Shown here: in pieces, positions 1 through 64,000 of the stretch | Layout: each line of letters begins with the position of its first letter | How positions within the stretch are numbered: position 1 is the stretch's first letter | From: Candidatus Borkfalkia avistercoris | GTDB taxonomy: Bacteria; Bacillota; Clostridia; Christensenellales; Borkfalkiaceae | DNA: 64,000 nt | Direction of reading: 5' to 3' | Assembly: GCA_019115995.1 (NCBI GenBank) | Contig: DXCL01000042.1 | Location: forward strand, 1 to 64,000 | The notes under the pieces: generated by a model | The model's database searches: none | Told to the model about the DNA's origin: nothing | What the model saw: the letters and a program-made list of their open reading frames with translations, nothing else | Program-made: the position numbers and the translations under genes

Positions 1-2501
1 GCTCCGCTCTCTTCGAAAAGGGCATTTCCAAAATTAAAGTGGTGGGCGGAAGATACGGCCTCGGCTCCAAGGAGTTCAACCCCTCCATGTGCTACGCGGT
101 TTATAAGAACCTCGAAAAGAAAGAGCCGAAAAACCACTTCACCGTTGGTATCTACGACGATCTGACCAATACTTCCCTCGACTTCTCCGAGAAGTACGAC
201 GCCGCACCCGAGGGCGCCATCTCCTGCAAGTTCTACGGCCTCGGTTCCGACGGTACGGTCGGCGCGAACAAAGATTCCATCAAGATCATCGGCGACCACA
301 CCGACATGTACGCGCAGGCTTACTTCTTCTACGACTCCAAAAAGTCGGGCGGCATCACCGTTTCCCACCTGCGTTTCGGTAAAACGCCTATCCAGTCGTC
401 TTACCTCATCGACAGCGCGGACTTCGTTGCCTGCCACAACCCTTCCTACATCACCCGCTACGACATGCTCACCGACGCGAAGGAAGGCGGCAAATTCCTT
501 TTGAACTCCCCTTGGAACACCCTCGAAGAGCTCGAAAAGAACCTGCCCGCGAAGGTCAAACAGCAGATCGCCAAAAAACACCTCAAATTCTATAATATAG
601 ACGCGATCAAGATCGCTTCCGACATCGGCCTCAACGGCAAAACGAGCACGATCATGCAGTCTGCGTTCTTCTATATCAACGACTCGATCATGCCCTACGA
701 TCAGGCGGCGGATTACATGAAGAAGGCCGTTTACAAGAAGTTCTCCCGCAAGGGCGACGCGGTCGTCAACATGAACTATGCGGCGATCGACTCCGCAAAG
801 AGCGGGCTCGTCGAAGTCAAGTACCCCGCAAGCTGGGCGAACGCGACCGAGGGCGCGCCGATGGCGGCTGTTGCCGACAACGAGTACTTCAAGAACGTCG
901 TGCACCCGATCCTCGTTCTCGAAGGCGACAAACTCCCCTCCTCCGCGTTCAATGCGGACGGCTCCGTACCCGTCGGCACGACCAAGTTCGAAAAGCGCGG
1001 CGTTGCGGTCAAAGTGCCGAAGTGGGTGGCTGAAAACTGCATTCAGTGCAACCAGTGCTCCTTCGTCTGCCCGCACGCTTGTATCCGCCCCGTGGTCATC
1101 GACGACGCTACGGAAAAACCCGATACTTTCGTTACGAAACCTACGACCGGTTTGAAGGGCACGCAGTTCCGCATGCAGGTATCCCCTCTGGACTGCATGG
1201 GCTGCGGCGTCTGCGCGAACGTCTGCCCCGGCATGAAGGGCAACAAAGCGCTCGTTATGGTACCTTTGGAAGAAGTGGTCGACGCGGATTCCAAGAACTG
1301 GGATTATTCGCAGGAAGTCAAGCAGGCGGATACCTCTTCCATCAAGAGGACGACCGTCAAGGGCAGCCAGTTCAACCAGCCGCTCTTCGAGTTCTCGGGC
1401 GCTTGCGCGGGCTGCGGCGAAACGCCTTACGTAAAAGTGGTCACGCAGATGTTCGGCGACCGCATGGTCATCGCCAACGCTACGGGCTGCTCCTCCATTT
1501 ACGGCGGTTCCTCCCCTACATGCCCTTACACGGTGAATAAAGACGGCCACGGCCCCGCTTGGGCGAACAGCTTGTTCGAAGACAACGCGGAATTCGGCTA
1601 CGGCATGAACCTCGCATACTCCGCACGGCGCACCAAGCTCGCGGCGGAAGTCAAAGAGCTTGCGGAAAACGGCTGGAAGGATTATGCGGAAGGCAAAGCC
1701 GCTTGCGAAGAATGGCTCGCCAACATGGAAGACGCGGAAGGCAGCAAAGCGGCGGCGGAAAAACTCGTCAAGGCTTTGGAAAGCTGCAAAGACTGCGGCT
1801 GCGATTCCGACGCGCTCTGCAAAGAGATCTATAAAGCGAAAGACTGCCTCGTGAAGAAATCCGTCTGGATCTTCGGCGGCGACGGCTGGGCGTACGACAT
1901 CGGCTACGGCGGACTCGATCACGTGCTCGCTTCGGGCGAAGACGTCAACGTGCTCGTTCTCGATACCGAGGTTTACTCCAATACGGGCGGCCAGGCTTCC
2001 AAGTCTACCCCTACGGGTTCGGTCGCGAAGTTCGCTTCCTCCGGTAAGAGGGTCAAGAAGAAAGACCTCGGCATGATGGCGATGAGCTACGGCTACGTGT
2101 ACGTCGCGCAGGTTGCGATGGGCTCCAACAAACAGCAGTTCCTCAACGCGCTCATCGAGGCGGAAAAATATCACGGCCCTTCGCTGATCATCGCTTATGC
2201 GCCCTGCATCAACCACGGCATCAACATGAGCAAGAGCCAGGAAGAAGAGAAGCGCGCGGTCGACTGCGGTTACTGGCAGCTTTACAGGTATAACCCCGAG
2301 CTGAAAGCGGAAGGCAAAAACCCCTTCACCCTCGACAGCAAGGATCCTACCGCAAGCTATCAGGAGTTCATTCTCGGCGAGACCCGTTACAGCTCTTTGA
2401 AGAAGACGCAGCCCGCGATCGCGGAAAAACTCTTCGAAGAGAGCGAAGAAGAGAGCAAAGCCCGTCTCGACGGCTACAAAAAGCTTGCGAGCAAAGAATA
2501 A
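1..2501 (+). CDS. nifJ: Pyruvate:ferredoxin (flavodoxin) oxidoreductase, 5'-truncated by window edge
   Basis: This enzyme oxidises pyruvate with CoA to acetyl-CoA and CO2 and passes electrons to ferredoxin or flavodoxin. The frame is open from base 3, so the true start lies upstream; about 830 residues of an enzyme that is usually near 1170 are visible. Two 4Fe-4S motifs are seen: CIQCNQCSFVCPHAC (bases 1038-1082) and CMGCGVCANVCPG (about 1194-1232). The TPP domain follows, with CAGCGETPYVK near 1404, GDGWAYDIG near 1879 and SNTGGQASKSTPTG near 1978. A strong terminator follows the stop, so it ends its transcript. As a TPP enzyme it is a downstream user of the thiamine genes thiN and thiT found in the same window. 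The identification is secure. Confidence 0.97.
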   Translation, partial: SALFEKGISKIKVVGGRYGLGSKEFNPSMCYAVYKNLEKKEPKNHFTVGIYDDLTNTSLDFSEKYDAAPEGAISCKFYGLGSDGTVGANKDSIKIIGDHTDMYAQAYFFYDSKKSGGITVSHLRFGKTPIQSSYLIDSADFVACHNPSYITRYDMLTDAKEGGKFLLNSPWNTLEELEKNLPAKVKQQIAKKHLKFYNIDAIKIASDIGLNGKTSTIMQSAFFYINDSIMPYDQAADYMKKAVYKKFSRKGDAVVNMNYAAIDSAKSGLVEVKYPASWANATEGAPMAAVADNEYFKNVVHPILVLEGDKLPSSAFNADGSVPVGTTKFEKRGVAVKVPKWVAENCIQCNQCSFVCPHACIRPVVIDDATEKPDTFVTKPTTGLKGTQFRMQVSPLDCMGCGVCANVCPGMKGNKALVMVPLEEVVDADSKNWDYSQEVKQADTSSIKRTTVKGSQFNQPLFEFSGACAGCGETPYVKVVTQMFGDRMVIANATGCSSIYGGSSPTCPYTVNKDGHGPAWANSLFEDNAEFGYGMNLAYSARRTKLAAEVKELAENGWKDYAEGKAACEEWLANMEDAEGSKAAAEKLVKALESCKDCGCDSDALCKEIYKAKDCLVKKSVWIFGGDGWAYDIGYGGLDHVLASGEDVNVLVLDTEVYSNTGGQASKSTPTGSVAKFASSGKRVKKKDLGMMAMSYGYVYVAQVAMGSNKQQFLNALIEAEKYHGPSLIIAYAPCINHGINMSKSQEEEKRAVDCGYWQLYRYNPELKAEGKNPFTLDSKDPTASYQEFILGETRYSSLKKTQPAIAEKLFEESEEESKARLDGYKKLASKE

Positions 2502-2558
2502 GGCTTTATAAGCGGCGCGGGGCGCATGCCCCGCACGCAAAAATCTCTGTATAAAAAC

Positions 2559-2600
2559 AGCCCGTCTGTTCCGCTTGCGGAGCAGACGGGCTTCTTTTTT
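2559..2600 (+). terminator. Rho-independent terminator after PFOR
   Basis: Ten-base-pair arms AGCCCGTCTG (2559-2568) and CAGACGGGCT (2583-2592) extend inward through TTCCGC/GCGGAG and are followed by TTCTTTTTT. It separates the PFOR transcript from the convergent DUF1989 gene. Confidence 0.9.
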
Positions 2601-2607
2601 GTCTTCT

Positions 2608-3207
2608 TTACAGATTTTCGGTCGAGCCGTCTTCTATCACGATTTTTATTGCCGAACATTTGCCGCCGTTGCAGTCGCTTTCCGAAACGCTGCATGCCGC
2701 AATGCCGACGCGAAGATCGGCTTCGGCGAGCAGAACGACCTTATCTCCCGCCCTTGAAGCGGGCGGCAAGACCTTTATTTTGCCGTCGGGATAAACCTCC
2801 GTATGCATAAACAGATTGACGGGCCGAATGATCGGCCTGTTTTCGCGCAACGCCGCATTGATATTGTCCAAGCAATTGGAATGCCCCTTCCCGTTTCCGT
2901 AAAAAAAGTCGTACATTTCGCTGCGGCAGCACGGGTGCAGCAGATCGTGCACGCCTACGTCGTCATAAACGACTTTCAGCATCGGCCTGTACCGATTGGA
3001 ATAAATGCGATCGCCGACTTTTAAATTCAGCGATTCGTTGCAGTCGATCGTAACGCCCGGCGAAAGAAATTCGTTCGGATCTTTTGCGCATTCGGCAAAA
3101 AAATCCGCCACCTGCCGCCCTTCCGCGTCGATCACGCAGATCCTTTGCCCCGCCGCGACCTCGAACGCCATTCCGCAGCAAGGCTGTATTGTATATTCGC
3201 GTTTCAT
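2608..3207 (-). CDS. DUF1989 family protein (urea carboxylase-associated type)
   Basis: A 199-residue protein beginning MKREYTIQPCCGMAFEV, with GVHDLLHPCCRSEMYDFFYG near residue 86 and CLDNINAAL near residue 111, which are the conserved blocks of the DUF1989 fold. Relatives are often encoded beside urea carboxylase/amidolyase genes. There is no urea gene in this window, so the substrate is unknown. The start is set by AAAAAGGAGAAAACAACATG. It lies directly behind a truncated XRE regulator on the same strand and probably uses that gene's promoter. Family membership is fairly sure; function is not. Confidence 0.75.
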   Translation of the reverse strand: MKREYTIQPCCGMAFEVAAGQRICVIDAEGRQVADFFAECAKDPNEFLSPGVTIDCNESLNLKVGDRIYSNRYRPMLKVVYDDVGVHDLLHPCCRSEMYDFFYGNGKGHSNCLDNINAALRENRPIIRPVNLFMHTEVYPDGKIKVLPPASRAGDKVVLLAEADLRVGIAACSVSESDCNGGKCSAIKIVIEDGSTENL

Positions 3208-3225
3208 GTTGTTTTCTCCTTTTTA

Positions 3226-3373
3226 AATTTATTGATCTTCCAACCGGCAAACTCCGTCCCGTTTCCCATTTGGAAACGACCTTTGCGCTTACGCCCAATT
3301 TCTTCGCAAGCTGTTCCTGCGTCATGCCGAGCGCTTTCCTGCGAGAAGCAATTTTGTCTTTGATCTCGTCCAT
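3226..3373 (-). pseudogene. Truncated XRE-family HTH regulator
   Basis: From the ATG at 3373 (RBS GGAGAAGGAG) the frame encodes MDEIKDKIASRRKALGMTQE and then QLAKKLGVSAKVVSKWETGR, a textbook XRE helix-turn-helix. Directly after the recognition helix the expected SLPD-type continuation is lost. The frame runs through the RBS of the DUF1989 gene and into that gene in another frame, ending only at 2963. A shifted frame ends in four codons (LEDQ, stop). Either a deletion removed the rest of the regulator, or a solo HTH peptide of about 50 residues with a junk tail is made. I favour a broken gene. Confidence 0.65.
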
Positions 3374-3401
3374 GACTCCTTCTCCTTTCAGATACACAGA
3401 T

Positions 3402-3430
3402 ATTTTAAAGGAAACGCCGCAAAAAAGCAA
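3402..3430 (-). promoter_or_regulatory. Sigma-A promoter of XRE remnant/DUF1989
   Basis: On the minus strand: -35 TTGCTT (3425-3430), 17-bp spacer, -10 TAAAAT (3402-3407). The transcript starts about 25 bases upstream of the XRE ATG. Confidence 0.6.
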
Positions 3431-3440
3431 GACTTTACCG

Positions 3441-3477
3441 CTCTATGTTTTGTAGAGTCCCTCTCCGTTTTGCAGAG
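3441..3477. promoter_or_regulatory. Two tandem 17-bp inverted repeats, operator-like
   Basis: CTCTATGTTTTGTAGAG (3441-3457) and CTCTCCGTTTTGCAGAG (3461-3477) share the pattern CTCT-N9-AGAG with a TTTTG core. They lie 20 bp apart centre to centre, on one face of the helix, just upstream of the minus-strand -35 box. That is an activator-like position for the XRE/DUF1989 transcript. Confidence 0.5.
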
Positions 3478-3534
3478 CTTGCAAACGGCATATATGCAAT
3501 ACGGAAAAAATATGTTGAATGCGGCGTCTTCTCC

Positions 3535-3563
3535 TTGCTTTTTCGGCGCGTTCCGTTTATAAT
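3535..3563 (+). promoter_or_regulatory. Sigma-A promoter of the UvrD/PcrA-like helicase
   Basis: -35 TTGCTT (3535-3540), 17-bp spacer, -10 TATAAT (3558-3563); a GGAGGGG RBS follows before the ATG at 3601. Confidence 0.7.
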
Positions 3564-3600
3564 AGAATTGCGAACAAATGTTTGAACTTTGGAGGGGAAT

Positions 3601-5778
3601 ATGGAGAACGGACTTCTTTCCGACCTGAACGAAAATCAGCGCGCCGCCGTGGAAGAGACGGAAGGCTATGTGCGCGTTGCCGCCGGCGCGGGAAGCGGAA
3701 AAACAAAGGTACTCACGCGCCGCTATGTGTATATCGCAAAGGCTCTGGGCGTTGCGCCCGAACATATCCTCTCCGTGACCTTCACAAACAAGGCGGCGTG
3801 GGAAATGCGCAAGCGGATACGCTCATACATGCCCGACGAAGACGGCGGCTGGATCCTCACCTTTCACAGCGCCTGCCATAAAATACTCAAATACGAGATC
3901 GCAAACCTCGCCTATCCCTCAAATTTCATGGTCTTGGACGAGGAAGACCAAAAGACCATTTTACAGCGCATCTATACCGAGAACGGGCTGACTCTGCGCA
4001 ATTTTCCTTTTAAAAAGTGCCTCGACGCGATAGAGGTGTATAAATCGCAAAGCGACTATGTGCCCTTTCTGACCGATCCGAAGCGGGAAACGCCCGCGCC
4101 CGACCTGCCATGCGCGGAAGACAAAAAATCGATGCATTTCGTCATTCTGAAATACCTCGAAAGCCAGCGCAAAAATTTCTTTCTCGACTTTGCCGATCTC
4201 ATTCAGTTCGTGCTTTATCTCTTTGAAAAAGAGCCCGCTGTCCTCGAAAAATGGGCAAACAAATTCGAATATATCCAAATAGACGAATTTCAGGACGTTT
4301 CGGGCGAGCAATACAAACTCGCGCGCCGTTTGGCAAGCAAGCACAAAAACCTGTTCATCGTGGGCGATCCCGACCAGACCATCTATTCCTGGCGGGGCGC
4401 CGACGTACGCTACTTCAATGAATTTCCCGAAAAATTCCGCGGCGCAAAGACGATCCTTCTGGACACCAATTACCGCTCCACGCCCGAGATCCTCGCCGCG
4501 TGCAACAGCCTTATCTCCCGCAATACAGACAGGCTTGACAAGCGGCTCAAAGCCGCCAAGAGCGGCGGCGAACGCCCGAAATACCGCCACGAACGTTCGC
4601 GCACGGCGGAGAGCGACTTTATCGCGGAAGAGATCGGAAAACTGCACGAGGCGGGCGTTCCCCTTGCAGACATCGCCGTGTTATACCGCGGCAATTACAT
4701 GTCGCGCGCGGTGGAGGAAGCGCTCGTGCGCAAAAAGATCCCCTATACGATTTACAGCGGCATTGCCTTTTATCAGCGCAAAGAGATCAAAGACGCTCTC
4801 GCCTATCTCAGATTGTGCGTGTTCGGAGACGACCTCTCTTTTCTGCGCACGGTGAACGTACCCCCGCGCGGCATAGGCAAAACGCGGCTTGCAGCGCTGC
4901 AAGCCCGTGCGGAAGCGCAGGGCGCGCTGTTGCTCGAAGCGTTGCGGGCGCTCCACGCCCACCCTCTGTTTAAGAGCACCAAGGCAGAGCAATTTATTGC
5001 CGCGATCGATGAAGGCAAGGCATTTTTGCAAGAACACGACATTGCCGACGCGCTCGACTTTATTTTGCAGAGGAGCGGCTATACCGAATACATGATGCTT
5101 TGCGGCAATCAGGACAGGCTCGACAACCTGAACGAACTCAAAGCTTCCGTGCGCGACTTTGTGGATTCCGCGGGGGAAGAGGTGAACGCGGAGGATTATC
5201 TGAACGGCATCTCCCTCATCTCCAACGCAGACGCGGAGGAAAAGAAAGACTGCGTAAAACTGATGACCGTACACACGGCGAAAGGTCTGGAATTCAAAAA
5301 CGTGTTCGTGTGCTGCCTGAACGAAGGGCTGTTCCCCTCCCGCAAAATACGCGGCAAGGAAGAGATGGAGGAGGAGCGCCGCGTCGCCTACGTCGCCATG
5401 ACCCGCGCAGAAGACAGGCTTTACCTTTCTGACGCGGAAGGATTCGACGCGCATGCAGACGGCGCGCTGTATACTTCGCGCTTTCTTTTCGATATAGAAA
5501 AAGACCTGCTCGACGCGAGCGGATCCTTTTCGGAGGGGCACCTTTCCCGCTCCAAGAGCTATATACAAAAGAGCGAGCTCGATATGGGCTGTACGCCTGC
5601 GCATGCGAACATACAGATCTTCCGCGCGGGCGACAAAGTGCGCCACCCCCTCTTCGGCGCGGGCACGGTGCAGGAGCTCAGCGGCGGCGCCTATACGGTG
5701 CTCTTTTCCGGCGGAAAAACCCGCTCCATCGCCGTATCCGCCGACATTCTCATACCGCTTTACGAAAAGAAAGCCTGA
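3601..5778 (+). CDS. UvrD/PcrA-family superfamily 1 DNA helicase
   Basis: An ATP-dependent 3'-5' DNA helicase of 725 residues. Walker A GAGSGKT is at residues 29-35; VTFTNKAAWEMRKR, the Walker B-type IQIDEFQD, VGDPDQTIYSWRGA, LDTNYRSTPEIL, MTVHTAKGLEFKNVFV and VAYVAMTRAEDRLYLS follow in order. The C-terminus carries the Tudor-like PcrA tail (GDKVRHPLFGAGTV). The start is the ATG after GGAGGGG; an in-frame TTG 12 bases upstream overlaps that RBS and is rejected. It is a second PcrA-type helicase besides the one at 27269-29572. It stands alone between its own promoter and terminator, so it is a paralogue with unknown specialisation. Confidence 0.93.
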   Translation: MENGLLSDLNENQRAAVEETEGYVRVAAGAGSGKTKVLTRRYVYIAKALGVAPEHILSVTFTNKAAWEMRKRIRSYMPDEDGGWILTFHSACHKILKYEIANLAYPSNFMVLDEEDQKTILQRIYTENGLTLRNFPFKKCLDAIEVYKSQSDYVPFLTDPKRETPAPDLPCAEDKKSMHFVILKYLESQRKNFFLDFADLIQFVLYLFEKEPAVLEKWANKFEYIQIDEFQDVSGEQYKLARRLASKHKNLFIVGDPDQTIYSWRGADVRYFNEFPEKFRGAKTILLDTNYRSTPEILAACNSLISRNTDRLDKRLKAAKSGGERPKYRHERSRTAESDFIAEEIGKLHEAGVPLADIAVLYRGNYMSRAVEEALVRKKIPYTIYSGIAFYQRKEIKDALAYLRLCVFGDDLSFLRTVNVPPRGIGKTRLAALQARAEAQGALLLEALRALHAHPLFKSTKAEQFIAAIDEGKAFLQEHDIADALDFILQRSGYTEYMMLCGNQDRLDNLNELKASVRDFVDSAGEEVNAEDYLNGISLISNADAEEKKDCVKLMTVHTAKGLEFKNVFVCCLNEGLFPSRKIRGKEEMEEERRVAYVAMTRAEDRLYLSDAEGFDAHADGALYTSRFLFDIEKDLLDASGSFSEGHLSRSKSYIQKSELDMGCTPAHANIQIFRAGDKVRHPLFGAGTVQELSGGAYTVLFSGGKTRSIAVSADILIPLYEKKA

Positions 5779-5796
5779 AAACCCGATCCGAACGCG

Positions 5797-5830
5797 CAAG
5801 CGCCGCGGCATCAGCCGCGGCGCTTGTATT
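5797..5830 (+). terminator. Terminator after helicase
   Basis: CAAGCGCCGCGGC (5797-5809), loop ATCA, and GCCGCGGCGCTTG form a perfect 13-bp stem followed by TATTCTCTTTTATT. It sits between convergent genes and may serve both. Confidence 0.8.
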
Positions 5831-5835
5831 CTCTT

Positions 5836-6474
5836 TTATTCCCCTATCACGGAAAAGCGCTTTTGAATGTTGTTCGCGTTTTCGATCTCGTCTATCATGG
5901 CGATGGCGTAATCGGCATAGCTGATGCGGCTCTCGCCCTTGGCGTTCACAAAGTACTCCTCACCGCCGAGCAGGTATCTGCCAGTGCGCTCCCCGTCTGC
6001 CACGAAATCTCCCGCAGGGGAAAGATACGTCCACTTTACGTCATTTCTGCCGCGGAGCTCGGCGAGCGCTTCCCCCATATTCGTTGCCAACGGCTTGAAT
6101 ACATCGGGGAAGCTTTCAAGATCTTTGACCTGCACGGTGTGTTCGGGGTTTACGTACAAGCTGCCCGCACCGCCCACAACGAGCAGGCGGATATCCGTTC
6201 CGCTCAGAATATCGCACAGGTGTTTCAGCGAAGTTTTATGCAGGGGGAGCGTTTCGTCCGTCCACGCGCCGAACGCGTCGATCACGACGTCGAACCCCGC
6301 GAGATCTTCACGCGTCAGATCGAACAGATCTTTTACGACCGTTTTTGCCTTGGGATTTGCGACCTTATCCTCTCCCCTTACAAAGCACGTCACGTCATAC
6401 CCGCGCGATACCGCCTCGTTTACCAGACGCGTTCCCTGTCTGCCCGCCGCACATACGATGGCTACCTTTTTCAT
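5836..6474 (-). CDS. NAD(P)-binding oxidoreductase, NmrA/YwnB-like
   Basis: A 212-residue Rossmann protein. MKKVAIVCAAGRQGTRLVNE gives the N-terminal dinucleotide-binding loop (GxxGxxG-like), followed by VIDAFGAW and LLVVGGAGSLYV. This matches the atypical SDR/NmrA group that includes Bacillus YwnB. The substrate is unknown. The start at 6474 is chosen because GGAGG lies just upstream; the frame extends further 5' but without an RBS. It has its own near-consensus promoter flanked by two operators and lies downstream of an Rrf2 regulator, an arrangement like ywnA-ywnB. It is probably repressed by that Rrf2 protein and released by a redox or electrophile signal (inference). Confidence 0.8.
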   Translation of the reverse strand: MKKVAIVCAAGRQGTRLVNEAVSRGYDVTCFVRGEDKVANPKAKTVVKDLFDLTREDLAGFDVVIDAFGAWTDETLPLHKTSLKHLCDILSGTDIRLLVVGGAGSLYVNPEHTVQVKDLESFPDVFKPLATNMGEALAELRGRNDVKWTYLSPAGDFVADGERTGRYLLGGEEYFVNAKGESRISYADYAIAMIDEIENANNIQKRFSVIGE

Positions 6475-6507
6475 GGCACAAATACCTCCGAAAAATTTTT
6501 TGTTCTT

Positions 6508-6572
6508 GTTGTAATCTTTTTGATTACAACGTAAGTATATCACCCTTTTGTTGTAATGTCAAGTGTTACAAC
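6508..6572 (-). promoter_or_regulatory. Promoter and two Rrf2-type operators of the NmrA-like gene
   Basis: On the minus strand: -35 TTGACA (6557-6562), 17-bp spacer, -10 TATACT (6534-6539). A 23-bp inverted repeat with arms GTTGTAATC/GATTACAAC and a T5 spacer is at 6508-6530. A second, GTTGTAA-N9-TTACAAC, is at 6550-6572 across the -35 box. Their centres are 42 bp apart, four helical turns. Binding at both would block RNA polymerase. Confidence 0.75.
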
Positions 6573-6597
6573 TAAATTCTTTGAAAAATTTTTTTTC

Positions 6598-6631
6598 AAA
6601 AAAAGAGCCTGCCCTTATGAAAGGACAGGCC
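6598..6631 (-). terminator. Terminator after Rrf2 gene
   Basis: On the minus strand GCCTGTCCT, a short loop and AGGGCAGGC are followed by CTCTTTTTTT. It separates rrf2 from the promoter of the oxidoreductase gene. Confidence 0.8.
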
Positions 6632-6667
6632 CATGACCTATTTATATATTTATAATAGAATATATAT

Positions 6668-7093
6668 TTACAGTTTTTCTTGCAATTCCTGCGTCAGATC
6701 GTAAAGTGTCACCTTTTTCAGCTCGTTCTCCAACGCCCTCTGCGCGTCGGCAAGGTGCGTATCGAGCACGGCATGGATATTTTTCCCCACCGCACAGGCG
6801 GGGTTCGGGTTTTCGTGAAAATGGAAAATGTCCCCGTCTACGCTGTCCACCGCCCTGTATACGTCAAACAGAGTGATGCCTTTCAGATCTTTTGCAATAC
6901 TCGCGCCGCCGCTGCCCGCTTTTACCTCTACTATGCCCGCCGCCTTCAAGCTCAGCAAGGTGCGGCGTATCACCACGGGATTGACGTTCACGCTCGCCGC
7001 AATAAATTCGGAAGTCGTTTTTTCCTTTCCTTCAAAATAATGAATGACCAGCAGCGTATGTACCGCCACGGTGAATCTCGACGTGATCTTCAT
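6668..7093 (-). CDS. Rrf2 family transcriptional regulator (YwnA-like)
   Basis: A 141-residue winged-helix regulator. MKITSRFTVAVHTLLVIHYF opens the domain; SEFIAASVNVNPVVIRRTLL is the helix-turn-helix, and AGSGGASIAKDL is the wing typical of Rrf2 proteins. Only one cysteine (in NPACAVGKN) is present, so the three-Cys iron-sulfur site of IscR is absent; sensing by a single Cys or a ligand is likely (inference). The start at 7093 follows AAAGGAGAAAAGAGC. A 27-bp palindrome covers its own -35 box, and related palindromes control the next gene, so it appears to be an autoregulated local repressor. Confidence 0.88.
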   Translation of the reverse strand: MKITSRFTVAVHTLLVIHYFEGKEKTTSEFIAASVNVNPVVIRRTLLSLKAAGIVEVKAGSGGASIAKDLKGITLFDVYRAVDSVDGDIFHFHENPNPACAVGKNIHAVLDTHLADAQRALENELKKVTLYDLTQELQEKL

Positions 7094-7114
7094 GCTCTTT
7101 TCTCCTTTCCCGTA

Positions 7115-7156
7115 ATTATAAGACAAAAAATGATGTAATGTCAAGCATTACATCAT
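7115..7156 (-). promoter_or_regulatory. Promoter and operator of the Rrf2 gene
   Basis: -35 TTGACA (7139-7144) and -10 TATAAT (7115-7120) with an 18-bp spacer on the minus strand. A perfect 11-5-11 inverted repeat (arms ATGATGTAATG and CATTACATCAT, 7130-7156) overlaps the -35 box. It shares TGTAAT/ATTACA with the operators at 6508-6572. Confidence 0.8.
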
Positions 7157-7160
7157 TGTA

Positions 7161-7559
7161 TCATGCCATCGTTTTCAGTTTTTCCACGGCGGGCGCGTCC
7201 GCCGGCGCCCACTCCTCCGCCTTCAATCCGGCAACGGGTATCCAGCGCAGCGATTCGTGTTCGATCATGCGATACCCGCTCAACAGCTTGCTGAAATACA
7301 CCGAAAGTTCGATCTCGAAATCCGGATATGTATGTCCGACGCGGATAAGGAGCCCCGTCACCTCGATCTCGGCGCCCAACTCTTCGCGCACCTCGCGCAC
7401 GAGCGCCTCCGTTTCGCTCTCCCCTTCTTCCACCTTTCCGCCCACGAATTCGTATTTGTGCGCCACGTATCCGTATTTGCTCTCGCCCCGCTTTGCGGCG
7501 AGCACTCTGCCGTCTTCTACGATCGCCGCGCCCACAACGTGCAGCTTCTTCATCTCCAT
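7161..7559 (-). CDS. Nudix hydrolase, MutT-like
   Basis: A 132-residue protein in which the full Nudix box (Gx5Ex7REUxEExGU) is read across GGKVEEGESETEALV and REVREELGAE. The start KLHVVGAAIVEDGRVLAAKR and length match MutT/8-oxo-dGTP or CTP pyrophosphohydrolases, which clean oxidised or modified nucleotides. The ATG at 7559 is chosen because GGGAGA lies at a good distance; a second ATG two codons later is possible. It has its own promoter and is transcribed toward the Rrf2 gene. The exact nucleotide substrate cannot be told. Confidence 0.88.
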   Translation of the reverse strand: MEMKKLHVVGAAIVEDGRVLAAKRGESKYGYVAHKYEFVGGKVEEGESETEALVREVREELGAEIEVTGLLIRVGHTYPDFEIELSVYFSKLLSGYRMIEHESLRWIPVAGLKAEEWAPADAPAVEKLKTMA

Positions 7560-7577
7560 TTTTCTCCCTGCCATTTT

Positions 7578-7606
7578 ATTATACCAAAAACAAGCGCGGT
7601 TCGCAA
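7578..7606 (-). promoter_or_regulatory. Promoter of the Nudix gene
   Basis: Minus strand: -35 TTGCGA (7601-7606), 17-bp spacer, -10 TATAAT (7578-7583). Confidence 0.65.
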
Positions 7607-7668
7607 ACATATCGCATGTTTTTTTGTGAATTAACTATATTTAACTTTTCTTTTCTCCGAAAATCCGT

Positions 7669-7674
7669 TATAAT
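7669..7674 (+). promoter_or_regulatory. -10 box abutting the AraC start codon
   Basis: A perfect TATAAT lies only six bases before the ATG at 7681, so the predicted transcript starts at or next to that ATG. No good -35 box is seen (TTTTCT at the right place). Confidence 0.5.
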
Positions 7675-7680
7675 ACTGGT

Positions 7681-8667
7681 ATGGAAATTTACAGGCAAAG
7701 CGACCTTGCGCCGGGAGACCGCATATCCGTTTCCCGCGAAGGGAACATCACTACCTATACGCTCTCCAACGCGAGCGGTTCCGGCACCGTGGAATCGCAC
7801 GAGCTTTTTTGCGGCACACAGCTCCTGTTTGACGACATGCACATGGATACCTTCGGCGAGGGCGGATCCGATGCCGGGGGTTTTATCGTGGAACATTGCC
7901 GATTCGGGCGGTTCGAGGGCTCTTTTTGCGACGGGCGGCAGTTTTTTCTCGGCGCGGGCGACGTATGTGTGCATCATATGGTAGACAGAAAGGTGTTTTC
8001 TTCTCGTTTTCCTACCCGCCACTATCACGGCATCACATTGATATTTGACCTGCCGCAGGGCGCATTTGCCGACTTTCTCCGATTTTCGGGCATCGATTTT
8101 TCCTCGCTGACCGCAAAGTACCTGAGCAAAGATATTTCCTGCGTGATACGCGCAAACGAGCGCGCCTGCCGCATCTTTTCGGACCTGTACGGCGCGAGAG
8201 AAAAAAAAGACGCAGGCTATTTTCGGCTGAAAGTCACCGAGCTTCTGCACTTTTTGCAGGATTTTTCACCTGCGGAAAACGAAGCGAAAACGCATACTTT
8301 GCCCGCCGACGTGGTGCGTGCCATGAAAGAAGCCGAAGAATATCTTTGGAGCGATCTCTCCGCCCCGCATACCGTGCGATCGCTCAGCGCTAAGTTCGGT
8401 TTCTCCCCCACCTCCTTCAAAAACTATTTCAAAACGGTATTCGGGTATCCCGTACACGAATACATATTCACCTGCCGCATGCAGCTCGCGCAATACGATC
8501 TCGTAACGTCCGATAAAAAAATCGCCGCCGTTGCGCGAGGCGCGGGATACAAAAACGTGAGCAAATTTTCCGACGCGTTCAAACGCTTTTCGGGCGTATC
8601 TCCACGCGAATACCGCAAAAACAAAACTCTGTCCGAATGGAGTATTTTGATGCCCTCGCGGGGCTGA
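7681..8667 (+). CDS. AraC/PchR-type transcriptional regulator
   Basis: A 328-residue protein with a large N-terminal sensor part and a C-terminal AraC double helix-turn-helix: VRSLSAKFGFSPTSFKNYFK, then KIAAVARGAGYKNVSKFSDA and FKRFSGVSPREYRK. The architecture resembles PchR/YbtA-like regulators of siderophore systems. It lies immediately upstream of two ABC transporter genes on the same strand, which it probably activates (inference). No Shine-Dalgarno sequence precedes the ATG, and a TATAAT ends six bases before it, pointing to a leaderless message or a misplaced start. No alternative start with an RBS is evident. Confidence 0.88.
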   Translation: MEIYRQSDLAPGDRISVSREGNITTYTLSNASGSGTVESHELFCGTQLLFDDMHMDTFGEGGSDAGGFIVEHCRFGRFEGSFCDGRQFFLGAGDVCVHHMVDRKVFSSRFPTRHYHGITLIFDLPQGAFADFLRFSGIDFSSLTAKYLSKDISCVIRANERACRIFSDLYGAREKKDAGYFRLKVTELLHFLQDFSPAENEAKTHTLPADVVRAMKEAEEYLWSDLSAPHTVRSLSAKFGFSPTSFKNYFKTVFGYPVHEYIFTCRMQLAQYDLVTSDKKIAAVARGAGYKNVSKFSDAFKRFSGVSPREYRKNKTLSEWSILMPSRG

Positions 8668-8674
8668 AATTTAT

Positions 8675-8703
8675 TTCTCTTTTTTCCTCCTTTTCCGTAT
8701 AAT
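8675..8703 (+). promoter_or_regulatory. Promoter of ABC transporter pair
   Basis: -10 TATAAT (8698-8703) with a very poor -35 (TTCTCT at 8675-8680). This is typical of a promoter that needs an activator, here presumably the adjacent AraC protein. Confidence 0.5.
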
Positions 8704-8751
8704 AATGCCGTAAATTAACCACGGTTTATTATCGTGAAAAGGAGGTTTTTT

Positions 8752-10533
8752 ATGAAAAAAACGGACGGGCACCCCACCCTGTTCGGCTATGCAGGCAGGT
8801 ATAAATATCTGACCTATGCCGCGCTCCTGCTTTCGGGGATCAGCGCGCTTCTTTCGCTCGCGCCCTTTCTCTGCATCCGCAACATCGTGCGGGGCGTGAT
8901 CGGCACGCTCCCGGCCTCGCCGGATACGTCTGCACTTATCGCGAACGGCTGGCTCGCGGTGCTCTTCGCCGCGCTGACCGTAGTCGTATACATCGGGGCG
9001 CTGATGTGCTCGCATCTGGCGGCGTTCCGCGTGGCGGCAAATATCCGAAAGGCGACCGTTTCGCACGTTTTGAAACTCCCTTCGGGCTCCTTTGATGCGC
9101 TGGGCAGCGGCAGGGTGAGAAAGATCATAGACGAGTCGAGCGCGGCGACGGAAACCTATCTCGCGCATAATTTGCCGGACATGGTCGGCGCCGTCGCGAC
9201 GCCGCTCGCGCTCGCTGTGCTTTTATTCGTGTTTGACTGGCGGCTGGGCTTGGCGTGTATCCTGCCGGCCGTATGCGCTTTTCTCGTCATGGCGCGCATG
9301 ACGGGAAGATCGATGCAGGAAAAAATGAAGCAATATCAGGACGCGCTCGCCGACATGAACAACGAAGCCGTAGAGTACGTGCGCGGCGTGCCCGTCGTAA
9401 AAACGTTCGGGCAGACGGTATTTTCATTCAAGCGGTTCAAGGCCTCCATCGACCGTTACAGCAAATGGGTCGTGGCATATACGAAAGAACTTCGGCAACC
9501 AATGATGTTCTTTACTCTTTTTTTAGACGCGTCTTTTGCCTTCCTCGGCGGGGCGGCTTTCATCATCGCGGGCACGGCGGAAGGAGACGCCGCATTCACG
9601 GTAGATCTGATCTTTTACGTGCTCCTTTCGCCCCTGCTCGCCGTCATGCTCAACAGGATCATGTTCATGAGCGAAAACGGCATGATCGTAAAAGACGCGA
9701 TGGCGCGCATCAACTCTTTGCTCGACATCGCGCCGTTGCAAGAGCCCGCCAAGCCCCTGCACCCGAAAGATCGGTCGGTGGCGCTTGAAAACGTGCGCTT
9801 TCGCTATCCTTCGGCGGCCGCTGACGCCGTGCACGATCTGTCGCTGTTTGTGGGCTCGGGCAAAACGGCGGCGCTCGTGGGCGAGAGCGGCGGCGGGAAA
9901 ACGACGGCGGCCGCACTCATTTCACGCTTTTGGGACGTTGCGGAGGGCTGTGTGAAGATAGGCGGCGTAAACGTTAAAGACATTTCGAAAAAGGAACTTG
10001 CCGACACTGTGTCTTATGTGTTTCAGGACAGCAAATTGTTGAAAGCGAGCATTGCGGACAATCTGAAAATGGCAAAGCCGGACGCAGACAGACAAGAGAT
10101 ACTCGCCGCCCTGTCCGCCGCGCAGTGCGATGAGATCATCGCCAAGCTCCCGCACGGGATCGACACGGTCATCGGCGCGGACGGCGTGTACCTTTCGGGC
10201 GGAGAACAGCAGCGCGTCGCCATCGCGCGCGCCATTCTGAAAGACGCGCCCATCGTCGTACTGGACGAAGCGACGGCGTTTGCAGACCCGGAAAACGAAT
10301 ACCTCGTGCAGCGCGCCTTTGAGAAACTGACGCGAGGGAAAACGGTCATCATGATCGCGCACCGCCTATCTACCGTGATGAATGCCGATGAGATCTTCGT
10401 GCTCGATGGCGGAACGATCGCAGAAAGCGGCACGCACGCGCAACTGCTCGAAAGGGGCGGCTTATATGCGCGCATGTGGAAAGAATATCAGTCTGCGGCG
10501 GAATGGAAGGTCGCAAAGGAGGCGAAAGCATGA
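8752..10533 (+). CDS. ABC transporter, fused permease/ATPase, first half
   Basis: A 593-residue type IV ABC half-transporter: six hydrophobic segments (about residues 15-290), then the ATPase with Walker A GESGGGKTT, signature LSGGEQQRVAIARAIL and Walker B IVVLDEA followed by TAFADPE. ATG 8752 follows AAAGGAGG; the GTG at 8734 overlaps that RBS and is rejected. The gene overlaps the next by ATGA and forms a heterodimer with it. The PchR-like regulator and the fused pair resemble YbtPQ/IrtAB, which use the exporter fold to import ferric siderophores. A drug or peptide exporter is the alternative. Confidence 0.9.
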   Translation: MKKTDGHPTLFGYAGRYKYLTYAALLLSGISALLSLAPFLCIRNIVRGVIGTLPASPDTSALIANGWLAVLFAALTVVVYIGALMCSHLAAFRVAANIRKATVSHVLKLPSGSFDALGSGRVRKIIDESSAATETYLAHNLPDMVGAVATPLALAVLLFVFDWRLGLACILPAVCAFLVMARMTGRSMQEKMKQYQDALADMNNEAVEYVRGVPVVKTFGQTVFSFKRFKASIDRYSKWVVAYTKELRQPMMFFTLFLDASFAFLGGAAFIIAGTAEGDAAFTVDLIFYVLLSPLLAVMLNRIMFMSENGMIVKDAMARINSLLDIAPLQEPAKPLHPKDRSVALENVRFRYPSAAADAVHDLSLFVGSGKTAALVGESGGGKTTAAALISRFWDVAEGCVKIGGVNVKDISKKELADTVSYVFQDSKLLKASIADNLKMAKPDADRQEILAALSAAQCDEIIAKLPHGIDTVIGADGVYLSGGEQQRVAIARAILKDAPIVVLDEATAFADPENEYLVQRAFEKLTRGKTVIMIAHRLSTVMNADEIFVLDGGTIAESGTHAQLLERGGLYARMWKEYQSAAEWKVAKEAKA

Positions 10534-12275
10534 TCCAATATCTCATGAAACGGTACGCCCTTTCAGAACAGGGCGCAGTCGATTACGTCAAGGCGATCGC
10601 GGCGGGCGTTTTTGTCAACCTGCTCAAAATGCTGCCCACCTGCCTGCTGTTTTTGCTTATATCCGACTTTTTGGAACCGCTCCTGAACGAAGGCGCAGCG
10701 CTCTCCTTCAACTACTGGCTGTACGGCTTCGGCGCCCTCGCCGCGCTCGTTCTGATGTATATCGCCAATTACATACAGTATAACTGCAATTATTTCAACA
10801 CTTACAAGGAAAGCGCCGCGCGGCGCATCTCGCTTGCAGAGCGCATGCGCAAGCTCCCCCTCTCCTTTTTCGGGAAGAGAGACCTGTCCGATCTTACGAC
10901 GACGATCATGAACGACTGCGCCGTTATCGAAAGTTCCTTCTCGCACTACTACCCCGAGCTCACATCTTCCGTCATCAGTACCTGCATCATTGCGATCGGT
11001 CTTCTCATCTACAATTGGCAGATGGCACTCGCTTCTCTGTGGGTCCTGCCGGTCGCCATTCTCATCGTCGCCTTTTCGGGGAAGGTGCAAAATATATTCA
11101 CAAAACGGCAGATCTCCGCAGCCGTAGCCTGCGCGGACGGGATACAAGAATGCCTGGAAACGCACCGGGAACTGCGCGCCTGCAATGCGGAAGCCCGTTA
11201 CGCGGCGGGGCTCTTTCAAAAAGTAGATGCGCTCGAAAAGCGCAAATTCATCTCCGAGGTCATGACGGCGATCTTTGTCGTGAGCGCGCAGCTTTTGCTG
11301 AAATTCGGCATCGCTACCACGGCGCTCGTGGGCAGTATACTGCTCGGGCGCGGCGAGATCGGCGTGCTCGTATTCTTAGCGTACCTGCTCGTCGTTTCGC
11401 GTATCTATGACCCCATGTCGACCTCCCTGCAAAACCTCGCCGCCATCATCTCCTGCAACGTGCATATCGGAAGAATGAAGGAAATACAGGAAACGCCCGT
11501 GCAGACCGGTTCGGAAGAGTTTTCCCCGCGCGGCTACGACATACGTTTTGAAAACGTAAAATTCTCCTATAATGCGGGCGAAACCGTGCTCGACGGCCTC
11601 TCCTTTACGGCAAAGCAGGGTGAGATCACGGCACTCATCGGGCCGTCCGGCGGGGGAAAATCCACCGTTGCCAAACTCGCCGCAAGATTTTGGGATGTTG
11701 ACGGCGGAAAGATCACTCTCGGCGGGCAGGACATTCGCGGTATCGATCCCGAAACGCTCCTTTCCGCCTACTCCATCGTGTTTCAGGACGTAACGCTCTT
11801 CAACAATACCGTTCTGGAAAACATCCGTATCGGAAAAAAAGACGCGACGGACGAGGAGGTACTCGCCGCGGCAAGGGCAGCACAGTGCGACGAATTCGTA
11901 TCCAAACTGCCCCGAGGATACCAAACGGAGATCGGCGAAAACGGCGGCATGCTTTCGGGCGGAGAGCGCCAACGCATCTCCATCGCGCGCGCTCTCCTCA
12001 AAGACGCGCCCGTCGTTCTGCTCGACGAAGCGACCGCCTCCCTCGACGTTGAAAACGAATCCGCGATACAGCGCGCCGTCTCCGAGCTGGTAAAAGATAA
12101 AACGGTCCTCATCATCGCACACCGCATGCGCACGGTGGCGGGTGCGGATAAGCTCGTATTTATCAAAGACGGCAAGGCCGCGGAGCATGGCTCCCCCGCC
12201 TGCCTTGCCGAAAAAAACGGACTTTATGCGAAAATGGTGCGCCTACAAAAACAGAGTGCCGCGTGGAAACTTTAA
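10530..12275 (+). CDS. ABC transporter, fused permease/ATPase, second half
   Basis: A 581-residue partner of the preceding gene. The membrane domain covers about residues 20-290, then the ATPase with Walker A GPSGGGKST, signature LSGGERQRISIARALL and Walker B VVLLDEATASLDVENE. The start codon shares the ATGA overlap with the upstream stop, so translation is coupled and equal dosage is expected. Its core TASLDVE is canonical while the partner has TAFADPE, so the two ATP sites of the heterodimer may be unequal. The two genes plus the AraC regulator form one module; no substrate-binding protein gene is adjacent. Confidence 0.9.
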   Translation: MIQYLMKRYALSEQGAVDYVKAIAAGVFVNLLKMLPTCLLFLLISDFLEPLLNEGAALSFNYWLYGFGALAALVLMYIANYIQYNCNYFNTYKESAARRISLAERMRKLPLSFFGKRDLSDLTTTIMNDCAVIESSFSHYYPELTSSVISTCIIAIGLLIYNWQMALASLWVLPVAILIVAFSGKVQNIFTKRQISAAVACADGIQECLETHRELRACNAEARYAAGLFQKVDALEKRKFISEVMTAIFVVSAQLLLKFGIATTALVGSILLGRGEIGVLVFLAYLLVVSRIYDPMSTSLQNLAAIISCNVHIGRMKEIQETPVQTGSEEFSPRGYDIRFENVKFSYNAGETVLDGLSFTAKQGEITALIGPSGGGKSTVAKLAARFWDVDGGKITLGGQDIRGIDPETLLSAYSIVFQDVTLFNNTVLENIRIGKKDATDEEVLAAARAAQCDEFVSKLPRGYQTEIGENGGMLSGGERQRISIARALLKDAPVVLLDEATASLDVENESAIQRAVSELVKDKTVLIIAHRMRTVAGADKLVFIKDGKAAEHGSPACLAEKNGLYAKMVRLQKQSAAWKL

Positions 12276-12300
12276 TTGCCCCGTTGCGTCGGCGATACGT

Positions 12301-12329
12301 TTTACTTTTTCCGCAAAACGTCGTATAAT
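12301..12329 (+). promoter_or_regulatory. Promoter of rqcH
   Basis: -35 TTTACT (12301-12306), 17-bp spacer, -10 TATAAT (12324-12329). Confidence 0.65.
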
Positions 12330-12389
12330 ATATTGCGATAAACCACTCTAAACGTCTGCGGCGCGAAGCGCTCGGACACAGGATCTCTT

Positions 12390-14051
12390 ATGCCCCAAGA
12401 CGCATTTACATTAAGGCACATCGCCCGGGAACTGCACGAAGCGCTCGCCGGCGGAAAGGTCAACAAGATCATTCAGCCCTCGCGCGACGAGGTAGACCTC
12501 CTCCTCTATGCGGGCGGCAGAACGCAAAAACTCATTCTCAATACAAACGCATCTTTCGCGCGCGCCTGCATTTCCGGCGCACCGCGCACCGCGCCGGACG
12601 TCGCGCCCAATTTCTGCATGCTCCTGCGAAAGCACCTCACGGGCGCGGCGCTGCTCGAAGTAAAGCAGATCGGATTCGAGCGCATTCTCGCCTTTACCTT
12701 CGACTGCGCGGGCGAATTTTCGCGCGCGCAGCGCGTGCTGTACGCGGAGATCATGGGCAAATACTCCAACCTGATCCTCACCGAAAACGGCGTTGTGACG
12801 GGAGCTCTGAAAATTTCTTCCTTGCAGGAAAATTTCAAGCGCGTGCTCTTTCCCGGCGTCAGATACACTTTTCCCGACCCGCAGGACAAGACAGACCCTA
12901 CCGACAGAGAGGCATTGGAATCCTGCCTTGCCGCATGCTCGGGAGATCTGGCGGACTTCCTCTTTGCGCACGTTTCCGGCCTGGCGTACCCTACCTGCCG
13001 CCTGATCGCGCAGGGAGCGCCCGCCTCGCCCAAGGCGCGCGCGGAACACGTATACGGCTATATTTTTTCCGATGAAACATCGCCCGCCGTCGAACGGGTC
13101 GGCGGCGAGGCGAAGGATTTTCACGTCCGTTTCGACGGCGGAGACAGATATGACAGCGTGAACGCCGCACAGGACGCCTGCTATACCGAACGGGAGAACA
13201 AAAAGGAATTTGCCGAAAAAAAGAGAAAGCTCGAAAGCCTGCTCCTTTCACGCAAAAAAAAGGAGGAAAAGAAGCTCGGCATCATTTTGGAGCGTGAGCG
13301 CGAATGCGCAGATATAGACAGGAACCGCATTTTCGGGGAACTGATCACCGCAAACATCTATGCCGTTGCAAAGGGCGCGGCGTGGTGCGAAGCGGTGAAC
13401 TATTACGACGAATCCGCCCCTACGATCCGCATTCCGCTGGATAAAACGCTCACTCCCTCCCAGAACGCGCAAAAATACTTCAAAAAATACAATAAACAGA
13501 AGCGCACCCTCGCGGCGATCGCCCCGCAGAAAGCGGAAGCGGAAGCCGACCTCGACTATACGATGAGCGCCCTTTCCTCGCTCGCCCGCGCGGAAAACAT
13601 GCTCGATCTTGCCGAGATCGAAGAGGAAGCGCGCGCGGCGGGGCTTCTGCCGCCCGCGCCCAAAAAGAAAAAGGCGGCGCCCGCGGTGCCCTTCCGCGCC
13701 TTCAAGGTAGACGGGTTTCATATCTTTGCGGGGCGCAGCAACGTGCAGAACGACAGGCTCCTGCGCGAAGCGCAGCCCTCCGACATCTGGCTGCACACGC
13801 AAAAATATCACAGTTCGCACGTCATCGTGCGCACGGAAGGCAGGCGCCTGCCGGACGGCGTTCTGCTCGCCGCGGCACAGATCTGCGCGTATTTTTCCGA
13901 CGCCAAAGCGGGCGACAAGATCCCCGTGGATTACTGCGAGAGGCGCTATGTAAAAAAGCCGCCCAAGGCAAAGGCGGGTTTTGTGGTGTATACCGACTTC
14001 CAGACCGTGCTCGTTTCTCCCGACCGCCGCGAAAAAGACGAGCTGCTTTAA
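12390..14051 (+). CDS. rqcH: RqcH / NFACT protein (ribosome quality control, alanine tailing)
   Basis: A 553-residue Rqc2 homologue that binds stalled 50S-peptidyl-tRNA and adds C-terminal alanine tails; older names are FbpA and fibronectin-binding protein. NFACT-N begins MPQDAFTLRHIARELHEALA, a charged coiled coil lies around residues 265-320, and NFACT-R (HIFAGRSNVQNDRLL, DIWLHTQKYHSSHVI, DFQTVLVSPD) ends the protein. At residues 97-98, where Bacillus RqcH has the catalytic Asp-Arg pair, this protein has Glu-Arg (GFERILAF). A weak RBS (AGGAT) precedes the start. It is followed by a small Cys-rich gene on the same strand. Confidence 0.93.
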   Translation: MPQDAFTLRHIARELHEALAGGKVNKIIQPSRDEVDLLLYAGGRTQKLILNTNASFARACISGAPRTAPDVAPNFCMLLRKHLTGAALLEVKQIGFERILAFTFDCAGEFSRAQRVLYAEIMGKYSNLILTENGVVTGALKISSLQENFKRVLFPGVRYTFPDPQDKTDPTDREALESCLAACSGDLADFLFAHVSGLAYPTCRLIAQGAPASPKARAEHVYGYIFSDETSPAVERVGGEAKDFHVRFDGGDRYDSVNAAQDACYTERENKKEFAEKKRKLESLLLSRKKKEEKKLGIILERERECADIDRNRIFGELITANIYAVAKGAAWCEAVNYYDESAPTIRIPLDKTLTPSQNAQKYFKKYNKQKRTLAAIAPQKAEAEADLDYTMSALSSLARAENMLDLAEIEEEARAAGLLPPAPKKKKAAPAVPFRAFKVDGFHIFAGRSNVQNDRLLREAQPSDIWLHTQKYHSSHVIVRTEGRRLPDGVLLAAAQICAYFSDAKAGDKIPVDYCERRYVKKPPKAKAGFVVYTDFQTVLVSPDRREKDELL

Positions 14052-14099
14052 GTTCCGCCGCGACGCGGCGGCATTCAAAATCGCCATACGGAGGATATT

Positions 14100-14390
14100 A
14101 TGCAAAAGCAAACGGACGTATCGCCTTGCGGCGCGCTCTGCGCAGAGTGCGCGCGTCTTTTAGAATGCGGCGGCTGCCGCGCGATCGAAGGGAAGGTGTA
14201 CTGGCTGCAATATACGGGCCAAACGGTGTGCGCGGTATACGATTGCTGCGTAAACGGCAAGGGCCGCCAAAACTGCGGCGGCTGCGAGGCGCTCCCCTGC
14301 GCCCGCTTCACGAAAGACCCCACCGTCTCCGATGAGGAAAACGCCGCAAACCTCAAAAAAATGCTTGCGCGGCTCAGATCGGGTGATTAA
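14100..14390 (+). CDS. Small Cys-rich DUF3795-like protein
   Basis: A 96-residue protein with cysteines in CGALCAECARLLECGGC, YDCCVNGK and NCGGCEALPCARF, the pattern of DUF3795 proteins, which probably bind zinc or a metal cluster. Function is unknown. It begins with ATG after GGAGGATATT, 48 bases after rqcH. A GC-rich hairpin (CCGCCGCGACGCGGCGG) lies between the two genes. It is likely cotranscribed with rqcH, and a strong terminator follows. Confidence 0.7.
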   Translation: MQKQTDVSPCGALCAECARLLECGGCRAIEGKVYWLQYTGQTVCAVYDCCVNGKGRQNCGGCEALPCARFTKDPTVSDEENAANLKKMLARLRSGD

Positions 14391-14393
14391 AAA

Positions 14394-14437
14394 AAGGCAG
14401 GTCGACCGAAAAATTCGGTCGACCTGCCTTTTTTGTA
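14394..14437. terminator. Bidirectional terminator
   Basis: AAAAAGGCAGGTCGACCGAA, loop AAA, then a perfect complement ending in TTTTTT. It serves DUF3795 on the plus strand and the nitroreductase gene on the minus strand. Confidence 0.92.
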
Positions 14438-14452
14438 CGGCAAACGCACGGC

Positions 14453-15112
14453 TCAGCGCAGCTTTCGCCCGCTTCCCGTTTCAAAATGATACTTTACGAT
14501 CCCGAGATCGATCTTGTCGTAAAAACCGCCCGTGCTTTCCGCCCGCACCGTATCCCCTTCGAGGATAAAGCGGAATTTCTGCTGATTCGTGGCGGTCGGC
14601 GCGAGGAGCGCAAACTCCACGCCCTTTTTGAACCAATCGGGCGCGTCTTTTGCGACAGCAACGTCGTCAAAAGTTTTGCTTTTGCGCGCGGCTCCCTGCG
14701 TTTTGCCGTATCCCACGGCGATAACGCACACGAGTTTTTCGCCTTTTTTAAGGCACGCCGCCTTTTTTACGGCGCCCTTGCCGAAGGTGAGCGCCGCCCA
14801 GCAGGTATTCAGTCCCAGCGCCTGCGCCTTCAATACCAGCCGCTCTCCGTAATACCCCGCCCGCTCCTGCAAATCGTCGGCTTGTTCGCCCGCGATCGCA
14901 AAGTAGCTCGTAACGCCCGAAAACTTCCCGTACCGCGCGAGAAAGCTCTTAAATGCTTTGGGCTCGTTCTGCACGAGGCGGATCGCAAGCCCGCCCTCCC
15001 GATTGCACGCCTCCGTCTCCTCTTTTAGGGCAGCCGCCGCGTCTTCCGCGATCGGCTCTCCCGTGTAAGCGCGCACGGAATGGCGCGCAAATACCGCCTC
15101 TTCCAAGGTCAT
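14453..15112 (-). CDS. Nitroreductase family protein (TM1586-like)
   Basis: A 219-residue FMN-type nitroreductase-fold protein: MTLEEAVFARHSVRAYTGEP is the conserved RxSxR-type opening, followed by GLNTCWAALTFGKGAV and LLAPTATNQQKFRF. It belongs to the duplicated-half form seen in TM1586. The NAD(P)H-linked substrate is unknown. The start shares ATGA with the stop of an ArsR regulator, so the two genes are translationally coupled and the regulator probably controls this enzyme. A longer upstream frame exists only because it overlaps the ArsR gene in another frame. Confidence 0.85.
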   Translation of the reverse strand: MTLEEAVFARHSVRAYTGEPIAEDAAAALKEETEACNREGGLAIRLVQNEPKAFKSFLARYGKFSGVTSYFAIAGEQADDLQERAGYYGERLVLKAQALGLNTCWAALTFGKGAVKKAACLKKGEKLVCVIAVGYGKTQGAARKSKTFDDVAVAKDAPDWFKKGVEFALLAPTATNQQKFRFILEGDTVRAESTGGFYDKIDLGIVKYHFETGSGRKLR

Positions 15113-15501
15113 ACTTTTTGCTCCTTTTCGGCCGCCGCACACGTGCCGAAGGGATAACCCTCCTCGTCCGCCCGCAGCACGGTTTCGCTGATTTCCGAAA
15201 ACAGCGCGGCAAGCCGGCCCCAAAGCTCGGGATCGGCGTCCATATAATAAAAATTTTTTGTTCCTTCTTTCAAAACGGAAACGAGCCCCGCCTCCTTTAA
15301 GATGGCGAGATGATGCGTAGCCGACGAGCGCGACATATGCACCCGCTCCGCCACCGCGCCCACCCGCAGTCCGCGTTCGGGCGCATGCAAGAGCGCCAGC
15401 ACGATGCGCATGCGCGCCTCGTTGCCGAGCGCGGCGATCGCCTTGGCGCACGGCATAAATTTTTCCGCGATCTCCCGTTTCGCCTCCATACATTCGTTCA
15501 T
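15109..15501 (-). CDS. ArsR-family transcriptional regulator
   Basis: A 130-residue winged-helix repressor. ALGNEARMRIVLALLHAPER, then VGAVAERVHMSRSSATHHLA (helix-turn-helix) and ILKEAGLVSVLKEGTKNFYY (wing). The ELCVCDL metal-binding box of ArsR/SmtB is not present at the recognition helix, so it is not clearly a metal sensor. ATG 15501 is preceded by GGAG and a promoter. It overlaps the nitroreductase gene by four bases. Confidence 0.88.
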   Translation of the reverse strand: MNECMEAKREIAEKFMPCAKAIAALGNEARMRIVLALLHAPERGLRVGAVAERVHMSRSSATHHLAILKEAGLVSVLKEGTKNFYYMDADPELWGRLAALFSEISETVLRADEEGYPFGTCAAAEKEQKV

Positions 15502-15521
15502 GCTTCCGCTCCGTTTCTCCT

Positions 15522-15527
15522 ATTATA
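15522..15527 (-). promoter_or_regulatory. -10 box of arsR-nitroreductase
   Basis: TATAAT on the minus strand. The matching -35 position (ATTTTT, 15545-15550) is weak and lies in an A/T run. Confidence 0.5.
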
Positions 15528-15571
15528 TCATAAACCGCGCAAAAAAAAATCTTCGGGAAAGAAAAACTATC

Positions 15572-16030
15572 TCATCCCCTCTCCTTGCGCATATAAAAAT
15601 TGAGCAGTGTTTCCCCGCCGCGCAAAACCGCGTTTTCCCGCAAAAGCGCATATCCCCGCTTTTCGAAAAACGCGCGCGCAGTAATGGAGGCATATACGGT
15701 GAACGCGGGCGCCGCGCACCCCCGTTCCAGCTCGTCTGCCAGGGCCGTCGCAGCGCCGCGGCGCTGAAAATTTTTGTGAACATACAGCCGATCGAAATAC
15801 CCGTCTTCCGTCATGTCCGCAAATCCGACGATTTTCCCGTCCTCTTCCGCGACGAGCGCGCGCCGCCCCTCCGTAAAAAAAGAGCCTGTCCAATCGCGCA
15901 GGCTGCGTTCGCCGATCCACGCGCGCAGCTGCGCCGGGCTATAATCGCCCGCGCAAACGGTGCGCACCGTATCCTGAAATAGGCGCAGCGTTTCGGCGCC
16001 GTCCTCGCCTTTCATTTGCCTTATCTTCAT
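15572..16030 (-). CDS. GNAT-family N-acetyltransferase
   Basis: A 152-residue acetyl-CoA-dependent acetyltransferase. MKIRQMKGEDGAETLRLFQD is the usual N-terminal strand/helix; RLYVHKNFQRRGAATALADE is the acetyl-CoA-binding RRGxA loop, and ARAFFEKRGYALLR is motif B. The substrate is unknown. ATG 16030 follows GGGAGAAAAA; an ATG 12 bases upstream overlaps this RBS. A GC-rich hairpin (16049-16074) lies just upstream and lacks a U-tract, so it may not terminate. Confidence 0.85.
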   Translation of the reverse strand: MKIRQMKGEDGAETLRLFQDTVRTVCAGDYSPAQLRAWIGERSLRDWTGSFFTEGRRALVAEEDGKIVGFADMTEDGYFDRLYVHKNFQRRGAATALADELERGCAAPAFTVYASITARAFFEKRGYALLRENAVLRGGETLLNFYMRKERG

Positions 16031-16173
16031 TTTTTCTCCCATATTGCAGCCGCCCCGCAAAGCTGCGGGGCGGCGCAAAAGCAAAAATTATGTATGTTTT
16101 TCCCTCGTTCGAACAAACAGGCGCAAAATCATGCGCACCGCCTTCGGCGGCTTAACGCATACGATCTTCAAGC

Positions 16174-16782
16174 TTACACTCCTTCCGATTTTATTTCGAA
16201 AACGAAGAGCACTCCCTCGTCGCAAACGGCGAAGGCATGATCGTCCTCCACGATATTGCTGATCCCGCGGCAGCTGCCCGCCGTAAGCGTCAGGTCATGG
16301 AGCGGATATTTGAGCCCTTCACTCTCTATTATATGCGCTTTCAGCCCGACGGGTGCCAAAGATACCGTTCGCCCCTTTTTCTTTTCAAAAACGAACTTTC
16401 CCGAAGCGCAGTAAATATCCGAACACGCCGTGCGCATCACGCACTTCGCGCCGCGCAGATACGCCGCATACAACAGCTGCATATTGCCGAAAAAGTGATC
16501 CTCCCGCCTTCCGCCGCCGCCGTAAATTTCGATCTCGCGGCAGCCCCGTTCCAGAAGCATGTCCAGCGCGATCTCCCCGTCGGTAAAGTTCTTTTCGGAA
16601 GGGTATACGACGGAACCCTGCGGCACATATCCGAGCGAGTCGAAATCTCCCGCCGTGATGTCTATATCGATCTTTCCTTTCGCCCAGGAGAGCGCGCCGT
16701 CCGCCGAAAGGACGATGTCGCCCTCCCGCTTTTCTATCTTGTCTATGTACGGCTCCCCGTTCAACAGTATGATGCCTTTCAA
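16174..16782 (-). CDS. thiN: Thiamine pyrophosphokinase
   Basis: A 202-residue enzyme that transfers pyrophosphate from ATP to thiamine to make TPP. Key motifs are LSADGALSWA, TAGDFDSLG (metal/diphosphate loop), EKNFTDGEIALDMLLERG and YGGGGRREDHFFGNM. It is cotranscribed with rpe 19 bases upstream, the usual Bacillota order rpe-thiN. Together with the riboswitch-controlled thiT gene at 45 kb it gives a complete thiamine salvage route to TPP. Confidence 0.95.
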   Translation of the reverse strand: MKGIILLNGEPYIDKIEKREGDIVLSADGALSWAKGKIDIDITAGDFDSLGYVPQGSVVYPSEKNFTDGEIALDMLLERGCREIEIYGGGGRREDHFFGNMQLLYAAYLRGAKCVMRTACSDIYCASGKFVFEKKKGRTVSLAPVGLKAHIIESEGLKYPLHDLTLTAGSCRGISNIVEDDHAFAVCDEGVLFVFEIKSEGV

Positions 16783-16801
16783 AACGTGCCCCGCAAAATT
16801 C

Positions 16802-17461
16802 TCAAAGCGTTTTCAGGTTGCGAATGGTCTTTGCCATGTCTTCCGATTTGAAAACGGTATTTCCCGTAACGATCACGTTCGCGCCCGCGTCCTTTACGCG
16901 GCGCACGTTCTCTTCGGTAATGCCGCCGTCTATCTCTATGTCTTTGGCGATCCCCTGCGCGTCGAAAATGCGCCGCGCCTCCTCCACCTTCGGAAGAACG
17001 TACTCAATGAATTTCTGCCCGCCAAGCCCCGGATATACGCTCATGATGAGGAGAGTATCGCAAAGTTCAAGGCAGTCGTATACCTCTTTCAGAGAAGTAT
17101 CCGGATTGATGACCACCCCGCAGCGCGCGCCGCAGTTCTTGATGAGCCGCAAAACGTTTTTCAGGTCTTCCCCGCACGCCTCGCGGTGTACGGTGATGAC
17201 GCTCGCCCCCGCCTCCGCAAACAGGCGCACCTGGTTCTGCGGATTCACGACCATCAGGTGCACGTCGAGCGGCAGCAGGGTGTGCCTGCGGATCGCCGCG
17301 ATCATGTCGCAGCCGAATGTGATCTTGGGCACAAAAGTGCCGTCCATCACGTCGCAGTGCACGAGGTCGGCCCCGCACTTTTCCAGTCTTTCGACCTCCG
17401 CCCCCATCGCCGCAAAATCCGCCGATAATACGGAGGGCGCGATCTTGATCTCGTTGTACAT
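16802..17461 (-). CDS. rpe: Ribulose-phosphate 3-epimerase
   Basis: A 219-residue TIM-barrel enzyme interconverting ribulose-5-phosphate and xylulose-5-phosphate in the pentose phosphate pathway. APSVLSADFAAMGAEVERLE, HCDVMDGTFVPKITFGCDMI, DVHLMVVNP and MSVYPGLGGQKF are all classical signatures, including the metal-binding His and Asp residues. The start is at 17461, where MYNEIKIAPS begins. It has its own consensus promoter at 17520-17548, although in Bacillus it lies inside the prpC-prkC-rsgA-rpe-thiN segment. Those three upstream genes are absent here. Confidence 0.96.
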   Translation of the reverse strand: MYNEIKIAPSVLSADFAAMGAEVERLEKCGADLVHCDVMDGTFVPKITFGCDMIAAIRRHTLLPLDVHLMVVNPQNQVRLFAEAGASVITVHREACGEDLKNVLRLIKNCGARCGVVINPDTSLKEVYDCLELCDTLLIMSVYPGLGGQKFIEYVLPKVEEARRIFDAQGIAKDIEIDGGITEENVRRVKDAGANVIVTGNTVFKSEDMAKTIRNLKTL

Positions 17462-17519
17462 CTTTCCCCCTTTTAAACAGTCCGCCACAGCAAGTCTCCT
17501 TTTTATTCTTTCTTTTATT

Positions 17520-17548
17520 ATGATAGCAGACGCGCGCGCCGTTGTCAA
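17520..17548 (-). promoter_or_regulatory. Promoter of rpe-thiN
   Basis: Minus strand: -35 TTGACA (17543-17548), 17-bp spacer, -10 TATCAT (17520-17525). Confidence 0.75.
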
Positions 17549-17588
17549 CGCTTTGCCGAAATTCGCTTAAAATATCCGCAAACGCGCC

Positions 17589-18629
17589 TTATTCCCCTTT
17601 CAGCCTGCTCGCGCGCAGCTGCCCGCACGCGCCGCCGATGTCCGCGCCCGTCCTCCTCCTGAGCGTTGCCGAAAGCCCCGCCCTTTCGAGCACGCCCAAA
17701 AAGCGGTACGCTTCCTTTTCTCCCGCGCCCGAAAGCGCCCTTTCCTTTACCTCGTTGAGCCGTATCAGATTGACGTGGCAGGGCCGCCCCTTCAACAGCG
17801 CGGCAAGCCGTTCCGCGTGTTCGCGGTCAGCGTTTTCCCCCTCTATGAGGGAATATTCGAAGATATACCGCCTGCCCGTCTTTTGAAAGTAATAGTCGCA
17901 CGCCTTCAAAATGTCCGCAATTTTATACGCCTTTGCCACGGGCATGACGCGCGCCCGCTCCTCGTCGTCCGCATTGTGCAAAGACACGGTCAGATTTACG
18001 GGTATCCCCTCGTCCGCAAGCTCGTACATCTTCGGCACGATGCCGCATGTGGAGAGGCTGATGTTGCGCGGGCTGATGCAGATGCCCCCTTCCGCCGATA
18101 CGTTCTTCAAAAACTTGACCACGTTGTCGTAATTGTCGAGCGGCTCGCCGCTGCCCATCAGCACGACGTTGGTCACGGCGCGCTTTTCGAGCGTACCCCC
18201 GTGCCGCGCGTTGATCGCAAGGATCTGGCAGAGTATCTCCCCCGCGGTGAGGTTCCTGATCAGCCCGTTCAGCCCCGAAGCGCAAAAGGCGCAGCTCATT
18301 CGGCAGCCAACCTGCGTGGAAACGCACTGCGTGTTCCCGTATTTATAGCGCATGAACACGCCTTCCACGATGTTCCCGTCCGCGAGCTCGAAAAGATACT
18401 TTTCCGTGCCGTCGGAAGAGGTCAGCGTTTCTGCGATTTTCAGCGGCTCGTCCTCGAACCGCTCCAAAAGTTTGGCTTTGAACGCCTTGGGAAGATCGGT
18501 GATGTCCGAAATTTTTTTGCCCTGCATCAGCCCCCGCCAAAGCTGACTTGCGCGGAACTTTTTTTCGCCGAGCGACAAGACGAGCGCGCCCAGCTCTTCG
18601 AGGGATAAGTCCTGTAAAATTTCTTTCAT
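17589..18629 (-). CDS. rlmN: Dual-specificity 23S rRNA/tRNA adenine-C2 methyltransferase
   Basis: A 346-residue radical SAM methyltransferase that makes m2A2503 in 23S rRNA and m2A37 in tRNAs. The cluster motif CRMSCAFCASG, LMGSGEPLDNYDNVVKFL and RRRTGADIGGACGQL (with the conserved C-terminal cysteine) are present. ATG 18629 shares ATGA with the rsmB stop; the longer upstream frame overlaps rsmB and is rejected. It is the last gene of the priA-def-fmt-rsmB-rlmN run before the rpe promoter. Confidence 0.96.
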   Translation of the reverse strand: MKEILQDLSLEELGALVLSLGEKKFRASQLWRGLMQGKKISDITDLPKAFKAKLLERFEDEPLKIAETLTSSDGTEKYLFELADGNIVEGVFMRYKYGNTQCVSTQVGCRMSCAFCASGLNGLIRNLTAGEILCQILAINARHGGTLEKRAVTNVVLMGSGEPLDNYDNVVKFLKNVSAEGGICISPRNISLSTCGIVPKMYELADEGIPVNLTVSLHNADDEERARVMPVAKAYKIADILKACDYYFQKTGRRYIFEYSLIEGENADREHAERLAALLKGRPCHVNLIRLNEVKERALSGAGEKEAYRFLGVLERAGLSATLRRRTGADIGGACGQLRASRLKGE

Positions 18630-19870
18630 GCTTTCCTCTTCATTTTGCAAAAGTAAAACCCCGCGCCGAGCGACATATGGGGCAAAAACTGCAAACCGTA
18701 TCTCGTGCGCAAGTGCCCGAGCGGGCTGTCCGCCTCCTCGGGGGAAAATTCCGGATTTTCCGCGAGGAACTCGCCTACAACGGCATCGTTTTCCTCCTCG
18801 AATACTGAGCAGGTGGAATAATACAAATATCCGCCCTTTTTTACATACCCCGCGCACGCGGAGAGAATGGCGCGCTGCGTTTTTGCGAGCGCGGCAATGT
18901 CCTCTTCCCTGCGGAAAAATTTGATATCCGGATTTTCAGAAACCACGCCGTACCCCGTGCAGGGCGCGTCCACCAAAACGGCGTCGAATTTTTCCGCAAA
19001 CGCATGATCGTAAACGGAGGAATCGCGGCAGACGACGGCAATATTTTCGCGGTGCATGCGCTTTGCGTAGCTTTCGATGAGCGCGGCGCGGTGCGGGTGC
19101 AGCTCGAACGACGTAACTTTTGCGCACTTTTCGGAGAGGAGCACGCTCTTGCCCCCGGGCGCGGCGCAGGCGTCGAGCAAATTTTCGCAGGGCGCGATGC
19201 CCGCGGCAATGGCTACGGAGCCGACCGACTGAAAGGTATATTCTCCCTCGTCGTACCCTTCGCCCCGCGCGAAGTTGCGGAAAATACAGGTATCGGCAAA
19301 GGGCGTTTGCAGATGCTCCGCTTCCGCAAGATACCCGTTCATCTTCTCTTCCGAGCAGGCAAAGCGCACGCACACGCCTTCCGCGCGGTAAAGCGCGACC
19401 TTTTCCGCCGTATCCCTGCCGTATGCCTTTACGAGGCGCGATAGCGCGAACATCGGGTAAGACGCCTTTACGGAAAGCGCCGCAAGCTCCCCTTCGGGCA
19501 GTTTGACCTTTTCGGGCTCGAACGCGCGCAGAAAGGCGTTCACGAACCCCGCCGCCCCGCCTTTGCCCAGCTTTTTGACGAGGGAAACGGCGTTATCCGT
19601 AACCATATACTTCTTTTTGCCCAAAAACAGGAGCATATACACGGAAATTTTCAGCACGATCCGCACGGGAAGTTTAGGGTTTTTCGGCGCGAACGCGCGG
19701 ATACAGTATTCCAGATACAAATCGTTTTCCAGCACGCCGTAAGCGATCTTTACGGTGCGGGCGCGGTTGATCTCCTCTATCGGCGTATCGGCGATCGCCT
19801 GTTTGAGGAACGCGCCGCCGCCGTAAACCTTGTTCAATATGAAATAAGGGTCTGCGAGCGGGTTGGTCAT
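18626..19870 (-). CDS. rsmB: 16S rRNA (cytosine967-C5)-methyltransferase
   Basis: A 414-residue enzyme. An N-terminal NusB-like RNA-binding domain (about residues 1-140) precedes a SAM-dependent methyltransferase with LLDACAAPGGKSVLLSEK (SAM loop), VLVDAPCTGYGVVSENPD (PC motif) and YYSTCSVFEEENDAVV (TC nucleophile motif). ATG 19870 shares an ATGA with the fmt stop. An open frame upstream of the ATG runs over fmt in another frame and is not coding. Confidence 0.95.
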   Translation of the reverse strand: MTNPLADPYFILNKVYGGGAFLKQAIADTPIEEINRARTVKIAYGVLENDLYLEYCIRAFAPKNPKLPVRIVLKISVYMLLFLGKKKYMVTDNAVSLVKKLGKGGAAGFVNAFLRAFEPEKVKLPEGELAALSVKASYPMFALSRLVKAYGRDTAEKVALYRAEGVCVRFACSEEKMNGYLAEAEHLQTPFADTCIFRNFARGEGYDEGEYTFQSVGSVAIAAGIAPCENLLDACAAPGGKSVLLSEKCAKVTSFELHPHRAALIESYAKRMHRENIAVVCRDSSVYDHAFAEKFDAVLVDAPCTGYGVVSENPDIKFFRREEDIAALAKTQRAILSACAGYVKKGGYLYYSTCSVFEEENDAVVGEFLAENPEFSPEEADSPLGHLRTRYGLQFLPHMSLGAGFYFCKMKRKA

Positions 19871-20811
19871 GCGCGCTCCTTCGCGAAAATATCGCCCGCG
19901 GCGATCTTTCTGCCGTTCACCGCGTCCGCCGCGCGCATGCGCTTGCCCCCTTCGAGCTGCAATTCGGTAATTTTCACGTACCCGCCGCCCGCGGCGACGT
20001 ATACGCCCGTCTTGTCCGCACGCACGACCTCGCCCGGCGCCGCAGCTGCGTCCGCCTGCGCCCCGCACGGCTCGGCAAAATAAAAATTGACGAGCTTTCC
20101 TTTCAGAAAAGCGTAAGCGAGCGGCGAAGGGTTCATCGCGCGTATGAGGCGGCAGACTTCCTCCGCAGGGCGCGCAAAATCCGTCAGGCAGTCTTCCTTT
20201 CCGATCTTTTTGCAGACGGTGGCGCGCGCGCCGTCCTGCTTTGCAAACGCGGCCGCGCCCGCTTCAAGTTCTTTCATCGCCCTTACGATGCATTCCCCGC
20301 CGAGCGAAGAAAGCTTTTCGGAAAGAGTGCCCGCAGTATCGTCGGGCAAAACAGGCGTCTTTTCGCAGAGAAGCATATCGCCCGTGTCGAGCCCTATATC
20401 CGTCTTCATCACGGTTACGCCCGTCTGTATATCGCCCGCCAAAATCGCGTGCTGAATGGGGGAAGCTCCCCGCCAGCGGGGAAGAAGGGAAGCGTGTATA
20501 TTGTACACGCCCGCGGGGAATGCGTCCAGAACTTCCTGCGTGAGCAGCTGTCCGTACGCGCAGGTGATCATGACGTCTGCCCCCAGCGCCCTCAATTCCG
20601 CGGCGTGCTCGCGTATTTTTGCGAAGTCGTACACGGGGATCCCCTGAGAAAGCGCATAACTTTTGAGCGGCGTAGGCGTGAGCACCGCCTTTCTTCCCAC
20701 GGGCTTATCCGGCTGTGTAACGACGGCGATCACGCGAAAGCCCGCTTCCGATAAACTTTTGAGGGGCGCGACGGAAAATTCCGGCGCGCCCGCATATACG
20801 ATTTTCATCAT
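19867..20811 (-). CDS. fmt: Methionyl-tRNA formyltransferase
   Basis: A 314-residue enzyme formylating initiator Met-tRNA. KIVYAGAPEFSVAPLKSL, GVYNIHASLLPRWRGASPIQ with the SLLP loop, and TDIGLDTGDMLL are the formyltransferase signatures; a C-terminal OB-like domain follows. It starts ATGATG directly after the def stop. It acts as a pair with peptide deformylase, encoded just upstream, and overlaps rsmB by four bases. Confidence 0.96.
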   Translation of the reverse strand: MMKIVYAGAPEFSVAPLKSLSEAGFRVIAVVTQPDKPVGRKAVLTPTPLKSYALSQGIPVYDFAKIREHAAELRALGADVMITCAYGQLLTQEVLDAFPAGVYNIHASLLPRWRGASPIQHAILAGDIQTGVTVMKTDIGLDTGDMLLCEKTPVLPDDTAGTLSEKLSSLGGECIVRAMKELEAGAAAFAKQDGARATVCKKIGKEDCLTDFARPAEEVCRLIRAMNPSPLAYAFLKGKLVNFYFAEPCGAQADAAAAPGEVVRADKTGVYVAAGGGYVKITELQLEGGKRMRAADAVNGRKIAAGDIFAKERA

Positions 20812-20812
20812 C

Positions 20813-21271
20813 TTATTCCTTTACCGTTTCCACCTTTTCGGCGCGGTCGGTATATAAAATGCCGTCCAGGTGATCGAGCTCATGGCACACCGCGCGGGCG
20901 AAAAATCCGCGCGCGACCAGCTTTTTGCGCTTGCCCTTTCTGTCGGAATACTCCACCTTTACGACGAGCGGACGGGAAACCACCCCCCGCTTGCCGCGCA
21001 CGGAAAGACAGCCTTCGTATCCGCGCTGTTCTCCCTTCGCCTCCACGATGACGGGATTCACAAGCTCGTAAAAGCCCTCCTTCACGTCCACGACGACCGC
21101 GCGGCGCAAAACGCCCACCTGCGGCGCGGCAAGCCCCGCGCCGTCCTCCTTGCGCACGGTATCCTTCATATCGTCCAGAAGCTCCCCGAGCTTTTCGTCG
21201 AAGTTTTCCACTTCGAAGCATTTTTTGCGCAGGATATCGTCTCCCACCTGCACCACGTTTCTGATCGCCAT
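20813..21271 (-). CDS. def: Peptide deformylase
   Basis: A 152-residue metalloenzyme removing the N-formyl group from new proteins. The three catalytic motifs are GAGLAAPQVGV, EGCLSV and CHELDHLDG (HExxH-type metal site). An AAAGGAG RBS is in place. A hairpin of GGGGCGAAGCCCC type lies between priA and this RBS without a U-tract. It forms a functional pair with fmt. Confidence 0.96.
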   Translation of the reverse strand: MAIRNVVQVGDDILRKKCFEVENFDEKLGELLDDMKDTVRKEDGAGLAAPQVGVLRRAVVVDVKEGFYELVNPVIVEAKGEQRGYEGCLSVRGKRGVVSRPLVVKVEYSDRKGKRKKLVARGFFARAVCHELDHLDGILYTDRAEKVETVKE

Positions 21272-21321
21272 TTTGTATTCTCCTTTATCCGCAAAGGGGC
21301 TTCGCCCCGCATTTTTATCGT

Positions 21322-23490
21322 TTACGAGAGATTGCCCGGATCCTCCTCCACGTATACAAGCACCTCGCGCGAGGAGCGCGGCACCGAGCGCCCGTATATC
21401 TCCGGGAGCAGTTTGTCGCTTTTCAGCCGCATGAGCACCTGATAGCGGTACCTGTTCTGTATCCGCTTGACGGGCGCGCGCATCTTGTTGAAAAAGAGGA
21501 ACTCCTCCTGCTCGCTTTCATACAGTTCTTTGAGGGAAAACCATACCTCCCTCAGCGTTTCGAGCGCCCGCTTGTCGTCCTCCGCCGTGACCATGACCCG
21601 CACGATCTTTGCAAAGGGAGGGAACGCCGTCGCCTTGCGCAGGGATATTTCGTGTTCAAAAAATCCCTTATAATCGTTTTCCGCGGCAAACCGCAGAATA
21701 TAATTTTCAGGATCGTACGTCTGCAAAACGACCTTTCCCTTCTCCTCGGCCCTGCCGCTCCTGCCCGAAACCTGCGTAACGAGCTGAAACGTGCGCTCGC
21801 CGCTGCGGTAATCGGAAAAGTGCAGGCTCATGTCCGCGTCGAGTATGCCCACGAGCGTTACGGCGGGAAAATCATGCCCCTTTGCGACCATCTGCGTTCC
21901 CACGAGGATATCCGCCTCCCGCCCCGCAAACGCTTTCAAGATCTTGTAGTGCCCCTCTTTGCCGGAGGTCGTGTCGTTGTCCATGCGCAGAATGCGCGCG
22001 GAGGGATACAGCTTTTTCAGTTCCCCCACCACCTTCTGCGTACCCGTGCCCGTATAGCTCAGATGCACGCTGCCGCATTCGGGGCAGGCGGAAAGCATAT
22101 GGTACTGCGCGCCGCAGTAGTGGCATTTGAGGCAGTCTTCCTCGCTGTGATAGGTGAGGGAAACGTCGCACGACTCGCATTTTGCAACATAACCGCATTC
22201 GCGGCAGATCACGCTCTGCGCAAATCCCCTGCGGTTGATGAAGATGATCGCCTGCTTTCCCTTTTCCAGGCATTCGGCGAGCTCTTCGCGCAGGGCAGAC
22301 GAAAAGGGCGTGTTGTTTCCCCGGCGGACTTCCCTGCGCATATCCGCGATGATCATTTCGGGCATCGGTCGGGCGTTGATGCGCTCGGGGAGTTCCATGA
22401 GCCCGTATTCCCCTTCTTTTGCTCTGAGATACGTTTCCACCGAGGGCGTCGCGCTGCCGAGCACCAGCTTGCAGCCGTTGTACTCCGCGCGCAGCCGCGC
22501 GATCTCCTCCGTCCGATAGCGCGGGCTCGATTCGCTCACATAGCTTTGGTCGTGTTCCTCGTCCATGACGATGACGCCCACGTTTTCCACCGGCGCGAAT
22601 ACGGCGCTGCGCGCGCCTATGGCGATTTTTGCATCGCCCGTGCGCAGCCGCCACCATTCGTCGAACCGCTCCCCGGCCGAAAGCCCGCTGTGCAAAATGG
22701 CGGCGCTCTCACCGAACCGGGCGCGCAGCTGTTTGAACATCTGCGGGGTGAGCGCGATCTCGGGCACCAAAAATATGGCGCTCTTTCCCTCGCGCAGCGT
22801 ATCCGCGATGAGGCTGAGATAAATTTCCGTCTTTCCGCTGCCCGTTACCCCGTGCAGGAGCTGCACCGTCTTGTCAGACGCGCGTATCTTTCCGATGGCG
22901 GACTTCTGCGCCGCCGTCAGCGCGCGTTCGGGCGCTTCCGCCGCAAGCTTTGCATAGGGCAAACGGTTCACGCGCTCCTTTTCGAGCGCCAGCGCGCCCT
23001 TTTTGACCAGCTCCGCCACGGCTCCCCGCCCGAACTTTCCGCAAAGCTCGGTATAATCGGCGCGCCCCGCCTCCTTCATAAAGGAAAGCGCCGCCGCCTG
23101 CGCCTTCGCGCGGGCGGAAATTTCCGCTTCCCCCTTAAACACGGCGACGTTTTTATACAGCTCGCGCACCCTTCCCTTGCGCATCTCGCCGGGCAGGAAC
23201 AGGCGCAGCACGAGCGCCTTCGGGCAATGATAGCGCGCGGAGATCTTCTCGACGAGTTCGAGGCACTCCGCATTGAGCGCGGGCACATCGTCCACAACGG
23301 AAAGGATATCTTTGAGCTTGGAATAGTCGTAGTCGCTCCCTTCTTTGAGCCGCATCACAAATCCGTCCACGACCCTGCCGCCGAAGGGCACCCTGACCCT
23401 GCTGCCCGCAAAAACGCCGTCCGCGGCGCGGTATTCAAATATTTTATCGACCTCGCTGTGAGCGATGTCGACGATCACTTCCGCCGTCAT
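21322..23490 (-). CDS. priA: Primosomal replication-restart helicase PriA
   Basis: A 722-residue superfamily 2 helicase that reloads the replisome at stalled forks. The N-terminal DNA-binding domain begins EVIVDIAHSEVDKIFEYRAA; Walker A is GVTGSGKTEIYL, Walker B IVMDEEHDQSY. The zinc-binding module has CRECGYVAKCESCD, CLKCHYCGAQYH and CPECG; GTQMVAKGHDFPAVTLVGIL is helicase motif V. It is preceded by rpoZ and a likely terminator, and coaBC, which usually lies between them, is absent. The RBS before the ATG is weak. Confidence 0.96.
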   Translation of the reverse strand: MTAEVIVDIAHSEVDKIFEYRAADGVFAGSRVRVPFGGRVVDGFVMRLKEGSDYDYSKLKDILSVVDDVPALNAECLELVEKISARYHCPKALVLRLFLPGEMRKGRVRELYKNVAVFKGEAEISARAKAQAAALSFMKEAGRADYTELCGKFGRGAVAELVKKGALALEKERVNRLPYAKLAAEAPERALTAAQKSAIGKIRASDKTVQLLHGVTGSGKTEIYLSLIADTLREGKSAIFLVPEIALTPQMFKQLRARFGESAAILHSGLSAGERFDEWWRLRTGDAKIAIGARSAVFAPVENVGVIVMDEEHDQSYVSESSPRYRTEEIARLRAEYNGCKLVLGSATPSVETYLRAKEGEYGLMELPERINARPMPEMIIADMRREVRRGNNTPFSSALREELAECLEKGKQAIIFINRRGFAQSVICRECGYVAKCESCDVSLTYHSEEDCLKCHYCGAQYHMLSACPECGSVHLSYTGTGTQKVVGELKKLYPSARILRMDNDTTSGKEGHYKILKAFAGREADILVGTQMVAKGHDFPAVTLVGILDADMSLHFSDYRSGERTFQLVTQVSGRSGRAEEKGKVVLQTYDPENYILRFAAENDYKGFFEHEISLRKATAFPPFAKIVRVMVTAEDDKRALETLREVWFSLKELYESEQEEFLFFNKMRAPVKRIQNRYRYQVLMRLKSDKLLPEIYGRSVPRSSREVLVYVEEDPGNLS

Positions 23491-23502
23491 TCGTCTACCC
23501 GA

Positions 23503-23535
23503 TAAAAAACAGAAAGCCCCGATGTGTTTCGGAGC
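23503..23535 (-). terminator. Probable terminator after rpoZ
   Basis: Minus strand GCTCCGA, loop AACACA, TCGGGGC, then TTTCTGTTTTTT. This would partly uncouple priA from rpoZ. Confidence 0.55.
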
Positions 23536-23568
23536 GTCTTTTTTGCGTATTGATCCGTAAAAGGAGGA

Positions 23569-23790
23569 TCAGTCTTTGGTCATATGGAGCGTGCCGTTTT
23601 CGATCTCTTGGCATGCGAGGGCGATCTCCTTCACGTTGCCGGGAAGCTCTCTGATGCCCTGATTCTGCTCCTGATCGATGATCTGGCGGGCGCGCTTCGC
23701 CACCACTACGCACAGCGCATAGCGGGAGGCGGGGTGTTCCTTCGATCCCAATTTTTCTACAAGACTGTCCACAGAAGGCTGATTGATCAT
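23569..23790 (-). CDS. rpoZ: RNA polymerase omega subunit
   Basis: A 73-residue protein, MINQPSVDSLVEKLGSKEHP followed by ASRYALCVVVAKRARQIIDQ, which is the conserved omega core that helps assemble beta' of RNA polymerase. The RBS GGAGGT precedes the ATG. In Bacillota it normally follows gmk; here a 393-bp structured, non-coding element replaces gmk between yicC and rpoZ. Confidence 0.93.
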   Translation of the reverse strand: MINQPSVDSLVEKLGSKEHPASRYALCVVVAKRARQIIDQEQNQGIRELPGNVKEIALACQEIENGTLHMTKD

Positions 23791-23815
23791 TTTTTTACCT
23801 CCAAAAAAATAGTGT

Positions 23816-23990
23816 ATTCACGAAAACCTCGGCGGGACGACGCCTGCGGTTTTCCGTGATCTGAGGGCTCTGCCCTCTGCGGCGCGCTTTTTGAGGGCAC
23901 GCCATAACATGCGCGCCGCATTCACCTGTTGAGACCGCAGGTATGCGGCAAATTGAGTGCGCTTTTTGAAAAACGTGGTTTTCAAACGCG
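23816..23990 (+). ncRNA. Candidate structured RNA unit, left copy
   Basis: In order: P1 CACGAAAACC (23819-23828) with GGTTTTCCGTG (23848-23858), enclosing GGCG/CGCC. P2 GAGGGC-TCT-GCCCTC (23863-23877). P3 is a perfect 10-bp stem, TGCGGCGCGC (23878-23887) with GCGCGCCGCA (23911-23920), around a 23-nt loop containing GAGGGCACGCCATAA. Then comes TTCACC and P4 CCGCA/TGCGG (23935-23947). P5 follows in 23957-23990 (GTGCGC arm, TTTGAAAA/TTTTCAAA, CGCGC arm). Whether it is transcribed is unknown; no clear promoter was found. Confidence 0.5.
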
Positions 23991-24014
23991 CTTTTGATTA
24001 TTTAAATATTTGTT

Positions 24015-24208
24015 CGCGCAAGGGAAATCGCAATTTTCCGCAGCGCACCCCTGTTGGGCAACGCTTTGCCTTACGGAAAGGGTGAATGTCCGCGATTTAT
24101 TATTATGTGTGCCCTTAAATATCGCGGACAGAGGGGAAAGCCGTTCGGGTTTCCCCTCAAATCATGGAAAATCGCAGGCGTCAGCTCGCCGAGATTTTCG
24201 TGAATGAA
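24015..24208 (-). ncRNA. Candidate structured RNA unit, right copy
   Basis: Read on the minus strand from 24208. P1 is CACGAAAATC/GATTTTCCATG. P2 is GAGGGGAAA/TTTCCCCTC (24131-24158). P3 is TGTCCGCGAT/ATCGCGGACA (24087-24096 with 24121-24130), a perfect 10-bp stem around a 24-nt loop with TAAGGGCACACATAA. Then CATTCACC, P4 GGCAA/TTGCC and P5 GTGCGC...GCGCG. It starts directly after the yicC stop codon, so it would be part of the yicC 3' UTR if transcribed from that promoter. Confidence 0.5.
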
Positions 24209-25084
24209 TTATTCTACATTCTGTATCTGTTCGCGTACCTTTTCTATCTCGTTTTTAAGCGCCAGCCCGCTGTTCGTAACGGAAAGGTCGTTGCTCTTGG
24301 AGCACACGGTGTTCGCCTCGCGGTTGAACTCCTGCACCAAAAAATCGAGTTTTCTTCCCACGCGCTCCTCTTTGCAGATGGAGCGGAACTGCAAGATGTG
24401 CGATCTGAGCCGGGTAAGCTCCTCGTCGATATTGGATTTGTCCGCAAACACGCAGACCTCCGTCAGGAGCCGCCCTTCGTCGAAGTCCGTGCCCGAAAGG
24501 ATCTCTTTCATGCGCTCCTCCAACTTCTTGCGGTATTCCTCCGCAACGAGCGGCGCGCGCGCCGAAATATCGGCCACGAGCTTTTCGATATTGTCCATGC
24601 GGGCGAGCATATCCTCCGCGAGCTTTCCGCCCTCTTTCAGGCGCATCGCGTTCAGATTGTCGAGCGCGCCGTCGAACGCGCAGATGAGCGCGGAAACGAG
24701 TGCCTCGTCCGCCCCCTGCACCTCTTCCTGCCGAACGACGTCCGGGCACTTCATCAGCGCGTTGAGCGTAAAATCGTCCGCAAGGGAAGAAAATTCGCGT
24801 TTGAGCGCGGCCGCGGCTTCCGCCCAGCTCTTGGCTGCGGGCATATCCACATACAGGTTTTTGGGCTTTTCCCGCTTGTCTACGAGGTTGATATAGATGT
24901 CCGCATGCCCGCGCGTGAGCTTTTTGCGCACCGCGGAACGGATCACCTCTTCGTAAGCGTTAAAGATCTTGGGGCTCTTTACGGAAATATCGAGATAGCG
25001 GTTGTTGACCGTTTTGATCTCCACCGTCATATCTATGCCTTCCGCCTTATACTCCCCTTTCCCGTAGCCGGTCATGCTGAACAT
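24209..25084 (-). CDS. yicC: YicC/YloC-family endoribonuclease
   Basis: A 291-residue protein. MFSMTGYGKGEYKAEGIDMT and IKTVNNRYLDISVKSP form the conserved N-terminal block. EELTRLRSHILQFRSICKEE and GRKLDFLVQEFNREANTVCS form the C-terminal block of the family, now known as RNases acting with PNPase/sRNA. It is normally followed by remA and gmk; here both are missing and the twin structured element follows. A long structured 5' leader lies between its promoter and the ATG. Confidence 0.92.
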   Translation of the reverse strand: MFSMTGYGKGEYKAEGIDMTVEIKTVNNRYLDISVKSPKIFNAYEEVIRSAVRKKLTRGHADIYINLVDKREKPKNLYVDMPAAKSWAEAAAALKREFSSLADDFTLNALMKCPDVVRQEEVQGADEALVSALICAFDGALDNLNAMRLKEGGKLAEDMLARMDNIEKLVADISARAPLVAEEYRKKLEERMKEILSGTDFDEGRLLTEVCVFADKSNIDEELTRLRSHILQFRSICKEERVGRKLDFLVQEFNREANTVCSKSNDLSVTNSGLALKNEIEKVREQIQNVE

Positions 25085-25259
25085 CGGAGCTCTCCTTCGC
25101 GCAAACGCCGCAAAAGAGCCGCGCCGTTTGGCTGCTTCTCAAAAAATAAGAGGCTCCGTCGTAAAAACGTCTCGGGCGACAGGCCGCGCATTCGCGCCCT
25201 GCGCCGGAGCCCCATATTTTCGCATATTACATTATAACAGAACGCGCAAAAAATTTCAA
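25085..25259 (-). promoter_or_regulatory. Promoter and structured leader of yicC
   Basis: Minus strand: -35 TTGAAA (25254-25259), 17-bp spacer, -10 TATAAT (25231-25236). The roughly 140-nt leader can fold: GGCTCCG/CGGAGCC (25205-25211 with 25152-25158) encloses a second GC-rich stem, and CAAACG/CGTTTG pairs closer to the RBS GAAGGAGAG. No known riboswitch class was recognised. Confidence 0.6.
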
Positions 25260-25260
25260 G

Positions 25261-27216
25261 TTATTTTGCCTCGATTCCGTTCTCCTCCAATATTTTTATA
25301 AATTCTTCTTCCCCGATCACGCGTATCCCGAGCGATTTCGCTTTGTCGAGCTTGCTGCCCGCGCTCTCTCCCGCGATGACCAGCGTCGTCTTCTGCGTTA
25401 CGGCGCTCTGGCACATGCCGCCCGCCTCCTCTATGCGCTTCTGCGCGTCGCTGCGCTTGAATTTTTGCAGCGTGCCCGTGAGCACCACGTTTTCGCCCGT
25501 AAACGCGCCGACGGACTGCCCTTCCTTCACATACGGTTTGACCCCCGCCGCCAGGAGTTTTCCGATCTCCGCCAGATTGTCCTCGTCCGCAAAATAGGCA
25601 GCGATGTCTGCCGCCGTCTTTTCGCCGATATTTTCCATGGCGATGAGCTCCTCAGCCGTCGCCCTTTCCAGCGCCTCTATGCTCTTGAACCTGCGGGAAA
25701 GATCTTTCGACGCGACCTTGCCGACCCCGCCGATGCCGAGCGCGAAAACAAAGCGGTCGAGCGGCACGTTCTTGCTTGCCTCCAAAGCCTTCAAGAGGTT
25801 GCGGATCTTCTTGTCGCCGAACCCTTCCAGCCCCGAAAGCTTTTCTTTATTCAGCGCGTACAGGTCGGAATAGGCGCGCACGTGCAGTTCGTCGTAAAAG
25901 AGCGCCGCCGTCATTTCGGAAAGCCCCTCTATATCCATGGCGCCCTTGCTCGCAAAGTTGGCAAGAGACGCGACGACGCGCGGCCTGCAATCCCTGTTCG
26001 TGCAGAAAAGGTTTGCCCCCTCTTCCGTGAGCGGCTGCCCGCAATACGGGCATACGTCGGGCTTTTCTATGTCTACGCTCTCGCCCGTATGCTCCACGGC
26101 GCGGAGGATCTCGGGTATGACCTCGTTGCTCCTTCTGATGAGCACGCGGCTCCCCTTGCGTATATCCTTACGGCGTATGTCGCCGAGGTTGTTGAGGGTC
26201 GCCCGCCGCACGGTCGCCCCCGCCAGTTCAACGGGCGCCACGTGCGCCAGGGGGGTGAGTTTTCCCGTGCGGCCTACCTGCCACGTTACGTCTTCGACGG
26301 TCGTGACCGCCTCCTCCGCTTCGAATTTGAACGCGATCGCCCAGCGCGGGAATTTATCGGTATACCCCATCGCCTCGCGCACGGGATATTCGTTGACTTT
26401 TACGACCGCGCCGTCCGTCAGAACGTCTATTTTTTTGCGGTTGACGTCTATTTCGGAGATCGCGTCGAGCACCTCCTCGGGCGTTTTGCACAGGCGCGCG
26501 TAGCCGAAGGTCTTAAACCCCTCCCGTTTCAGAAAGGCGATCGCCTCCTCCTGCGAATGCACGATCTCCTCCGACATATAATTTACGTCGTAAAACAGAA
26601 TTTCGGGCCTGCGCGCGGCGGTAACCGCGGGGTCGAGGTTCCTTACCGCGCCCGCGGCGGCATTGCGCGCGTTTTTCAGCGGCTCCGCCGCCGTCCTGTT
26701 ATACTCTTCCAGAACGGAAAGGCGTATGACCGTCTCGCCGCGCACCTCCAAAGTCCCTTTATAGCTTATGGAGAGCGGAAAGCTCCTGATCGTGAGCGCC
26801 TGCGCCGTAACGTCTTCTCCGTAAACGCCGTTGCCGCGCGTCGTCGCGCGCACGAACATCCCGTTCTCGTAGGTCAGGCAAATGGTCAGCCCGTCGAATT
26901 TATATTCCACGACGTAGCTCGCCTCTCCCGCCTTCGCCACGCGGGTGAAAAAGGCGTTCATCTCGTCTTCGGTTACCGCCTTGTCCAGCGAATACAGCCG
27001 CGCGATATGCTCGTGCCGCGCAAACCCCTTGACCGGCTCTCCGCCGACCCTCCGCGTGGGCGAATCGGCAAGGCGTACGCCCGTCTCCGCTTCCAACTCC
27101 CTGAGCTCGTCGTAGAGCCTGTCGTATTCCGCGTCGGAAACGGTGGGCGCGTCGAGCACGTAATATTCGTATGCGTACTTGTTGAGGGTATCCACAAGGG
27201 CGCGCATTCTGTCCAT
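25261..27216 (-). CDS. ligA: NAD-dependent DNA ligase
   Basis: A 651-residue enzyme sealing nicks in replication and repair. The adenylation motif EYKFDGL places the catalytic lysine at residue 106. The NAD-binding Ia region (DAPTVSDAEYDRLYDELREL), OB fold, four-cysteine zinc finger (CPYCGQPL and CTNRDC), helix-hairpin-helix repeats and a C-terminal BRCT domain (ENVVLTGTLQKFKRSDAQKR) are all visible. It lies 52 bases after pcrA, the common pcrA-ligA pair, and probably shares its transcript. Confidence 0.97.
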   Translation of the reverse strand: MDRMRALVDTLNKYAYEYYVLDAPTVSDAEYDRLYDELRELEAETGVRLADSPTRRVGGEPVKGFARHEHIARLYSLDKAVTEDEMNAFFTRVAKAGEASYVVEYKFDGLTICLTYENGMFVRATTRGNGVYGEDVTAQALTIRSFPLSISYKGTLEVRGETVIRLSVLEEYNRTAAEPLKNARNAAAGAVRNLDPAVTAARRPEILFYDVNYMSEEIVHSQEEAIAFLKREGFKTFGYARLCKTPEEVLDAISEIDVNRKKIDVLTDGAVVKVNEYPVREAMGYTDKFPRWAIAFKFEAEEAVTTVEDVTWQVGRTGKLTPLAHVAPVELAGATVRRATLNNLGDIRRKDIRKGSRVLIRRSNEVIPEILRAVEHTGESVDIEKPDVCPYCGQPLTEEGANLFCTNRDCRPRVVASLANFASKGAMDIEGLSEMTAALFYDELHVRAYSDLYALNKEKLSGLEGFGDKKIRNLLKALEASKNVPLDRFVFALGIGGVGKVASKDLSRRFKSIEALERATAEELIAMENIGEKTAADIAAYFADEDNLAEIGKLLAAGVKPYVKEGQSVGAFTGENVVLTGTLQKFKRSDAQKRIEEAGGMCQSAVTQKTTLVIAGESAGSKLDKAKSLGIRVIGEEEFIKILEENGIEAK

Positions 27217-27268
27217 GATCTTCTCCCGCGGAACAAAAATCGCAAAACGTTCCGCAAAACGTGTTATT

Positions 27269-29572
27269 TTATAAGACGGTGAGCGGAGCGAGCTGCGCGG
27301 AAAGCGCCTTGATGCCCAGCCCCGGGAAGCTTACGTTTACGACCAGCGCGCTGCCCTGGCCCTTCGTTGCCACGATCATTCCCTCCCCGAACTTGGGGTG
27401 GCGCACCTTCACGCCCGGCTTGAAAGCGGAATAGTCCTTTTCTCCCGCATTCGCCGCGGCGGGGCGCAGAGCCTGCCTGTATGCGGCGGCGGCATTGAAC
27501 GCGGGCGCCGCCTTTGCCGGCTCGGGCGGCAGATCGCTCTGATACCCGTAATCGTCGTCATCGCGCGAGGCGTCGCGCGCAAACCGCCTGCCGTACGAGG
27601 CATAACCCGAATACCCCCGCGAATAGGAGGTATCCGCCGCCCTTCTTACATAGCTTCCGTAAGGAGAGCGGGGCGCATCGAATCCCATTTCCGCAATGAA
27701 CCGGGAGGGCATGGTCGCCTCGCGCTTGCCGTAAAGGTACCGGCTCTCCGAACGGGTCAGATACAGCCTTTCCCTCGCCCGCGTGATGGCAACGTACATC
27801 AGCCGCCGCTCCTCTTCCAGATCATCGTCGTCGTAAGAGGCTCGAGAGACGGGCATGATGTTCTCCTCCATGCCCACCACGAAAACCGTTTTGAATTCCA
27901 GCCCCTTTACCGAATGAATGGTCGCCAGCGTCACGTATTCGCTCTCGTCCATCTCGTCGGTATCCGAGCTCAGCGTTACCTGATTCAAAAAGTCTGCAAG
28001 CGTCGCTCCCTTGTTGAGCTTGCAGAACTCGTCCACGGAATTTACAAATTCGTCGATGTTCGCCTTTTTGTTGATGCTCTCGTCGGAATCGTCCGCGTAC
28101 ATCGAGAGGATCCCGCTGTCGTTGATCACGTCGCGCACGAGCTCGTCGGCTCCCTCCTCCGCGCCCTTGATGACGAGGCTTTTCAGGAGCTGTCCGAACG
28201 CCTTTACCTTCTGGCGGCTGCCCGCCGTGAGCGGCAGCTCGTCCACCGCCAGCACCGCGTCGTACACGGAGAGCCCCGTCTGCTCTGCATACGCTTCGAG
28301 CGTTTCCACCGTCTTGGCGCCGATGCCGCGCTTAGGCACGTTGATCACGCGCACCGCGGCCTCGCTGTCGAAAGGGTTGTTGATGATGCGCAGATACGCC
28401 AAAAGGTCTTTGATCTCCCTGCGCTCATAAAAGCGGAAGCCCCCGAACACCTTAAAGGGGATATTGTACTTTGAAAATTCCTGCTCGAAAGAACGCGTCA
28501 GCGCGTTGATGCGCATGAGCACGGCAAAATCGGAAAAATCGTAATCTTTCGTGCGCATGAGGTCGGATATGGTGCGCGCGACGTAGAGCGCCTCGTCCGA
28601 CTCCGTCGCCGCCTGAAAATAGCCTGCCTCGGCGCCTTCGCCGTTCTCCGTCCAAAGCACTTTTTCCTTCCGCCTGCCGTTGTTTTTGATGACGGAATTT
28701 GCGAGCTTCAAAATATTTTTCGTGGAGCGGTAATTCTGTTCGAGCTTGTATACCTTCGCGCCCTTGAAATCCTTTTCGAATTCGAGGATATTTTCGATCT
28801 TCGCCCCCCGCCAGCCGTAAATGCTCTGGTCGTCGTCTCCCACGCAAAAGAGGTTGCCGTGCACGGAAGAGAGGAGCCGCACGATCTCGTATTGCACGCG
28901 GTTGGTATCCTGGAACTCGTCCACGTGTATGTAGCGGAACCTGCCCGAAAGATATTCGAGCGCGTCTTTGTCCGTTTCCAGAAGGCGCAGCGTTTCGGTG
29001 AGCAGGTCGTCGAAGTCGAGCGCGTTGTACGCTTTCAGATGCGCCTGGTACGCGGCATAAACCCGCTCTATGGAGCCGATATTTTTCACGTCTCTGTTCT
29101 TTTCGGCATACGCTTCGGGAGCAAGGCCGAGCGTCTTCGCGTTCGCGATGTGGAACTTTACGTTCTTTAAGAGCTTTTCGTCCGTCTCGCCGCACTCCGC
29201 AAAGGACTTTTTGATGACGTTGTTCCGCTCCGTTTCGCTGTATATGGAAAAGTTTTTATTGTATCCGATGCGTTCGGCGTATTGCCGCAGGATACGCACG
29301 CACATGCTGTGTATCGTGCAGATCCACATCTTTTCCGCGCCGTCCACCATGCGCGAAAGCCTCTCCTTCATCTCCTTCGCCGCCTTGTTCGTAAAGGTGA
29401 TGGCGAGAACGGAGGAGGGATACACCCCTTTTTCCTCCACGAGATAAGCGATGCGCGAGGTCAGCACGCGCGTTTTGCCGCTGCCCGCGCCGGCAAGCAC
29501 CAGAACGGCGCCCTCCGTATCCAGAACGGGCTTGATCTGTTCGGGGTTGAGTTTTTCGAGTATCTTGTCCAT
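27269..29572 (-). CDS. pcrA: ATP-dependent DNA helicase PcrA
   Basis: A 767-residue superfamily 1 helicase. GAGSGKT is at residues 28-34; AITFTNKAAKEMKERLSRM, YIHVDEFQDTNRVQYEIVRL, VGDDDQSIYGWRGAKIENIL, EQNYRSTKNIL, TIHSVKGLEFKTVFVVG and YVAITRARERLYLTRSESR follow in order. A Tyr/Arg-rich linker and a C-terminal RNA-polymerase-binding Tudor domain (GVKVRHPKFGEGMI) end it. ATG 29572 begins MDKILEKLNPEQIK; the longer frame upstream lies beyond the promoter. No RBS is adjacent; an AAGAAGGG sits before a hairpin. Confidence 0.96.
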   Translation of the reverse strand: MDKILEKLNPEQIKPVLDTEGAVLVLAGAGSGKTRVLTSRIAYLVEEKGVYPSSVLAITFTNKAAKEMKERLSRMVDGAEKMWICTIHSMCVRILRQYAERIGYNKNFSIYSETERNNVIKKSFAECGETDEKLLKNVKFHIANAKTLGLAPEAYAEKNRDVKNIGSIERVYAAYQAHLKAYNALDFDDLLTETLRLLETDKDALEYLSGRFRYIHVDEFQDTNRVQYEIVRLLSSVHGNLFCVGDDDQSIYGWRGAKIENILEFEKDFKGAKVYKLEQNYRSTKNILKLANSVIKNNGRRKEKVLWTENGEGAEAGYFQAATESDEALYVARTISDLMRTKDYDFSDFAVLMRINALTRSFEQEFSKYNIPFKVFGGFRFYERREIKDLLAYLRIINNPFDSEAAVRVINVPKRGIGAKTVETLEAYAEQTGLSVYDAVLAVDELPLTAGSRQKVKAFGQLLKSLVIKGAEEGADELVRDVINDSGILSMYADDSDESINKKANIDEFVNSVDEFCKLNKGATLADFLNQVTLSSDTDEMDESEYVTLATIHSVKGLEFKTVFVVGMEENIMPVSRASYDDDDLEEERRLMYVAITRARERLYLTRSESRYLYGKREATMPSRFIAEMGFDAPRSPYGSYVRRAADTSYSRGYSGYASYGRRFARDASRDDDDYGYQSDLPPEPAKAAPAFNAAAAYRQALRPAAANAGEKDYSAFKPGVKVRHPKFGEGMIVATKGQGSALVVNVSFPGLGIKALSAQLAPLTVL

Positions 29573-29657
29573 CTTATGCGACGCGCGCCCGACGAGCGGG
29601 CGCGCCCTTCTTATGTTTTCTCCCGTATATGATACCACATTTTGACCCGAATCGCAA
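29573..29657 (-). promoter_or_regulatory. Promoter and hairpin leader of pcrA-ligA
   Basis: Minus strand: -35 TTGCGA (29652-29657), 17-bp spacer, -10 TATCAT (29629-29634). The short leader contains AAGAAGGG, then a perfect hairpin GCGCGCCCG-CTCGT-CGGGCGCGC, then GTCGCATAAG and the ATG. The only Shine-Dalgarno-like stretch is therefore separated from the start codon by the hairpin. Confidence 0.65.
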
Positions 29658-29731
29658 GCGCGCAAGGGGTAAAAACTTATGTTTGCGAAGTACAAAAAGC
29701 AAACCGCCGCGGCGCGGCGGAACAAGCCCTC

Positions 29732-30133
29732 TTACCCCCGCCGTTCGAATTCGCATTCGCGGCGGAAGCGTTCGAGCGCTTTCAGATACCTTTCGCTGAG
29801 GCGCAGGGTATAGCGCTGCCTGTCCTCGTAGCTCAGGCGCGAGAACTCCTCCTTGTCCGTAAGGCGGCCGATGGCGTCGCTCACCTCGCCTTCGGAAAGC
29901 AACAGCTTTTTCACCCTTTCATAGAACTCGTCGTCCTCCCCGCCGCCGCGTATGGTATAGGTGACCTTGCCCGCAAAATAGCGCTCCACCTTGCTCTCGT
30001 TGAGCCCTTCGCTCTTGGCGCGGGCGAGCTCGCCCGCCAGATCCTGCCGATAATTTTCCCAAAAGCCGTTTTTCAGCCTCGCCTTCGCCTCGCGCGCCAC
30101 GCTCCTGAAATTCCTCGCTTCGCTCTTCGACAT
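29732..30133 (-). CDS. Hypothetical charged helical protein
   Basis: A 133-residue protein I do not recognise. It is rich in Arg, Lys and Glu, has no signal peptide or membrane segment, and is probably all-helical (MSKSEARNFRSVAREAKARL at the start, ERYLKALERFRRECEFERRG at the end). ATG 30133 is chosen because GAGGTGAG precedes it. It lies between rpsU (which ends in its own terminator) and the pcrA promoter, in a place where Bacillus has yqeY, but it is not YqeY-like. No clear promoter is visible in the 50 bases upstream. Confidence 0.6.
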   Translation of the reverse strand: MSKSEARNFRSVAREAKARLKNGFWENYRQDLAGELARAKSEGLNESKVERYFAGKVTYTIRGGGEDDEFYERVKKLLLSEGEVSDAIGRLTDKEEFSRLSYEDRQRYTLRLSERYLKALERFRRECEFERRG

Positions 30134-30185
30134 TTTTCTCACCTCTTCGCCCTGAAATTGCGTTTTCCGTCAAATTTTGCGCAAA

Positions 30186-30219
30186 CAAAAAGCCCGTTAT
30201 CTTTCAATAACAGGCTTTT
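30186..30219 (-). terminator. Terminator after rpsU
   Basis: Minus strand CAAAAGCCTGTTAT, loop, ATAACGGGCTTTTTG; stem of about 9 bp plus A/T extension with a U-tract. Confidence 0.85.
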
Positions 30220-30222
30220 GTG

Positions 30223-30402
30223 TCAGTTCTTATTGCTTCTTTTTCTCGCCGCTTCCGACTTCTTCTTTTTTCTCACGGAAGGCTTCTCGTAATGCTCTTT
30301 ACGGCGAAGATCTCCGATGATGCCGTCGCGGGAGCACTTTCTCTTGAAACGGCGCAGCGCGCTGTCAATCGATTCGTTTTCTCCGACTCTGATCGTAGAC
30401 AT
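30223..30402 (-). CDS. rpsU: 30S ribosomal protein S21
   Basis: A 59-residue protein. Translation gives [20 protein letters not shown], then [20 protein letters not shown] and a Lys/Arg-rich tail, the S21 sequence of the small ribosomal subunit. The RBS GAAGGAGGG and a second GGA close to ATG 30402 support the start. It has its own promoter and terminator, giving a short monocistronic message. Confidence 0.95.
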
Positions 30403-30447
30403 TCCTTTTCAACCCTCCTTCGCCTTTCGCAGTTCGTTAACGCCGTT

Positions 30448-30476
30448 ATTTTACCCGAAACGGAAAAAAATGTCAA
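30448..30476 (-). promoter_or_regulatory. Promoter of rpsU
   Basis: Minus strand: -35 TTGACA (30471-30476), 17-bp spacer, -10 TAAAAT (30448-30453), close to consensus as expected for a ribosomal protein gene. Confidence 0.8.
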
Positions 30477-30561
30477 GCCATTTTCCGCCCTTTTTCGCCT
30501 CCGCCAAAAAAATGTTTTTTTCGGCAAAATGCGCCGCATTTTGCCGTGAGCCGAAAAACCG

Positions 30562-30903
30562 TTACAGCAGCTTTTCCCCCATATTCTCCCCGCCGAGGAT
30601 ATGGATATGCAGGTGGAACACCGTCTGCCCCGCGTCCCTGCCCTGGTTCACGATCAGCCTGTACCCGTTTTCCAGCCCCAGCGCTTTTGCGATCCCCGGA
30701 ATTTTCACGAGGCACCTTTTTACCTGCTCGGCCTGCTTTTCGTCCATTTCCGCAAGGGTCGCAAAGTGCGATTTGGGCACGCAGAGGCAGTGCACCTTCG
30801 CCTGCGGGTTGATGTCTCTGAAAACGAGCATGTCGTCGTCCTCATACACCTTGTTTGAGGGGATCTCCCCCGCGATGATCTTGCAAAAAATACAGTTTTC
30901 CAT
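30562..30903 (-). CDS. hinT: HIT-family nucleotide hydrolase (HinT-like)
   Basis: A 113-residue histidine-triad protein. CIFCKIIAGEIPSNKVYEDD is the PKCI/HinT opening and the catalytic triad motif is HLHIHILGG. Such proteins hydrolyse purine nucleoside phosphoramidates and aminoacyl-AMP. The cysteines CxxC near the N-terminus are consistent with the zinc-binding form. The start lies one base after the mtaB stop, so it is the last gene of the prmA-rsmE-mtaB-hinT operon. Confidence 0.93.
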   Translation of the reverse strand: MENCIFCKIIAGEIPSNKVYEDDDMLVFRDINPQAKVHCLCVPKSHFATLAEMDEKQAEQVKRCLVKIPGIAKALGLENGYRLIVNQGRDAGQTVFHLHIHILGGENMGEKLL

Positions 30904-30904
30904 C

Positions 30905-32152
30905 TCAGTTTTCTCCTTTATTCTCCGTTATTTCGGCGAGCAGGCCGTCCTTGAACGCGCGCACGGCGCGCACGCGCACGGCATGCCCCGCCCCGCCCGC
31001 AAGGTACAGGCGGATATAATTTTCCGAATACCCTTCGGTGTATCCGTCCTTTTCCTCCTCGGGCACGAACTCCAACACTTTTCCGACGAACTTCTTTTCG
31101 TATTCCCCTTTCAGCCTCTTTGCGAGCGCCAGAAGCGCATGCAGGCGCGCGCTCTTCGTCTCGGGCGGCAGCTCCCGCAGCTTCGCCGCGTTCGTACCCG
31201 TGCGGCGGCTGTACGGAAAGCAATGTATCTGGGAAAAACCGATCTCCTCCGCAAATGCGAGCGTCTCCTGAAAGTCCTCCTCCGTTTCGGAGGGGAACCC
31301 CGCGATGATGTCCGTCGTGATCGCCGCGTCCGGAAAATACTTCCGGATCAGCGCGACCCGCGCGCGGTAATCGTCCTTCGTGTAATGCCGGTTCATTTTT
31401 CTGAGCACGCTCTCCGCGCCGCTTTGCAGGGAAAGATGAAAATGCGGCGCAAACCGCTTCACCTCTTTCGCGGCCCGCATGAGCTCTTCCGTTACCGCGT
31501 TCACTTCCAAAGACCCCAGCCGAATGCGGCAGCGGGCGTCTTTTACGGCGAGCAAAAGATCCGCAAGCCCCCTGCCGCCGTCGTGATAGGAGGAGATGTC
31601 TATGCCCGTTATGACCGCCTCTTCCGCCTTGCAGGAGAGGATCTCCGCCGCGGCGCTTTCCATGCGCCTCGAACGGCTCCTGCCGCGCAGGTACGGTATG
31701 ATGCAGTAGGAACAAAAATTGTTGCACCCGTCCTGTATTTTCACGAACGCGCGCGATTTCGACGTTTTCGGAGGGAGCAGCTCGTCGTATTCCCCGTCGC
31801 TTTCGTCGAGGAACACCCCCCGGCTGCCCAGCAGCTCCAAAATCTTTCCCTTCTGCCTCGCGCCTGCAACGACGGTCACGTTCTCCTTCTGTGCGAACGC
31901 TTCGGGCGCCTTTTCCGCGGCGCAGCCGCACACGACGATCTCCGCATGCGGGCTGATCCTGCGGATCCGCGCGATCGCCTGGCGAGACTTTTTTTCCGCC
32001 TCTCCCGTCACCGCGCAGGTATTCAGAATATAAATATCGGCGGGCGCGAGCCCGTCGCACACCTCGTATCCCAGCCGTGCGAGCCCCTCCATGAGCGACC
32101 CGCTCTCGCAGTCGTTCACCTTACAGCCCAGAGTAAAAACGCATGCCTTCAT
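30905..32152 (-). CDS. mtaB: tRNA (t6A37) methylthiotransferase MtaB
   Basis: A 415-residue radical SAM enzyme converting t6A to ms2t6A at position 37 of tRNA. The N-terminal UPF0004 domain (KACVFTLGCKVNDCESGSLM, LNTCAVTGEAEKKSRQAI, VVCGCAAE) binds the auxiliary 4Fe-4S cluster; the radical SAM motif is CNNFCSYCIIPYLRGRSRSR; a TRAM domain ends the protein. ATG 32152 overlaps the rsmE stop as ATGA. The longer upstream frame overlaps rsmE and is not used. Confidence 0.95.
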   Translation of the reverse strand: MKACVFTLGCKVNDCESGSLMEGLARLGYEVCDGLAPADIYILNTCAVTGEAEKKSRQAIARIRRISPHAEIVVCGCAAEKAPEAFAQKENVTVVAGARQKGKILELLGSRGVFLDESDGEYDELLPPKTSKSRAFVKIQDGCNNFCSYCIIPYLRGRSRSRRMESAAAEILSCKAEEAVITGIDISSYHDGGRGLADLLLAVKDARCRIRLGSLEVNAVTEELMRAAKEVKRFAPHFHLSLQSGAESVLRKMNRHYTKDDYRARVALIRKYFPDAAITTDIIAGFPSETEEDFQETLAFAEEIGFSQIHCFPYSRRTGTNAAKLRELPPETKSARLHALLALAKRLKGEYEKKFVGKVLEFVPEEEKDGYTEGYSENYIRLYLAGGAGHAVRVRAVRAFKDGLLAEITENKGEN

Positions 32153-32862
32153 CTGAGTTCCCCCAGCGAAAACATCGCGACGGCGGTAAAGGCAACGGCG
32201 GCCGTTTCCGCGCGCAGGATACGTTTGCCCAGCGTAACGCCCGCAAACCCCGCGAGCCGCGCCGCCGCAAACTCTTCTTCCGAAAATCCACCCTCGCTCC
32301 CCACGACCAACGCGCAGGAACCTTTCAAAGAGGACACGTCCGCCTCGCTCTCCCTCGCGAATTCGCACGCGAACAGCTTGTTGTCAAAACCGTCGCAGGA
32401 GGCGAGCGCCGCGGCAAGATCCGCATAATACGATATTTCGGGCACGCGCGCGCGCAGGCACTGCTTTGCCGCCTCTTTCGCGACCCTTCTCAGCCTTTCC
32501 AGCTTGTTTTCGTTCATATACGCCGCACAATAACGGCTCGCAAAAATACCGATCTCCGAAACGCCGAGCTCGGTCGCCTTCTGCACGACGAACTCCGTCT
32601 TATCCCCTTTGAGCGCGCCCGCCATAAGCCTGACCCGCGCTTTCGGCTCCTTGTCGGAAGGTTTGCCGCCCGTCACGTTGCAATACAGCGCGCCCTTTTC
32701 CGCGCGGCAGATCACCGCGTCGTATTCCTGCCCGCTCCCGTCCAGCAGCACGACCTCGTCTCCGACGCCGAGCCGCAGAACGTTCTTCGCGTGCGCGTAC
32801 TCCTCGCCCGCGATCGCCGTTTCGGGCGCGATCTTATCCACAAAAAATCTGCGTACCGTCAT
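32149..32862 (-). CDS. rsmE: 16S rRNA (uracil1498-N3)-methyltransferase
   Basis: A 237-residue SPOUT-fold methyltransferase. MTVRRFFVDKIAPETAIAGE and YAHAKNVLRLGVGDEVVLLD form the PUA-like N-terminus, and LVVGSEGGFSEEEF with LGKRILRAETAAVAF forms the knotted SAM site. ATG 32862 is placed one base before the end of prmA in the usual prmA-rsmE pair. It overlaps mtaB by four bases. Confidence 0.95.
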   Translation of the reverse strand: MTVRRFFVDKIAPETAIAGEEYAHAKNVLRLGVGDEVVLLDGSGQEYDAVICRAEKGALYCNVTGGKPSDKEPKARVRLMAGALKGDKTEFVVQKATELGVSEIGIFASRYCAAYMNENKLERLRRVAKEAAKQCLRARVPEISYYADLAAALASCDGFDNKLFACEFARESEADVSSLKGSCALVVGSEGGFSEEEFAAARLAGFAGVTLGKRILRAETAAVAFTAVAMFSLGELR

Positions 32863-32863
32863 G

Positions 32864-33808
32864 TTATCTCCGCATCGCAAGCGCGTACCATTCGCCCTTT
32901 TTCAGCTCCTGCACGAGCGAAAGCCCCTTCGCGCCGTACGCCGCCTTGACCTGATCGAGCTTGCTCGCGATGATGCCGCTCAGAATGAGCGTTCCGTCCT
33001 CTTTCAGGTTTTTGGGAATGCTCTCCGAAAGGCGGCAGAGTATATCCGCGGTGATGTTCGCGAGCATCACCTCTCCGCGCACGTCGGCATTTTCCAGCAG
33101 ATCGGAAAGCGCCACTTTCGTCTTATCCGCCGTACCGTTGAGCGAGCTGTTATGCTCCGCGCTGCGCACCGCCACATAGTCAATATCCGTAAGATAGGCG
33201 TACCCCGCGCCGAGCTTCACCGCGGCGATGCCGAGAATGCCGCTCCCGCAGCCGACGTCTATCACCGTATCGCCCGCTTTGAGATACTTCTGCAAAAGTT
33301 CGAGGCACATGGAGGTCGTTTCGTGCTCGCCCGTGCCGAACGCCATGTTCGAATCGAGCAGAACGACGATCTCCTCCGGCTTTTTCTCATATCTGATCCA
33401 TTCGGGGCAAACGACCACCCTTTCCCCGATGTGAATGGGTCGGAAATGCTTTTTCCAGATGTCGATCCAGTCGTCGCCGTCCACCTCGCGCCTGCCCGTT
33501 TCCAGCGAGCCGAGGCGGAAGATCCCCTCGCTGCGCGCGCGCAGCTCTTGCAGCTCGCACTCGATCTGCGCGATCGTCTCCTTCGCGACGTCTGCGGGCA
33601 GAAAGCACTTTACGAGCACGTCGCCGCCCGCCTGTTCGGTCAGCTCGTCGTCCATATAATCCCAAAAGGTGCGCTTGTCGTTTTGCAGGGCAATCACGTC
33701 GTTCACGTCGGAGATCGCGACCCCGTAATTGGTATGTTCCCACATGATGTCCGCGACCAGCTCGCTTCCCTCCGTGGTCGTATGTACGGTCAATTCGATA
33801 AATTTCAT
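32864..33808 (-). CDS. prmA: Ribosomal protein L11 methyltransferase
   Basis: A 314-residue SAM-dependent enzyme trimethylating L11. KFIELTVHTTTEGSELVADI is the N-terminal substrate-binding domain; MAFGTGEHETTSMCLELL and VIDVGCGSGILGIAAVKLGA form the SAM site; ANITADILCRLS follows. It heads the translation-modification genes rsmE and mtaB. A hairpin CGCGCCGCCC/GGGCGGCGCG lies between the upstream CvpA-like gene and the GAGAGG RBS. Confidence 0.95.
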   Translation of the reverse strand: MKFIELTVHTTTEGSELVADIMWEHTNYGVAISDVNDVIALQNDKRTFWDYMDDELTEQAGGDVLVKCFLPADVAKETIAQIECELQELRARSEGIFRLGSLETGRREVDGDDWIDIWKKHFRPIHIGERVVVCPEWIRYEKKPEEIVVLLDSNMAFGTGEHETTSMCLELLQKYLKAGDTVIDVGCGSGILGIAAVKLGAGYAYLTDIDYVAVRSAEHNSSLNGTADKTKVALSDLLENADVRGEVMLANITADILCRLSESIPKNLKEDGTLILSGIIASKLDQVKAAYGAKGLSLVQELKKGEWYALAMRR

Positions 33809-33853
33809 AAATAACCTCTCCGCGCCGCCCCTGAGGGCGGCGCGTCTTCCGTT

Positions 33854-34426
33854 TTACATTAAAAAGAGCATCGCCTGCTCCGAGGCTGTCGTCTCCGTCA
33901 CGAATCTGACGGGATTGTTCTCATACAGCACGCCCAAAAAAGTGCCGTCTATCTTCGCCGTAAGATCCTGCACGAAACCCGTGTTCTCAAAAATCCTGAA
34001 TATCCCGAACACGAGCAGCGTCAAAAGCAGCACCGCCGCGACCATCAGCAGCATGCCGAGCACCCTGTTTATCGTGCGCATCACTACGTTGCCCGACGAA
34101 AAGATCCCGCCCAGGAACTTGACGATGAGAATGCGCACGATCTGCACCGCAAAAAAGAGCAGGATATAGTAGATGACCGTTTCGAGGCGGATCTTGCCGA
34201 GAAAGCTCCACGCATTCGTAAGGGAAGCGTTCAGCCTTTCGATGAGTCCCGCCACCGCGGGAATGCCCGCGATCATGCCCCCGAAGGTTGCGCATATAAA
34301 AATGGAAAGTATAAACCCGAAGATACCCTTTGTAAAAAACCGCAGCGTGCGCGCGAAACCGAGGGCAAGCCCCAGCCCCGCGAGCAGCACGGCGAAGAGT
34401 ATCGTCATCGCGTCTATGGTCGTCAT
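33854..34426 (-). CDS. CvpA-like integral membrane protein
   Basis: A 190-residue protein with about four hydrophobic segments: TIDAMTILFAVLLAGLGLAL, FTKGIFGFILSIFICATFGG, VIYYILLFFAVQIVRILIV and VLGMLLMVAAVLLLTLLVFG. The layout matches CvpA/colicin V production family proteins, whose role in Bacillota is poorly known. ATG 34426 follows AGGAGAAAACGAT. A TATAAT box lies about 40 bases upstream, so this gene probably opens the prmA operon. Confidence 0.7.
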   Translation of the reverse strand: MTTIDAMTILFAVLLAGLGLALGFARTLRFFTKGIFGFILSIFICATFGGMIAGIPAVAGLIERLNASLTNAWSFLGKIRLETVIYYILLFFAVQIVRILIVKFLGGIFSSGNVVMRTINRVLGMLLMVAAVLLLTLLVFGIFRIFENTGFVQDLTAKIDGTFLGVLYENNPVRFVTETTASEQAMLFLM

Positions 34427-34466
34427 ATCGTTTTCTCCTAAGCCGGCCCGGAACGGGCGCGGCACG

Positions 34467-34472
34467 ATTATA
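34467..34472 (-). promoter_or_regulatory. -10 box upstream of the CvpA-like gene
   Basis: Minus strand TATAAT; the -35 region is an A/T-rich run without a clear match. The leader contains a GC hairpin before the RBS. Confidence 0.45.
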
Positions 34473-34526
34473 GCCTCCCGCAAAAAAATTCATGCGTCCG
34501 CGCGGAAAAAACCGCGGCGGCGCTCA

Positions 34527-35522
34527 TTATTTCAGGTTCACCTCGAATTCGCACACGTTTTTGAATTTTTTGACGTACGGGCAGGAAGAGCACGCGAGCT
34601 CCACCTCCACGTCTCCGAGCAACACTTCCAGCACCGCCTCGCAATAGCCGCGGATAAAGGCGCAAACGTGCCTGTGCGCGGGCGAACGGTCGAGCAGGAA
34701 GCACTCGCTGATGCTGAGCTTTCCGCTGAGCGTGCCCTCCTCCCTGTCCACCTTGATGTCGGATGAGAATTTGCCCCAGCCGACCGTGGAATCGAATTCG
34801 CACCAGCGCGCGATCTTCTCCTCGGGCGTATATTGGCGGTACTCGCTCTTTTCCTCCATCGTGCTTTCCAGTCTGCGGCCGAAATTATGCCCGCACTCGT
34901 GGCCGCTCTCATAAAAGATGCGTTCCGCGCGCGCCTCGTCCGTAGCGTCTGCCACGCTGTCGTAGATCTGAGAAAACATCGTAACGAAGGTATCGCTGCG
35001 GAAACTCACGTTGCGGTGCTGGTCGGCGGGGTTGATCATGATGCCCCGATCGCTCAGATACTGAAAAACGGTGTACTTGTTCGCGTCCGCAGAGGCGCTC
35101 TCCGCCTCCTTCGGAATGCCGAGCAGCAGCCTGAGCTCGTTTTCGAGCGTGGGGAGGAATTTTTTGTAATCGCCGTCCAGCGCGATCACTTTCTGTTTGC
35201 GGCTTATGTAATATACGAGATCGTCCGACGGCACATAGTCCTGCACCACAAAATGCAGGATCGTCTTTTTGTTATTGATCGCGATCTCGATCTCGTTGAG
35301 TATATGCTCGCTCTCGTTCACGGCTGGCGTGCCGATCAGCAAGACCACCTCCGCTTCCTTGATCGCCGATACCAGCTCCGAGGCATACGGCTTCCCGCCG
35401 GGTATATCTCTCGGCGCAATAAAGCATTTCAGCCCGTGCGCTTCGAGATATGCAACGATCTCGTCCGCCTTTTCCCCGTCCGCCGTGCGCGCGTGGCTCA
35501 CAAATATCCGCTTCTTATCCAT
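34527..35522 (-). CDS. TIR domain - V4R domain fusion protein
   Basis: A 331-residue soluble protein. Residues 1-130 form a TIR_2-type domain: KKRIFVSHARTADGEKADEI, LKCFIAPRDIPGGKPYASEL, VVLLIGTPAVNESEHILNEI. Glu77 is in the position of the catalytic Glu of TIR NADases. Residues about 150-331 look like a V4R/4VR small-molecule-binding domain: AERIFYESGHECGHNFGRRL, then CAFIRGYCEAVLEVLLGDVE and VELACSSCPYVKKFKNVCEF, with conserved Cys311, Cys314 and Cys324. It lies 49 bases after a DUF1846 gene with RBS GAGGGGAG and no separate promoter. Function is inferred only: a ligand-sensing domain may gate a TIR effector. Confidence 0.75.
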   Translation of the reverse strand: MDKKRIFVSHARTADGEKADEIVAYLEAHGLKCFIAPRDIPGGKPYASELVSAIKEAEVVLLIGTPAVNESEHILNEIEIAINNKKTILHFVVQDYVPSDDLVYYISRKQKVIALDGDYKKFLPTLENELRLLLGIPKEAESASADANKYTVFQYLSDRGIMINPADQHRNVSFRSDTFVTMFSQIYDSVADATDEARAERIFYESGHECGHNFGRRLESTMEEKSEYRQYTPEEKIARWCEFDSTVGWGKFSSDIKVDREEGTLSGKLSISECFLLDRSPAHRHVCAFIRGYCEAVLEVLLGDVEVELACSSCPYVKKFKNVCEFEVNLK

Positions 35523-35571
35523 AAGTATCTCTCCCCTCGTTTTATCTTGCCGCGCGCAGGGCGCGTTCCAA

Positions 35572-37056
35572 TCAGAATCCGTACAGATCTTTGCTCCCGA
35601 ATTCGGGCTCGCAGGTCATGTTCAGCCCCAGTTCGCGCACGTAGCTCATATCCGTTTCCGGCAGAATGCACGAAGCGTGCGCCTCGCACCCGCGGAGCGC
35701 CACGAGCATATCCATCGCCTTTTCCGCGACGGGGTTCGTCGCCGCGCAGATGGAAAGCGCCGTCAGAACGTCTCCGAGGTTGAGCTTCACCTTATCCTCG
35801 CACAGCACCTCTTTTTTGAGCTTGATGATGGGCGCGAGCACGATGGGAGACAATAACAGCATATCGTCTCCGATGGAAGAGAGCGCCTTGATCGCATTGA
35901 GCACCGCGGAAGAGCTCGCGCTCATGAGCTTGCTCGAACGCCCCGTAACCGTCTCCCCGTTTTCCAGGCGGATCGCCACCGCCGTCCCGTTGCATTTTTC
36001 CGCCTTTTCGAGCGCGGGCTTGCGTACCGTGCGCTCCTCTGCGGAGATCTTGTTCTGATTCATCAAAAGCCGTATGCGCTCCACCGCTTCGGCGGAGCCG
36101 TTGCCCGTCTTATAATCGCAGGCGGCTTTATAGTAGCGGCGTATGATCTCCTGCCTGGCGGCCTCGCGGCACGCCTCGTCGTCCACGATGGCGAACCCCG
36201 CCATGTTCACGCCCATATCCGTCGGGGAATTGTAAATAGACTCGTCTCCCGTGATCTTCGTGAGAATGGATTTTACGATGGGGAAGCACTCTATGTCTCT
36301 GTTATAATTGACGGTCATCTCCCCGTACGTTTCGAGGTGGTACGGGTCGATCATATTGATGTCTCCGAGGTCTGCCGTCGCCGCCTCGTATGCCACGTTC
36401 ACGGGGTGGCGCAGAGGAATGCTCCAAATGGGAAAGGTCTCGAACTTCGCGTAGCCCGCGCGCACGCCCCGCCTGTACTCGTGATAGAGCTGCGAAAGGC
36501 AGGTGGCGAGCTTTCCGCTGCCCGGCCCAGGCGCGGTTACGACCACGAGCGGCTTGCTCGTTTCTATGTACGGGTTCGCCCCGTAGCCCTCGTCTGATAC
36601 GATCACGTCCACGTCGGTGGGATACCCCTTCGTCTTTCTGTGGATATACGTTTTCAGCCCGTGGCGGTTGAGCTTGTTGATGAACTTGTCGGCGGCGGGC
36701 TGATCCTGGTACTGCGTAACGACCACGCTGTTCATGTTCAGCCCGAGGGCGCGCATCTTGTCGATGAGCCGCAGAACGTCCGTGCCGTAGGGAATGCCGA
36801 AATCCGCGCGTATCTTGTTGCGTTCCAGATCTGCCCCGCTTATGACGAAAATGATCTCCGATTGATCTTTGAGCGTCAAAAGCATCTTGCATTTCGCGTC
36901 CGCCTCGAAGCCGGGCAGCACGCGCGTGGCGTGCATGTCGTCGAACAGCTTGCCGCCGAATTCGAGATACAGCTTATTGTCGAATTTTTTGATCCTCTCC
37001 AATATTTTCTCGCTCTGCAATTTGATGTATAAATCATTGTCAAAGCCCTTTTTCAT
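35572..37056 (-). CDS. DUF1846 family protein (UPF0371)
   Basis: A 494-residue protein with KKGFDNDLYIKLQSEKILER, EFGGKLFDDMHATRVLPGFE, VVTAPGPGSGKLATCLSQLY and SPTDMGVNMAGFAIVDDEAC, which are signature blocks of DUF1846. The GPGSGK stretch is P-loop-like. Structures of the family suggest a nucleotide- or cofactor-binding enzyme, but no reaction is established. It has a good promoter at 37089-37117 and is the first gene of a two-gene transcript with the TIR-V4R gene. Confidence 0.88.
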   Translation of the reverse strand: MKKGFDNDLYIKLQSEKILERIKKFDNKLYLEFGGKLFDDMHATRVLPGFEADAKCKMLLTLKDQSEIIFVISGADLERNKIRADFGIPYGTDVLRLIDKMRALGLNMNSVVVTQYQDQPAADKFINKLNRHGLKTYIHRKTKGYPTDVDVIVSDEGYGANPYIETSKPLVVVTAPGPGSGKLATCLSQLYHEYRRGVRAGYAKFETFPIWSIPLRHPVNVAYEAATADLGDINMIDPYHLETYGEMTVNYNRDIECFPIVKSILTKITGDESIYNSPTDMGVNMAGFAIVDDEACREAARQEIIRRYYKAACDYKTGNGSAEAVERIRLLMNQNKISAEERTVRKPALEKAEKCNGTAVAIRLENGETVTGRSSKLMSASSSAVLNAIKALSSIGDDMLLLSPIVLAPIIKLKKEVLCEDKVKLNLGDVLTALSICAATNPVAEKAMDMLVALRGCEAHASCILPETDMSYVRELGLNMTCEPEFGSKDLYGF

Positions 37057-37088
37057 TTGTCTGTCCTCTTCTCATAAACGTCTCTGCT

Positions 37089-37117
37089 ATTGTACCATAC
37101 CTTTGAAAATTTTGCAA
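37089..37117 (-). promoter_or_regulatory. Promoter of DUF1846/TIR-V4R
   Basis: Minus strand: -35 TTGCAA (37112-37117), 17-bp spacer, -10 TACAAT (37089-37094). Confidence 0.7.
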
Positions 37118-37154
37118 GGGAATCGCACTTTCCGCCCCCGCTTCCCGCAAAAAA

Positions 37155-37193
37155 ATATGCGCCCGCTCCATACGGAGCGGGCGCGCGTTTTTC
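37155..37193. terminator. Terminator after the response regulator
   Basis: GCGCCCGCTCC-ATAC-GGAGCGGGCGC with a U-tract (ATATTTTTTTG) on the minus strand and GTTTTT on the plus strand. Confidence 0.85.
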
Positions 37194-37201
37194 GCATAAC
37201 A

Positions 37202-37849
37202 TTATCCGGAGATGGTCTCGCGCATCTTTTTGATCGCGTCTGCGCGGTTGTCGCAGCCCAGCTTCATATAGATCGCGCTGATGTAGTTGCGCGACGTTCC
37301 CTCCGAAAGATTCAGCGCGGAAGCGATCTGACGGTTGTTGAAGCCCTCGTAGAGCATGACGGCGATCTCCGTTTCCCGCTCCGAAAGCCCGAACGCTTTT
37401 TTGAGTTTGAGTTCTCTGTCCGCCGAAACGTTCTTCGCCGCGTCCGAGATCTTTTTCGCAATCTTCGCGGGCAGTATGGTATCCCCCGCGTACGCGTTTT
37501 TTACCGCGTCGATGAGCGCCGCCCCGCCTATGTCTTTGAGCAGATAGCCGCAGGCGCCGTTGTTGAGCGCGCTCAGGATATAATCGCTGTCGTCGAACGT
37601 GGTCAGAATGAGCACCTTTGTGTCGGGGAACCTCTTTTTGATCTCCCCCGTAGCCACAACGCCGTTCATGTTGGGCATGCGTATGTCCAACAGCACCACG
37701 TCGGGCACGTTGCCCTCCATCTTTTCGAGCGCGTCCGCCCCGTCCGTCGCCACGGCGACTACTTCAAGCTCGGCGGAAGTCGACAAAACGCTCTTTATCC
37801 CTTCCGAAAGAATGGGCTGATCATCCACGATCATCACTTTGATCTTCAT
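37202..37849 (-). CDS. NarL/LuxR-family response regulator
   Basis: A 215-residue two-component regulator. The receiver begins KIKVMIVDDQPILSEGIKSV with Asp9/Asp10 and phospho-acceptor Asp55 in VVLLDIRMPNMNG; the C-terminal GerE domain is LSERETEIAVMLYEGFNNRQ and IASALNLSEGTSRNYISAIY. Its start overlaps the end of the histidine kinase gene by 29 bases, so the two form a pair. Targets cannot be deduced, and no transporter gene is adjacent to suggest a stress signal. Confidence 0.93.
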   Translation of the reverse strand: MKIKVMIVDDQPILSEGIKSVLSTSAELEVVAVATDGADALEKMEGNVPDVVLLDIRMPNMNGVVATGEIKKRFPDTKVLILTTFDDSDYILSALNNGACGYLLKDIGGAALIDAVKNAYAGDTILPAKIAKKISDAAKNVSADRELKLKKAFGLSERETEIAVMLYEGFNNRQIASALNLSEGTSRNYISAIYMKLGCDNRADAIKKMRETISG

Positions 37850-39098
37850 GCGGCTCCTCCTTTATTTTTTGTTCCGTCGTCTTCCACTTTCCCGGCAGGC
37901 TCAGCTCTATTTCAAAGCCTTCTCCCTCCTCCGAGTCGAAGCGCACCATGCCCCCGAGCTTTTCCGCCTTTGCGCGCATGCCCGAAAGCCCGAAGCCTTC
38001 TTTAAAAGTCTTCATGTCCGCGCCCCTGCCGTTGTCGGAGAGCAAAAACTCTATAAAATTGCCCATATCTTTGAGCTCGAAAAAGAACGCCGTGCTGTTC
38101 CCGTGCCGTATGCCGTTGGAAATGCCCTCACGCAGCGTGTTCGCAATGAACCGCTCCGCCTCGCTGTCGAGAGAAACGTCGTCTATCTTGCTGCGCACGG
38201 TGATGCCCGTGCCGTCCTGCGTTTCACCGAGTATGCCTTCCAGATATTCCTTAAACGTTACGTTTTCCCGCCGTCCGGAAAGCAGGTGCACGCTCAGCCG
38301 CAGTTCGTCCAAGCAGCTTTTCGCCTGAATGTTTGCCGCCGCGATGCACTTTTTCGCCGTTTCGGGATCGGAATCCACGGCGAGCCGCGCCGCCTCCGTC
38401 TGCATGATGACGGTCGTGAGCGAATGCCCCGCCGTATCGTGTATCTCTTTGGCGATGCGGTTGCGCTCCTCCACGAGTGTTACCTCTTCCAGCTTTTCAT
38501 ACGCGCGCAAAAGTTCGTTCCTGCCCTCTTCCAGCTCTTTCACGTTCTCCTCGATCATCTTATTCTTTCTGTAAACGGTCATCGAAAAGTTGAACATGAT
38601 AAAGTGAAGGAACAGCACGATGAGCTCTAAGAAATACTGCGAAGACGTGCGGAACACGGCGTCGATAAAGCCGTTGAATATGGCGATGATCAGATAGGTT
38701 ATCGTATACGCGCCGAGGTTTACGCCGAACATGATCGCATTGTCGCGCAGGCGGTCGCTCGAAATGTAGAACTCGGAGAGCACGAGCATATACACGATAT
38801 AGTTATACGTCGTCGATTCCCCGCTCCTGTTTCGCAGCCCCGAAAAAATGGTGAGCAAGATCAGCAGCACGGAATCGAGCACGAACCAGAAAATTTTGCG
38901 CTTGAACGTCTTTGCGATGAACAGCTTAGCCAGCATCGACAGTATGAGCGCGACGAGCGCCGTGATCGTGAACGCGATGACGCCCGTCGTGATGCTCGCC
39001 AGCGCGACGGGTATGCACATGACGGCGAGCAGTATGAGTATGGTGAATTCGAGCAGGCGAATGACGCCCTTGCCCGTTTTGAGCGCTTTCAGGCTCAT
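37821..39098 (-). CDS. Membrane sensor histidine kinase (HisKA_3)
   Basis: A 425-residue kinase. About five or six hydrophobic segments cover residues 10-175, followed by a coiled coil (MIEENVKELEEGRNELLRAY). The HisKA_3 motif is EERNRIAKEIHDTAGHSLTT with phospho-acceptor His220. The ATPase has LREGISNGIRHG (N box), SDNGRGAD (G1) and EGFGLSGMRAKAEKLGG. The start ATG lies in an ATGA overlap with the end of gltX, an unusual link of a sensor kinase to a tRNA synthetase gene. It pairs with the next response regulator gene. Confidence 0.92.
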   Translation of the reverse strand: MSLKALKTGKGVIRLLEFTILILLAVMCIPVALASITTGVIAFTITALVALILSMLAKLFIAKTFKRKIFWFVLDSVLLILLTIFSGLRNRSGESTTYNYIVYMLVLSEFYISSDRLRDNAIMFGVNLGAYTITYLIIAIFNGFIDAVFRTSSQYFLELIVLFLHFIMFNFSMTVYRKNKMIEENVKELEEGRNELLRAYEKLEEVTLVEERNRIAKEIHDTAGHSLTTVIMQTEAARLAVDSDPETAKKCIAAANIQAKSCLDELRLSVHLLSGRRENVTFKEYLEGILGETQDGTGITVRSKIDDVSLDSEAERFIANTLREGISNGIRHGNSTAFFFELKDMGNFIEFLLSDNGRGADMKTFKEGFGLSGMRAKAEKLGGMVRFDSEEGEGFEIELSLPGKWKTTEQKIKEEPHEDQSDDRG

Positions 39099-40534
39099 AA
39101 GCCGAGCTCTTTCATCGCCGCGCCGAGCCTTTCGAGGGTGCGCTCCCTTCCGAGCAGCTCCGCCATCTCGCTCGCGCCGCCGGGCGTGTTTTCTTTCCCC
39201 GTGAGCGCCACGCGCACGCACCAGAGCACCTGCCCGTTTTTCAGGCCGTTTTCCTGCGCGAGCGCCACGAGCGCCTGATACAGCGCGGAATTTTCAAACG
39301 GCTCGATTTTTGCGAGCACGTCTCTTGCGAGCGGCAGCACTCTCCTTGCGACCTCCGCGTCCGATTTCATCTTTTTATTGAAGTACAGCGCCTCGTCGAA
39401 TTTGCCGTATTCTTCGAGAAAATCGATCTTTTCGGGTATCTCGCTCAATATCTCCACCCTCGTTTTGAGTATTTTGAGCAATTTTTCCTCGTCGTACTTG
39501 CCGTATGCCTTGCTCCTTTTCAAAAACGGCAGGGCGATCGCGGCGAACTCCCCGTCCGACATCTCCTTGATGTATTCGCCCGAAAGCCAGCGCAGTTTCG
39601 GTTCGTCGAAAATGGAAGGAGATTTGTTTATGCCCGCAAGAGAAAAGCTCTCCTCCAACTCCCTGAGGGTCATCTTTTCGCGGTTGTCCTTGGGGCTCCA
39701 CCCGAGCAGGGCGATATAGTTTATGATCGCTTCCTTCACGTACCCCTTTTCCACCAAGTCCTGATAGCTCGCGTCTCCGTTGCGCTTGGAAAGCTTTTCG
39801 TGCGCGTTCTTCATGATGGGCGGCAGATGGATATAGACCGGCCTTTCCCAACCGAACGCGTCGTACATCAGGTTGTATTTCGGCGTGGAAGAGAGATACT
39901 CGCTCCCCCTGATCACGTGCGTGATGCCCATGAGATGGTCGTCCACCACGTTGGCAAAGTTATAGGTGGGCAACCCGTCGCTTTTGAGCAAAATGCCGTC
40001 CTCGATGTCCTTGAAGTCCACCGTTACGGTGCCGTATACTTTATCTTCGTAGCTGCCGCTCCCCTCCTCGGGCACGTTCTGCCTTATCACGTAGGGCACG
40101 CCCGCGGCAAGCTTTTCCTTCACTTCCTCGGCGGAAAGGCGCAGACAGTGCTTGTCGTAACGGCCCACGCCGTTCTCGTCTTTCAGGCTCTCCAACCTCT
40201 CCCTGTCGCAGAAGCAGTAATACGCCCCGCCGAGTTCCACCAGCTTTTCGGCGTATTCCTTATAGATCGCGGCGCGCTCGCTCTGCACGTACGGCCCGCA
40301 GGGGCCTCCGATGTCGGGGCCTTCGTCATAGCGGATCCCCGCGTCTTTGAGGGTGTCGTAAATGACCTGCACGGCGCCCTCCACAAATCTTTTGCTGTCC
40401 GTATCCTCCAAGCGGAGGATAAACTCTCCCCCCTCCTTTTTCGCATACAGATACCCGTAAAGGGCAGTCCTCAGATTGCCTATGTGCATGTACCCCGTGG
40501 GGCTGGGCGCGAATCTCGTCCTTACTTTTTTCAT
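39095..40534 (-). CDS. gltX: Glutamyl-tRNA synthetase
   Basis: A 479-residue class I synthetase. RFAPSPTGYMHIGNLRTALY contains the HIGH-type motif (HIGN), FILRLEDTDSKRFVEGAVQ follows, and KLSKRNGD is the KMSKS motif. The zinc-type cysteines lie around CFCDRERLE. It starts 23 bases after radC and shares its last four bases with the histidine kinase start, so radC-gltX-kinase-regulator appear to form one operon. Confidence 0.96.
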   Translation of the reverse strand: MKKVRTRFAPSPTGYMHIGNLRTALYGYLYAKKEGGEFILRLEDTDSKRFVEGAVQVIYDTLKDAGIRYDEGPDIGGPCGPYVQSERAAIYKEYAEKLVELGGAYYCFCDRERLESLKDENGVGRYDKHCLRLSAEEVKEKLAAGVPYVIRQNVPEEGSGSYEDKVYGTVTVDFKDIEDGILLKSDGLPTYNFANVVDDHLMGITHVIRGSEYLSSTPKYNLMYDAFGWERPVYIHLPPIMKNAHEKLSKRNGDASYQDLVEKGYVKEAIINYIALLGWSPKDNREKMTLRELEESFSLAGINKSPSIFDEPKLRWLSGEYIKEMSDGEFAAIALPFLKRSKAYGKYDEEKLLKILKTRVEILSEIPEKIDFLEEYGKFDEALYFNKKMKSDAEVARRVLPLARDVLAKIEPFENSALYQALVALAQENGLKNGQVLWCVRVALTGKENTPGGASEMAELLGRERTLERLGAAMKELGL

Positions 40535-40557
40535 GTTACACTCTGCTCCGTCTTTTT

Positions 40558-41265
40558 TTATTTTAAGACCATATACGGTTCTTTTCTGTCTCTGTCGATG
40601 CCGAGCCGCTCGAACCTGCGGCTGTGGAAGTAGCTGTACACCTCTCCGCCCGCATAGATCAGGCAGTCCGCGAGCTGCACGCCGTTGATGCGGCAGATCT
40701 TATACATTTCCGCGACGGCCTCGTCGTCCCCCGCGGAAGGCTCGCAGTTCCCGCTCGGGTGATTGTGCGCGATCACGGCGGAAAGCGGCTGCGCCGCCGC
40801 GAGCAGGCGGCTGAGCTGTTTCGACGTAACGCTCACCCGTTCCCCGTCTCCCCCGCCGAACGTCCTTGCGCACAGCAGCGCCCCGCCCGTGCCGAAGCAG
40901 TAAATTTCCAGCGTCTCCGTCTTGCGCGGGGCAAAGCGTTCCTTCACGAAAGCCGCCACGTCCTCGTAACTTTTCAGCCGCAGTTTTTTCCCTTCCTTCT
41001 GCGCGCGCTGCGCCAAAAGCCCCGCCAGATAGATCAGCTCCGCCGAGCGCCTGCCCGCGCCGGCGATCCTTTCGATCTCCTCGGGCTTTGCGCGCAGCAG
41101 ATCGGCAAGACTCCCGAAGCAGTCCAAAAGCTCGTGCGCGGTCGGATTCGTGTTTTTTCTGGGAACGGCATAAAAGAGCAATATCTCGAGAAGCTCGTGG
41201 TCACTCATCGAATCGCCGTGAAAGTAAAGCCTCTCCCGCATTCTTTCCCTGTGTCCTTCGTGCAT
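40558..41265 (-). CDS. radC: RadC-like JAMM/MPN+ domain protein
   Basis: A 235-residue protein with an N-terminal helix-hairpin-helix (LLRAKPEEIERIAGAGRRSA) and a C-terminal metal-binding JAMM motif AHNHPSGNCEPSAGDDEAV. The biochemical role of RadC is unclear; the old DNA-repair assignment is doubtful and some relatives act in mobile-element or competence contexts. ATG 41265 follows GGGGAGAAAT. It is divergent from pepV and heads the gltX operon. Confidence 0.92.
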   Translation of the reverse strand: MHEGHRERMRERLYFHGDSMSDHELLEILLFYAVPRKNTNPTAHELLDCFGSLADLLRAKPEEIERIAGAGRRSAELIYLAGLLAQRAQKEGKKLRLKSYEDVAAFVKERFAPRKTETLEIYCFGTGGALLCARTFGGGDGERVSVTSKQLSRLLAAAQPLSAVIAHNHPSGNCEPSAGDDEAVAEMYKICRINGVQLADCLIYAGGEVYSYFHSRRFERLGIDRDRKEPYMVLK

Positions 41266-41301
41266 ATTTCTCCCCGATTTTCCAAAAACAATACCGAAAG
41301 T

Positions 41302-41332
41302 ATTTTACCATATTTCCGAAAAAGTGTATACT
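41302..41332. promoter_or_regulatory. Fully overlapping divergent promoters of radC-gltX and pepV
   Basis: Plus strand: -35 TTTACC (41304-41309), 17-bp spacer, -10 TATACT (41327-41332). Minus strand: -35 TATACA (41325-41330), 17-bp spacer, -10 TAAAAT (41302-41307). The -10 of each lies on the -35 of the other, so only one polymerase can bind at a time. Confidence 0.6.
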
Positions 41333-41400
41333 ATATTTGCGGCATTTCTCGGCGCCGCAAACGAATTTTTCTGTATCTTACGGGGAAAAGGAGGCTTACC

Positions 41401-42666
41401 ATGCAAAAATATTTCGACGGGATCGTGCGATCTTTGCGCGAAATGATCTCTTACGACAGTTCTCAGGCCGCGCCCGAAGCGGGCATGCCCTTCGGCAGGG
41501 GCGCAGCAGACTGCCTGAACGCGTTTCTCTCCCTTGCAGGCGGCATGGGCTTCGAAACGCACAACTATGACAATTATATCGGAGAGGTGATCTTCGGCGA
41601 AGGGGAAGAATTTGCCATACTGTGCCATCTCGACGTCGTGCCCGCGGGCGGCGGCTGGACGCATGCGCCCTTCGGCGGAGAGATCGTAGACGGCAGGCTG
41701 TACGGGCGGGGCGCGGCGGACGACAAAGGGCCCGCCGTCATCTGCCTGTACTGTCTGAAAGCGCTCAAAGACGAGGGCTTTGTCCCCCGCAAAAAAATCA
41801 AACTCATCGTCGGCTGCAACGAAGAGAGCGGCTGGGCTTGCATCGAGCATTACCGCCGGTGCGCTTCCATGCCCGAAACCGGCTTTTCGCCCGACGCGGA
41901 CTTTCCCGTCATTTACGCGGAAAAAGGGATCCTGCACTTCGAGGCGTCCTTTCCCGTGCCCGACGCGCCCTTTGCGTCGCTGTGCGGCGGCGAACGGGCG
42001 AACATGGTCTGCGCGCTCGCCTCGGCAGGCGGGGTCAGGGATCCGCGCGGGCATGAAGCGTTCGGGCTCGCCCTCGAAAACGGGTCGCTCGTCTCCCGCG
42101 GCGTTTCCGCGCACGCCTCCACCCCCGAAGAAGGCAAAAACGCGCTCGAACCCCTGCTCGCATTTTTTGCGGCGCAAAACGCGGGCGTGCGGCGCGCGCA
42201 CGACATTCTCTTTGCCGACGTTCTCGGGCTGAAACGCTTTCGCGACGAAACGGGCGGGCTCACCATGTCTCCGAACGTCGCTTCCTTTTCCGACGGCGTG
42301 CTGCGCGTGATCACGGATATACGCTATCCCGCCACCATGAAATCGGAACAGATCGTCGCCCTTCTCGGCGGCGCGGGCGTAGATTACCGCCTGCTGCACT
42401 GTCAGGCCCCCCTCTTCAACGACAAAAACGGCGAACTGATCCGCACCCTTCTCGGCGTATACGAAGAAGCGACGGGCGAAAAGGCGGAACCGCTCGCCAT
42501 CGGCGGGGGCACCTATGCCCGCGCCCTGAAAAACGGCGCGGGCTTCGGGCCGCAATTCGCGGGCGAGCCCTCCACCATTCACCGCGCAGACGAATACATC
42601 ACGCTCGAAAACATAAAAAAGCTTTCCCGGATCTATTATACGGCGATCGAACGCCTCACCCGCTGA
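41401..42666 (+). CDS. pepV: M20-family dipeptidase, PepV-like
   Basis: A 421-residue zinc peptidase. LCHLDVVPAGGGWTHAPFGG gives the first metal His and Asp, LYGRGAADDKGPAVICLYCL the bridging Asp, and GCNEESGWACIEHY the catalytic Glu pair; SAHASTPEEGKNALEPLLAF is the lid-domain motif and GGGTYARAL lies near the C-terminus. It is somewhat shorter than lactobacillal PepV (about 470). ATG 41401 follows AAAAGGAGGC. Likely role is cytoplasmic cleavage of dipeptides. It is monocistronic with its own terminator. Confidence 0.92.
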   Translation: MQKYFDGIVRSLREMISYDSSQAAPEAGMPFGRGAADCLNAFLSLAGGMGFETHNYDNYIGEVIFGEGEEFAILCHLDVVPAGGGWTHAPFGGEIVDGRLYGRGAADDKGPAVICLYCLKALKDEGFVPRKKIKLIVGCNEESGWACIEHYRRCASMPETGFSPDADFPVIYAEKGILHFEASFPVPDAPFASLCGGERANMVCALASAGGVRDPRGHEAFGLALENGSLVSRGVSAHASTPEEGKNALEPLLAFFAAQNAGVRRAHDILFADVLGLKRFRDETGGLTMSPNVASFSDGVLRVITDIRYPATMKSEQIVALLGGAGVDYRLLHCQAPLFNDKNGELIRTLLGVYEEATGEKAEPLAIGGGTYARALKNGAGFGPQFAGEPSTIHRADEYITLENIKKLSRIYYTAIERLTR

Positions 42667-42676
42667 AAGGCGGGCA

Positions 42677-42715
42677 AGAGGGCGCCCTCCTTCACGGAGG
42701 GCGCCCTCTTTTTTT
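42677..42715. terminator. Terminator after pepV
   Basis: AGAGGGCGCCCTCC-TTCA-CGGAGGGCGCCCTCT with TTTTTTT; it lies between convergent genes and the minus strand also ends in Ts. Confidence 0.9.
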
Positions 42716-42717
42716 CA

Positions 42718-43209
42718 CTATTCTTTTTTTGCGCGCGCAAGCTCTATCGCCTGCTTGCCCGTGAGGTGCTCCACCGTCATTTCGAGCATGCAGAGAGCGG
42801 AAAACTCCCCGGATATCTCCCTTTCCGCCGCCTCTTTGCCTTGGCGGGGGCAGTATTTTCCCGCGAGCAGCACCGCCGCGGCGCGCGCCTCACCCTCCGG
42901 CAATTCCCGCACCCTGCCGAACGCGATGACGCTCTTAAAGTACGTAGTGAACTCTTCGGGAACGACGCGATCCTCCGCGATCACGCAGAAGCTCGCCTTG
43001 TCGGAGCGGCGCAGCGCGTCCGTTTTATGCCCGTTCCTCGCGCCGTGAAAATAGATCTTTCCACCCGCATAAACGTAGCTGAGCGGCACCGCATACGGAT
43101 AGCCTTCGTCGCCCGACACCGCCAGAACGCCCGACGTGCCGTTTTGCAGGATTTCCTCGCACTCTTTTACGGAAAGCGCCTGCCGCTTTCTTCTCATTTC
43201 ACGGAACAT
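42718..43209 (-). CDS. Pyridoxamine 5'-phosphate oxidase-like FMN-binding protein
   Basis: A 163-residue split-barrel flavoprotein. MRRKRQALSVKECEEILQNG, then GVLAVSGDEGYPYAVPLSYV and YAGGKIYFHGARNGHKTDAL match the PNPOx-like group that includes 5-nitroimidazole (Nim) reductases. The substrate is unknown. Its stop is TAG, a stop rarely used in this window. The start lies five bases after the plsC stop without a clear RBS, so translation is probably coupled to plsC. Confidence 0.85.
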   Translation of the reverse strand: MFREMRRKRQALSVKECEEILQNGTSGVLAVSGDEGYPYAVPLSYVYAGGKIYFHGARNGHKTDALRRSDKASFCVIAEDRVVPEEFTTYFKSVIAFGRVRELPEGEARAAAVLLAGKYCPRQGKEAAEREISGEFSALCMLEMTVEHLTGKQAIELARAKKE

Positions 43210-43214
43210 AGCTT

Positions 43215-44048
43215 TCAGGCGGTAGCGGCCGCCTCCTCCTTTTCGGAGGCGCTTTCCGACTCGAACACCATCGGCCTGCGGTATACCTCCGTGTATTTTT
43301 TCTCCATGTCGCCGTGTACTCGCTCTAAAAGCGCCTGCGTGCGCTCTTTGATCGCTCCCTCGCGATCGGGATACACGGCGGGCAGAATGTGCACGACCAC
43401 CTTTTTCTGCATGCGCAGCAGTTTTCTCAGCTTTGTTTCCCGAAATTCCATAAAAACGGGTATGACGGGAACGTCGAACTTTACCGCAAAGCGGAAAGCG
43501 CCGGGTTTGAAGGGCCTCACCTTTTCATACCTGCGCCACAGGGCGTGCTCGGGGTAAAAATTCACGATCTTCCCCTTTTTTACGAGCGTTCCCACCGCGT
43601 TTTGCAAATTTTGCAGATCCTTTACCGTCGTTCCCACGGGCAGAAATCCGCCCGATTTGAAGATGCGCCCCGCCCAGCCCCTTTTCAGAAGATAGTAAGA
43701 GCCCGTATGAAAAGTCCTGTAACAGCCGAGCGTCAGCTTTACGAACAGCGTATCCAGTTCATGCGCGTGATTGCAGACCGAGATCGCTCCGCTCTTTTTG
43801 ATCGCGCGCAGATTCTTTTTCCCCTTTACCTTGAATCCGTAGCCGAAAAAGGAATAAACGGAGCCGAACACCTTTACCGCGGGTATGAGAAAAAACCGCC
43901 GCAGCCGCTCGCCGAACGTTTTGGGCAGATAACGGTATCCCTCTCCGATCTCCCGCGCGTCGAACGTGCGGTGCTCGTCGTTGAGGTCGCGGTCGAATTG
44001 CCCCGTCCTTTCGTATTCTCTCTCCTTCTCCCTGTAATTCTTCGCCAT
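43215..44048 (-). CDS. plsC: 1-acyl-sn-glycerol-3-phosphate acyltransferase-like (PlsC)
   Basis: A 277-residue lysophosphatidate acyltransferase-type protein. The catalytic HX4D is in CNHAHELDTLF, followed by KRGWAGRIFKSGGFLPVG and VNFYPEHALWRRYE in place of the usual FPEG motif, then VPVIPVFMEF. The N-terminus (AKNYREKEREYERTGQFDRD) is long and charged, unlike minimal PlsC, so it may be a family variant with another acyl acceptor. ATG 44048 follows GGGAGAAATGG. It is the first gene of a pair with the flavoprotein gene. Confidence 0.85.
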   Translation of the reverse strand: MAKNYREKEREYERTGQFDRDLNDEHRTFDAREIGEGYRYLPKTFGERLRRFFLIPAVKVFGSVYSFFGYGFKVKGKKNLRAIKKSGAISVCNHAHELDTLFVKLTLGCYRTFHTGSYYLLKRGWAGRIFKSGGFLPVGTTVKDLQNLQNAVGTLVKKGKIVNFYPEHALWRRYEKVRPFKPGAFRFAVKFDVPVIPVFMEFRETKLRKLLRMQKKVVVHILPAVYPDREGAIKERTQALLERVHGDMEKKYTEVYRRPMVFESESASEKEEAAATA

Positions 44049-44165
44049 AATCCATTTCTCCCGTGCAATGGCTTGTAATGGTTTTCTATTACATATTGTA
44101 ACATATCGGCGAAAAAAAATCAATGTCAAAAGGTTAACTTTATAGGAAAACCCCGGCCTTTTTTG

Positions 44166-44750
44166 TCAGTCGAGCCCGTCCATCTCGTCGAGGGTGAGAA
44201 GAAAGGCGGGCAAAAAGTTTTCCGTAAAATAATCCACGCACGCGAGCCCCTTTTCTTTGAGCTCGCGCCCGATGCTCTCCTTCGCCTTTTTAAATTCAGC
44301 GTTGCCCGCTTTCAGCTCCTCTACGCACTTCACATAGGCGGAAAGTTTGTCCGCCGCCTTTGCGATCGCATATTCGCGGCTCTCCCTGTCGGGCAAAACA
44401 AAGGGCGAGAGGCTCTCCTTCAATTCGTCGGGCAGCATGGAAAGCAGCCTTCCGCTCGCCCTGTCTTCGATCTCCTTGTACGCGCCGCGTATCTCCGCGT
44501 TATAATATTTGATGGGCGTGGGCAGATCCCCCGTCATCACCTCGCTGCATTCGTGATACAGCGCGTAGAGCACCGCCTTTTCCGCGTCGACCGCGTTTTT
44601 ATAGATCTTCGAATCGATCACGGCGAGCGCGTGCGCGAACACGGCGACCTGCCAGGAGTGCTCCATCACGTTCTCCTCGCGCGAAGAACGCATCAAAGAC
44701 CAGCGCCTGATATACTTCATTCTGTCCAAAAAGGCATAAAAATCGTACAT
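44166..44750 (-). CDS. yfbR: HD-domain 5'-deoxynucleotidase, YfbR-like
   Basis: A 194-residue HD phosphohydrolase. RWSLMRSSREENVMEHSWQV provides the first His, YHECSEVMTGDLPTPIKYY the HD pair and the GDxPTP signature of YfbR, and AADKLSAYVKCVEEL the last Asp. The enzyme removes phosphate from dNMPs. It lies alone on the minus strand, divergent from the TPP riboswitch. Confidence 0.92.
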   Translation of the reverse strand: MYDFYAFLDRMKYIRRWSLMRSSREENVMEHSWQVAVFAHALAVIDSKIYKNAVDAEKAVLYALYHECSEVMTGDLPTPIKYYNAEIRGAYKEIEDRASGRLLSMLPDELKESLSPFVLPDRESREYAIAKAADKLSAYVKCVEELKAGNAEFKKAKESIGRELKEKGLACVDYFTENFLPAFLLTLDEMDGLD

Positions 44751-44807
44751 TTTTCCTCTCTCCTTGCGATGTGCATGTATTGTATCATATTTTTTCGTTT
44801 ATTTCAA

Positions 44808-44836
44808 TTGACTTTTGCACGGGTTTGTATTATAAT
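44808..44836 (+). promoter_or_regulatory. Promoter of the TPP riboswitch-thiT transcript
   Basis: -35 TTGACT (44808-44813), 17-bp spacer, -10 TATAAT (44831-44836). Confidence 0.8.
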
Positions 44837-44856
44837 TTTCGGGAAATCGACGAGAT

Positions 44857-44925
44857 GCCGCATGTTTGCGGCGCGCGGGTCCGCCCGCGCTTACCAAAGC
44901 TCGCGCCGTTCCCGCATTCGGAACG
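44857..44925 (+). other. Three-hairpin 5' extension before the TPP aptamer
   Basis: Three successive hairpins precede the aptamer: GCCGCATGTTTGCGGC (44857-44872), GCGCGGG-TCCG-CCCGCGC (44873-44890) and CGTTCC/GGAACG (44907-44925). Most TPP leaders start closer to the aptamer; no function is known for this part. Confidence 0.5.
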
Positions 44926-44939
44926 CGTGAAATAAATTA

Positions 44940-45028
44940 CATATCCGCCGGGGGTGCCGTAAAAAGCTGAGATCATACCCTTTGAATCGGGCAAGATAAT
45001 ACTTGCACGAAAGAGCAAAGACGATATT
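44940..45028 (+). promoter_or_regulatory. TPP riboswitch (THI element)
   Basis: The conserved THI-box blocks are present: GGGGGTGCC, AGCTGAGATCATACCC, TTTGAAT, CGGGCAAGATAATACTTGC and AAAGAGCAAAG, closed by P1 ATATC (44941-44945) with GATAT (45023-45027). TPP binding should favour the terminator that follows and shut off thiT. Confidence 0.95.
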
Positions 45029-45030
45029 TC

Positions 45031-45065
45031 GGCGCGCCCGTTTTTTCGGGCGCGCTCATTTTTAT
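45031..45065 (+). terminator. Riboswitch expression-platform terminator
   Basis: GCGCGCCCG-TTTTTT-CGGGCGCGC followed by TCATTTTT, directly after the aptamer and before the thiT RBS. Confidence 0.85.
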
Positions 45066-45096
45066 CCACGTCGGCGGAAACCTGAAAGGAGGTTTT

Positions 45097-45915
45097 ATGT
45101 TTCTCTTTAACCTGCTCGAAGTGAGCGAGCAAACGACCGACATCGTTACCTACATCACGATAGGCGTTCTGGCGGTGCTCGCCATCGTCGTGGCGGCGGT
45201 GTGCATCGGCAACCGCAAAAAGAAGTTCGACACGAAGTCTCTCGCTTATGCGGCGATCTGCCTGGCGACCTCTTTCGTGCTCTCCTTCATCAAGATCGCG
45301 CCCGTTCCCAACGGCGGCTCGATCACCCTGGCAAGCTGGGTGCCCGTGCTCATCTACACCTACGCGTACGGCGCGCCGAAGGGCTTTCTCGTGGGCATCA
45401 TCTTCGGTATCCTCAACTTTATTTCCGGCCCCTACATTCTCACGCCCTTCACCTTTATCCTCGACTATATCCTCGCGTTCGCGATGGTCGGCCTGATGGG
45501 ATTTGCCCGCCATTTCAGCAAATCTCTGATGACGAACGTGCTGCTCGGCACCGTGCTCGCCATCGTCGCAAGATTCGTGATGCACCTCATCTCCGGCATG
45601 ATCTACTTCATGGAAGACGCCGTATGGGTCGATCTTCCCACCCCCAACGCCTTCGTCTATTCGCTCATCTATCAGCTCGTATATATCCCGGGCGACGCGG
45701 TCATCTGCCTGATCGTTCTGGCGATCCTCGTCAAAACGAACGTATTGCAGACGCTTTTGCACATCATGCGCCCGAGCCTGTTCCCCGCAGCCGCGCGCAA
45801 GGGTCAGGCAGCGGCGGAGAGCGCCGCGCCCGCAGATGCGCCCGCACAGGACGCGCCCGCCGAAAAAGCGCCCGAAGCGCCGCAGAGCGATGCGCATTCC
45901 GATCAGACGAAATAA
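45097..45915 (+). CDS. thiT: ECF thiamine transporter S-component ThiT
   Basis: A 272-residue membrane protein that binds thiamine outside the cell and works with the shared EcfAAT module. The core has six hydrophobic segments with LAYAAICLATSFVLSFIKIA, NGGSITLASWVPVLIYTYAY (substrate-binding SITL region) and GPYILTPFTFILDYILAFAM. Two additions beyond the usual size of about 190 residues are an extra N-terminal segment (VTYITIGVLAVLAIVVAAVC) and an Ala/Pro/Glu-rich C-terminal tail of about 55 residues. RBS is AAAGGAGG. Control by the upstream TPP riboswitch supports the substrate. No ecfA or ecfT gene is in the window. Confidence 0.95.
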   Translation: MFLFNLLEVSEQTTDIVTYITIGVLAVLAIVVAAVCIGNRKKKFDTKSLAYAAICLATSFVLSFIKIAPVPNGGSITLASWVPVLIYTYAYGAPKGFLVGIIFGILNFISGPYILTPFTFILDYILAFAMVGLMGFARHFSKSLMTNVLLGTVLAIVARFVMHLISGMIYFMEDAVWVDLPTPNAFVYSLIYQLVYIPGDAVICLIVLAILVKTNVLQTLLHIMRPSLFPAAARKGQAAAESAAPADAPAQDAPAEKAPEAPQSDAHSDQTK

Positions 45916-45925
45916 CCTGCGAAAT

Positions 45926-45960
45926 CAAAAAAGCGGAGCGATCGCTCCGCTTTTTTTCAC
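45926..45960. terminator. Bidirectional terminator between thiT and flavoprotein gene
   Basis: AAAAAAGCGGAGC-GATC-GCTCCGCTTTTTTT, symmetric, serving both converging genes. Confidence 0.92.
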
Positions 45961-45965
45961 CCTTT

Positions 45966-46580
45966 TCAGCGGTTGAAATTCGTCCGATCCCCCCGCTCGC
46001 TTGCAGGAACGCCGATCCCCTTTTCCCTGCCCGCCTCAATGCAGGATACCAGCCACACCATATTGCGGGCGAGATTGCGCATCGTCTGCCTGCCCTCCGC
46101 GTCGCTCTCGTTTTCCGAAGGGCGGAACACCTGATTCCAGTAGCTCGACGACACGACAGGCATTTCCGAAATGGTAAAATACTTGTTCATCACGTCCATG
46201 GAAGCGCAAGAGCCCGCCCTGCGCAGAGAGGTGATCGCCGCCGCAGGCTTGAACATAAACGCGTATTTGCCCGCGTAGAAAGCCCTGTCGAGCACGGCGA
46301 GCACGCGCGCCGAAGGGTGCGCGTAATACACGGGCGTGCCGAACACGAACGCGTCCGCTCCCTTCGCCTTTTCGATGAGCTCGTTCACGACGTCTCCGTC
46401 CATAACGCACTTTTTCAGACTTGCGCACTTCCCGCACGCGATGCAGTCGTTCACCGGCTGAGCGCCGAGATCCACGATCTCCCACTCCGCGCCCAAAGTA
46501 TCGAACACTTTTCCCATCTCTTCGAGCGCGGCGCGCGTTTCGCCCTTTCTCGGGCTCCCGTTCACCATCAGAATTTTCAT
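45966..46580 (-). CDS. NAD(P)H-dependent FMN reductase / flavodoxin-fold protein
   Basis: A 204-residue protein with the FMN-phosphate loop VNGSPRKGETRAALEEMG, a cysteine motif CIACGKCASLKKC and FGTPVYYAHPSARVLAVLDR. The cysteine pattern resembles iron-sulfur flavoproteins and related reductases, so it may carry a cluster. RBS GGAGGTAAAG precedes ATG 46580. The physiological partner is unknown. It is followed by the convergent thiT terminator. Confidence 0.88.
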   Translation of the reverse strand: MKILMVNGSPRKGETRAALEEMGKVFDTLGAEWEIVDLGAQPVNDCIACGKCASLKKCVMDGDVVNELIEKAKGADAFVFGTPVYYAHPSARVLAVLDRAFYAGKYAFMFKPAAAITSLRRAGSCASMDVMNKYFTISEMPVVSSSYWNQVFRPSENESDAEGRQTMRNLARNMVWLVSCIEAGREKGIGVPASERGDRTNFNR

Positions 46581-46599
46581 ATCTTTACCTCCGATTTTT

Positions 46600-46634
46600 T
46601 ATTTTTCCGAAGCGGCGCCCCGCGCCGCCTTTTT
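46600..46634 (-). terminator. Weak terminator-like hairpin after sirtuin gene
   Basis: Minus strand GGCGGCGCGGGGCGCCGC followed by TTCGGAAAAATAAAAAA. The stem is strong but the tract is A-rich, so termination is uncertain. Confidence 0.35.
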
Positions 46635-46639
46635 TATCC

Positions 46640-47362
46640 TCAAACGAGGGAAAACACCTCGCCGATCTTCCCGTCTATGAACGTGACCCCGCGCATATCC
46701 TTTGCGGGGGCGCCCTTGTTGATCACGGCCACGTTTTCGCCGCGGAAATAATCGACGAGCGCGGCGGCGGGATAAACGTTCAGGGAAGTGCCGCCGATGA
46801 TGAGGTTATCCGCCTCTCGGATCGCTTTAATGGCGCCGTCCAGCACCCTTTCGTCCAGAGCCTCACCGTACAGCACGACGTCGGGCTTCACGATGCCGCC
46901 GCATGCGCAGCGCGGCACTCCCTTCCCTTTTTGTATCCTCTGTACGGGAAAGGGCATGCCGCATTCCGTACAGCGGTTGCGGTAAATGCTGCCGTGCAGC
47001 TCGAACACGTTTTTGCTGCCCGCCTTCTGGTGCAGCCCGTCGATGTTCTGCGTCACGACGGCGGCGATATGCCCCTCCCTCTCCCATTCCGCGAGCTTAT
47101 AATGCGCCGCGTTGGGAGAAACGTCCGTCACCAGCATTTTATCCCTGTAAAACCCGTAAAACTCCTCCGTATGGCTCCAAAAGAATTCGCTTGAAAGCAT
47201 GGTTTCGGGCGGGTATTTGTATTTCTGATTGTAAAGCCCGTCTTTGGAACGGAAATCGGGAATGCCGCTCTCCGTGCTCACGCCCGCCCCGCCGAAAAAC
47301 ACGGCGCGCTTCGAGCTCTTTACGATCTTCCGCAATTTTTCTATATCGCCTTCGCTATACAT
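46640..47362 (-). CDS. cobB: Sir2-type NAD-dependent protein deacylase
   Basis: A 240-residue sirtuin. VFFGGAGVSTESGIPDFRSK is the NAD-binding signature, TQNIDGLHQKAGSKNVFELH contains the catalytic His, CTEC and CACG bind zinc, and IIGGTSLNVYPAA is the C-terminal NAD contact. It removes acetyl or other acyl groups from lysines at the cost of NAD. It lies 15 bases after a membrane-protein gene on the same strand and is likely cotranscribed with it. Confidence 0.95.
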   Translation of the reverse strand: MYSEGDIEKLRKIVKSSKRAVFFGGAGVSTESGIPDFRSKDGLYNQKYKYPPETMLSSEFFWSHTEEFYGFYRDKMLVTDVSPNAAHYKLAEWEREGHIAAVVTQNIDGLHQKAGSKNVFELHGSIYRNRCTECGMPFPVQRIQKGKGVPRCACGGIVKPDVVLYGEALDERVLDGAIKAIREADNLIIGGTSLNVYPAAALVDYFRGENVAVINKGAPAKDMRGVTFIDGKIGEVFSLV

Positions 47363-47377
47363 CGTCTTTCCCTCCTA

Positions 47378-48061
47378 TTATTTCCGCCTGCGCCTGCGGG
47401 CGCCGTCGCCCGTACCGCCCACGAGCGCGTCGCCGATGCCGTCCGCGGCGTCCCCTTCCGTCACGATGAGCAAAACGACGAAAAGCACGATAAAAAACGC
47501 CGCGCAGAACGCGAGATTGGTCTTGTGGCGCACGTCGCCGCCCAGCCATATGTAAAAGCACTCGCCCGCAAGCAAGGCAAACAAAAACAAGAACACGAAC
47601 GCCCCTTCGCGGAACACGAACGCGCCCGCACCGTTCCAGTTGCAGAAGCAAACGACGGAGAGCGCCAACGTGCCCGCGGCGATCAGCGTGCCCGCGACCT
47701 TTTGCCAGAGCGCCGTGCCGCCGCCCGTGTCGGGGAACTGCAAGACCGCGTTGAAAAAGGAGATGCCCGCCGCGACCGCAAACGTCGCCCAGTTTCCGAA
47801 AAACAGGCTGTCGTATTCGCAAAAATAAATGCCGACGGCAAAACCCGTCGCCGCGGAAAAGAGTATCGGGAACAGCCACAGCCCGTCGAGAAAGTCTTTC
47901 GCATTGCACACGATATACCCGACGAACGCACCGACGCCCACGATGACCGTAAAGGCTATATTTGCCGCCTGCGGCAACACGCCGGACAAAAGGTACGCCG
48001 CATAAAAGGCGCCCAGGCCCGCAGTCTGCTGTCCAAACAGCTTCCAAGCCGTCTTTCCCAT
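47378..48061 (-). CDS. Polytopic membrane protein of unknown function
   Basis: A 227-residue protein with about seven hydrophobic segments (for example AANIAFTVIVGVGAFVGYIV, WATFAVAAGISFFNAVLQFP, FVFLFLFALLAGECFYIWLG, FCAAFFIVLFVVLLIVTEGD) and a basic C-terminal tail RRRRRK. No family was recognised. ATG 48061 follows GAGGGGGTGGCAT; the frame extends upstream across the promoter and is not used there. It precedes the sirtuin gene by 15 bases. Confidence 0.65.
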   Translation of the reverse strand: MGKTAWKLFGQQTAGLGAFYAAYLLSGVLPQAANIAFTVIVGVGAFVGYIVCNAKDFLDGLWLFPILFSAATGFAVGIYFCEYDSLFFGNWATFAVAAGISFFNAVLQFPDTGGGTALWQKVAGTLIAAGTLALSVVCFCNWNGAGAFVFREGAFVFLFLFALLAGECFYIWLGGDVRHKTNLAFCAAFFIVLFVVLLIVTEGDAADGIGDALVGGTGDGARRRRRK

Positions 48062-48088
48062 ATGCCACCCCCTCGGCAACTCTTTTTT

Positions 48089-48117
48089 ATTATAGCACAA
48101 AAGCCGCGGCATTTCAA
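48089..48117 (-). promoter_or_regulatory. Promoter of membrane protein-sirtuin pair
   Basis: Minus strand: -35 TTGAAA (48112-48117), 17-bp spacer, -10 TATAAT (48089-48094). Confidence 0.7.
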
Positions 48118-48137
48118 CGCCTGCAAAATAATTTCCG

Positions 48138-48174
48138 AAAAAAGGCGGGCGGGCGCATAAAGCGCCCGCCCGCC
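48138..48174 (-). terminator. Terminator after ABC exporter pair
   Basis: Minus strand GGCGGGCGGGCGC-TTTAT-GCGCCCGCCCGCC followed by TTTTTT; a 13-bp GC stem. Confidence 0.92.
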
Positions 48175-48184
48175 GCCAACCGCC

Positions 48185-50023
48185 TTACGCGGGGTCGAAC
48201 TGCGAATTGTACAGATCTGCGTAAAAGCCGTTCTTTGCGAGCAGCTCCTCGTGATTTCCCTTTTCGATGATGTCGCCGTCCTTCATCACGAGAATGAGAT
48301 CGGCGTTTTTGATGGTGGAAAGGCGGTGCGCTATGATAAAGGAAGTCCGCCCCTCCGTCAGTTTATCCATGGCGCGCTGAATGAGCACCTCGGTACGGGT
48401 ATCCACGGAGCTGGTCGCCTCGTCGAGTATCAGCATGGGCGCGTTCTCTATCATCGCCCGCGCGATGGTCACGAGCTGCCTCTGCCCCGCGGAGAGGTTC
48501 GCCTTGTCGTCCAAAACGGTATCGTACCCCTTCGGAAGAGTCATCACATAGTGATGCAGCCCCACCGCTTTGCACGCCCGCACGACGTCTTCCTCCGTCA
48601 CGTTCTCCTTGCTGTACACCACGTTCTCGCGTATCGTGCCTTCGAAAAGCCAGGTATCCTGCAACACCATGCAGAACAGATCGTGCACGTTCTCTCTCGT
48701 GAGCTCGCTCGTGGGAATGCCGTCTATTTTGATGCTCCCGCCGTCCAGCTCGTAAAAGCGCATCAGCAGATTGACCATCGTCGTCTTGCCCGCGCCGGTG
48801 GGGCCGACGATGGCGATTTTCTGCCCCGACTTCGCCTCGGCGGAAAAATCGTGTATGATGATGCGGTCGGGATCGTATCCGAAGCGCACGTGCTCGAACG
48901 AAACGTCGCCGCGCACCTCGGAGGGAAGCAGGGCGCGCGTCTTTCCGCTCTCGTCGGAAAGCTCCTTTTCTTCGAGGAATTCGAATACCCTTTCGCTCGC
49001 CGCCGCAGCCGACTGCATGCTCGTAAACGCCTGAGAGAGCTGTTGCAGCGGGGAGGTGAACAGCCGAACGTACAGCGTGAACGCGATGACCGTGCCGAAC
49101 GCGATCTGCCCTTCCGCTACGAGCACCGCCCCCACGACGCAGACCGCAACGTAACCGAGGTTGCCGATAAAGCTCATGAGCGGCATCATGAGGCCGGACA
49201 GGAACTGCGACTTCCACGCGCTCGTATACAGCTTATAGTTGATGTCGTTGAAAACCTTTTTGACCTTATGCTCCGCGTTGTACGCCTTTACCACGTTGTG
49301 CCCCGCGTACGTTTCCTCTATATGCCCGTTGATCTCGCCGAGATACGCCTGCTGGCGCGCAAAATACTTCTGCGACCTGCCCATGATGAGGAAAGTGAAC
49401 GCAAACCCCACAAGGCTCGCCGCGATCGCCGTCAGCGCCATGATCCAGTTGGTAACGAACATCATGACGATGCTTCCCACGAGCATGACGATCGCCGTAA
49501 CGAAGGTCGTTACAGACTGGTTGAGCGTCTGTCCGATGGTGTCCACGTCGTTGGTCACGCGCGACAACACGTCGCCTATGCTGTTGGAATCGTAATATTT
49601 CAGGGGCAGGCGGTTGATCTTTTCGGAGATCGCCGTGCGCAGATTCCGCGAATTTTTCTGCGTGACGGACGCCATCAGCAACCCCTGCACATATGAACAG
49701 ACGAGCCCCGCCCCGTAAACGGCGACGAGCGTCATGCACAGACGGAACACCTCCTGCATGTCGATCTCGAAGATCTCGTCGATGCCCATTTCGGGCAGAT
49801 AGGAAAAGGCTCCGCTCACGAGGTCGGTCAGATCGCTCAGGATATTGGGCCCGATCAGATTGAGCACCGTGCCCGCCACGGCGAACACGAGCGCCACGAT
49901 CACGAGCGCAAGGAAGGGCTTGACGAACGCGAGCAGCTTTGCCATCGCCTTCTTAAAGTCCTTGGGTTTTTCCGCGATTCTCGGGCCCGGCCCGTGCGGG
50001 CCCCTTCTCGGCGCATTGCTCAT
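48185..50023 (-). CDS. Multidrug-type ABC exporter half, second subunit
   Basis: A 612-residue half-transporter. A Pro/Gly/Arg-rich cytoplasmic start (MSNAPRRGPHGPGPRIAEKP) is followed by six membrane segments and an ATPase with Walker A GPTGAGKTT, signature LSAGQRQLVTIARAMI and Walker B LILDEATSSVDTRTE. The signature LSAGQ and the order in a MarR-controlled pair resemble LmrCD/YheIH-type multidrug exporters. The start overlaps the upstream partner by ATGA. Confidence 0.92.
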   Translation of the reverse strand: MSNAPRRGPHGPGPRIAEKPKDFKKAMAKLLAFVKPFLALVIVALVFAVAGTVLNLIGPNILSDLTDLVSGAFSYLPEMGIDEIFEIDMQEVFRLCMTLVAVYGAGLVCSYVQGLLMASVTQKNSRNLRTAISEKINRLPLKYYDSNSIGDVLSRVTNDVDTIGQTLNQSVTTFVTAIVMLVGSIVMMFVTNWIMALTAIAASLVGFAFTFLIMGRSQKYFARQQAYLGEINGHIEETYAGHNVVKAYNAEHKVKKVFNDINYKLYTSAWKSQFLSGLMMPLMSFIGNLGYVAVCVVGAVLVAEGQIAFGTVIAFTLYVRLFTSPLQQLSQAFTSMQSAAAASERVFEFLEEKELSDESGKTRALLPSEVRGDVSFEHVRFGYDPDRIIIHDFSAEAKSGQKIAIVGPTGAGKTTMVNLLMRFYELDGGSIKIDGIPTSELTRENVHDLFCMVLQDTWLFEGTIRENVVYSKENVTEEDVVRACKAVGLHHYVMTLPKGYDTVLDDKANLSAGQRQLVTIARAMIENAPMLILDEATSSVDTRTEVLIQRAMDKLTEGRTSFIIAHRLSTIKNADLILVMKDGDIIEKGNHEELLAKNGFYADLYNSQFDPA

Positions 50024-51816
50024 TTCGTCCGCACCTCCTTCATGATGTCTTCCCCGAGCTCCTCCTCGGAAAGCTGCGAGAGCGCGATCTCTCTGTACAC
50101 GTCGCAGGTCTTCAAAAGCTCCTCGTGCGTGCCCTTTCCGACCACGTTGCCCTCGTCAAGCACCACGATGAGGTCGGCGTCGCGTATGGTGCCGATGCGC
50201 TGCGCCACGATGAGCGAAGTCGCGTTTGCCGTCTCCTCCCTGAGCGCCTTGCGCAGCATTTTATCCGTCTTATAATCGAGCGCGGAAAAGGAATCGTCGA
50301 AAATGTAGATCTCCGGCTCTCGGCAGACGGCGCGCGCGATGGCGAGGCGCTGCTTCTGCCCGCCCGAAACGTTCGTGCCGCCCTGCGCGATGTGCGCGGA
50401 ATAGTCGCCCTCCATCTTCTCTACAAAGTCCTTTCCCTGCGCGATGCGCACCGCCTCTCTGACCTTTTCGCGATCGAATTCCAGCCCTTCCTTCTCTCCG
50501 TAAGCGACGTTGCTCTCCACCGTGCCCGAAAACATGACCGCCCTCTGCGGCACATAACCTATCTTGTCGTGCAGCGCCGCGAGCGTATACTCTTTTACGT
50601 TCACGCCGTCCACCAGCACTTCTCCCTCCGTCGCGTCGTAAAAGCGGGGAACGAGGTTGATCGCGGTGGATTTGCCGCTGCCCGTAGACCCGATGAAGGC
50701 GACCGTCTGCCCCCGTTCCGCTTTAAAACTCATGTCGTGCAATACGTATTCGCTCGCGTCGGGGTATTTGAAGGAAACGTTCCTGAATTCCACCGTTCCG
50801 ACGGGCGAGCCTTCGGGCGCCGCTGTCAGCGTTCCGTCCTTTATGGTCGCCTCCGTATCGAGCACTTCCCCGATACGCTTGACAGAGACCATCGCCCTCG
50901 GCAGAATAATGAAGATCATCGCCAGCATCATGAACGCCATAACGACCTGCATCGCGTACCCGGAAAAGGCGGTCATCTGCCCGAAAAGCGACGCGCGCTC
51001 CGCGCCCGTAGGCAGATCGCCGATGAGATAAGCGCCGATCCAGTAAATGGCGAGGGTGAGCCCGCTCATGACGATTGTCATCACGGGCGAAAGTATCGCC
51101 ATCGCGCGGGAGGTGAACAGCTGCGTTTTGGTCAGCTCGCCGTTCGCCTTTTCAAACTTCTTTTCCTGATACTCCTCCGCGTTGTAGGCGCGCACGACCC
51201 GCACGCCCGTCAGATTTTCGCGCGTGACAGCGTTGAGGTTGTCGGTGAGCTTCTGCACCCGCCTGAACTTCGGGAACACGGCGATGAGCAGAACGAGCAT
51301 CATAAGCACCATAACGATGACCGCGCACGCCGTAGCGACCGACCACTGCCAATTATTGTTCAGGATTTTCACGATCGCCCAGACCGCGAGAATGGGCGCC
51401 TTGACCACCACCTGCAAGCCCATGGAAATGACCATCTGCACCTGCGTGATGTCGTTCGTCGTGCGGGTGATGAGGCTCGCAGTGGAAAATTTGTTGATCT
51501 CCTCCATCGAAAAGCTCTCCACCTTGTCGAACACTCTGCCGCGCAGCCGGAACGCGACCGCCGCCGCGATGCGCGCTGCAAAAAAGCCGACCACCGCCGA
51601 ACTCAGCGCGCTGCCGAATGCACACGCAAGCATGAGCCCGCCGTTTTTCCATATTTCCGCCATGCCAGAAGCCGCGCCCGAAACGGCGAGTTCGGTGATG
51701 GTAGACATGTAATCGGGCATCGTCAGATCCAAAAAGACCTGCAACACGATGAACCCCACGCCGAGCACGGCATAGAGCCACTCGCGCGCCTTCAAAGTTT
51801 TCAATATCCTAAGCAA
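50020..51816 (-). CDS. Multidrug-type ABC exporter half, first subunit
   Basis: A 598-residue half-transporter. TTG 51816 is taken as the start because a perfect AGGAGGTG lies seven bases upstream; a frame open to an ATG at 51846 runs across that RBS. Six membrane segments are followed by Walker A GSTGSGKST, signature VSGGQKQRLAIARAVC and Walker B-region IYIFDDSFSALDYKTD. Asp replaces the catalytic Glu (FDDS instead of LDEA/FDDA type), a degenerate site as in heterodimeric exporters. It is coupled to its partner by ATGA and divergent from a MarR gene that likely represses it. Confidence 0.92.
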   Translation of the reverse strand: MLRILKTLKAREWLYAVLGVGFIVLQVFLDLTMPDYMSTITELAVSGAASGMAEIWKNGGLMLACAFGSALSSAVVGFFAARIAAAVAFRLRGRVFDKVESFSMEEINKFSTASLITRTTNDITQVQMVISMGLQVVVKAPILAVWAIVKILNNNWQWSVATACAVIVMVLMMLVLLIAVFPKFRRVQKLTDNLNAVTRENLTGVRVVRAYNAEEYQEKKFEKANGELTKTQLFTSRAMAILSPVMTIVMSGLTLAIYWIGAYLIGDLPTGAERASLFGQMTAFSGYAMQVVMAFMMLAMIFIILPRAMVSVKRIGEVLDTEATIKDGTLTAAPEGSPVGTVEFRNVSFKYPDASEYVLHDMSFKAERGQTVAFIGSTGSGKSTAINLVPRFYDATEGEVLVDGVNVKEYTLAALHDKIGYVPQRAVMFSGTVESNVAYGEKEGLEFDREKVREAVRIAQGKDFVEKMEGDYSAHIAQGGTNVSGGQKQRLAIARAVCREPEIYIFDDSFSALDYKTDKMLRKALREETANATSLIVAQRIGTIRDADLIVVLDEGNVVGKGTHEELLKTCDVYREIALSQLSEEELGEDIMKEVRTK

Positions 51817-51878
51817 TTGCCGGCACCTCCTGTGCGCGTTGTGCAAAAATACGGCATATGCCGCACAAATTTTTTTCG

Positions 51879-51987
51879 ATTATATCACGATTGCGTTCGC
51901 TTGTCAAATATTTCATATATATTTAATATTTATAAATATGAAATTTTAGCGAAAACGGTTGACAATCCCCTTGCGAGCGGCTATAAT
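51879..51987. promoter_or_regulatory. Divergent consensus promoters with MarR-type operator
   Basis: Minus strand: -35 TTGACA (51902-51907), 17-bp spacer, -10 TATAAT (51879-51884) for the ABC genes. Plus strand: -35 TTGACA (51959-51964), 17-bp spacer, -10 TATAAT (51982-51987) for marR. Between the two -35 boxes lies an inverted repeat, ATTTCATAT (51910-51918) and ATATGAAAT (51936-51944). One bound repressor could control both directions. Confidence 0.8.
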
Positions 51988-52013
51988 AAAGGCGTAAAAA
52001 TGAGGTTTCCCCC

Positions 52014-52460
52014 ATGCAGACAAGGCAGGAAAAAATCGCACAATTCGCAAAAATGATGTTCTCGGCGGCGCCGGAATTCCGCAAAAGCTACGTTCGTCCG
52101 CCCGTAGGCGACGGGAACGGTCGCATTTCTCATCACATGGTCTTCTGCATGTTCATACTGCACGCGCAAAAGCAGATGAGCATGAGCGCGCTTTCGGAAA
52201 AGCTCGGCGTTTCCAACCAACAGATGACGCGCATCGTGACCGAACTCGTAGAAAGCGGCTTTGCAACGCGCTCGCAGGACGGCGCAAACAGGCGCCTTAT
52301 CAACATTTCCCTTTCCGAAAAAGGCGAGGCGGAAGTAATGCGTTTTTTCCGCTTGGGTTTCAAGCATATAGAATCGCACCTGTCGCCCCTCAGCGACGAA
52401 GAGCTCGACTCGCTCATCTATCATATGTCGGAGGTCGTCAGACTGACGCAAAAATTATAA
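52014..52460 (+). CDS. MarR-family transcriptional regulator
   Basis: A 148-residue winged-helix dimeric repressor. HHMVFCMFILHAQKQMSMSA leads into LSEKLGVSNQQMTRIVTELV (recognition helix) and ESGFATRSQDGANRRLINIS with the DxRR wing, then LSEKGEAEVMRFF. It is divergent from the ABC exporter pair, with a palindrome between the promoters, the classic layout for a ligand-responsive repressor of a drug exporter. It also probably represses itself. Confidence 0.92.
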   Translation: MQTRQEKIAQFAKMMFSAAPEFRKSYVRPPVGDGNGRISHHMVFCMFILHAQKQMSMSALSEKLGVSNQQMTRIVTELVESGFATRSQDGANRRLINISLSEKGEAEVMRFFRLGFKHIESHLSPLSDEELDSLIYHMSEVVRLTQKL

Positions 52461-52467
52461 CTTGCTC

Positions 52468-52504
52468 TCTCCTTCCCCGGTCGGGAAGGAGATTTTTGTT
52501 TTTT
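52468..52504 (+). terminator. Terminator after marR
   Basis: TCTCCTTCCC-CGGTC-GGGAAGGAGA followed by TTTTTGTTTTTTG. Confidence 0.88.
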
Positions 52505-52507
52505 GCG

Positions 52508-52537
52508 TTGACAAACCGCTATCACTTATTATATAAT
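52508..52537 (+). promoter_or_regulatory. Promoter of lemA-DUF2207
   Basis: -35 TTGACA (52508-52513), 18-bp spacer, -10 TATAAT (52532-52537). Confidence 0.75.
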
Positions 52538-52585
52538 AAATGTGCGGAGCTTATCCGCACGATATCATATTTCGGAGGCTGAAAA

Positions 52586-53182
52586 ATGTTTAACTTGCTG
52601 ATCTCCACGGGCGCGATCATCGGGATCGTCGTCGCGGCGGTCGTCGTGCTGCTCGTCATCATCATCGTATGTTGCTGCGTCAGCACGCGCAACAAATTCG
52701 TTAAGATGCGCAACTCCTGCGAGGAAGCGTGGGCGACCATCGACGTGTATCTGCAAAAGAGGTACGACCTGATTCCCAACCTTGTGGAAACGGTCAAGGG
52801 CTACGCCAAGCACGAAAGCGAAACGCTGCAAAACGTGATCGCCGCGAGGAATGCGGCAATGGCTGCCAAGGGCGGCACGGAAGCGAAGATCAACGCGGAA
52901 AACGCCCTCACGAGCTCACTGCGCACCCTCCTGAACGTGGTCGTGGAGCAATATCCGCAGTTACAGGCGAATACCAACTTCCTCGATCTGCAAAATCAGC
53001 TCAAACAGATAGAATCCGAACTCGCCAACGCGCGCAAGTACTACAACGCGAACGTCAAGCAGTTCAACACCAAGATCCAGATGTTCCCCGCCAGCATTAT
53101 CGCAGGCGCCATGCACCTCGAAAAATTCGCTTATTACGAGATCGAAGAGGAAGCCCGCAAAAACGTAAAAGTACAATTCTGA
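52586..53182 (+). CDS. lemA: LemA family protein
   Basis: A 198-residue protein with one N-terminal membrane anchor (IIGIVVAAVVVLLVIIIVCC) and the LemA helical domain: RNKFVKMRNSCEEAWATIDV, YLQKRYDLIPNLVETVKGYA, LDLQNQLKQIESELANARKY, VKQFNTKIQMFPASIIAGAM. RBS is CGGAGG. It is followed by a DUF2207 gene 20 bases on, a common pairing of unknown envelope function. Confidence 0.93.
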   Translation: MFNLLISTGAIIGIVVAAVVVLLVIIIVCCCVSTRNKFVKMRNSCEEAWATIDVYLQKRYDLIPNLVETVKGYAKHESETLQNVIAARNAAMAAKGGTEAKINAENALTSSLRTLLNVVVEQYPQLQANTNFLDLQNQLKQIESELANARKYYNANVKQFNTKIQMFPASIIAGAMHLEKFAYYEIEEEARKNVKVQF

Positions 53183-53202
53183 TCGCAGTGCGGTGAGCGA
53201 AT

Positions 53203-55038
53203 ATGAACAGTTTGAGAAAGTACTCTTCCCTGATCGTTTGGGGCGTGATCGTCGTTTTCATACTTATCTTCACGCTCGTGATGAACAATCTGGGCGACGA
53301 CGCCCTGCAATACGACGACACGTATTATGTCCGAAACTATCAGGTGCGCTACGAATACGAGAGCGGGCGCACCTTCAAGGTAACGGAAGAAATCACGGCG
53401 GTGTTCACCGTTTCGGGCAAACACGGCATCATACGCGACTTGCCCTATAACAGCGGCGAAACATATGACGATATCCGTTCGGACGATATTTTCGATACTA
53501 AATCTTCAAACGGCTTTATCAGTCTCTATTTGGGCGACGCCTATCAAACCGTCCCCATAGACACCCCAATCACCTATTCGCTCGAATACACGTTTGAACT
53601 CCCCGCCTCTGCGGGTAACGATACGGTGTATATCAACCTTATCGGTGGGGGCTGGACGACGAGTATTGAAAAAGCCATCTGCACCCTTGTTTTGCCAACT
53701 ACGCCTATCGATATGCTCGTCAACGACGAAGATTTTACAGGCAATTATTCTTTGGACGGGAATACGGTAACAGTAACCGTGCAAGAACTTTCCTCCTTTA
53801 CGCCCGTTACGGTACAATGCGCATTCGAAAAGGGTGTATTAGGTGGTGCCGTACCAGATGCGGGTGAAATTACAATCTTGGTTATTGCCGCCATACTGCT
53901 CGTTACAACGATCGTTTTGATATTGCTCATTCCGAAGCACGATACGTTGCCCGTCGTAAACTTCGAACCTCCGCAGGGGATCGATCCTCTGCTCGCGGGC
54001 GCGCTGATCGACGGCACCGTGCAGAACGGCGATATCACTTCGCTCATCTACTATTGGGCATACAAGAAAAAGCTGTTCATCGATTTGACCGACGAAAAAG
54101 ATCCCGTCCTGCGCAAGCGCGACAATCTTGACGAGAGTGCTTCCGAACATGAAAAGACGGTGTTCGCGCGGCTGTTCCGAGACGGCGATACGATTGCCGT
54201 TTCGTCGCTCGCAAACTCTTTCTATCAAACGGCGGAAAAGGCAAAAAAACTTGCCGAAAAGCAAGCGCCAAAAATGTTTACGAAAGGTTCAAAAATTCTT
54301 TCGTTTTGTATGACAGCGGCAGCTGCATTCATCATCGCTGGTGTGATATTTTTCCGCGGTCTAAATATCCAGAATTCTGCCTTCATGATCGGCGCACTCA
54401 TCGCACTCGTCCCGTTCGCCGCAATTTACGCAATCGGGTACTGGTATCAGAAAAATAGCCTGCGCGTTTCCAAGAAGGCGCTTGCAGGCATCTTGATCGG
54501 TCAGACGGCGGTTGCTGCGGTTTTTACTACATGCATATGTATTTTAATACCGCAGATGATTCTACTCGATATCATTAAGCCGTTCCTTTGTCTTTTGACG
54601 GCATTGACTGCAATCCTCGCGCCCTTCCTGCTCAGGCGCAGAAAAGAATACGTTGATGAACTGAATCCCCTGCTCGGTTTCCGCGATTTTATACGGCTCG
54701 CCGAAAAAGACAGGCTGGAAATGATGCTCGAACAGGATCCCGAATATTACTATAACGTACTGCCCTACGCGCAGGTTTTGGGCGTTTCGGATATTTGGGA
54801 AGAAAAGTTCAAAGACATCAAAATGGATCCGCCCGTATGGGCGATCGCCCCGAATACTACGCTGCTCAACTTTGTCGTACTCAATTCCGTCATGCGCAGC
54901 GCCACGCGCAACATGGCAAGCACGTTCGTATCCCGTCCCGCATCGTCGGGCAGGAGCGGCGGCGGGCGTTTCGGCGGCGGTGGCGGCGGATTCCGCGGAG
55001 GCGGAGGTTTCGGCGGCGGCGGCGGCAGGAGCTGGTAA
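53203..55038 (+). CDS. DUF2207 predicted membrane protein
   Basis: A 611-residue protein: a membrane segment near the start (SSLIVWGVIVVFILIFTLVM), an extracytoplasmic DUF2207 beta-rich domain (YQVRYEYESGRTFKVTEEIT, ISGKHGIIRDLPY-type region), a middle membrane segment, further segments near residues 365-480, and a C-terminal Gly/Phe/Arg-rich tail (GGGRFGGGGGGFRGGGGFGG). This layout is typical of partners of LemA. The role is unknown. Codons in the middle (about 53.5-54.6 kb) look more A/T-rich than the neighbours. Confidence 0.9.
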   Translation: MNSLRKYSSLIVWGVIVVFILIFTLVMNNLGDDALQYDDTYYVRNYQVRYEYESGRTFKVTEEITAVFTVSGKHGIIRDLPYNSGETYDDIRSDDIFDTKSSNGFISLYLGDAYQTVPIDTPITYSLEYTFELPASAGNDTVYINLIGGGWTTSIEKAICTLVLPTTPIDMLVNDEDFTGNYSLDGNTVTVTVQELSSFTPVTVQCAFEKGVLGGAVPDAGEITILVIAAILLVTTIVLILLIPKHDTLPVVNFEPPQGIDPLLAGALIDGTVQNGDITSLIYYWAYKKKLFIDLTDEKDPVLRKRDNLDESASEHEKTVFARLFRDGDTIAVSSLANSFYQTAEKAKKLAEKQAPKMFTKGSKILSFCMTAAAAFIIAGVIFFRGLNIQNSAFMIGALIALVPFAAIYAIGYWYQKNSLRVSKKALAGILIGQTAVAAVFTTCICILIPQMILLDIIKPFLCLLTALTAILAPFLLRRRKEYVDELNPLLGFRDFIRLAEKDRLEMMLEQDPEYYYNVLPYAQVLGVSDIWEEKFKDIKMDPPVWAIAPNTTLLNFVVLNSVMRSATRNMASTFVSRPASSGRSGGGRFGGGGGGFRGGGGFGGGGGRSW

Positions 55039-55074
55039 CCGCTTTTCACATCTTTATACCCGAAAAAGCCAAGG

Positions 55075-55105
55075 CGGCGCAGACTTTTGTCTGCGCCGTT
55101 GTTTT
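55075..55105 (+). terminator. Terminator after DUF2207 gene
   Basis: CGGCGCAGAC-TTTT-GTCTGCGCCG followed by TTGTTTT. Confidence 0.82.
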
Positions 55106-55155
55106 GCCCGAAAAGGGGCCGCGGTATTTATTTTCGTATCATGCGGCGCCGCTCT

Positions 55156-55632
55156 TTACGAACTTATTTGCCCGCGGCATGCGAAATAAGGGCCGAGGCC
55201 GCTGTACGTTTCGTGCGTAACGACGTACGTCCACGCAAAATTTTTGCCGACGACGAACACCTCCGTCTCTCCCGCAAGATCAGCGCTGCTAAGATCGGGC
55301 GGGCATTTCCGGAAAAAATATTCTGTCTTTTTGCCGCCGCCGTTAAAAGAATATTCTTGGGCAATAAACGCGCCCGTTTTATCCGCCTTGTCGAACGCGG
55401 CGGACGCCGCCTCGCGTTCCAGATGTTTTGCATCGCCCCAGGAAAATACGTGCCACAAAAAGCAGCCGGGCGCGTCGATGCGCTATTGCATCACCGCTTG
55501 CGGAACGCCGCCCGCAAACGCCCGTTTCCACTTTATGGCAAACTCCGCGCTGTTCATGCCCTCATAGGATCTTTTCCACTTTTCACACTGCTTTTTTGCA
55601 CTCATCTTCTTCCCCTTTTGCCGCATGCGCAT
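55156..55632 (-). pseudogene. DUF4275-like gene interrupted by an in-frame TAG
   Basis: From the ATG at 55632 (RBS GGAGGGG) the frame reads MRMRQKGKKMSAKKQCEKWK and on to GGVPQAVMQ, then TAG at codon 50 (55483-55485). The same frame continues RIDAPGCFLWHVFSWGDAKH, EVFVVGKNFAWTYVVTHETY and SGLGPYFACRG to a stop at 55156. WHxFS and WTYVxTHE...GPYF are DUF4275 features. With the TAG ignored the length is 158 residues, normal for the family, so a single nonsense mutation or a readthrough is the simplest explanation. The function of DUF4275 is unknown. Confidence 0.7.
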
Positions 55633-55692
55633 CGTTTCCCCTCCGATTTCGGCTTATTCTTTTGTCTGCGCAAAAGAATAAGCCGAAAGGGC

Positions 55693-56691
55693 TTAAAATT
55701 CAAACTTCGTATCCCTCGAAAACAGGCGGGATATGCGCTCCATGCACAGTGTTTTCCATTCCTCGCCCGTCTGAGGCTTATCCGAAAAACACACGTCGTA
55801 CACGGCGTCGGTGATGGGAAGCTCCACGCCCGCCCTTTCGCCGAGTTTTTTCATCGCCGCGGCGGTCATGACCCCCTCGGCAAGCTTTTCGAATTTTTGC
55901 CCCTTTACGAGCATTTCCCCGTACATGCGGTTGTGCGAATGGCGGGAAAAAAGGGTCGTTTCGTAATCGCCAAGATGCGCAAGCCCGTATGCGGAAAGCT
56001 CGTTGCCGCCGAGCGCCTTGATGAGCCTTGCCACCTCCCGCGCCCCGCGCGACATGAGCGGCCCTTTGAGCGTGGAAACGCCGCCGCCGTCTAAAACGCC
56101 CGCCGCGATGCCCATTACGTTTTTTGCCGCCGCGCCGATTTCGGTGCCGATGATGTCGTTGCCGTAATAAAAGCGGATCAGATCGCTCTTGAAATCGTCT
56201 GCAAGCGCCATTTTCAGCTCGGTATTGTGGCTGTCTATGACCATGCAGTTGGGGATACCCGCCGTAAAATCCTGAATGTGCCCGGGGCCGACCCATACGG
56301 CGAGCTTCTGCGCGTCTACGCCCGCGCCGATCATGATCTCCGAAAGGCGGGCGCCCGTTTCCACCTCTATGCCCTTCATGCAAAGCACGAAAATTTTATC
56401 CGAAATATCCGCGCAGTTCTTTATGCGCTCGATAAACCCGCGCAGCCCCTGCGAGCTGATGGAAATGATGACGATTTCCGCCCGCGAGACCGCCGCACGC
56501 AAATCCGAAGTGAGCGTGATCGACTTATCCAGCGTTACGTATTCGTTTTTGCCCGTTTCTTTGAGCACCTTGTAGGAGTAATCTTCCTCCGGGCCCCACG
56601 ACCAGACTTCCTTTCCCTTTTTTGTTGCGAGATACCAGGCGATGAACGAGCCCCAGCGCCCGCAGCCCAAAACGGATATTTTCTGCTTCAA
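55693..56691 (-). CDS. gpsA: Glycerol-3-phosphate dehydrogenase [NAD(P)+]
   Basis: A 332-residue enzyme making sn-glycerol-3-phosphate for phospholipid synthesis. KISVLGCGRWGSFIAWYLAT is the Rossmann start, ISISSQGLRGFI follows, GTEIGAAAKNVMGIAAGVLD contains the catalytic Lys, and SRGAREVARLIKALGG with GLAHLGDYETTLFSRHSHNR completes the family blocks. It is some distance after recR and may have its own promoter. The window's plsC is also in the phospholipid pathway. Confidence 0.93.
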   Translation of the reverse strand: MKQKISVLGCGRWGSFIAWYLATKKGKEVWSWGPEEDYSYKVLKETGKNEYVTLDKSITLTSDLRAAVSRAEIVIISISSQGLRGFIERIKNCADISDKIFVLCMKGIEVETGARLSEIMIGAGVDAQKLAVWVGPGHIQDFTAGIPNCMVIDSHNTELKMALADDFKSDLIRFYYGNDIIGTEIGAAAKNVMGIAAGVLDGGGVSTLKGPLMSRGAREVARLIKALGGNELSAYGLAHLGDYETTLFSRHSHNRMYGEMLVKGQKFEKLAEGVMTAAAMKKLGERAGVELPITDAVYDVCFSDKPQTGEEWKTLCMERISRLFSRDTKFEF

Positions 56692-56722
56692 ATGTCTGTT
56701 CCCCTTTTTTTAGTTTTTTCCG

Positions 56723-56786
56723 AAATAAATTTTCCGAGAGAACGCGAAGCGCTTTCGCGCCGCGCATTCTCTCGTTAAATTTATTT
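56723..56786. repeat. Long imperfect palindrome between recR and gpsA
   Basis: AAATAAATTT (56723-56732) pairs with AAATTTATTT (56777-56786), then GAGAGAA with TTCTCTC and GC-rich inner pairs, separated by a 3x3 internal loop. It has no simple U-tract directly after the stem. The rest of the 200-base gap shows only GC-rich short hairpins. Confidence 0.55.
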
Positions 56787-56891
56787 TAATACGCGCCGCG
56801 CGCGCCTGCAAGCATAGCCGCCACATTTTTTCAGCGAAACGTTCCCCTGTGCAGCGAGGCGCCCCCTTTTTCGGGGCGACCGCGGCGAAGG

Positions 56892-57485
56892 CTAAACCTC
56901 TTTCCGCTCGATGAACGCGCGGGAAAGGGTAACGTCGTCGGTATATTCCAGCTCGCTGCCGATGGGAATGCCGCGGCTCAGGCGGGTAACTTTGATCCCC
57001 AAGGGCTTGATGAGCCTTGCCAGATACATCGCGGTGGCGTCTCCCTCCACGTCGGGATTGGTGGCGATGATGACCTCTTCCACGCCGCCTTCGGCGATGC
57101 GCGCCAAAAGCTCGCGGATACGTATATCGTCTGGGCCGACGCCCTCCATGGGGCTGATGACCCCGTGCAGGACGTGATATACCCCTTTATATTCGTGCAG
57201 CTTTTCCAATGCGATGACGTCTTTGGGCTCTTTGACGACGCAGATCGTTCTCTTGTCGCGCTCCTTGCAGACGTCGCACACCTCGTTTTCGGTAAAATTG
57301 CCGCATATTTTGCAGTATTTTACCTTCTTTTTTACGTTGAGGATAGCCGCGGCAAATTCCTGCGCTTCGCTGTCGCTCATGCCGATGATCTTATACGCAT
57401 AGCGCTGGGCGCTCTTTTTGCCGACGCCCGGAAGCTTGGAAAATTCATTGATGAGCCTGCCGATCGGCTCGATATAAACCTGCAT
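56892..57485 (-). CDS. recR: Recombination protein RecR
   Basis: A 197-residue protein acting with RecFO to load RecA at gaps. [20 protein letters not shown] and [15 protein letters not shown] give the helix-hairpin-helix, [16 protein letters not shown] the zinc finger, and [20 protein letters not shown] with [20 protein letters not shown] the Toprim domain. The start overlaps the ybaB stop by one base (TAATG), the classic dnaX-ybaB-recR operon. Confidence 0.96.
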
Positions 57486-57823
57486 TAAAGCAGACCTCCC
57501 ATGCCGCCCATGCCTCCGAACGGCGCCATCTTTTCTTTATACACCTCGTCTGCCTTTTTATAGCCGTCGAGGATCGCCGCCATGATGAGATCTTCGAGCA
57601 TCTCCACGTCTTCGGGGTCTACGACCTTCGGGTCGAGCTCGATGCCGTCGATGATCTTTTTTGCGTTCATATAGACGACGACCGCCTCGCCGCCGCTGGT
57701 GCCGACGATCTCCCAGTCGTCTAAAAGCTTTTCCGTTTCTTGCAGCTGTTCCTGCATTTTCTGCGCCTGCTTCATGAGATTCTGCATGTTGCCGCCGCCC
57801 ATGCCGCCTTTGAATGATGCCAT
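57485..57823 (-). CDS. ybaB: YbaB/EbfC nucleoid-associated protein
   Basis: A 112-residue DNA-binding protein. [40 protein letters not shown] and [20 protein letters not shown] are family-typical. The Gly/Met-rich ends are common in this family. It lies between dnaX and recR. Confidence 0.95.
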
Positions 57824-57842
57824 GATTCCGCCCTCCGAACGT

Positions 57843-59498
57843 TTATTTTTCCTGTATTTCCGTGCCCGCGAAATCCTTTTTCAGGCGGGCGATGTCTTCT
57901 TCCAGCCGATCCTTTTTCGCGCCGCGCAGACGCACCTCGAAATCTGTGATGCCGATGCTTTCCAGCGCGGTCTGAATGCTTTTATGATGCTCCGCGCGCC
58001 CGAGCGAGCGGAAGATGACCTCGCTCGACGCGGTGAGGATAAATTTGTCTCCTTCAAAAGACGGCTCCAGATCCTGACACATGGTAAAGAGCACGCCGTT
58101 TTTTGCGCTCGAACGGAGCGCGCGCATGAAATAGCCGAACGCCCCCTTGCGCTTATCGGGCGCGAGCGCGTTCACCTTTTCCGGTTCGGCGCGCCGCGCG
58201 GAGAAAAGATCCGGCTCGGGGGGAGGCGGCTCGTCGAACGGGACGTCTTCAAAAGGCGCTTCCTCCAATACAGGCAAGGGGCCGCTCTCCTGCTTCGGCA
58301 AAGCCGCCGACGCCGCATTCTGCGCGGCGGGCACCGCCGCGAACGCGCCATTTTTGAGTTTTGCTTCGAGCGCGTCGAGCCGCCTTGCCAGCGAAAGCGC
58401 GTCGAAATCCGTTTCGGGCATGCACGCCTTGACGACTGCCGTTTCGAAAATGATGCGCGGCGAGACAGAATAGCGCAGATCCGCTTCGATCCCCGTGAAA
58501 ATTTCCGCACAGCGCAATATCTTGCGGCCGTCCGCATTTTCCGCGATGCGGGAAATTTCCGCAAACATCTCCTCGGGCAGGTTGAGTATGGAATTTGCGT
58601 TCCTGCACGACTTTGCGATGGAACAGTTGTTTATAAAGTTCAAAATGTCTTTGGTGAGCACGCCCACTCCCTTGCCGGAGGAGATGACCCGCTCCGTTTC
58701 CGTAAGGGCGTCTGACACGTTTTCCGAAAAGAGCGCTTCGCCGAGCCTGGCGATCTCGTAAAAATCGGCGCTGCCCAAGACCTCGTTCACGTCTGCATAC
58801 GTGAGCTTGCCGCGGCTGTACGAGATGCAGATGTCGGCGATGGACAAGCTGTCTCTGACGCTCCCCGCGCCCGCGCGGGCGATGGCGGCAACCGCTTCGT
58901 CTTCGTAATCCTTGCCGATCTGACAGAGAATGCCCTTGATGTGCTCTTCGAGATCCTTTTGCGGAATCAGCTTGAAGTCAAAGCGCATGCAGCGGGAAAG
59001 AATGGTTGCGGGGAGTTTTTGCGGCTCTGTGGTGGCGAGGATAAACACGGCGTGCCGCGGAGGCTCTTCCAGCGTTTTCAAAAGAGCGTTGAAAGCGGAA
59101 TCGGAGAGCATGTGCACCTCGTCTACGATGTACACCTTATAGCGCACGGAAACGGGCGGATACTGCACCTTTTCGCGCAGGTCGCGCATTTCGTTCACGC
59201 CGTTGTTGGAGGCGGCGTCTATTTCCGTTACGTCGAGATTGGCGGGATCGGCGAGCGCCGTGCACGCCGCGCACTTGCCGCAGGGCGAACCGTTCACGGG
59301 GTGTTCGCAGTTGATCGCCCTGGCGAAAATTTTTGCCGTGCTGGTTTTGCCCGTGCCGCGCGGCCCGCAGAAAAGGTATGCGTGCCCCACCCGATCCGTT
59401 TCGATCTGGTTGACGAGAATTTTTACGATGTGTTCCTGCCTGACGAGCCCCGAAAGGGTCGTCGGGCGGAAGGTACGGTATAAAGCCTGATAAGACAT
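57843..59498 (-). CDS. dnaX: DNA polymerase III subunit gamma/tau
   Basis: A 551-residue clamp-loader ATPase. YQALYRTFRPTTLSGLVRQE, Walker A GPRGTGKTSTAKIFARAINC, four zinc cysteines (CEHPVNGSPCGKCAAC), Walker B VYIVDEVHMLSDSAFNALLK and sensor ILATTEPQKLPATILSRCMR are all present; the C-terminal third is variable and Pro/Ala-rich. There is no obvious slippery run that would give a separate gamma form, though this was checked only by eye. It heads dnaX-ybaB-recR. Confidence 0.96.
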   Translation of the reverse strand: MSYQALYRTFRPTTLSGLVRQEHIVKILVNQIETDRVGHAYLFCGPRGTGKTSTAKIFARAINCEHPVNGSPCGKCAACTALADPANLDVTEIDAASNNGVNEMRDLREKVQYPPVSVRYKVYIVDEVHMLSDSAFNALLKTLEEPPRHAVFILATTEPQKLPATILSRCMRFDFKLIPQKDLEEHIKGILCQIGKDYEDEAVAAIARAGAGSVRDSLSIADICISYSRGKLTYADVNEVLGSADFYEIARLGEALFSENVSDALTETERVISSGKGVGVLTKDILNFINNCSIAKSCRNANSILNLPEEMFAEISRIAENADGRKILRCAEIFTGIEADLRYSVSPRIIFETAVVKACMPETDFDALSLARRLDALEAKLKNGAFAAVPAAQNAASAALPKQESGPLPVLEEAPFEDVPFDEPPPPEPDLFSARRAEPEKVNALAPDKRKGAFGYFMRALRSSAKNGVLFTMCQDLEPSFEGDKFILTASSEVIFRSLGRAEHHKSIQTALESIGITDFEVRLRGAKKDRLEEDIARLKKDFAGTEIQEK

Positions 59499-59648
59499 AA
59501 AACTCCTGTGCGCGCCCGTGCGCGCGTTTTACGCGCAACGCCGCGGCAAAGCGCTCTGACAAAATATTTTCCGCATATTTTTCCGCAGGGAAGAGCGGGG
59601 ATTTTGCAAGAAAAAGGAAGTGCAAAATTTTGCGCGGAGAGGGGCAAA

Positions 59649-60254
59649 CTATCGCTTTTTTGCCCGATTTTCCTTCGCCGGAGTATCCGCCCGACGAAAG
59701 CGCGCGCGCTCGATGCCCTCTATCTTCTTTTTTGCGCGCTGTATGGCATTGTCTGCCGATTTTACCGAAACGGCGCGGCGCGCGGCGATGTCTGCCACGG
59801 AAAGCCCTTCCATGTACAGCAGCAGCGCCTCGTACTCGCTGGCGGAAAGGGAAGAACGCACTTTCTGCCAGAACTCCTCCGCCTCCTCCCCCGCGATCAG
59901 GGAGGATTCGGGGTCTTCGGGAGAGGCGATGTCTTTGCCCTCCCCTTCGGGGAAGGGCACGCCGTCGTTGAGGGGGGAATGCTTTTTGCGCGCGGCGCTC
60001 TTGACCGCGCTCATGATGCGGCGGCGGATACAGAGGTACGCGAAATTCTTGAAGCTCATGCCGCCCTCTTTGAAATCGGTAACGGCCAGATACAGCCCGA
60101 TCATGCCCTCCTGAACGAGGTCTTCCGTTTCGCCGCCTTCCAGAAAAAAGCTGCGCGCGCAGCCGCGGACGGCGTTTTTGTACTTTTCGAGCAGGGTGCG
60201 CGTGGCGGCGCTGTCTCCGCGCTGTGCGGCGAGGGCGAGCTGTTCGTCCGTCAT
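59649..60254 (-). CDS. sigH: RNA polymerase sigma factor SigH (sigma-30 type)
   Basis: A 201-residue sigma-70 family factor. MTDEQLALAAQRGDSAATRT, DLVQEGMIGLYLAVTDFKEG (region 2.2) and SFKNFAYLCIRRRIMSAVKS (region 2.4) are followed by region 4 SASEYEALLLYMEGLSVADI and AARRAVSVKSADNAIQRAKK. Size and position behind rlmB match SigH, which starts sporulation or competence programmes. ATG 60254 overlaps rlmB by four bases; the frame upstream of it runs over rlmB and is not coding. Confidence 0.92.
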   Translation of the reverse strand: MTDEQLALAAQRGDSAATRTLLEKYKNAVRGCARSFFLEGGETEDLVQEGMIGLYLAVTDFKEGGMSFKNFAYLCIRRRIMSAVKSAARKKHSPLNDGVPFPEGEGKDIASPEDPESSLIAGEEAEEFWQKVRSSLSASEYEALLLYMEGLSVADIAARRAVSVKSADNAIQRAKKKIEGIERARFRRADTPAKENRAKKR

Positions 60255-60961
60255 CTTCTCTGCCTCACGGCCTCGTACGCGGCGACGCCCAAAGCCACCG
60301 ACGCGTTGAGGGAATTGACCTTGCCCTTTAACGGGAGGGAAAGGATCTTGTCGCACTTTTTTTTCGTAAGGGCGGAAACGCCGCTGTTTTCTCCCCCCAC
60401 GACGAGCGCGACGTCGCCCGTGAGGTCGCAGTCGTAAATGCATTCCCCGTCCGCTTCGAGGGCGTATACCCAAAAGCCGCTCTTTTTGAGCTCGTCTACC
60501 GCGTAATTGACGCCCGGCACGCGCGCCACCTGCACGTGGTTCGCCGCGCCCTCGCTGACGCGCACGACCGCGCCCGTGACCTGCGCGCTCTTGTTTTTAG
60601 GGATCACCACCCCGTCTGCCCCGGCGCACTCCGCCACGCGAATGATGCTGCCGAGGTTGTGCACGTCTTCAATGCCGTCGCACACAATGACGAGGCGGCC
60701 GCCCTCTTTGGGGGCGCACAGCTTAGAAAAGTCGGCGTATTCGTATTCGGATACGAAGGCGATGACGCCCTGGCACCTGCCCGTTTCGCTCTCCTTGTCC
60801 ATGAGGCGGGCGTCCGCAAACTGCACGCGCACCTTCTTTTCGCGCGCCATGGCGAAGATCCTGCCCAAAGAGCCTTCCGCACCCTTCTGCATAAGAATTT
60901 TATCGATCTCTTTATCCGTCTTCAACAGCTCCAAGACGGCGTTCCTGCCCTCTATTTTCAT
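60251..60961 (-). CDS. rlmB: 23S rRNA (guanosine2251-2'-O)-methyltransferase
   Basis: A 236-residue SpoU/TrmH-fold enzyme. KIEGRNAVLELLKTDKEIDK, GIEDVHNLGSIIRVAECAGA, VALVVGGENSGVSALTKKKC and LPLKGKVNSLNASVALGVAA are the SpoU motifs 1-3. It overlaps both mrnC and sigH by four bases. The yacP gene, which usually lies between rlmB and sigH, is absent. Confidence 0.95.
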   Translation of the reverse strand: MKIEGRNAVLELLKTDKEIDKILMQKGAEGSLGRIFAMAREKKVRVQFADARLMDKESETGRCQGVIAFVSEYEYADFSKLCAPKEGGRLVIVCDGIEDVHNLGSIIRVAECAGADGVVIPKNKSAQVTGAVVRVSEGAANHVQVARVPGVNYAVDELKKSGFWVYALEADGECIYDCDLTGDVALVVGGENSGVSALTKKKCDKILSLPLKGKVNSLNASVALGVAAYEAVRQRR

Positions 60962-61350
60962 GATCTGTCCGCCAGTAATTCGTCTATCCTTTGGTAGTCG
61001 CCCGAAAGGTACAAAAAGCCGATGACCGCCTCGAACCCCGTGGAAACGTTGTATTCCGCAACGCTCGCGTTTTTGCTTCTTGTCGGCTTTTTAGCGTTGC
61101 GCCCGCGCAGGAAAATTTCACGCTCCTCATCGGTGAGTTTTTCCTCTATTTCCGAAAACAGCGCCGCCTGGCCCTTTGCGGAAACGCGCGCGGAGGAAAG
61201 CCTTTGCAGGGCGCCCGTTTTATAATCCGAGGAGAGTACGAGCCCCTCGCGCACATACAGCGAATACGCCGCGTCACCCACAAAGGCGAGCACGACGGGC
61301 GAAAGTTTTTTTGCGCGTTCGCGCTCCATGACCTCGTTGAATTTTGCCAT
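60958..61350 (-). CDS. mrnC: Mini-ribonuclease III
   Basis: A 130-residue RNase III-like enzyme without a dsRNA-binding domain, maturing 23S rRNA. LAFVGDAAYSLYVREGLVLS contains the catalytic GDA(A)Y motif, RGRNAKKPTRSKNASVAEYN and STGFEAVIGFLYLSGDYQRI the second motif with the catalytic Glu. ATG 61350 is preferred over one six codons upstream. It overlaps rlmB by ATGA; cysS, often upstream, is not seen. Confidence 0.95.
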   Translation of the reverse strand: MAKFNEVMERERAKKLSPVVLAFVGDAAYSLYVREGLVLSSDYKTGALQRLSSARVSAKGQAALFSEIEEKLTDEEREIFLRGRNAKKPTRSKNASVAEYNVSTGFEAVIGFLYLSGDYQRIDELLADRS

Positions 61351-61422
61351 GCTGAAATTATAGCACATTCCGCGGAAAAATTCAACAGTCGGCGGGCGGT
61401 TTTTCGGCGAAAACGCCCGCCT

Positions 61423-62103
61423 TTACGACAAAAAGGCGAGCGTTCCGCAAAATATGGCGTTTGCAAGTTTTTCGCGATAAGAGGGGTCTGTCAGAAGCGC
61501 CTCGTCTTCCGCGTTGGAGAGAAAGCCGCACTCCACGATGACGGAGGTGAAATTCGTGCATTCGAGCATGTAATAGTCGCCCGTGAGCGCGGAATGCTCG
61601 CGCTGAGAGAGGGTATTGAGCTCCGCCTGAATGCTTTGCGCGAGCTTTTGACCCGAGGCGCTGCCCATGCGGTAAAACGCCTGCCCGCCGCGGCGGGACG
61701 GATCGGACGGAAAATAGTTCTGATGCACCGAGAGCATGACCGCGGGAGACGCCTCTTCGATGATCTCCCTGCGCTTTTGCATATCCCGCCGCTTGAAGCC
61801 TTTGGTCGGCAGGCCGTACAGCCCGCCTTCGTCCGTTCGGGTCAGAACGACCTTGAAACCCGCGTTTTCAAAATCTTCTTTGAGGGCGTACACGAGGGAA
61901 AGATTGATCTCGCTCTCCTTTACGCCCGTCGTTTTGCCGACGACACCGCCGTCGACGCCGCCGTGCCCTGCGTCGAGCACCACCGTGAAGAGAGCGGAGC
62001 CGCTCATGCCCGCCGCGACGGAAGAAAAGCAGAGGGACAGCAGCACGACGCAGGCGAAAACTGCCGCCGCCGCGATCAGCATACCCTTTTTGACGGATAA
62101 AAT
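61423..62103 (-). CDS. cwlD: N-acetylmuramoyl-L-alanine amidase (Amidase_3, CwlD-like), probable ATT start
   Basis: A 226-residue zinc amidase of the Amidase_3 family. VVLDAGHGGVDGGVVGKTTG binds zinc with the first His and Glu, MLSVHQNYFPSDPSRRGGQA gives the second His, and SVIVECGFLSNAEDEALL the catalytic Glu. An N-terminal hydrophobic segment (MLIAAAAVFACVVLLSLCFS) is a signal anchor. A perfect GGAGGTGG (62108-62115) lies seven bases from an ATT codon at 62101-62103, giving MLSVKKG before the anchor; the first ATG (62082) is 28 bases from it. The role may be spore cortex or cell-wall trimming. Confidence 0.85.
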   Translation of the reverse strand: MLSVKKGMLIAAAAVFACVVLLSLCFSSVAAGMSGSALFTVVLDAGHGGVDGGVVGKTTGVKESEINLSLVYALKEDFENAGFKVVLTRTDEGGLYGLPTKGFKRRDMQKRREIIEEASPAVMLSVHQNYFPSDPSRRGGQAFYRMGSASGQKLAQSIQAELNTLSQREHSALTGDYYMLECTNFTSVIVECGFLSNAEDEALLTDPSYREKLANAIFCGTLAFLS

Positions 62104-62118
62104 AAAACCACCTCCCCT

Positions 62119-62132
62119 GCCCGCGCGCGGGC
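62119..62132. other. 14-bp GC palindrome before the cwlD RBS
   Basis: GCCCGCGCGCGGGC is a perfect palindrome that can form a five-base-pair hairpin four bases upstream of the RBS. Its effect on translation is unknown. Confidence 0.4.
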
Positions 62133-62163
62133 AAAGACTGTGGTTTATTGTATGCGGAAACAT

Positions 62164-62314
62164 CGGATTTTAGAATGATACGAATATTCCCGTTTTAAGT
62201 TGCCGCCCCTGCGGGATCATTCGCGCGGGGCGCTTTGCCGCTCTTTCAAATTTTCCCTTGCGGTGGCTGTTGGTGAAAATGGACTGTAACTACCACAGCT
62301 CTTCATCCCGCACT
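62164..62314. other. Non-coding junction between host genes and mobile element
   Basis: This 150-base gap lies between the start of cwlD and the stop of the recombinase gene. Base composition falls from GC-rich to A/T-rich near 62250-62330. The recombinase gene is at the end of the element, so an attachment site is expected here, but no repeat could be matched because the other end is outside the window. A promoter for cwlD (TACAAT near 62147-62152) may be included. Confidence 0.4.
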
Positions 62315-63937
62315 TCATTGAGCCAAGTTTAAGTCAACCTTGTAGTATATTCCTATGCTTTGCGGCTCACCTGAAACAGCTCTGCCTATAACGATTTTAT
62401 CAATAAGCTCAAAGCATAACGCCCGTGTAAGCGTAACATCGAACATATGCTTTTTTACTCTCATAATAAAATCATCAACATCATTTTGTACATTAGCTAT
62501 CATCGCTACCTGCTTATCCATAGCCTCAATCTCACCAAGTAATTGCTGACGCTCGGTAGAATAGCGTTCGATAAGTTTCACGCACAAATCTTCCGGCATA
62601 TTTCCGGCGATCTTTTCCTCAAACGCAGTTTCTATTAGCTGGTCAAGTTTATCACAACGCCTACGTTTTTGATCAAGCTCTTTTCGATTGTGCATTAACT
62701 CATCTTCCGCCAATTTTGTTTTGCGCTCTAAATATTTTTTGCGCACTTCAGCTTCATTCAGAGTGACACAAGAAGCCATCGCTTTGACATCATCAAGAAT
62801 AAATTTTTCTATGTCTTTGGCCTTGATGTAATGACTTGAACAATATGCTTTCCCTAACCGTTTATGATTGCCACAATTAAATGTATAAACCATATCGGTC
62901 ACATCACCGTTATGCTTTAACGCATAATAATCCAGTTTCATTTTTCCGCCACAGTCAGCACAATACAGAAACCCTGAAAGTGGATGAGTATATCCTTTTC
63001 GAGTTTTTTTCCCTTGACTGACAGACTTTTCTACTTCTTTAACCCTGCGCCAAAGCTCTTTGGAAATAATAGCAGGATGCGCATTTTCTGTAACGATCCA
63101 TTCTTCTTCCGGGCGATATACAGCCTTATGATTTTTAAACGAAACAGATGTCCTTCGTTGTAAAGCTAAATTGCCAATATATGCCGGATTGTCGAGAATT
63201 TTTCTTACAGAAGCATCCGTCCACAGATGGTAAGTCTTTATGGTTGCATATTTACCAAGCCTTTGTACTTTGTAATCCTGCGGCGTAGTTATGTGTTCTT
63301 CGTTAAATCTTTCGGCGATTCGTGCCGGAGGTAGTCCGCTGGCTCGCATCTCAAATATGCGTTCAACATTGGCGCTTACTTCTGTATTGATCACAAATTT
63401 TCTCGAACCGTCATCACTAAACAAATAGCCATATGGCGGATGCGACATATTGCTTTTGCCCCGTTTCGCATTAGCAATAAATATTTGCCGCACTTTTCGA
63501 CTTGTGTTAGCGGCATACCATTCATTAAATACATTAGTTATGGGCATCATGTCCATTGCAATGGTATTATCGCTCCCTGTATCTATGTTATCGCTGACAG
63601 CAATGAACCGAATATGATACATGGGAAAAACATAGTCGATATATTGTCCGATTTGAATGTAATTCCTCCCAAATCGCGACATATCTTTGACTACGATTGT
63701 ATTGATTATACCACATTTAGCATCGGTAAGCAACCTTTGCACGCCTTCACGTTCAAACGTTGTGCCTGAAATTCCATCGTCTACATATATATCATGCAGA
63801 ATCCAGCCCTTTTCGTTGACGTATCGCACAAGTAAAGACTTTTGATTTTCGATCGATAACGACTCACCTGCGCGTTCATCGTCTCGACTCAACCTAACGT
63901 ATATACCTACTATACAATTATTACTTTTCATTGTCAA
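62315..63937 (-). CDS. Large serine recombinase (resolvase/Recombinase/zinc-ribbon), mobile element
   Basis: A 540-residue site-specific recombinase. The catalytic domain has IVGIYVRLSRDDERAGESLS with nucleophile Ser17, DDGISGTTFEREGVQRLLTD and VVKDMSRFGRNYIQIGQYID. A Recombinase domain (KSNMSHPPYGYLF) and a zinc ribbon (CADCGGKMK, CGNHKRLGKAYC) follow, then a long coiled coil and a DUF4368-like tail. It is clearly A/T-richer than all neighbours and uses different codons, a sign of transfer. TTG 63937 lies six bases after AAGGAGG; an ATG two codons later is possible. It resembles TnpX-type recombinases of Tn4451-like elements. Confidence 0.93.
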   Translation of the reverse strand: MTMKSNNCIVGIYVRLSRDDERAGESLSIENQKSLLVRYVNEKGWILHDIYVDDGISGTTFEREGVQRLLTDAKCGIINTIVVKDMSRFGRNYIQIGQYIDYVFPMYHIRFIAVSDNIDTGSDNTIAMDMMPITNVFNEWYAANTSRKVRQIFIANAKRGKSNMSHPPYGYLFSDDGSRKFVINTEVSANVERIFEMRASGLPPARIAERFNEEHITTPQDYKVQRLGKYATIKTYHLWTDASVRKILDNPAYIGNLALQRRTSVSFKNHKAVYRPEEEWIVTENAHPAIISKELWRRVKEVEKSVSQGKKTRKGYTHPLSGFLYCADCGGKMKLDYYALKHNGDVTDMVYTFNCGNHKRLGKAYCSSHYIKAKDIEKFILDDVKAMASCVTLNEAEVRKKYLERKTKLAEDELMHNRKELDQKRRRCDKLDQLIETAFEEKIAGNMPEDLCVKLIERYSTERQQLLGEIEAMDKQVAMIANVQNDVDDFIMRVKKHMFDVTLTRALCFELIDKIVIGRAVSGEPQSIGIYYKVDLNLAQ

Positions 63938-64000
63938 GGATTTCCTCCTTGATCGCTTATCCCCAATTGATTTGACATCATCCGAATTTCTTCTTGTGCC

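Follow-up and report, generated by a model that had tools for sequence, protein, structure and literature searches.

The element between rpoZ and yicC in the window (the whole 64,000-nucleotide stretch of Candidatus Borkfalkia DNA analysed here) raises the question of whether it is a structure selected at the RNA or single-stranded DNA level that has taken the place of gmk, as originally predicted, or a member of a wider repeat family. We addressed this by dissecting the element itself, surveying the yicC-rpoZ gap and searching for further copies, whose stems, arrangement and turnover were then compared.

Two five-hairpin units lie tail to tail between yicC and rpoZ

The element (23817-24204) resolves into two homologous units of ~190 nt, placed tail to tail and carrying five hairpins each in identical order (Table 1). 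Read from its head, a unit runs TTCAC, P1, P2, P3, TTCACC, P4, P5 and an A/T tail, with P1 closing on GTGA in unit A and on ATGA in unit B, and with AGGGCAC in the P3 loop of both. This anatomy is as originally predicted, and the P3 arms, the GGGCAC P3 loop and CATTCACC 3' of P3 that were quoted in support of it are all found in the sequence. In its general form the monomer is directional and about 145-200 nt long, with a (G)TTCAC head, five hairpins and an A/T-rich tail (ATTATTT). Folding of the 393-nt stretch is far stronger than that of its shuffles on either strand (z of -13.1 and -13.4; 0 of 100 shuffles equal), these values being partly inflated because the 60-nt outer arms of the element are 83% complementary. 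The same complementarity makes the minimum-energy fold a single long hairpin, within which local hairpins are present on the + strand.

Table 1. Features of the yicC-rpoZ element and its flanks, in window positions (R1, covariance model built from 17 units)
Feature	Position	Strand	Remarks
Flanking gene rpoZ (RNA polymerase omega subunit)	23569..23790	-	PF01192
Unit A (head TTCAC at 23817, tail central)	23817..24003	+	P3 type TGCGGCGCGC
Unit A, match to R1	23817-23959	+	86.8 bits
Unit A, P1 hairpin	23817..23859	+	TTCACG..CGTGA
Unit A, P2 hairpin	23860..23877	+	GAGGGCTCTGCCCTC
Unit A, P3 hairpin	23878..23920	+	arms TGCGGCGCGC/GCGCGCCGCA, loop TTTTTGAGGGCACGCCATAACAT, then TTCACC
Unit A, TTCACC joint and P4 hairpin	23921..23959	+	CAC..GTG closing, inner CCGCAGGTATGCGG
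Unit A, P5 hairpin	23958..23991	+	inside: TTTGAAAA-ACGTGG-TTTTCAAA
Tail-to-tail joint	23996..24010	none	A/T-rich near-palindrome GATTATTTAAATATT
Unit B (head TTCAC at 24204)	24004..24204	-	P3 type TGTCCGCGAT
Unit B, match to R1	24047-24204	-	177.2 bits; unit B is among the 17 source rows of the model
Unit B, P5 hairpin	24014..24047	-	
Unit B, TTCACC joint and P4 hairpin	24046..24086	-	CACCC..GGGTG closing, inner GGCAAAGCGTTGCC
Unit B, P3 hairpin	24087..24130	-	arms TGTCCGCGAT/ATCGCGGACA, loop ATTTAAGGGCACACATAATAATAA
Unit B, P2 hairpin	24131..24158	-	GAGGGGAAACCCGAACGGCTTTCCCCTC
Unit B, P1 hairpin	24162..24204	-	
Flanking gene yicC	24209..25084	-	PF03755/PF08340; stop codon 4 nt from unit B head

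No Rfam 15 family scores at its gathering threshold against the window element (the best is hya RNA, at 24.5 bits against 56.8), and two tRNAs are the only matches at five loci carrying other units. Membership in an Rfam 15 family was rejected on these grounds, in keeping with the first impression that the element belongs to no known RNA class.

A contact between the P3 and P5 loops, of the kissing type, was considered by eye and dropped, since it fails for unit B and holds for unit A only in part.

The element has not displaced gmk

The idea that the element sits in place of gmk did not survive comparison with related species, since species that are free of the element have yicC directly next to rpoZ, with no gmk in between. 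A gmk match (TIGR03263) above cut-off is absent from all 40 genomes of the genus, with the element or without it, and present in 10 of 14 control genomes, which rules out displacement. Weak matches to the standard guanylate kinase family in the genus sit in open frames of 378-603 codons. Our survey of this gap covered 30 loci of the genus (genomes are labelled G, with G000 the window's own, and examined loci L), 29 of them with both genes. The gap measures 29-192 bp in 27 of the 29, and full islands of units occur only in G000 (gap 418) and G008 (gap 716), so the window element occupies a gap that is small elsewhere. An island also lies beside yicC in G026, at a contig start, and inspection by eye pointed to a decayed unit in G027 (L060) and to hairpin remnants at L064, L071, L073 and L087.

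The units belong to a dispersed multicopy family

BLAST returned 57 matches in the window's own genome, a count in which inverted parts appear on both strands and several matches lie at contig ends. Counted by coordinates, distinct units number 53 in the own-genome stretches that we examined if 60 nt is taken as the minimum length, and 47 if it is raised to 110 nt. Six contigs of this genome (C34, C45, C17, C18, C26 and C10) start in or near units, which suggests that short-read assemblies tend to be interrupted by these repeats.

Beyond this genome, matches were found in 35 of 81 genomes of one set, all 35 from the window's genus. The R1 model matches 36 of the 40 Borkfalkia genomes (none in G002, G005, G033 and G038) and 27 of 31 genomes of a sister genus, very unevenly in the former (0 to at least 74 matches per genome, 74 being the most candidates scored in any one, with at least 68 in the own genome) and with up to 73 in the latter, these match counts including weaker opposite-strand matches to the same unit and therefore differing from unit counts. 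When the order was sampled evenly, 7 of 151 genomes had a match, the own genome included. A genus of another family is matched weakly in five of six genomes (E 7e-10 to 9e-4); at two loci there P2, P3, TTCACC and P4 are recognisable, the P5 loop looks similar by eye and the head hairpin differs. Outside the named genera, G061 and G113 gave one weak match each. An exact-pattern scan of GTDB contigs yielded 39 stretches, whose titles name either Candidatus Borkfalkia stercoripullorum or an uncultured Clostridia bacterium. One exact pattern found 0 stretches in viral_contigs, and a distant BLAST search of the window element against phages and plasmids gave no match, so an origin in either was rejected.

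Copies and covariation beyond the first two units, which the original prediction had proposed to look for, thus proved abundant in the own genome and its relatives. Its argument against a mobile repeat fails, because the element belongs to a dispersed multicopy family. The open-access literature that we searched holds no account of this family, which could have escaped under another name. A large interspersed-repeat family is thereby added to an order of gut Clostridia (Christensenellales) for which our literature searches showed no repeat biology.

Stems change as pairs, with few G-U intermediates

We aligned 17 units, hand-chosen for a common form of P2, which is nearly invariant in this set. 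Paired cells make up 95.2% of the alignment and 33-51% when partners are slid, a control that somewhat favours the structure because the structure was read from these chosen rows. Both sides have changed in 22 of 43 pairs, and double-change cells number 110; shuffles give 37.4, with 0 of 500 reaching the observed value, and slid controls give 7-23, so the observation that stems differ yet stay paired holds well beyond the two units in which it was made. One-sided changes are confined to 2 cells. The count of further pair types is not above shuffles (303 of 500 as high).

Larger sets of single hairpins were then used to count pair types; they were picked for good pairing, a choice that inflates the share of paired cells without favouring A-C over G-T. 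P3 (157 distinct hairpins with 64 distinct 10-nt arms) supplied 1413 cells, of which 94.7% are Watson-Crick and the remainder 13 G-T (0.9%), 14 A-C and 48 other. The 86 distinct P1 hairpins gave 602 cells, 97.8% of them Watson-Crick, with 2 G-T (0.3%), 8 A-C and 3 other. P5 is the exception (66 hairpins, 872 cells, 90.7% Watson-Crick, 29 G-T, 7 A-C, 45 other): here G-T exceeds A-C, which by eye comes partly from a GTG common to P4 and P5. In 24 tRNAs predicted from the same DNA, at least one of which looks spurious, G-T accounts for 23 of 257 pairs (8.9%), so that its share in P3 and P1 is about one-tenth of this or less (p < 1e-10); the comparison extends to G-T alone and not to A-C, since the annotator draws standard pairs only.

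Selection on RNA structure normally passes through G-U pairs. Their scarcity in P1 and P3, where A-C is as frequent, points to DNA-level structure, or to arms matched by copying, over RNA. The original proposal of selection on local RNA or single-strand DNA structure is therefore upheld in that the local stems covary, and is weakened for RNA. Had its strong covariation been the sole evidence, the family would have passed for a structured RNA, which calls for caution in similar cases. Two further properties of the units are that conservation at several loop and joint positions exceeds that of the P1 and P3 stems, and that identical P1 hairpins are found combined with different P3 types.

Heads face outward and inverted partners are dissimilar

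With a profile HMM, the examined loci yielded 376 distinct unit sequences; 175 pairs of neighbours lay no more than 330 bp apart, a number reduced to 169 by removing pairs that share sequence around the joint. Of these 73 are tail-to-tail, 96 tandem and none head-to-head. A separate set of covariance-model matches, which leaves out many weaker opposite-strand overlaps and the duplicate loci L138 and L149, divides in the same way (35, 54 and 0). Lax detection had produced three head-to-head pairs, rejected because in each of them one hairpin or more pairs badly and is there by chance (scores 9-11); there are 0 among 71 pairs under stricter detection and 0 among the 175 of the profile HMM. Heads therefore point outward, toward genes. 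For 22 islands, a gene lies within 25 nt on 21 of the 40 sides that have a predicted gene, distances that rest on crude ORF calls and include some sides that present a tail or extend to a distant ORF. The predicted genes flanking an island are often co-directional; divergent and convergent arrangements also occur.

The joints follow the orientation. Tail-to-tail joints (n=73) carry TTTAAA in 29 cases, another A/T palindrome in 27 and neither in 17. Tandem joints tend to run ..TTTGNG and then TTCAC; a G precedes the tandem head in 43 of the 53 joints that could be placed (of 96), so that the TTCAC head usually reads GTTCAC.

Partners in inverted pairs are unlike each other. Taking only pairs in which both units exceed 110 nt, identity above 80% is seen in 1 of 59 inverted pairs against a mean of 6.4 after shuffling (0 of 200 shuffles as low), and in 13 of 58 tandem neighbours. 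Likewise, where 9.2 of 36 inverted pairs would be expected to have P3 arms that agree within three mismatches, only 2 do (0 of 5000 shuffles as low); for tandem pairs the count is 8 of 35 against 9.5. Across the four mismatch limits applied, the tail-to-tail counts are 0, 0, 1 and 2 of 36 for expectations of 2.2, 2.9, 4.7 and 9.2, with fractions of shuffles as low of 0.085, 0.044, 0.038 and 0/5000; the stricter limits thus give the same direction with weaker support. Failure of assembly at perfect palindromes could add to this unlikeness. At one sister-genus locus (L170, G190:C16), head-to-tail tandem units have identical P3 stems.

Units turn over at orthologous sites and resemble one another within lineages

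The clearest change at an orthologous site is that between L184 (G008) and L036 (G000), where G008 has exactly one extra monomer, from TTCAC to TTTGAG. It directly precedes the TTCAC common to G000 and has the same orientation as the neighbouring unit; this single-monomer indel may be read as a gain or as a loss. Other orthologous intergenic sites retain the island across sister species with different unit content, and by eye the island order looks inverted in two comparisons (L185/L177 and L193/L180). At one site units are present in G026 and G008, with none recognisable in the window (59500-59721). Most of the compared orthologous sites have units in both species, and part of what we see is therefore explained by turnover through recombination at old sites. 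Inspection of the sites by eye revealed no target duplication.

In the sister-genus genome G201, the monomer is present in 18 of 20 places examined among the high-scoring matches listed, of 73. These units have a median pairwise likeness of 87% (up to 98%), biased upward because the places were picked by high score, and their left flanks are unrelated (median 45%). By eye, several of the heads lie a few bases 3' of a stop codon. At G201 loci a different dispersed hairpin, CCTCCCCTTCGAGGGGAGG or nearly so, often comes after the monomer (e.g. L316, L320, L315 and L325).

Among the examined units, resemblance tends to be greatest within lineages: the median best identity is 91.0 within G015, where six other genomes reach no more than 82.0, and 85.8 within G035 against at most 79.6. 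The close trio G000/G026/G008 and the pair G012/G017, by contrast, share their units. Two loci show additional features. L026 (about 800-1300) has a small open frame between two units, helix-turn-helix-like by eye and surrounded by degenerate head-like hairpins, and L034:841-1102 contains P3-P5 unit parts twice, about 190 nt apart, within another repeat that bears GTGCAGAACGGTGC.

Several known enzymes were considered as the present partner of the family. Y1 is above cut-off in 22 of 40 genus genomes, with no match in the unit-rich G026, G032, G035 and G009; in the own genome, which is 88.6% complete, it gives none above cut-off and one short match with stops, and no unit was found at any of ten Y1 loci examined. 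TnpB is matched in 0 of the 40 genomes, the IS110 DEDD transposase in 5 of 40 with the own genome negative, and a reverse transcriptase has no match in the own genome at the same completeness. Y1 was therefore rejected for its absence above cut-off from the own genome and the ten unit-free loci, and the other three for want of an own-genome match.

A probable mobile DNA repeat whose hairpins may be interchangeable

Taken together, the copies, their dispersal, the one-monomer indel, the orientation rule and the paired stem changes support a mobile repeat. We consider that the family is probably a non-autonomous, mosaic, multi-hairpin mobile DNA repeat, in which loops and joints are recognised and stems vary as pairs. 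We postulate that the hairpins would form in single-stranded or extruded DNA, where their loops and joints could be recognised by an enzyme acting in trans. Such an enzyme would set the head of the monomer against gene ends or before an existing TTCAC. Copies may swap whole hairpins, which would leave the stem sequence free provided that both arms match, and near-identical inverted partners would be lost because long palindromes would otherwise form. A more far-reaching version, which strikes us as unlikely, is that the family founds a new class of mobile DNA, in which the monomer acts as a cassette of five interchangeable hairpins with selected stem diversity and is mobilised by an enzyme unrelated to the known HUH, DEDD or RT systems. 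If true, it would mean that hypervariable stems keep the monomer folding on itself rather than pairing with an inverted neighbour. The outward polarity, the dissimilar inverted partners and the G-U-poor covarying stems make REP-like movement and hairpin variation directly testable.

The chief alternative, to which we give a minor share of our belief, dispenses with structural selection: copying through quasi-palindrome correction or template switching would match the arms, and gene conversion would shuffle hairpins between dispersed copies. Double changes with almost no one-sided intermediates, the same P1 beside different P3 types, the resemblance of units within lineages and orthologous sites with differing units all speak for it. 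It leaves unexplained why the stems turn over but the motifs of loops and joints do not, and copying alone does not predict the orientation and partner rules.

A structured RNA element under selection for folding, such as an operon-internal processing site, a stabiliser, a terminator or a small RNA, seems to us quite improbable. It would suit the 21 of 40 island sides close to a predicted gene, often between co-directional genes, the several loop and joint positions that are better conserved than the stems of P1 and P3, and the excess of G-T over A-C in P5; some P1 slots moreover resemble perfect terminator hairpins. At L022:838-877 and L032 (about 957-1000) the P1 slot is terminator-like, with an A-run, a GC stem and a T-run, and keeps its TTCAC/GTGA borders. 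Against an RNA, G-T in P3 and P1 falls far below its share in the predicted tRNAs and is not above A-C, islands also lie between divergent and between convergent predicted genes, and no Rfam family reaches threshold.

Equally improbable in our view is a host-maintained chromosomal element for which copying is a side effect and whose roles would be those proposed for BIMEs, namely protein binding sites, chromosome organisation and transcription termination. Placement near genes, island sites common to several species and presence in most of the genus fit such an element; the four genus genomes of 40 without a match, and match numbers ranging from 0 to at least 74, do not. Lastly, an artefact of short-read metagenome bins is hardly credible: several contigs do start or end within units, and the partner rule could owe something to the difficulty that perfect inverted pairs would pose in assembly, but one and the same anatomy is seen across dozens of bins, also far from the ends of long contigs and with unrelated flanks.

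Comparison with known repeat systems

The mobile repeat that we favour shares features with several known systems. Bacillus cereus bcr1 is an example of a bacterial stem-loop repeat family. Likened by description only, the Borkfalkia family resembles the stem-loop repeat families outlined in one report (PMC2267715) in being intergenic, multicopy and foldable. As regards MITE features, the islands compared end in TTCAC..GTGAA or nearly so, the monomers have no inverted ends, and no duplication was seen by eye.

IS200/IS605-type single-strand elements, which encode Y1 transposase or TnpB or are flanked by one of them, and their non-autonomous derivatives have hairpins near their ends and are not known to have terminal inverted repeats or target duplications. 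The Borkfalkia monomer is similar, with hairpins near its ends, no terminal inverted repeat and no recognised target duplication, and at one site (L184/L036) it lies beside a short motif in its neighbour's orientation. It differs in the absence of a TnpB match from 40 genomes, in the lack of a Y1 match in many unit-rich genomes and in the ten unit-free Y1 loci. Stem-loop recognition of the IS200/IS605 type, by single-strand elements, is part of one description of REP systems (PMC2817692).

In that description, the REPs detected carry GT(A/G)G as their head and a single GC-rich palindrome, and the orientation within BIMEs alternates (PMC2817692). The Borkfalkia family is likewise extragenic and of high copy number, with palindromic hairpins after a short fixed head and mosaic clusters; its head is TTCAC rather than GT(A/G)G, it has five hairpins per unit, and in place of alternation 96 of 169 neighbouring pairs share one orientation and 0 are head-to-head (against PMC2817692). 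Unlike REPs and BIMEs with a RAYT (Y1 transposase), the own genome is without Y1 above cut-off. REPINs are presented as short, with highly conserved REP ends and a tie to RAYTs, the GI REP doublet having 71 bp between its 16-mers (PMC3116915); Borkfalkia doublets, by comparison with that example, measure about 390 bp and have halves of different stem types. Borkfalkia monomers are also solitary or tandem, tail-to-tail doublets making up 73 of 169 pairs. Work on REPs, BIMEs and REPINs has described hairpins that form in single-stranded DNA as well as compensatory changes (PMC2817692, PMC3116915). The family fails the tests of head motif, RAYT and alternating orientation, and we therefore do not count the family among REPs, BIMEs or REPINs: it works most like them, yet is not a member.
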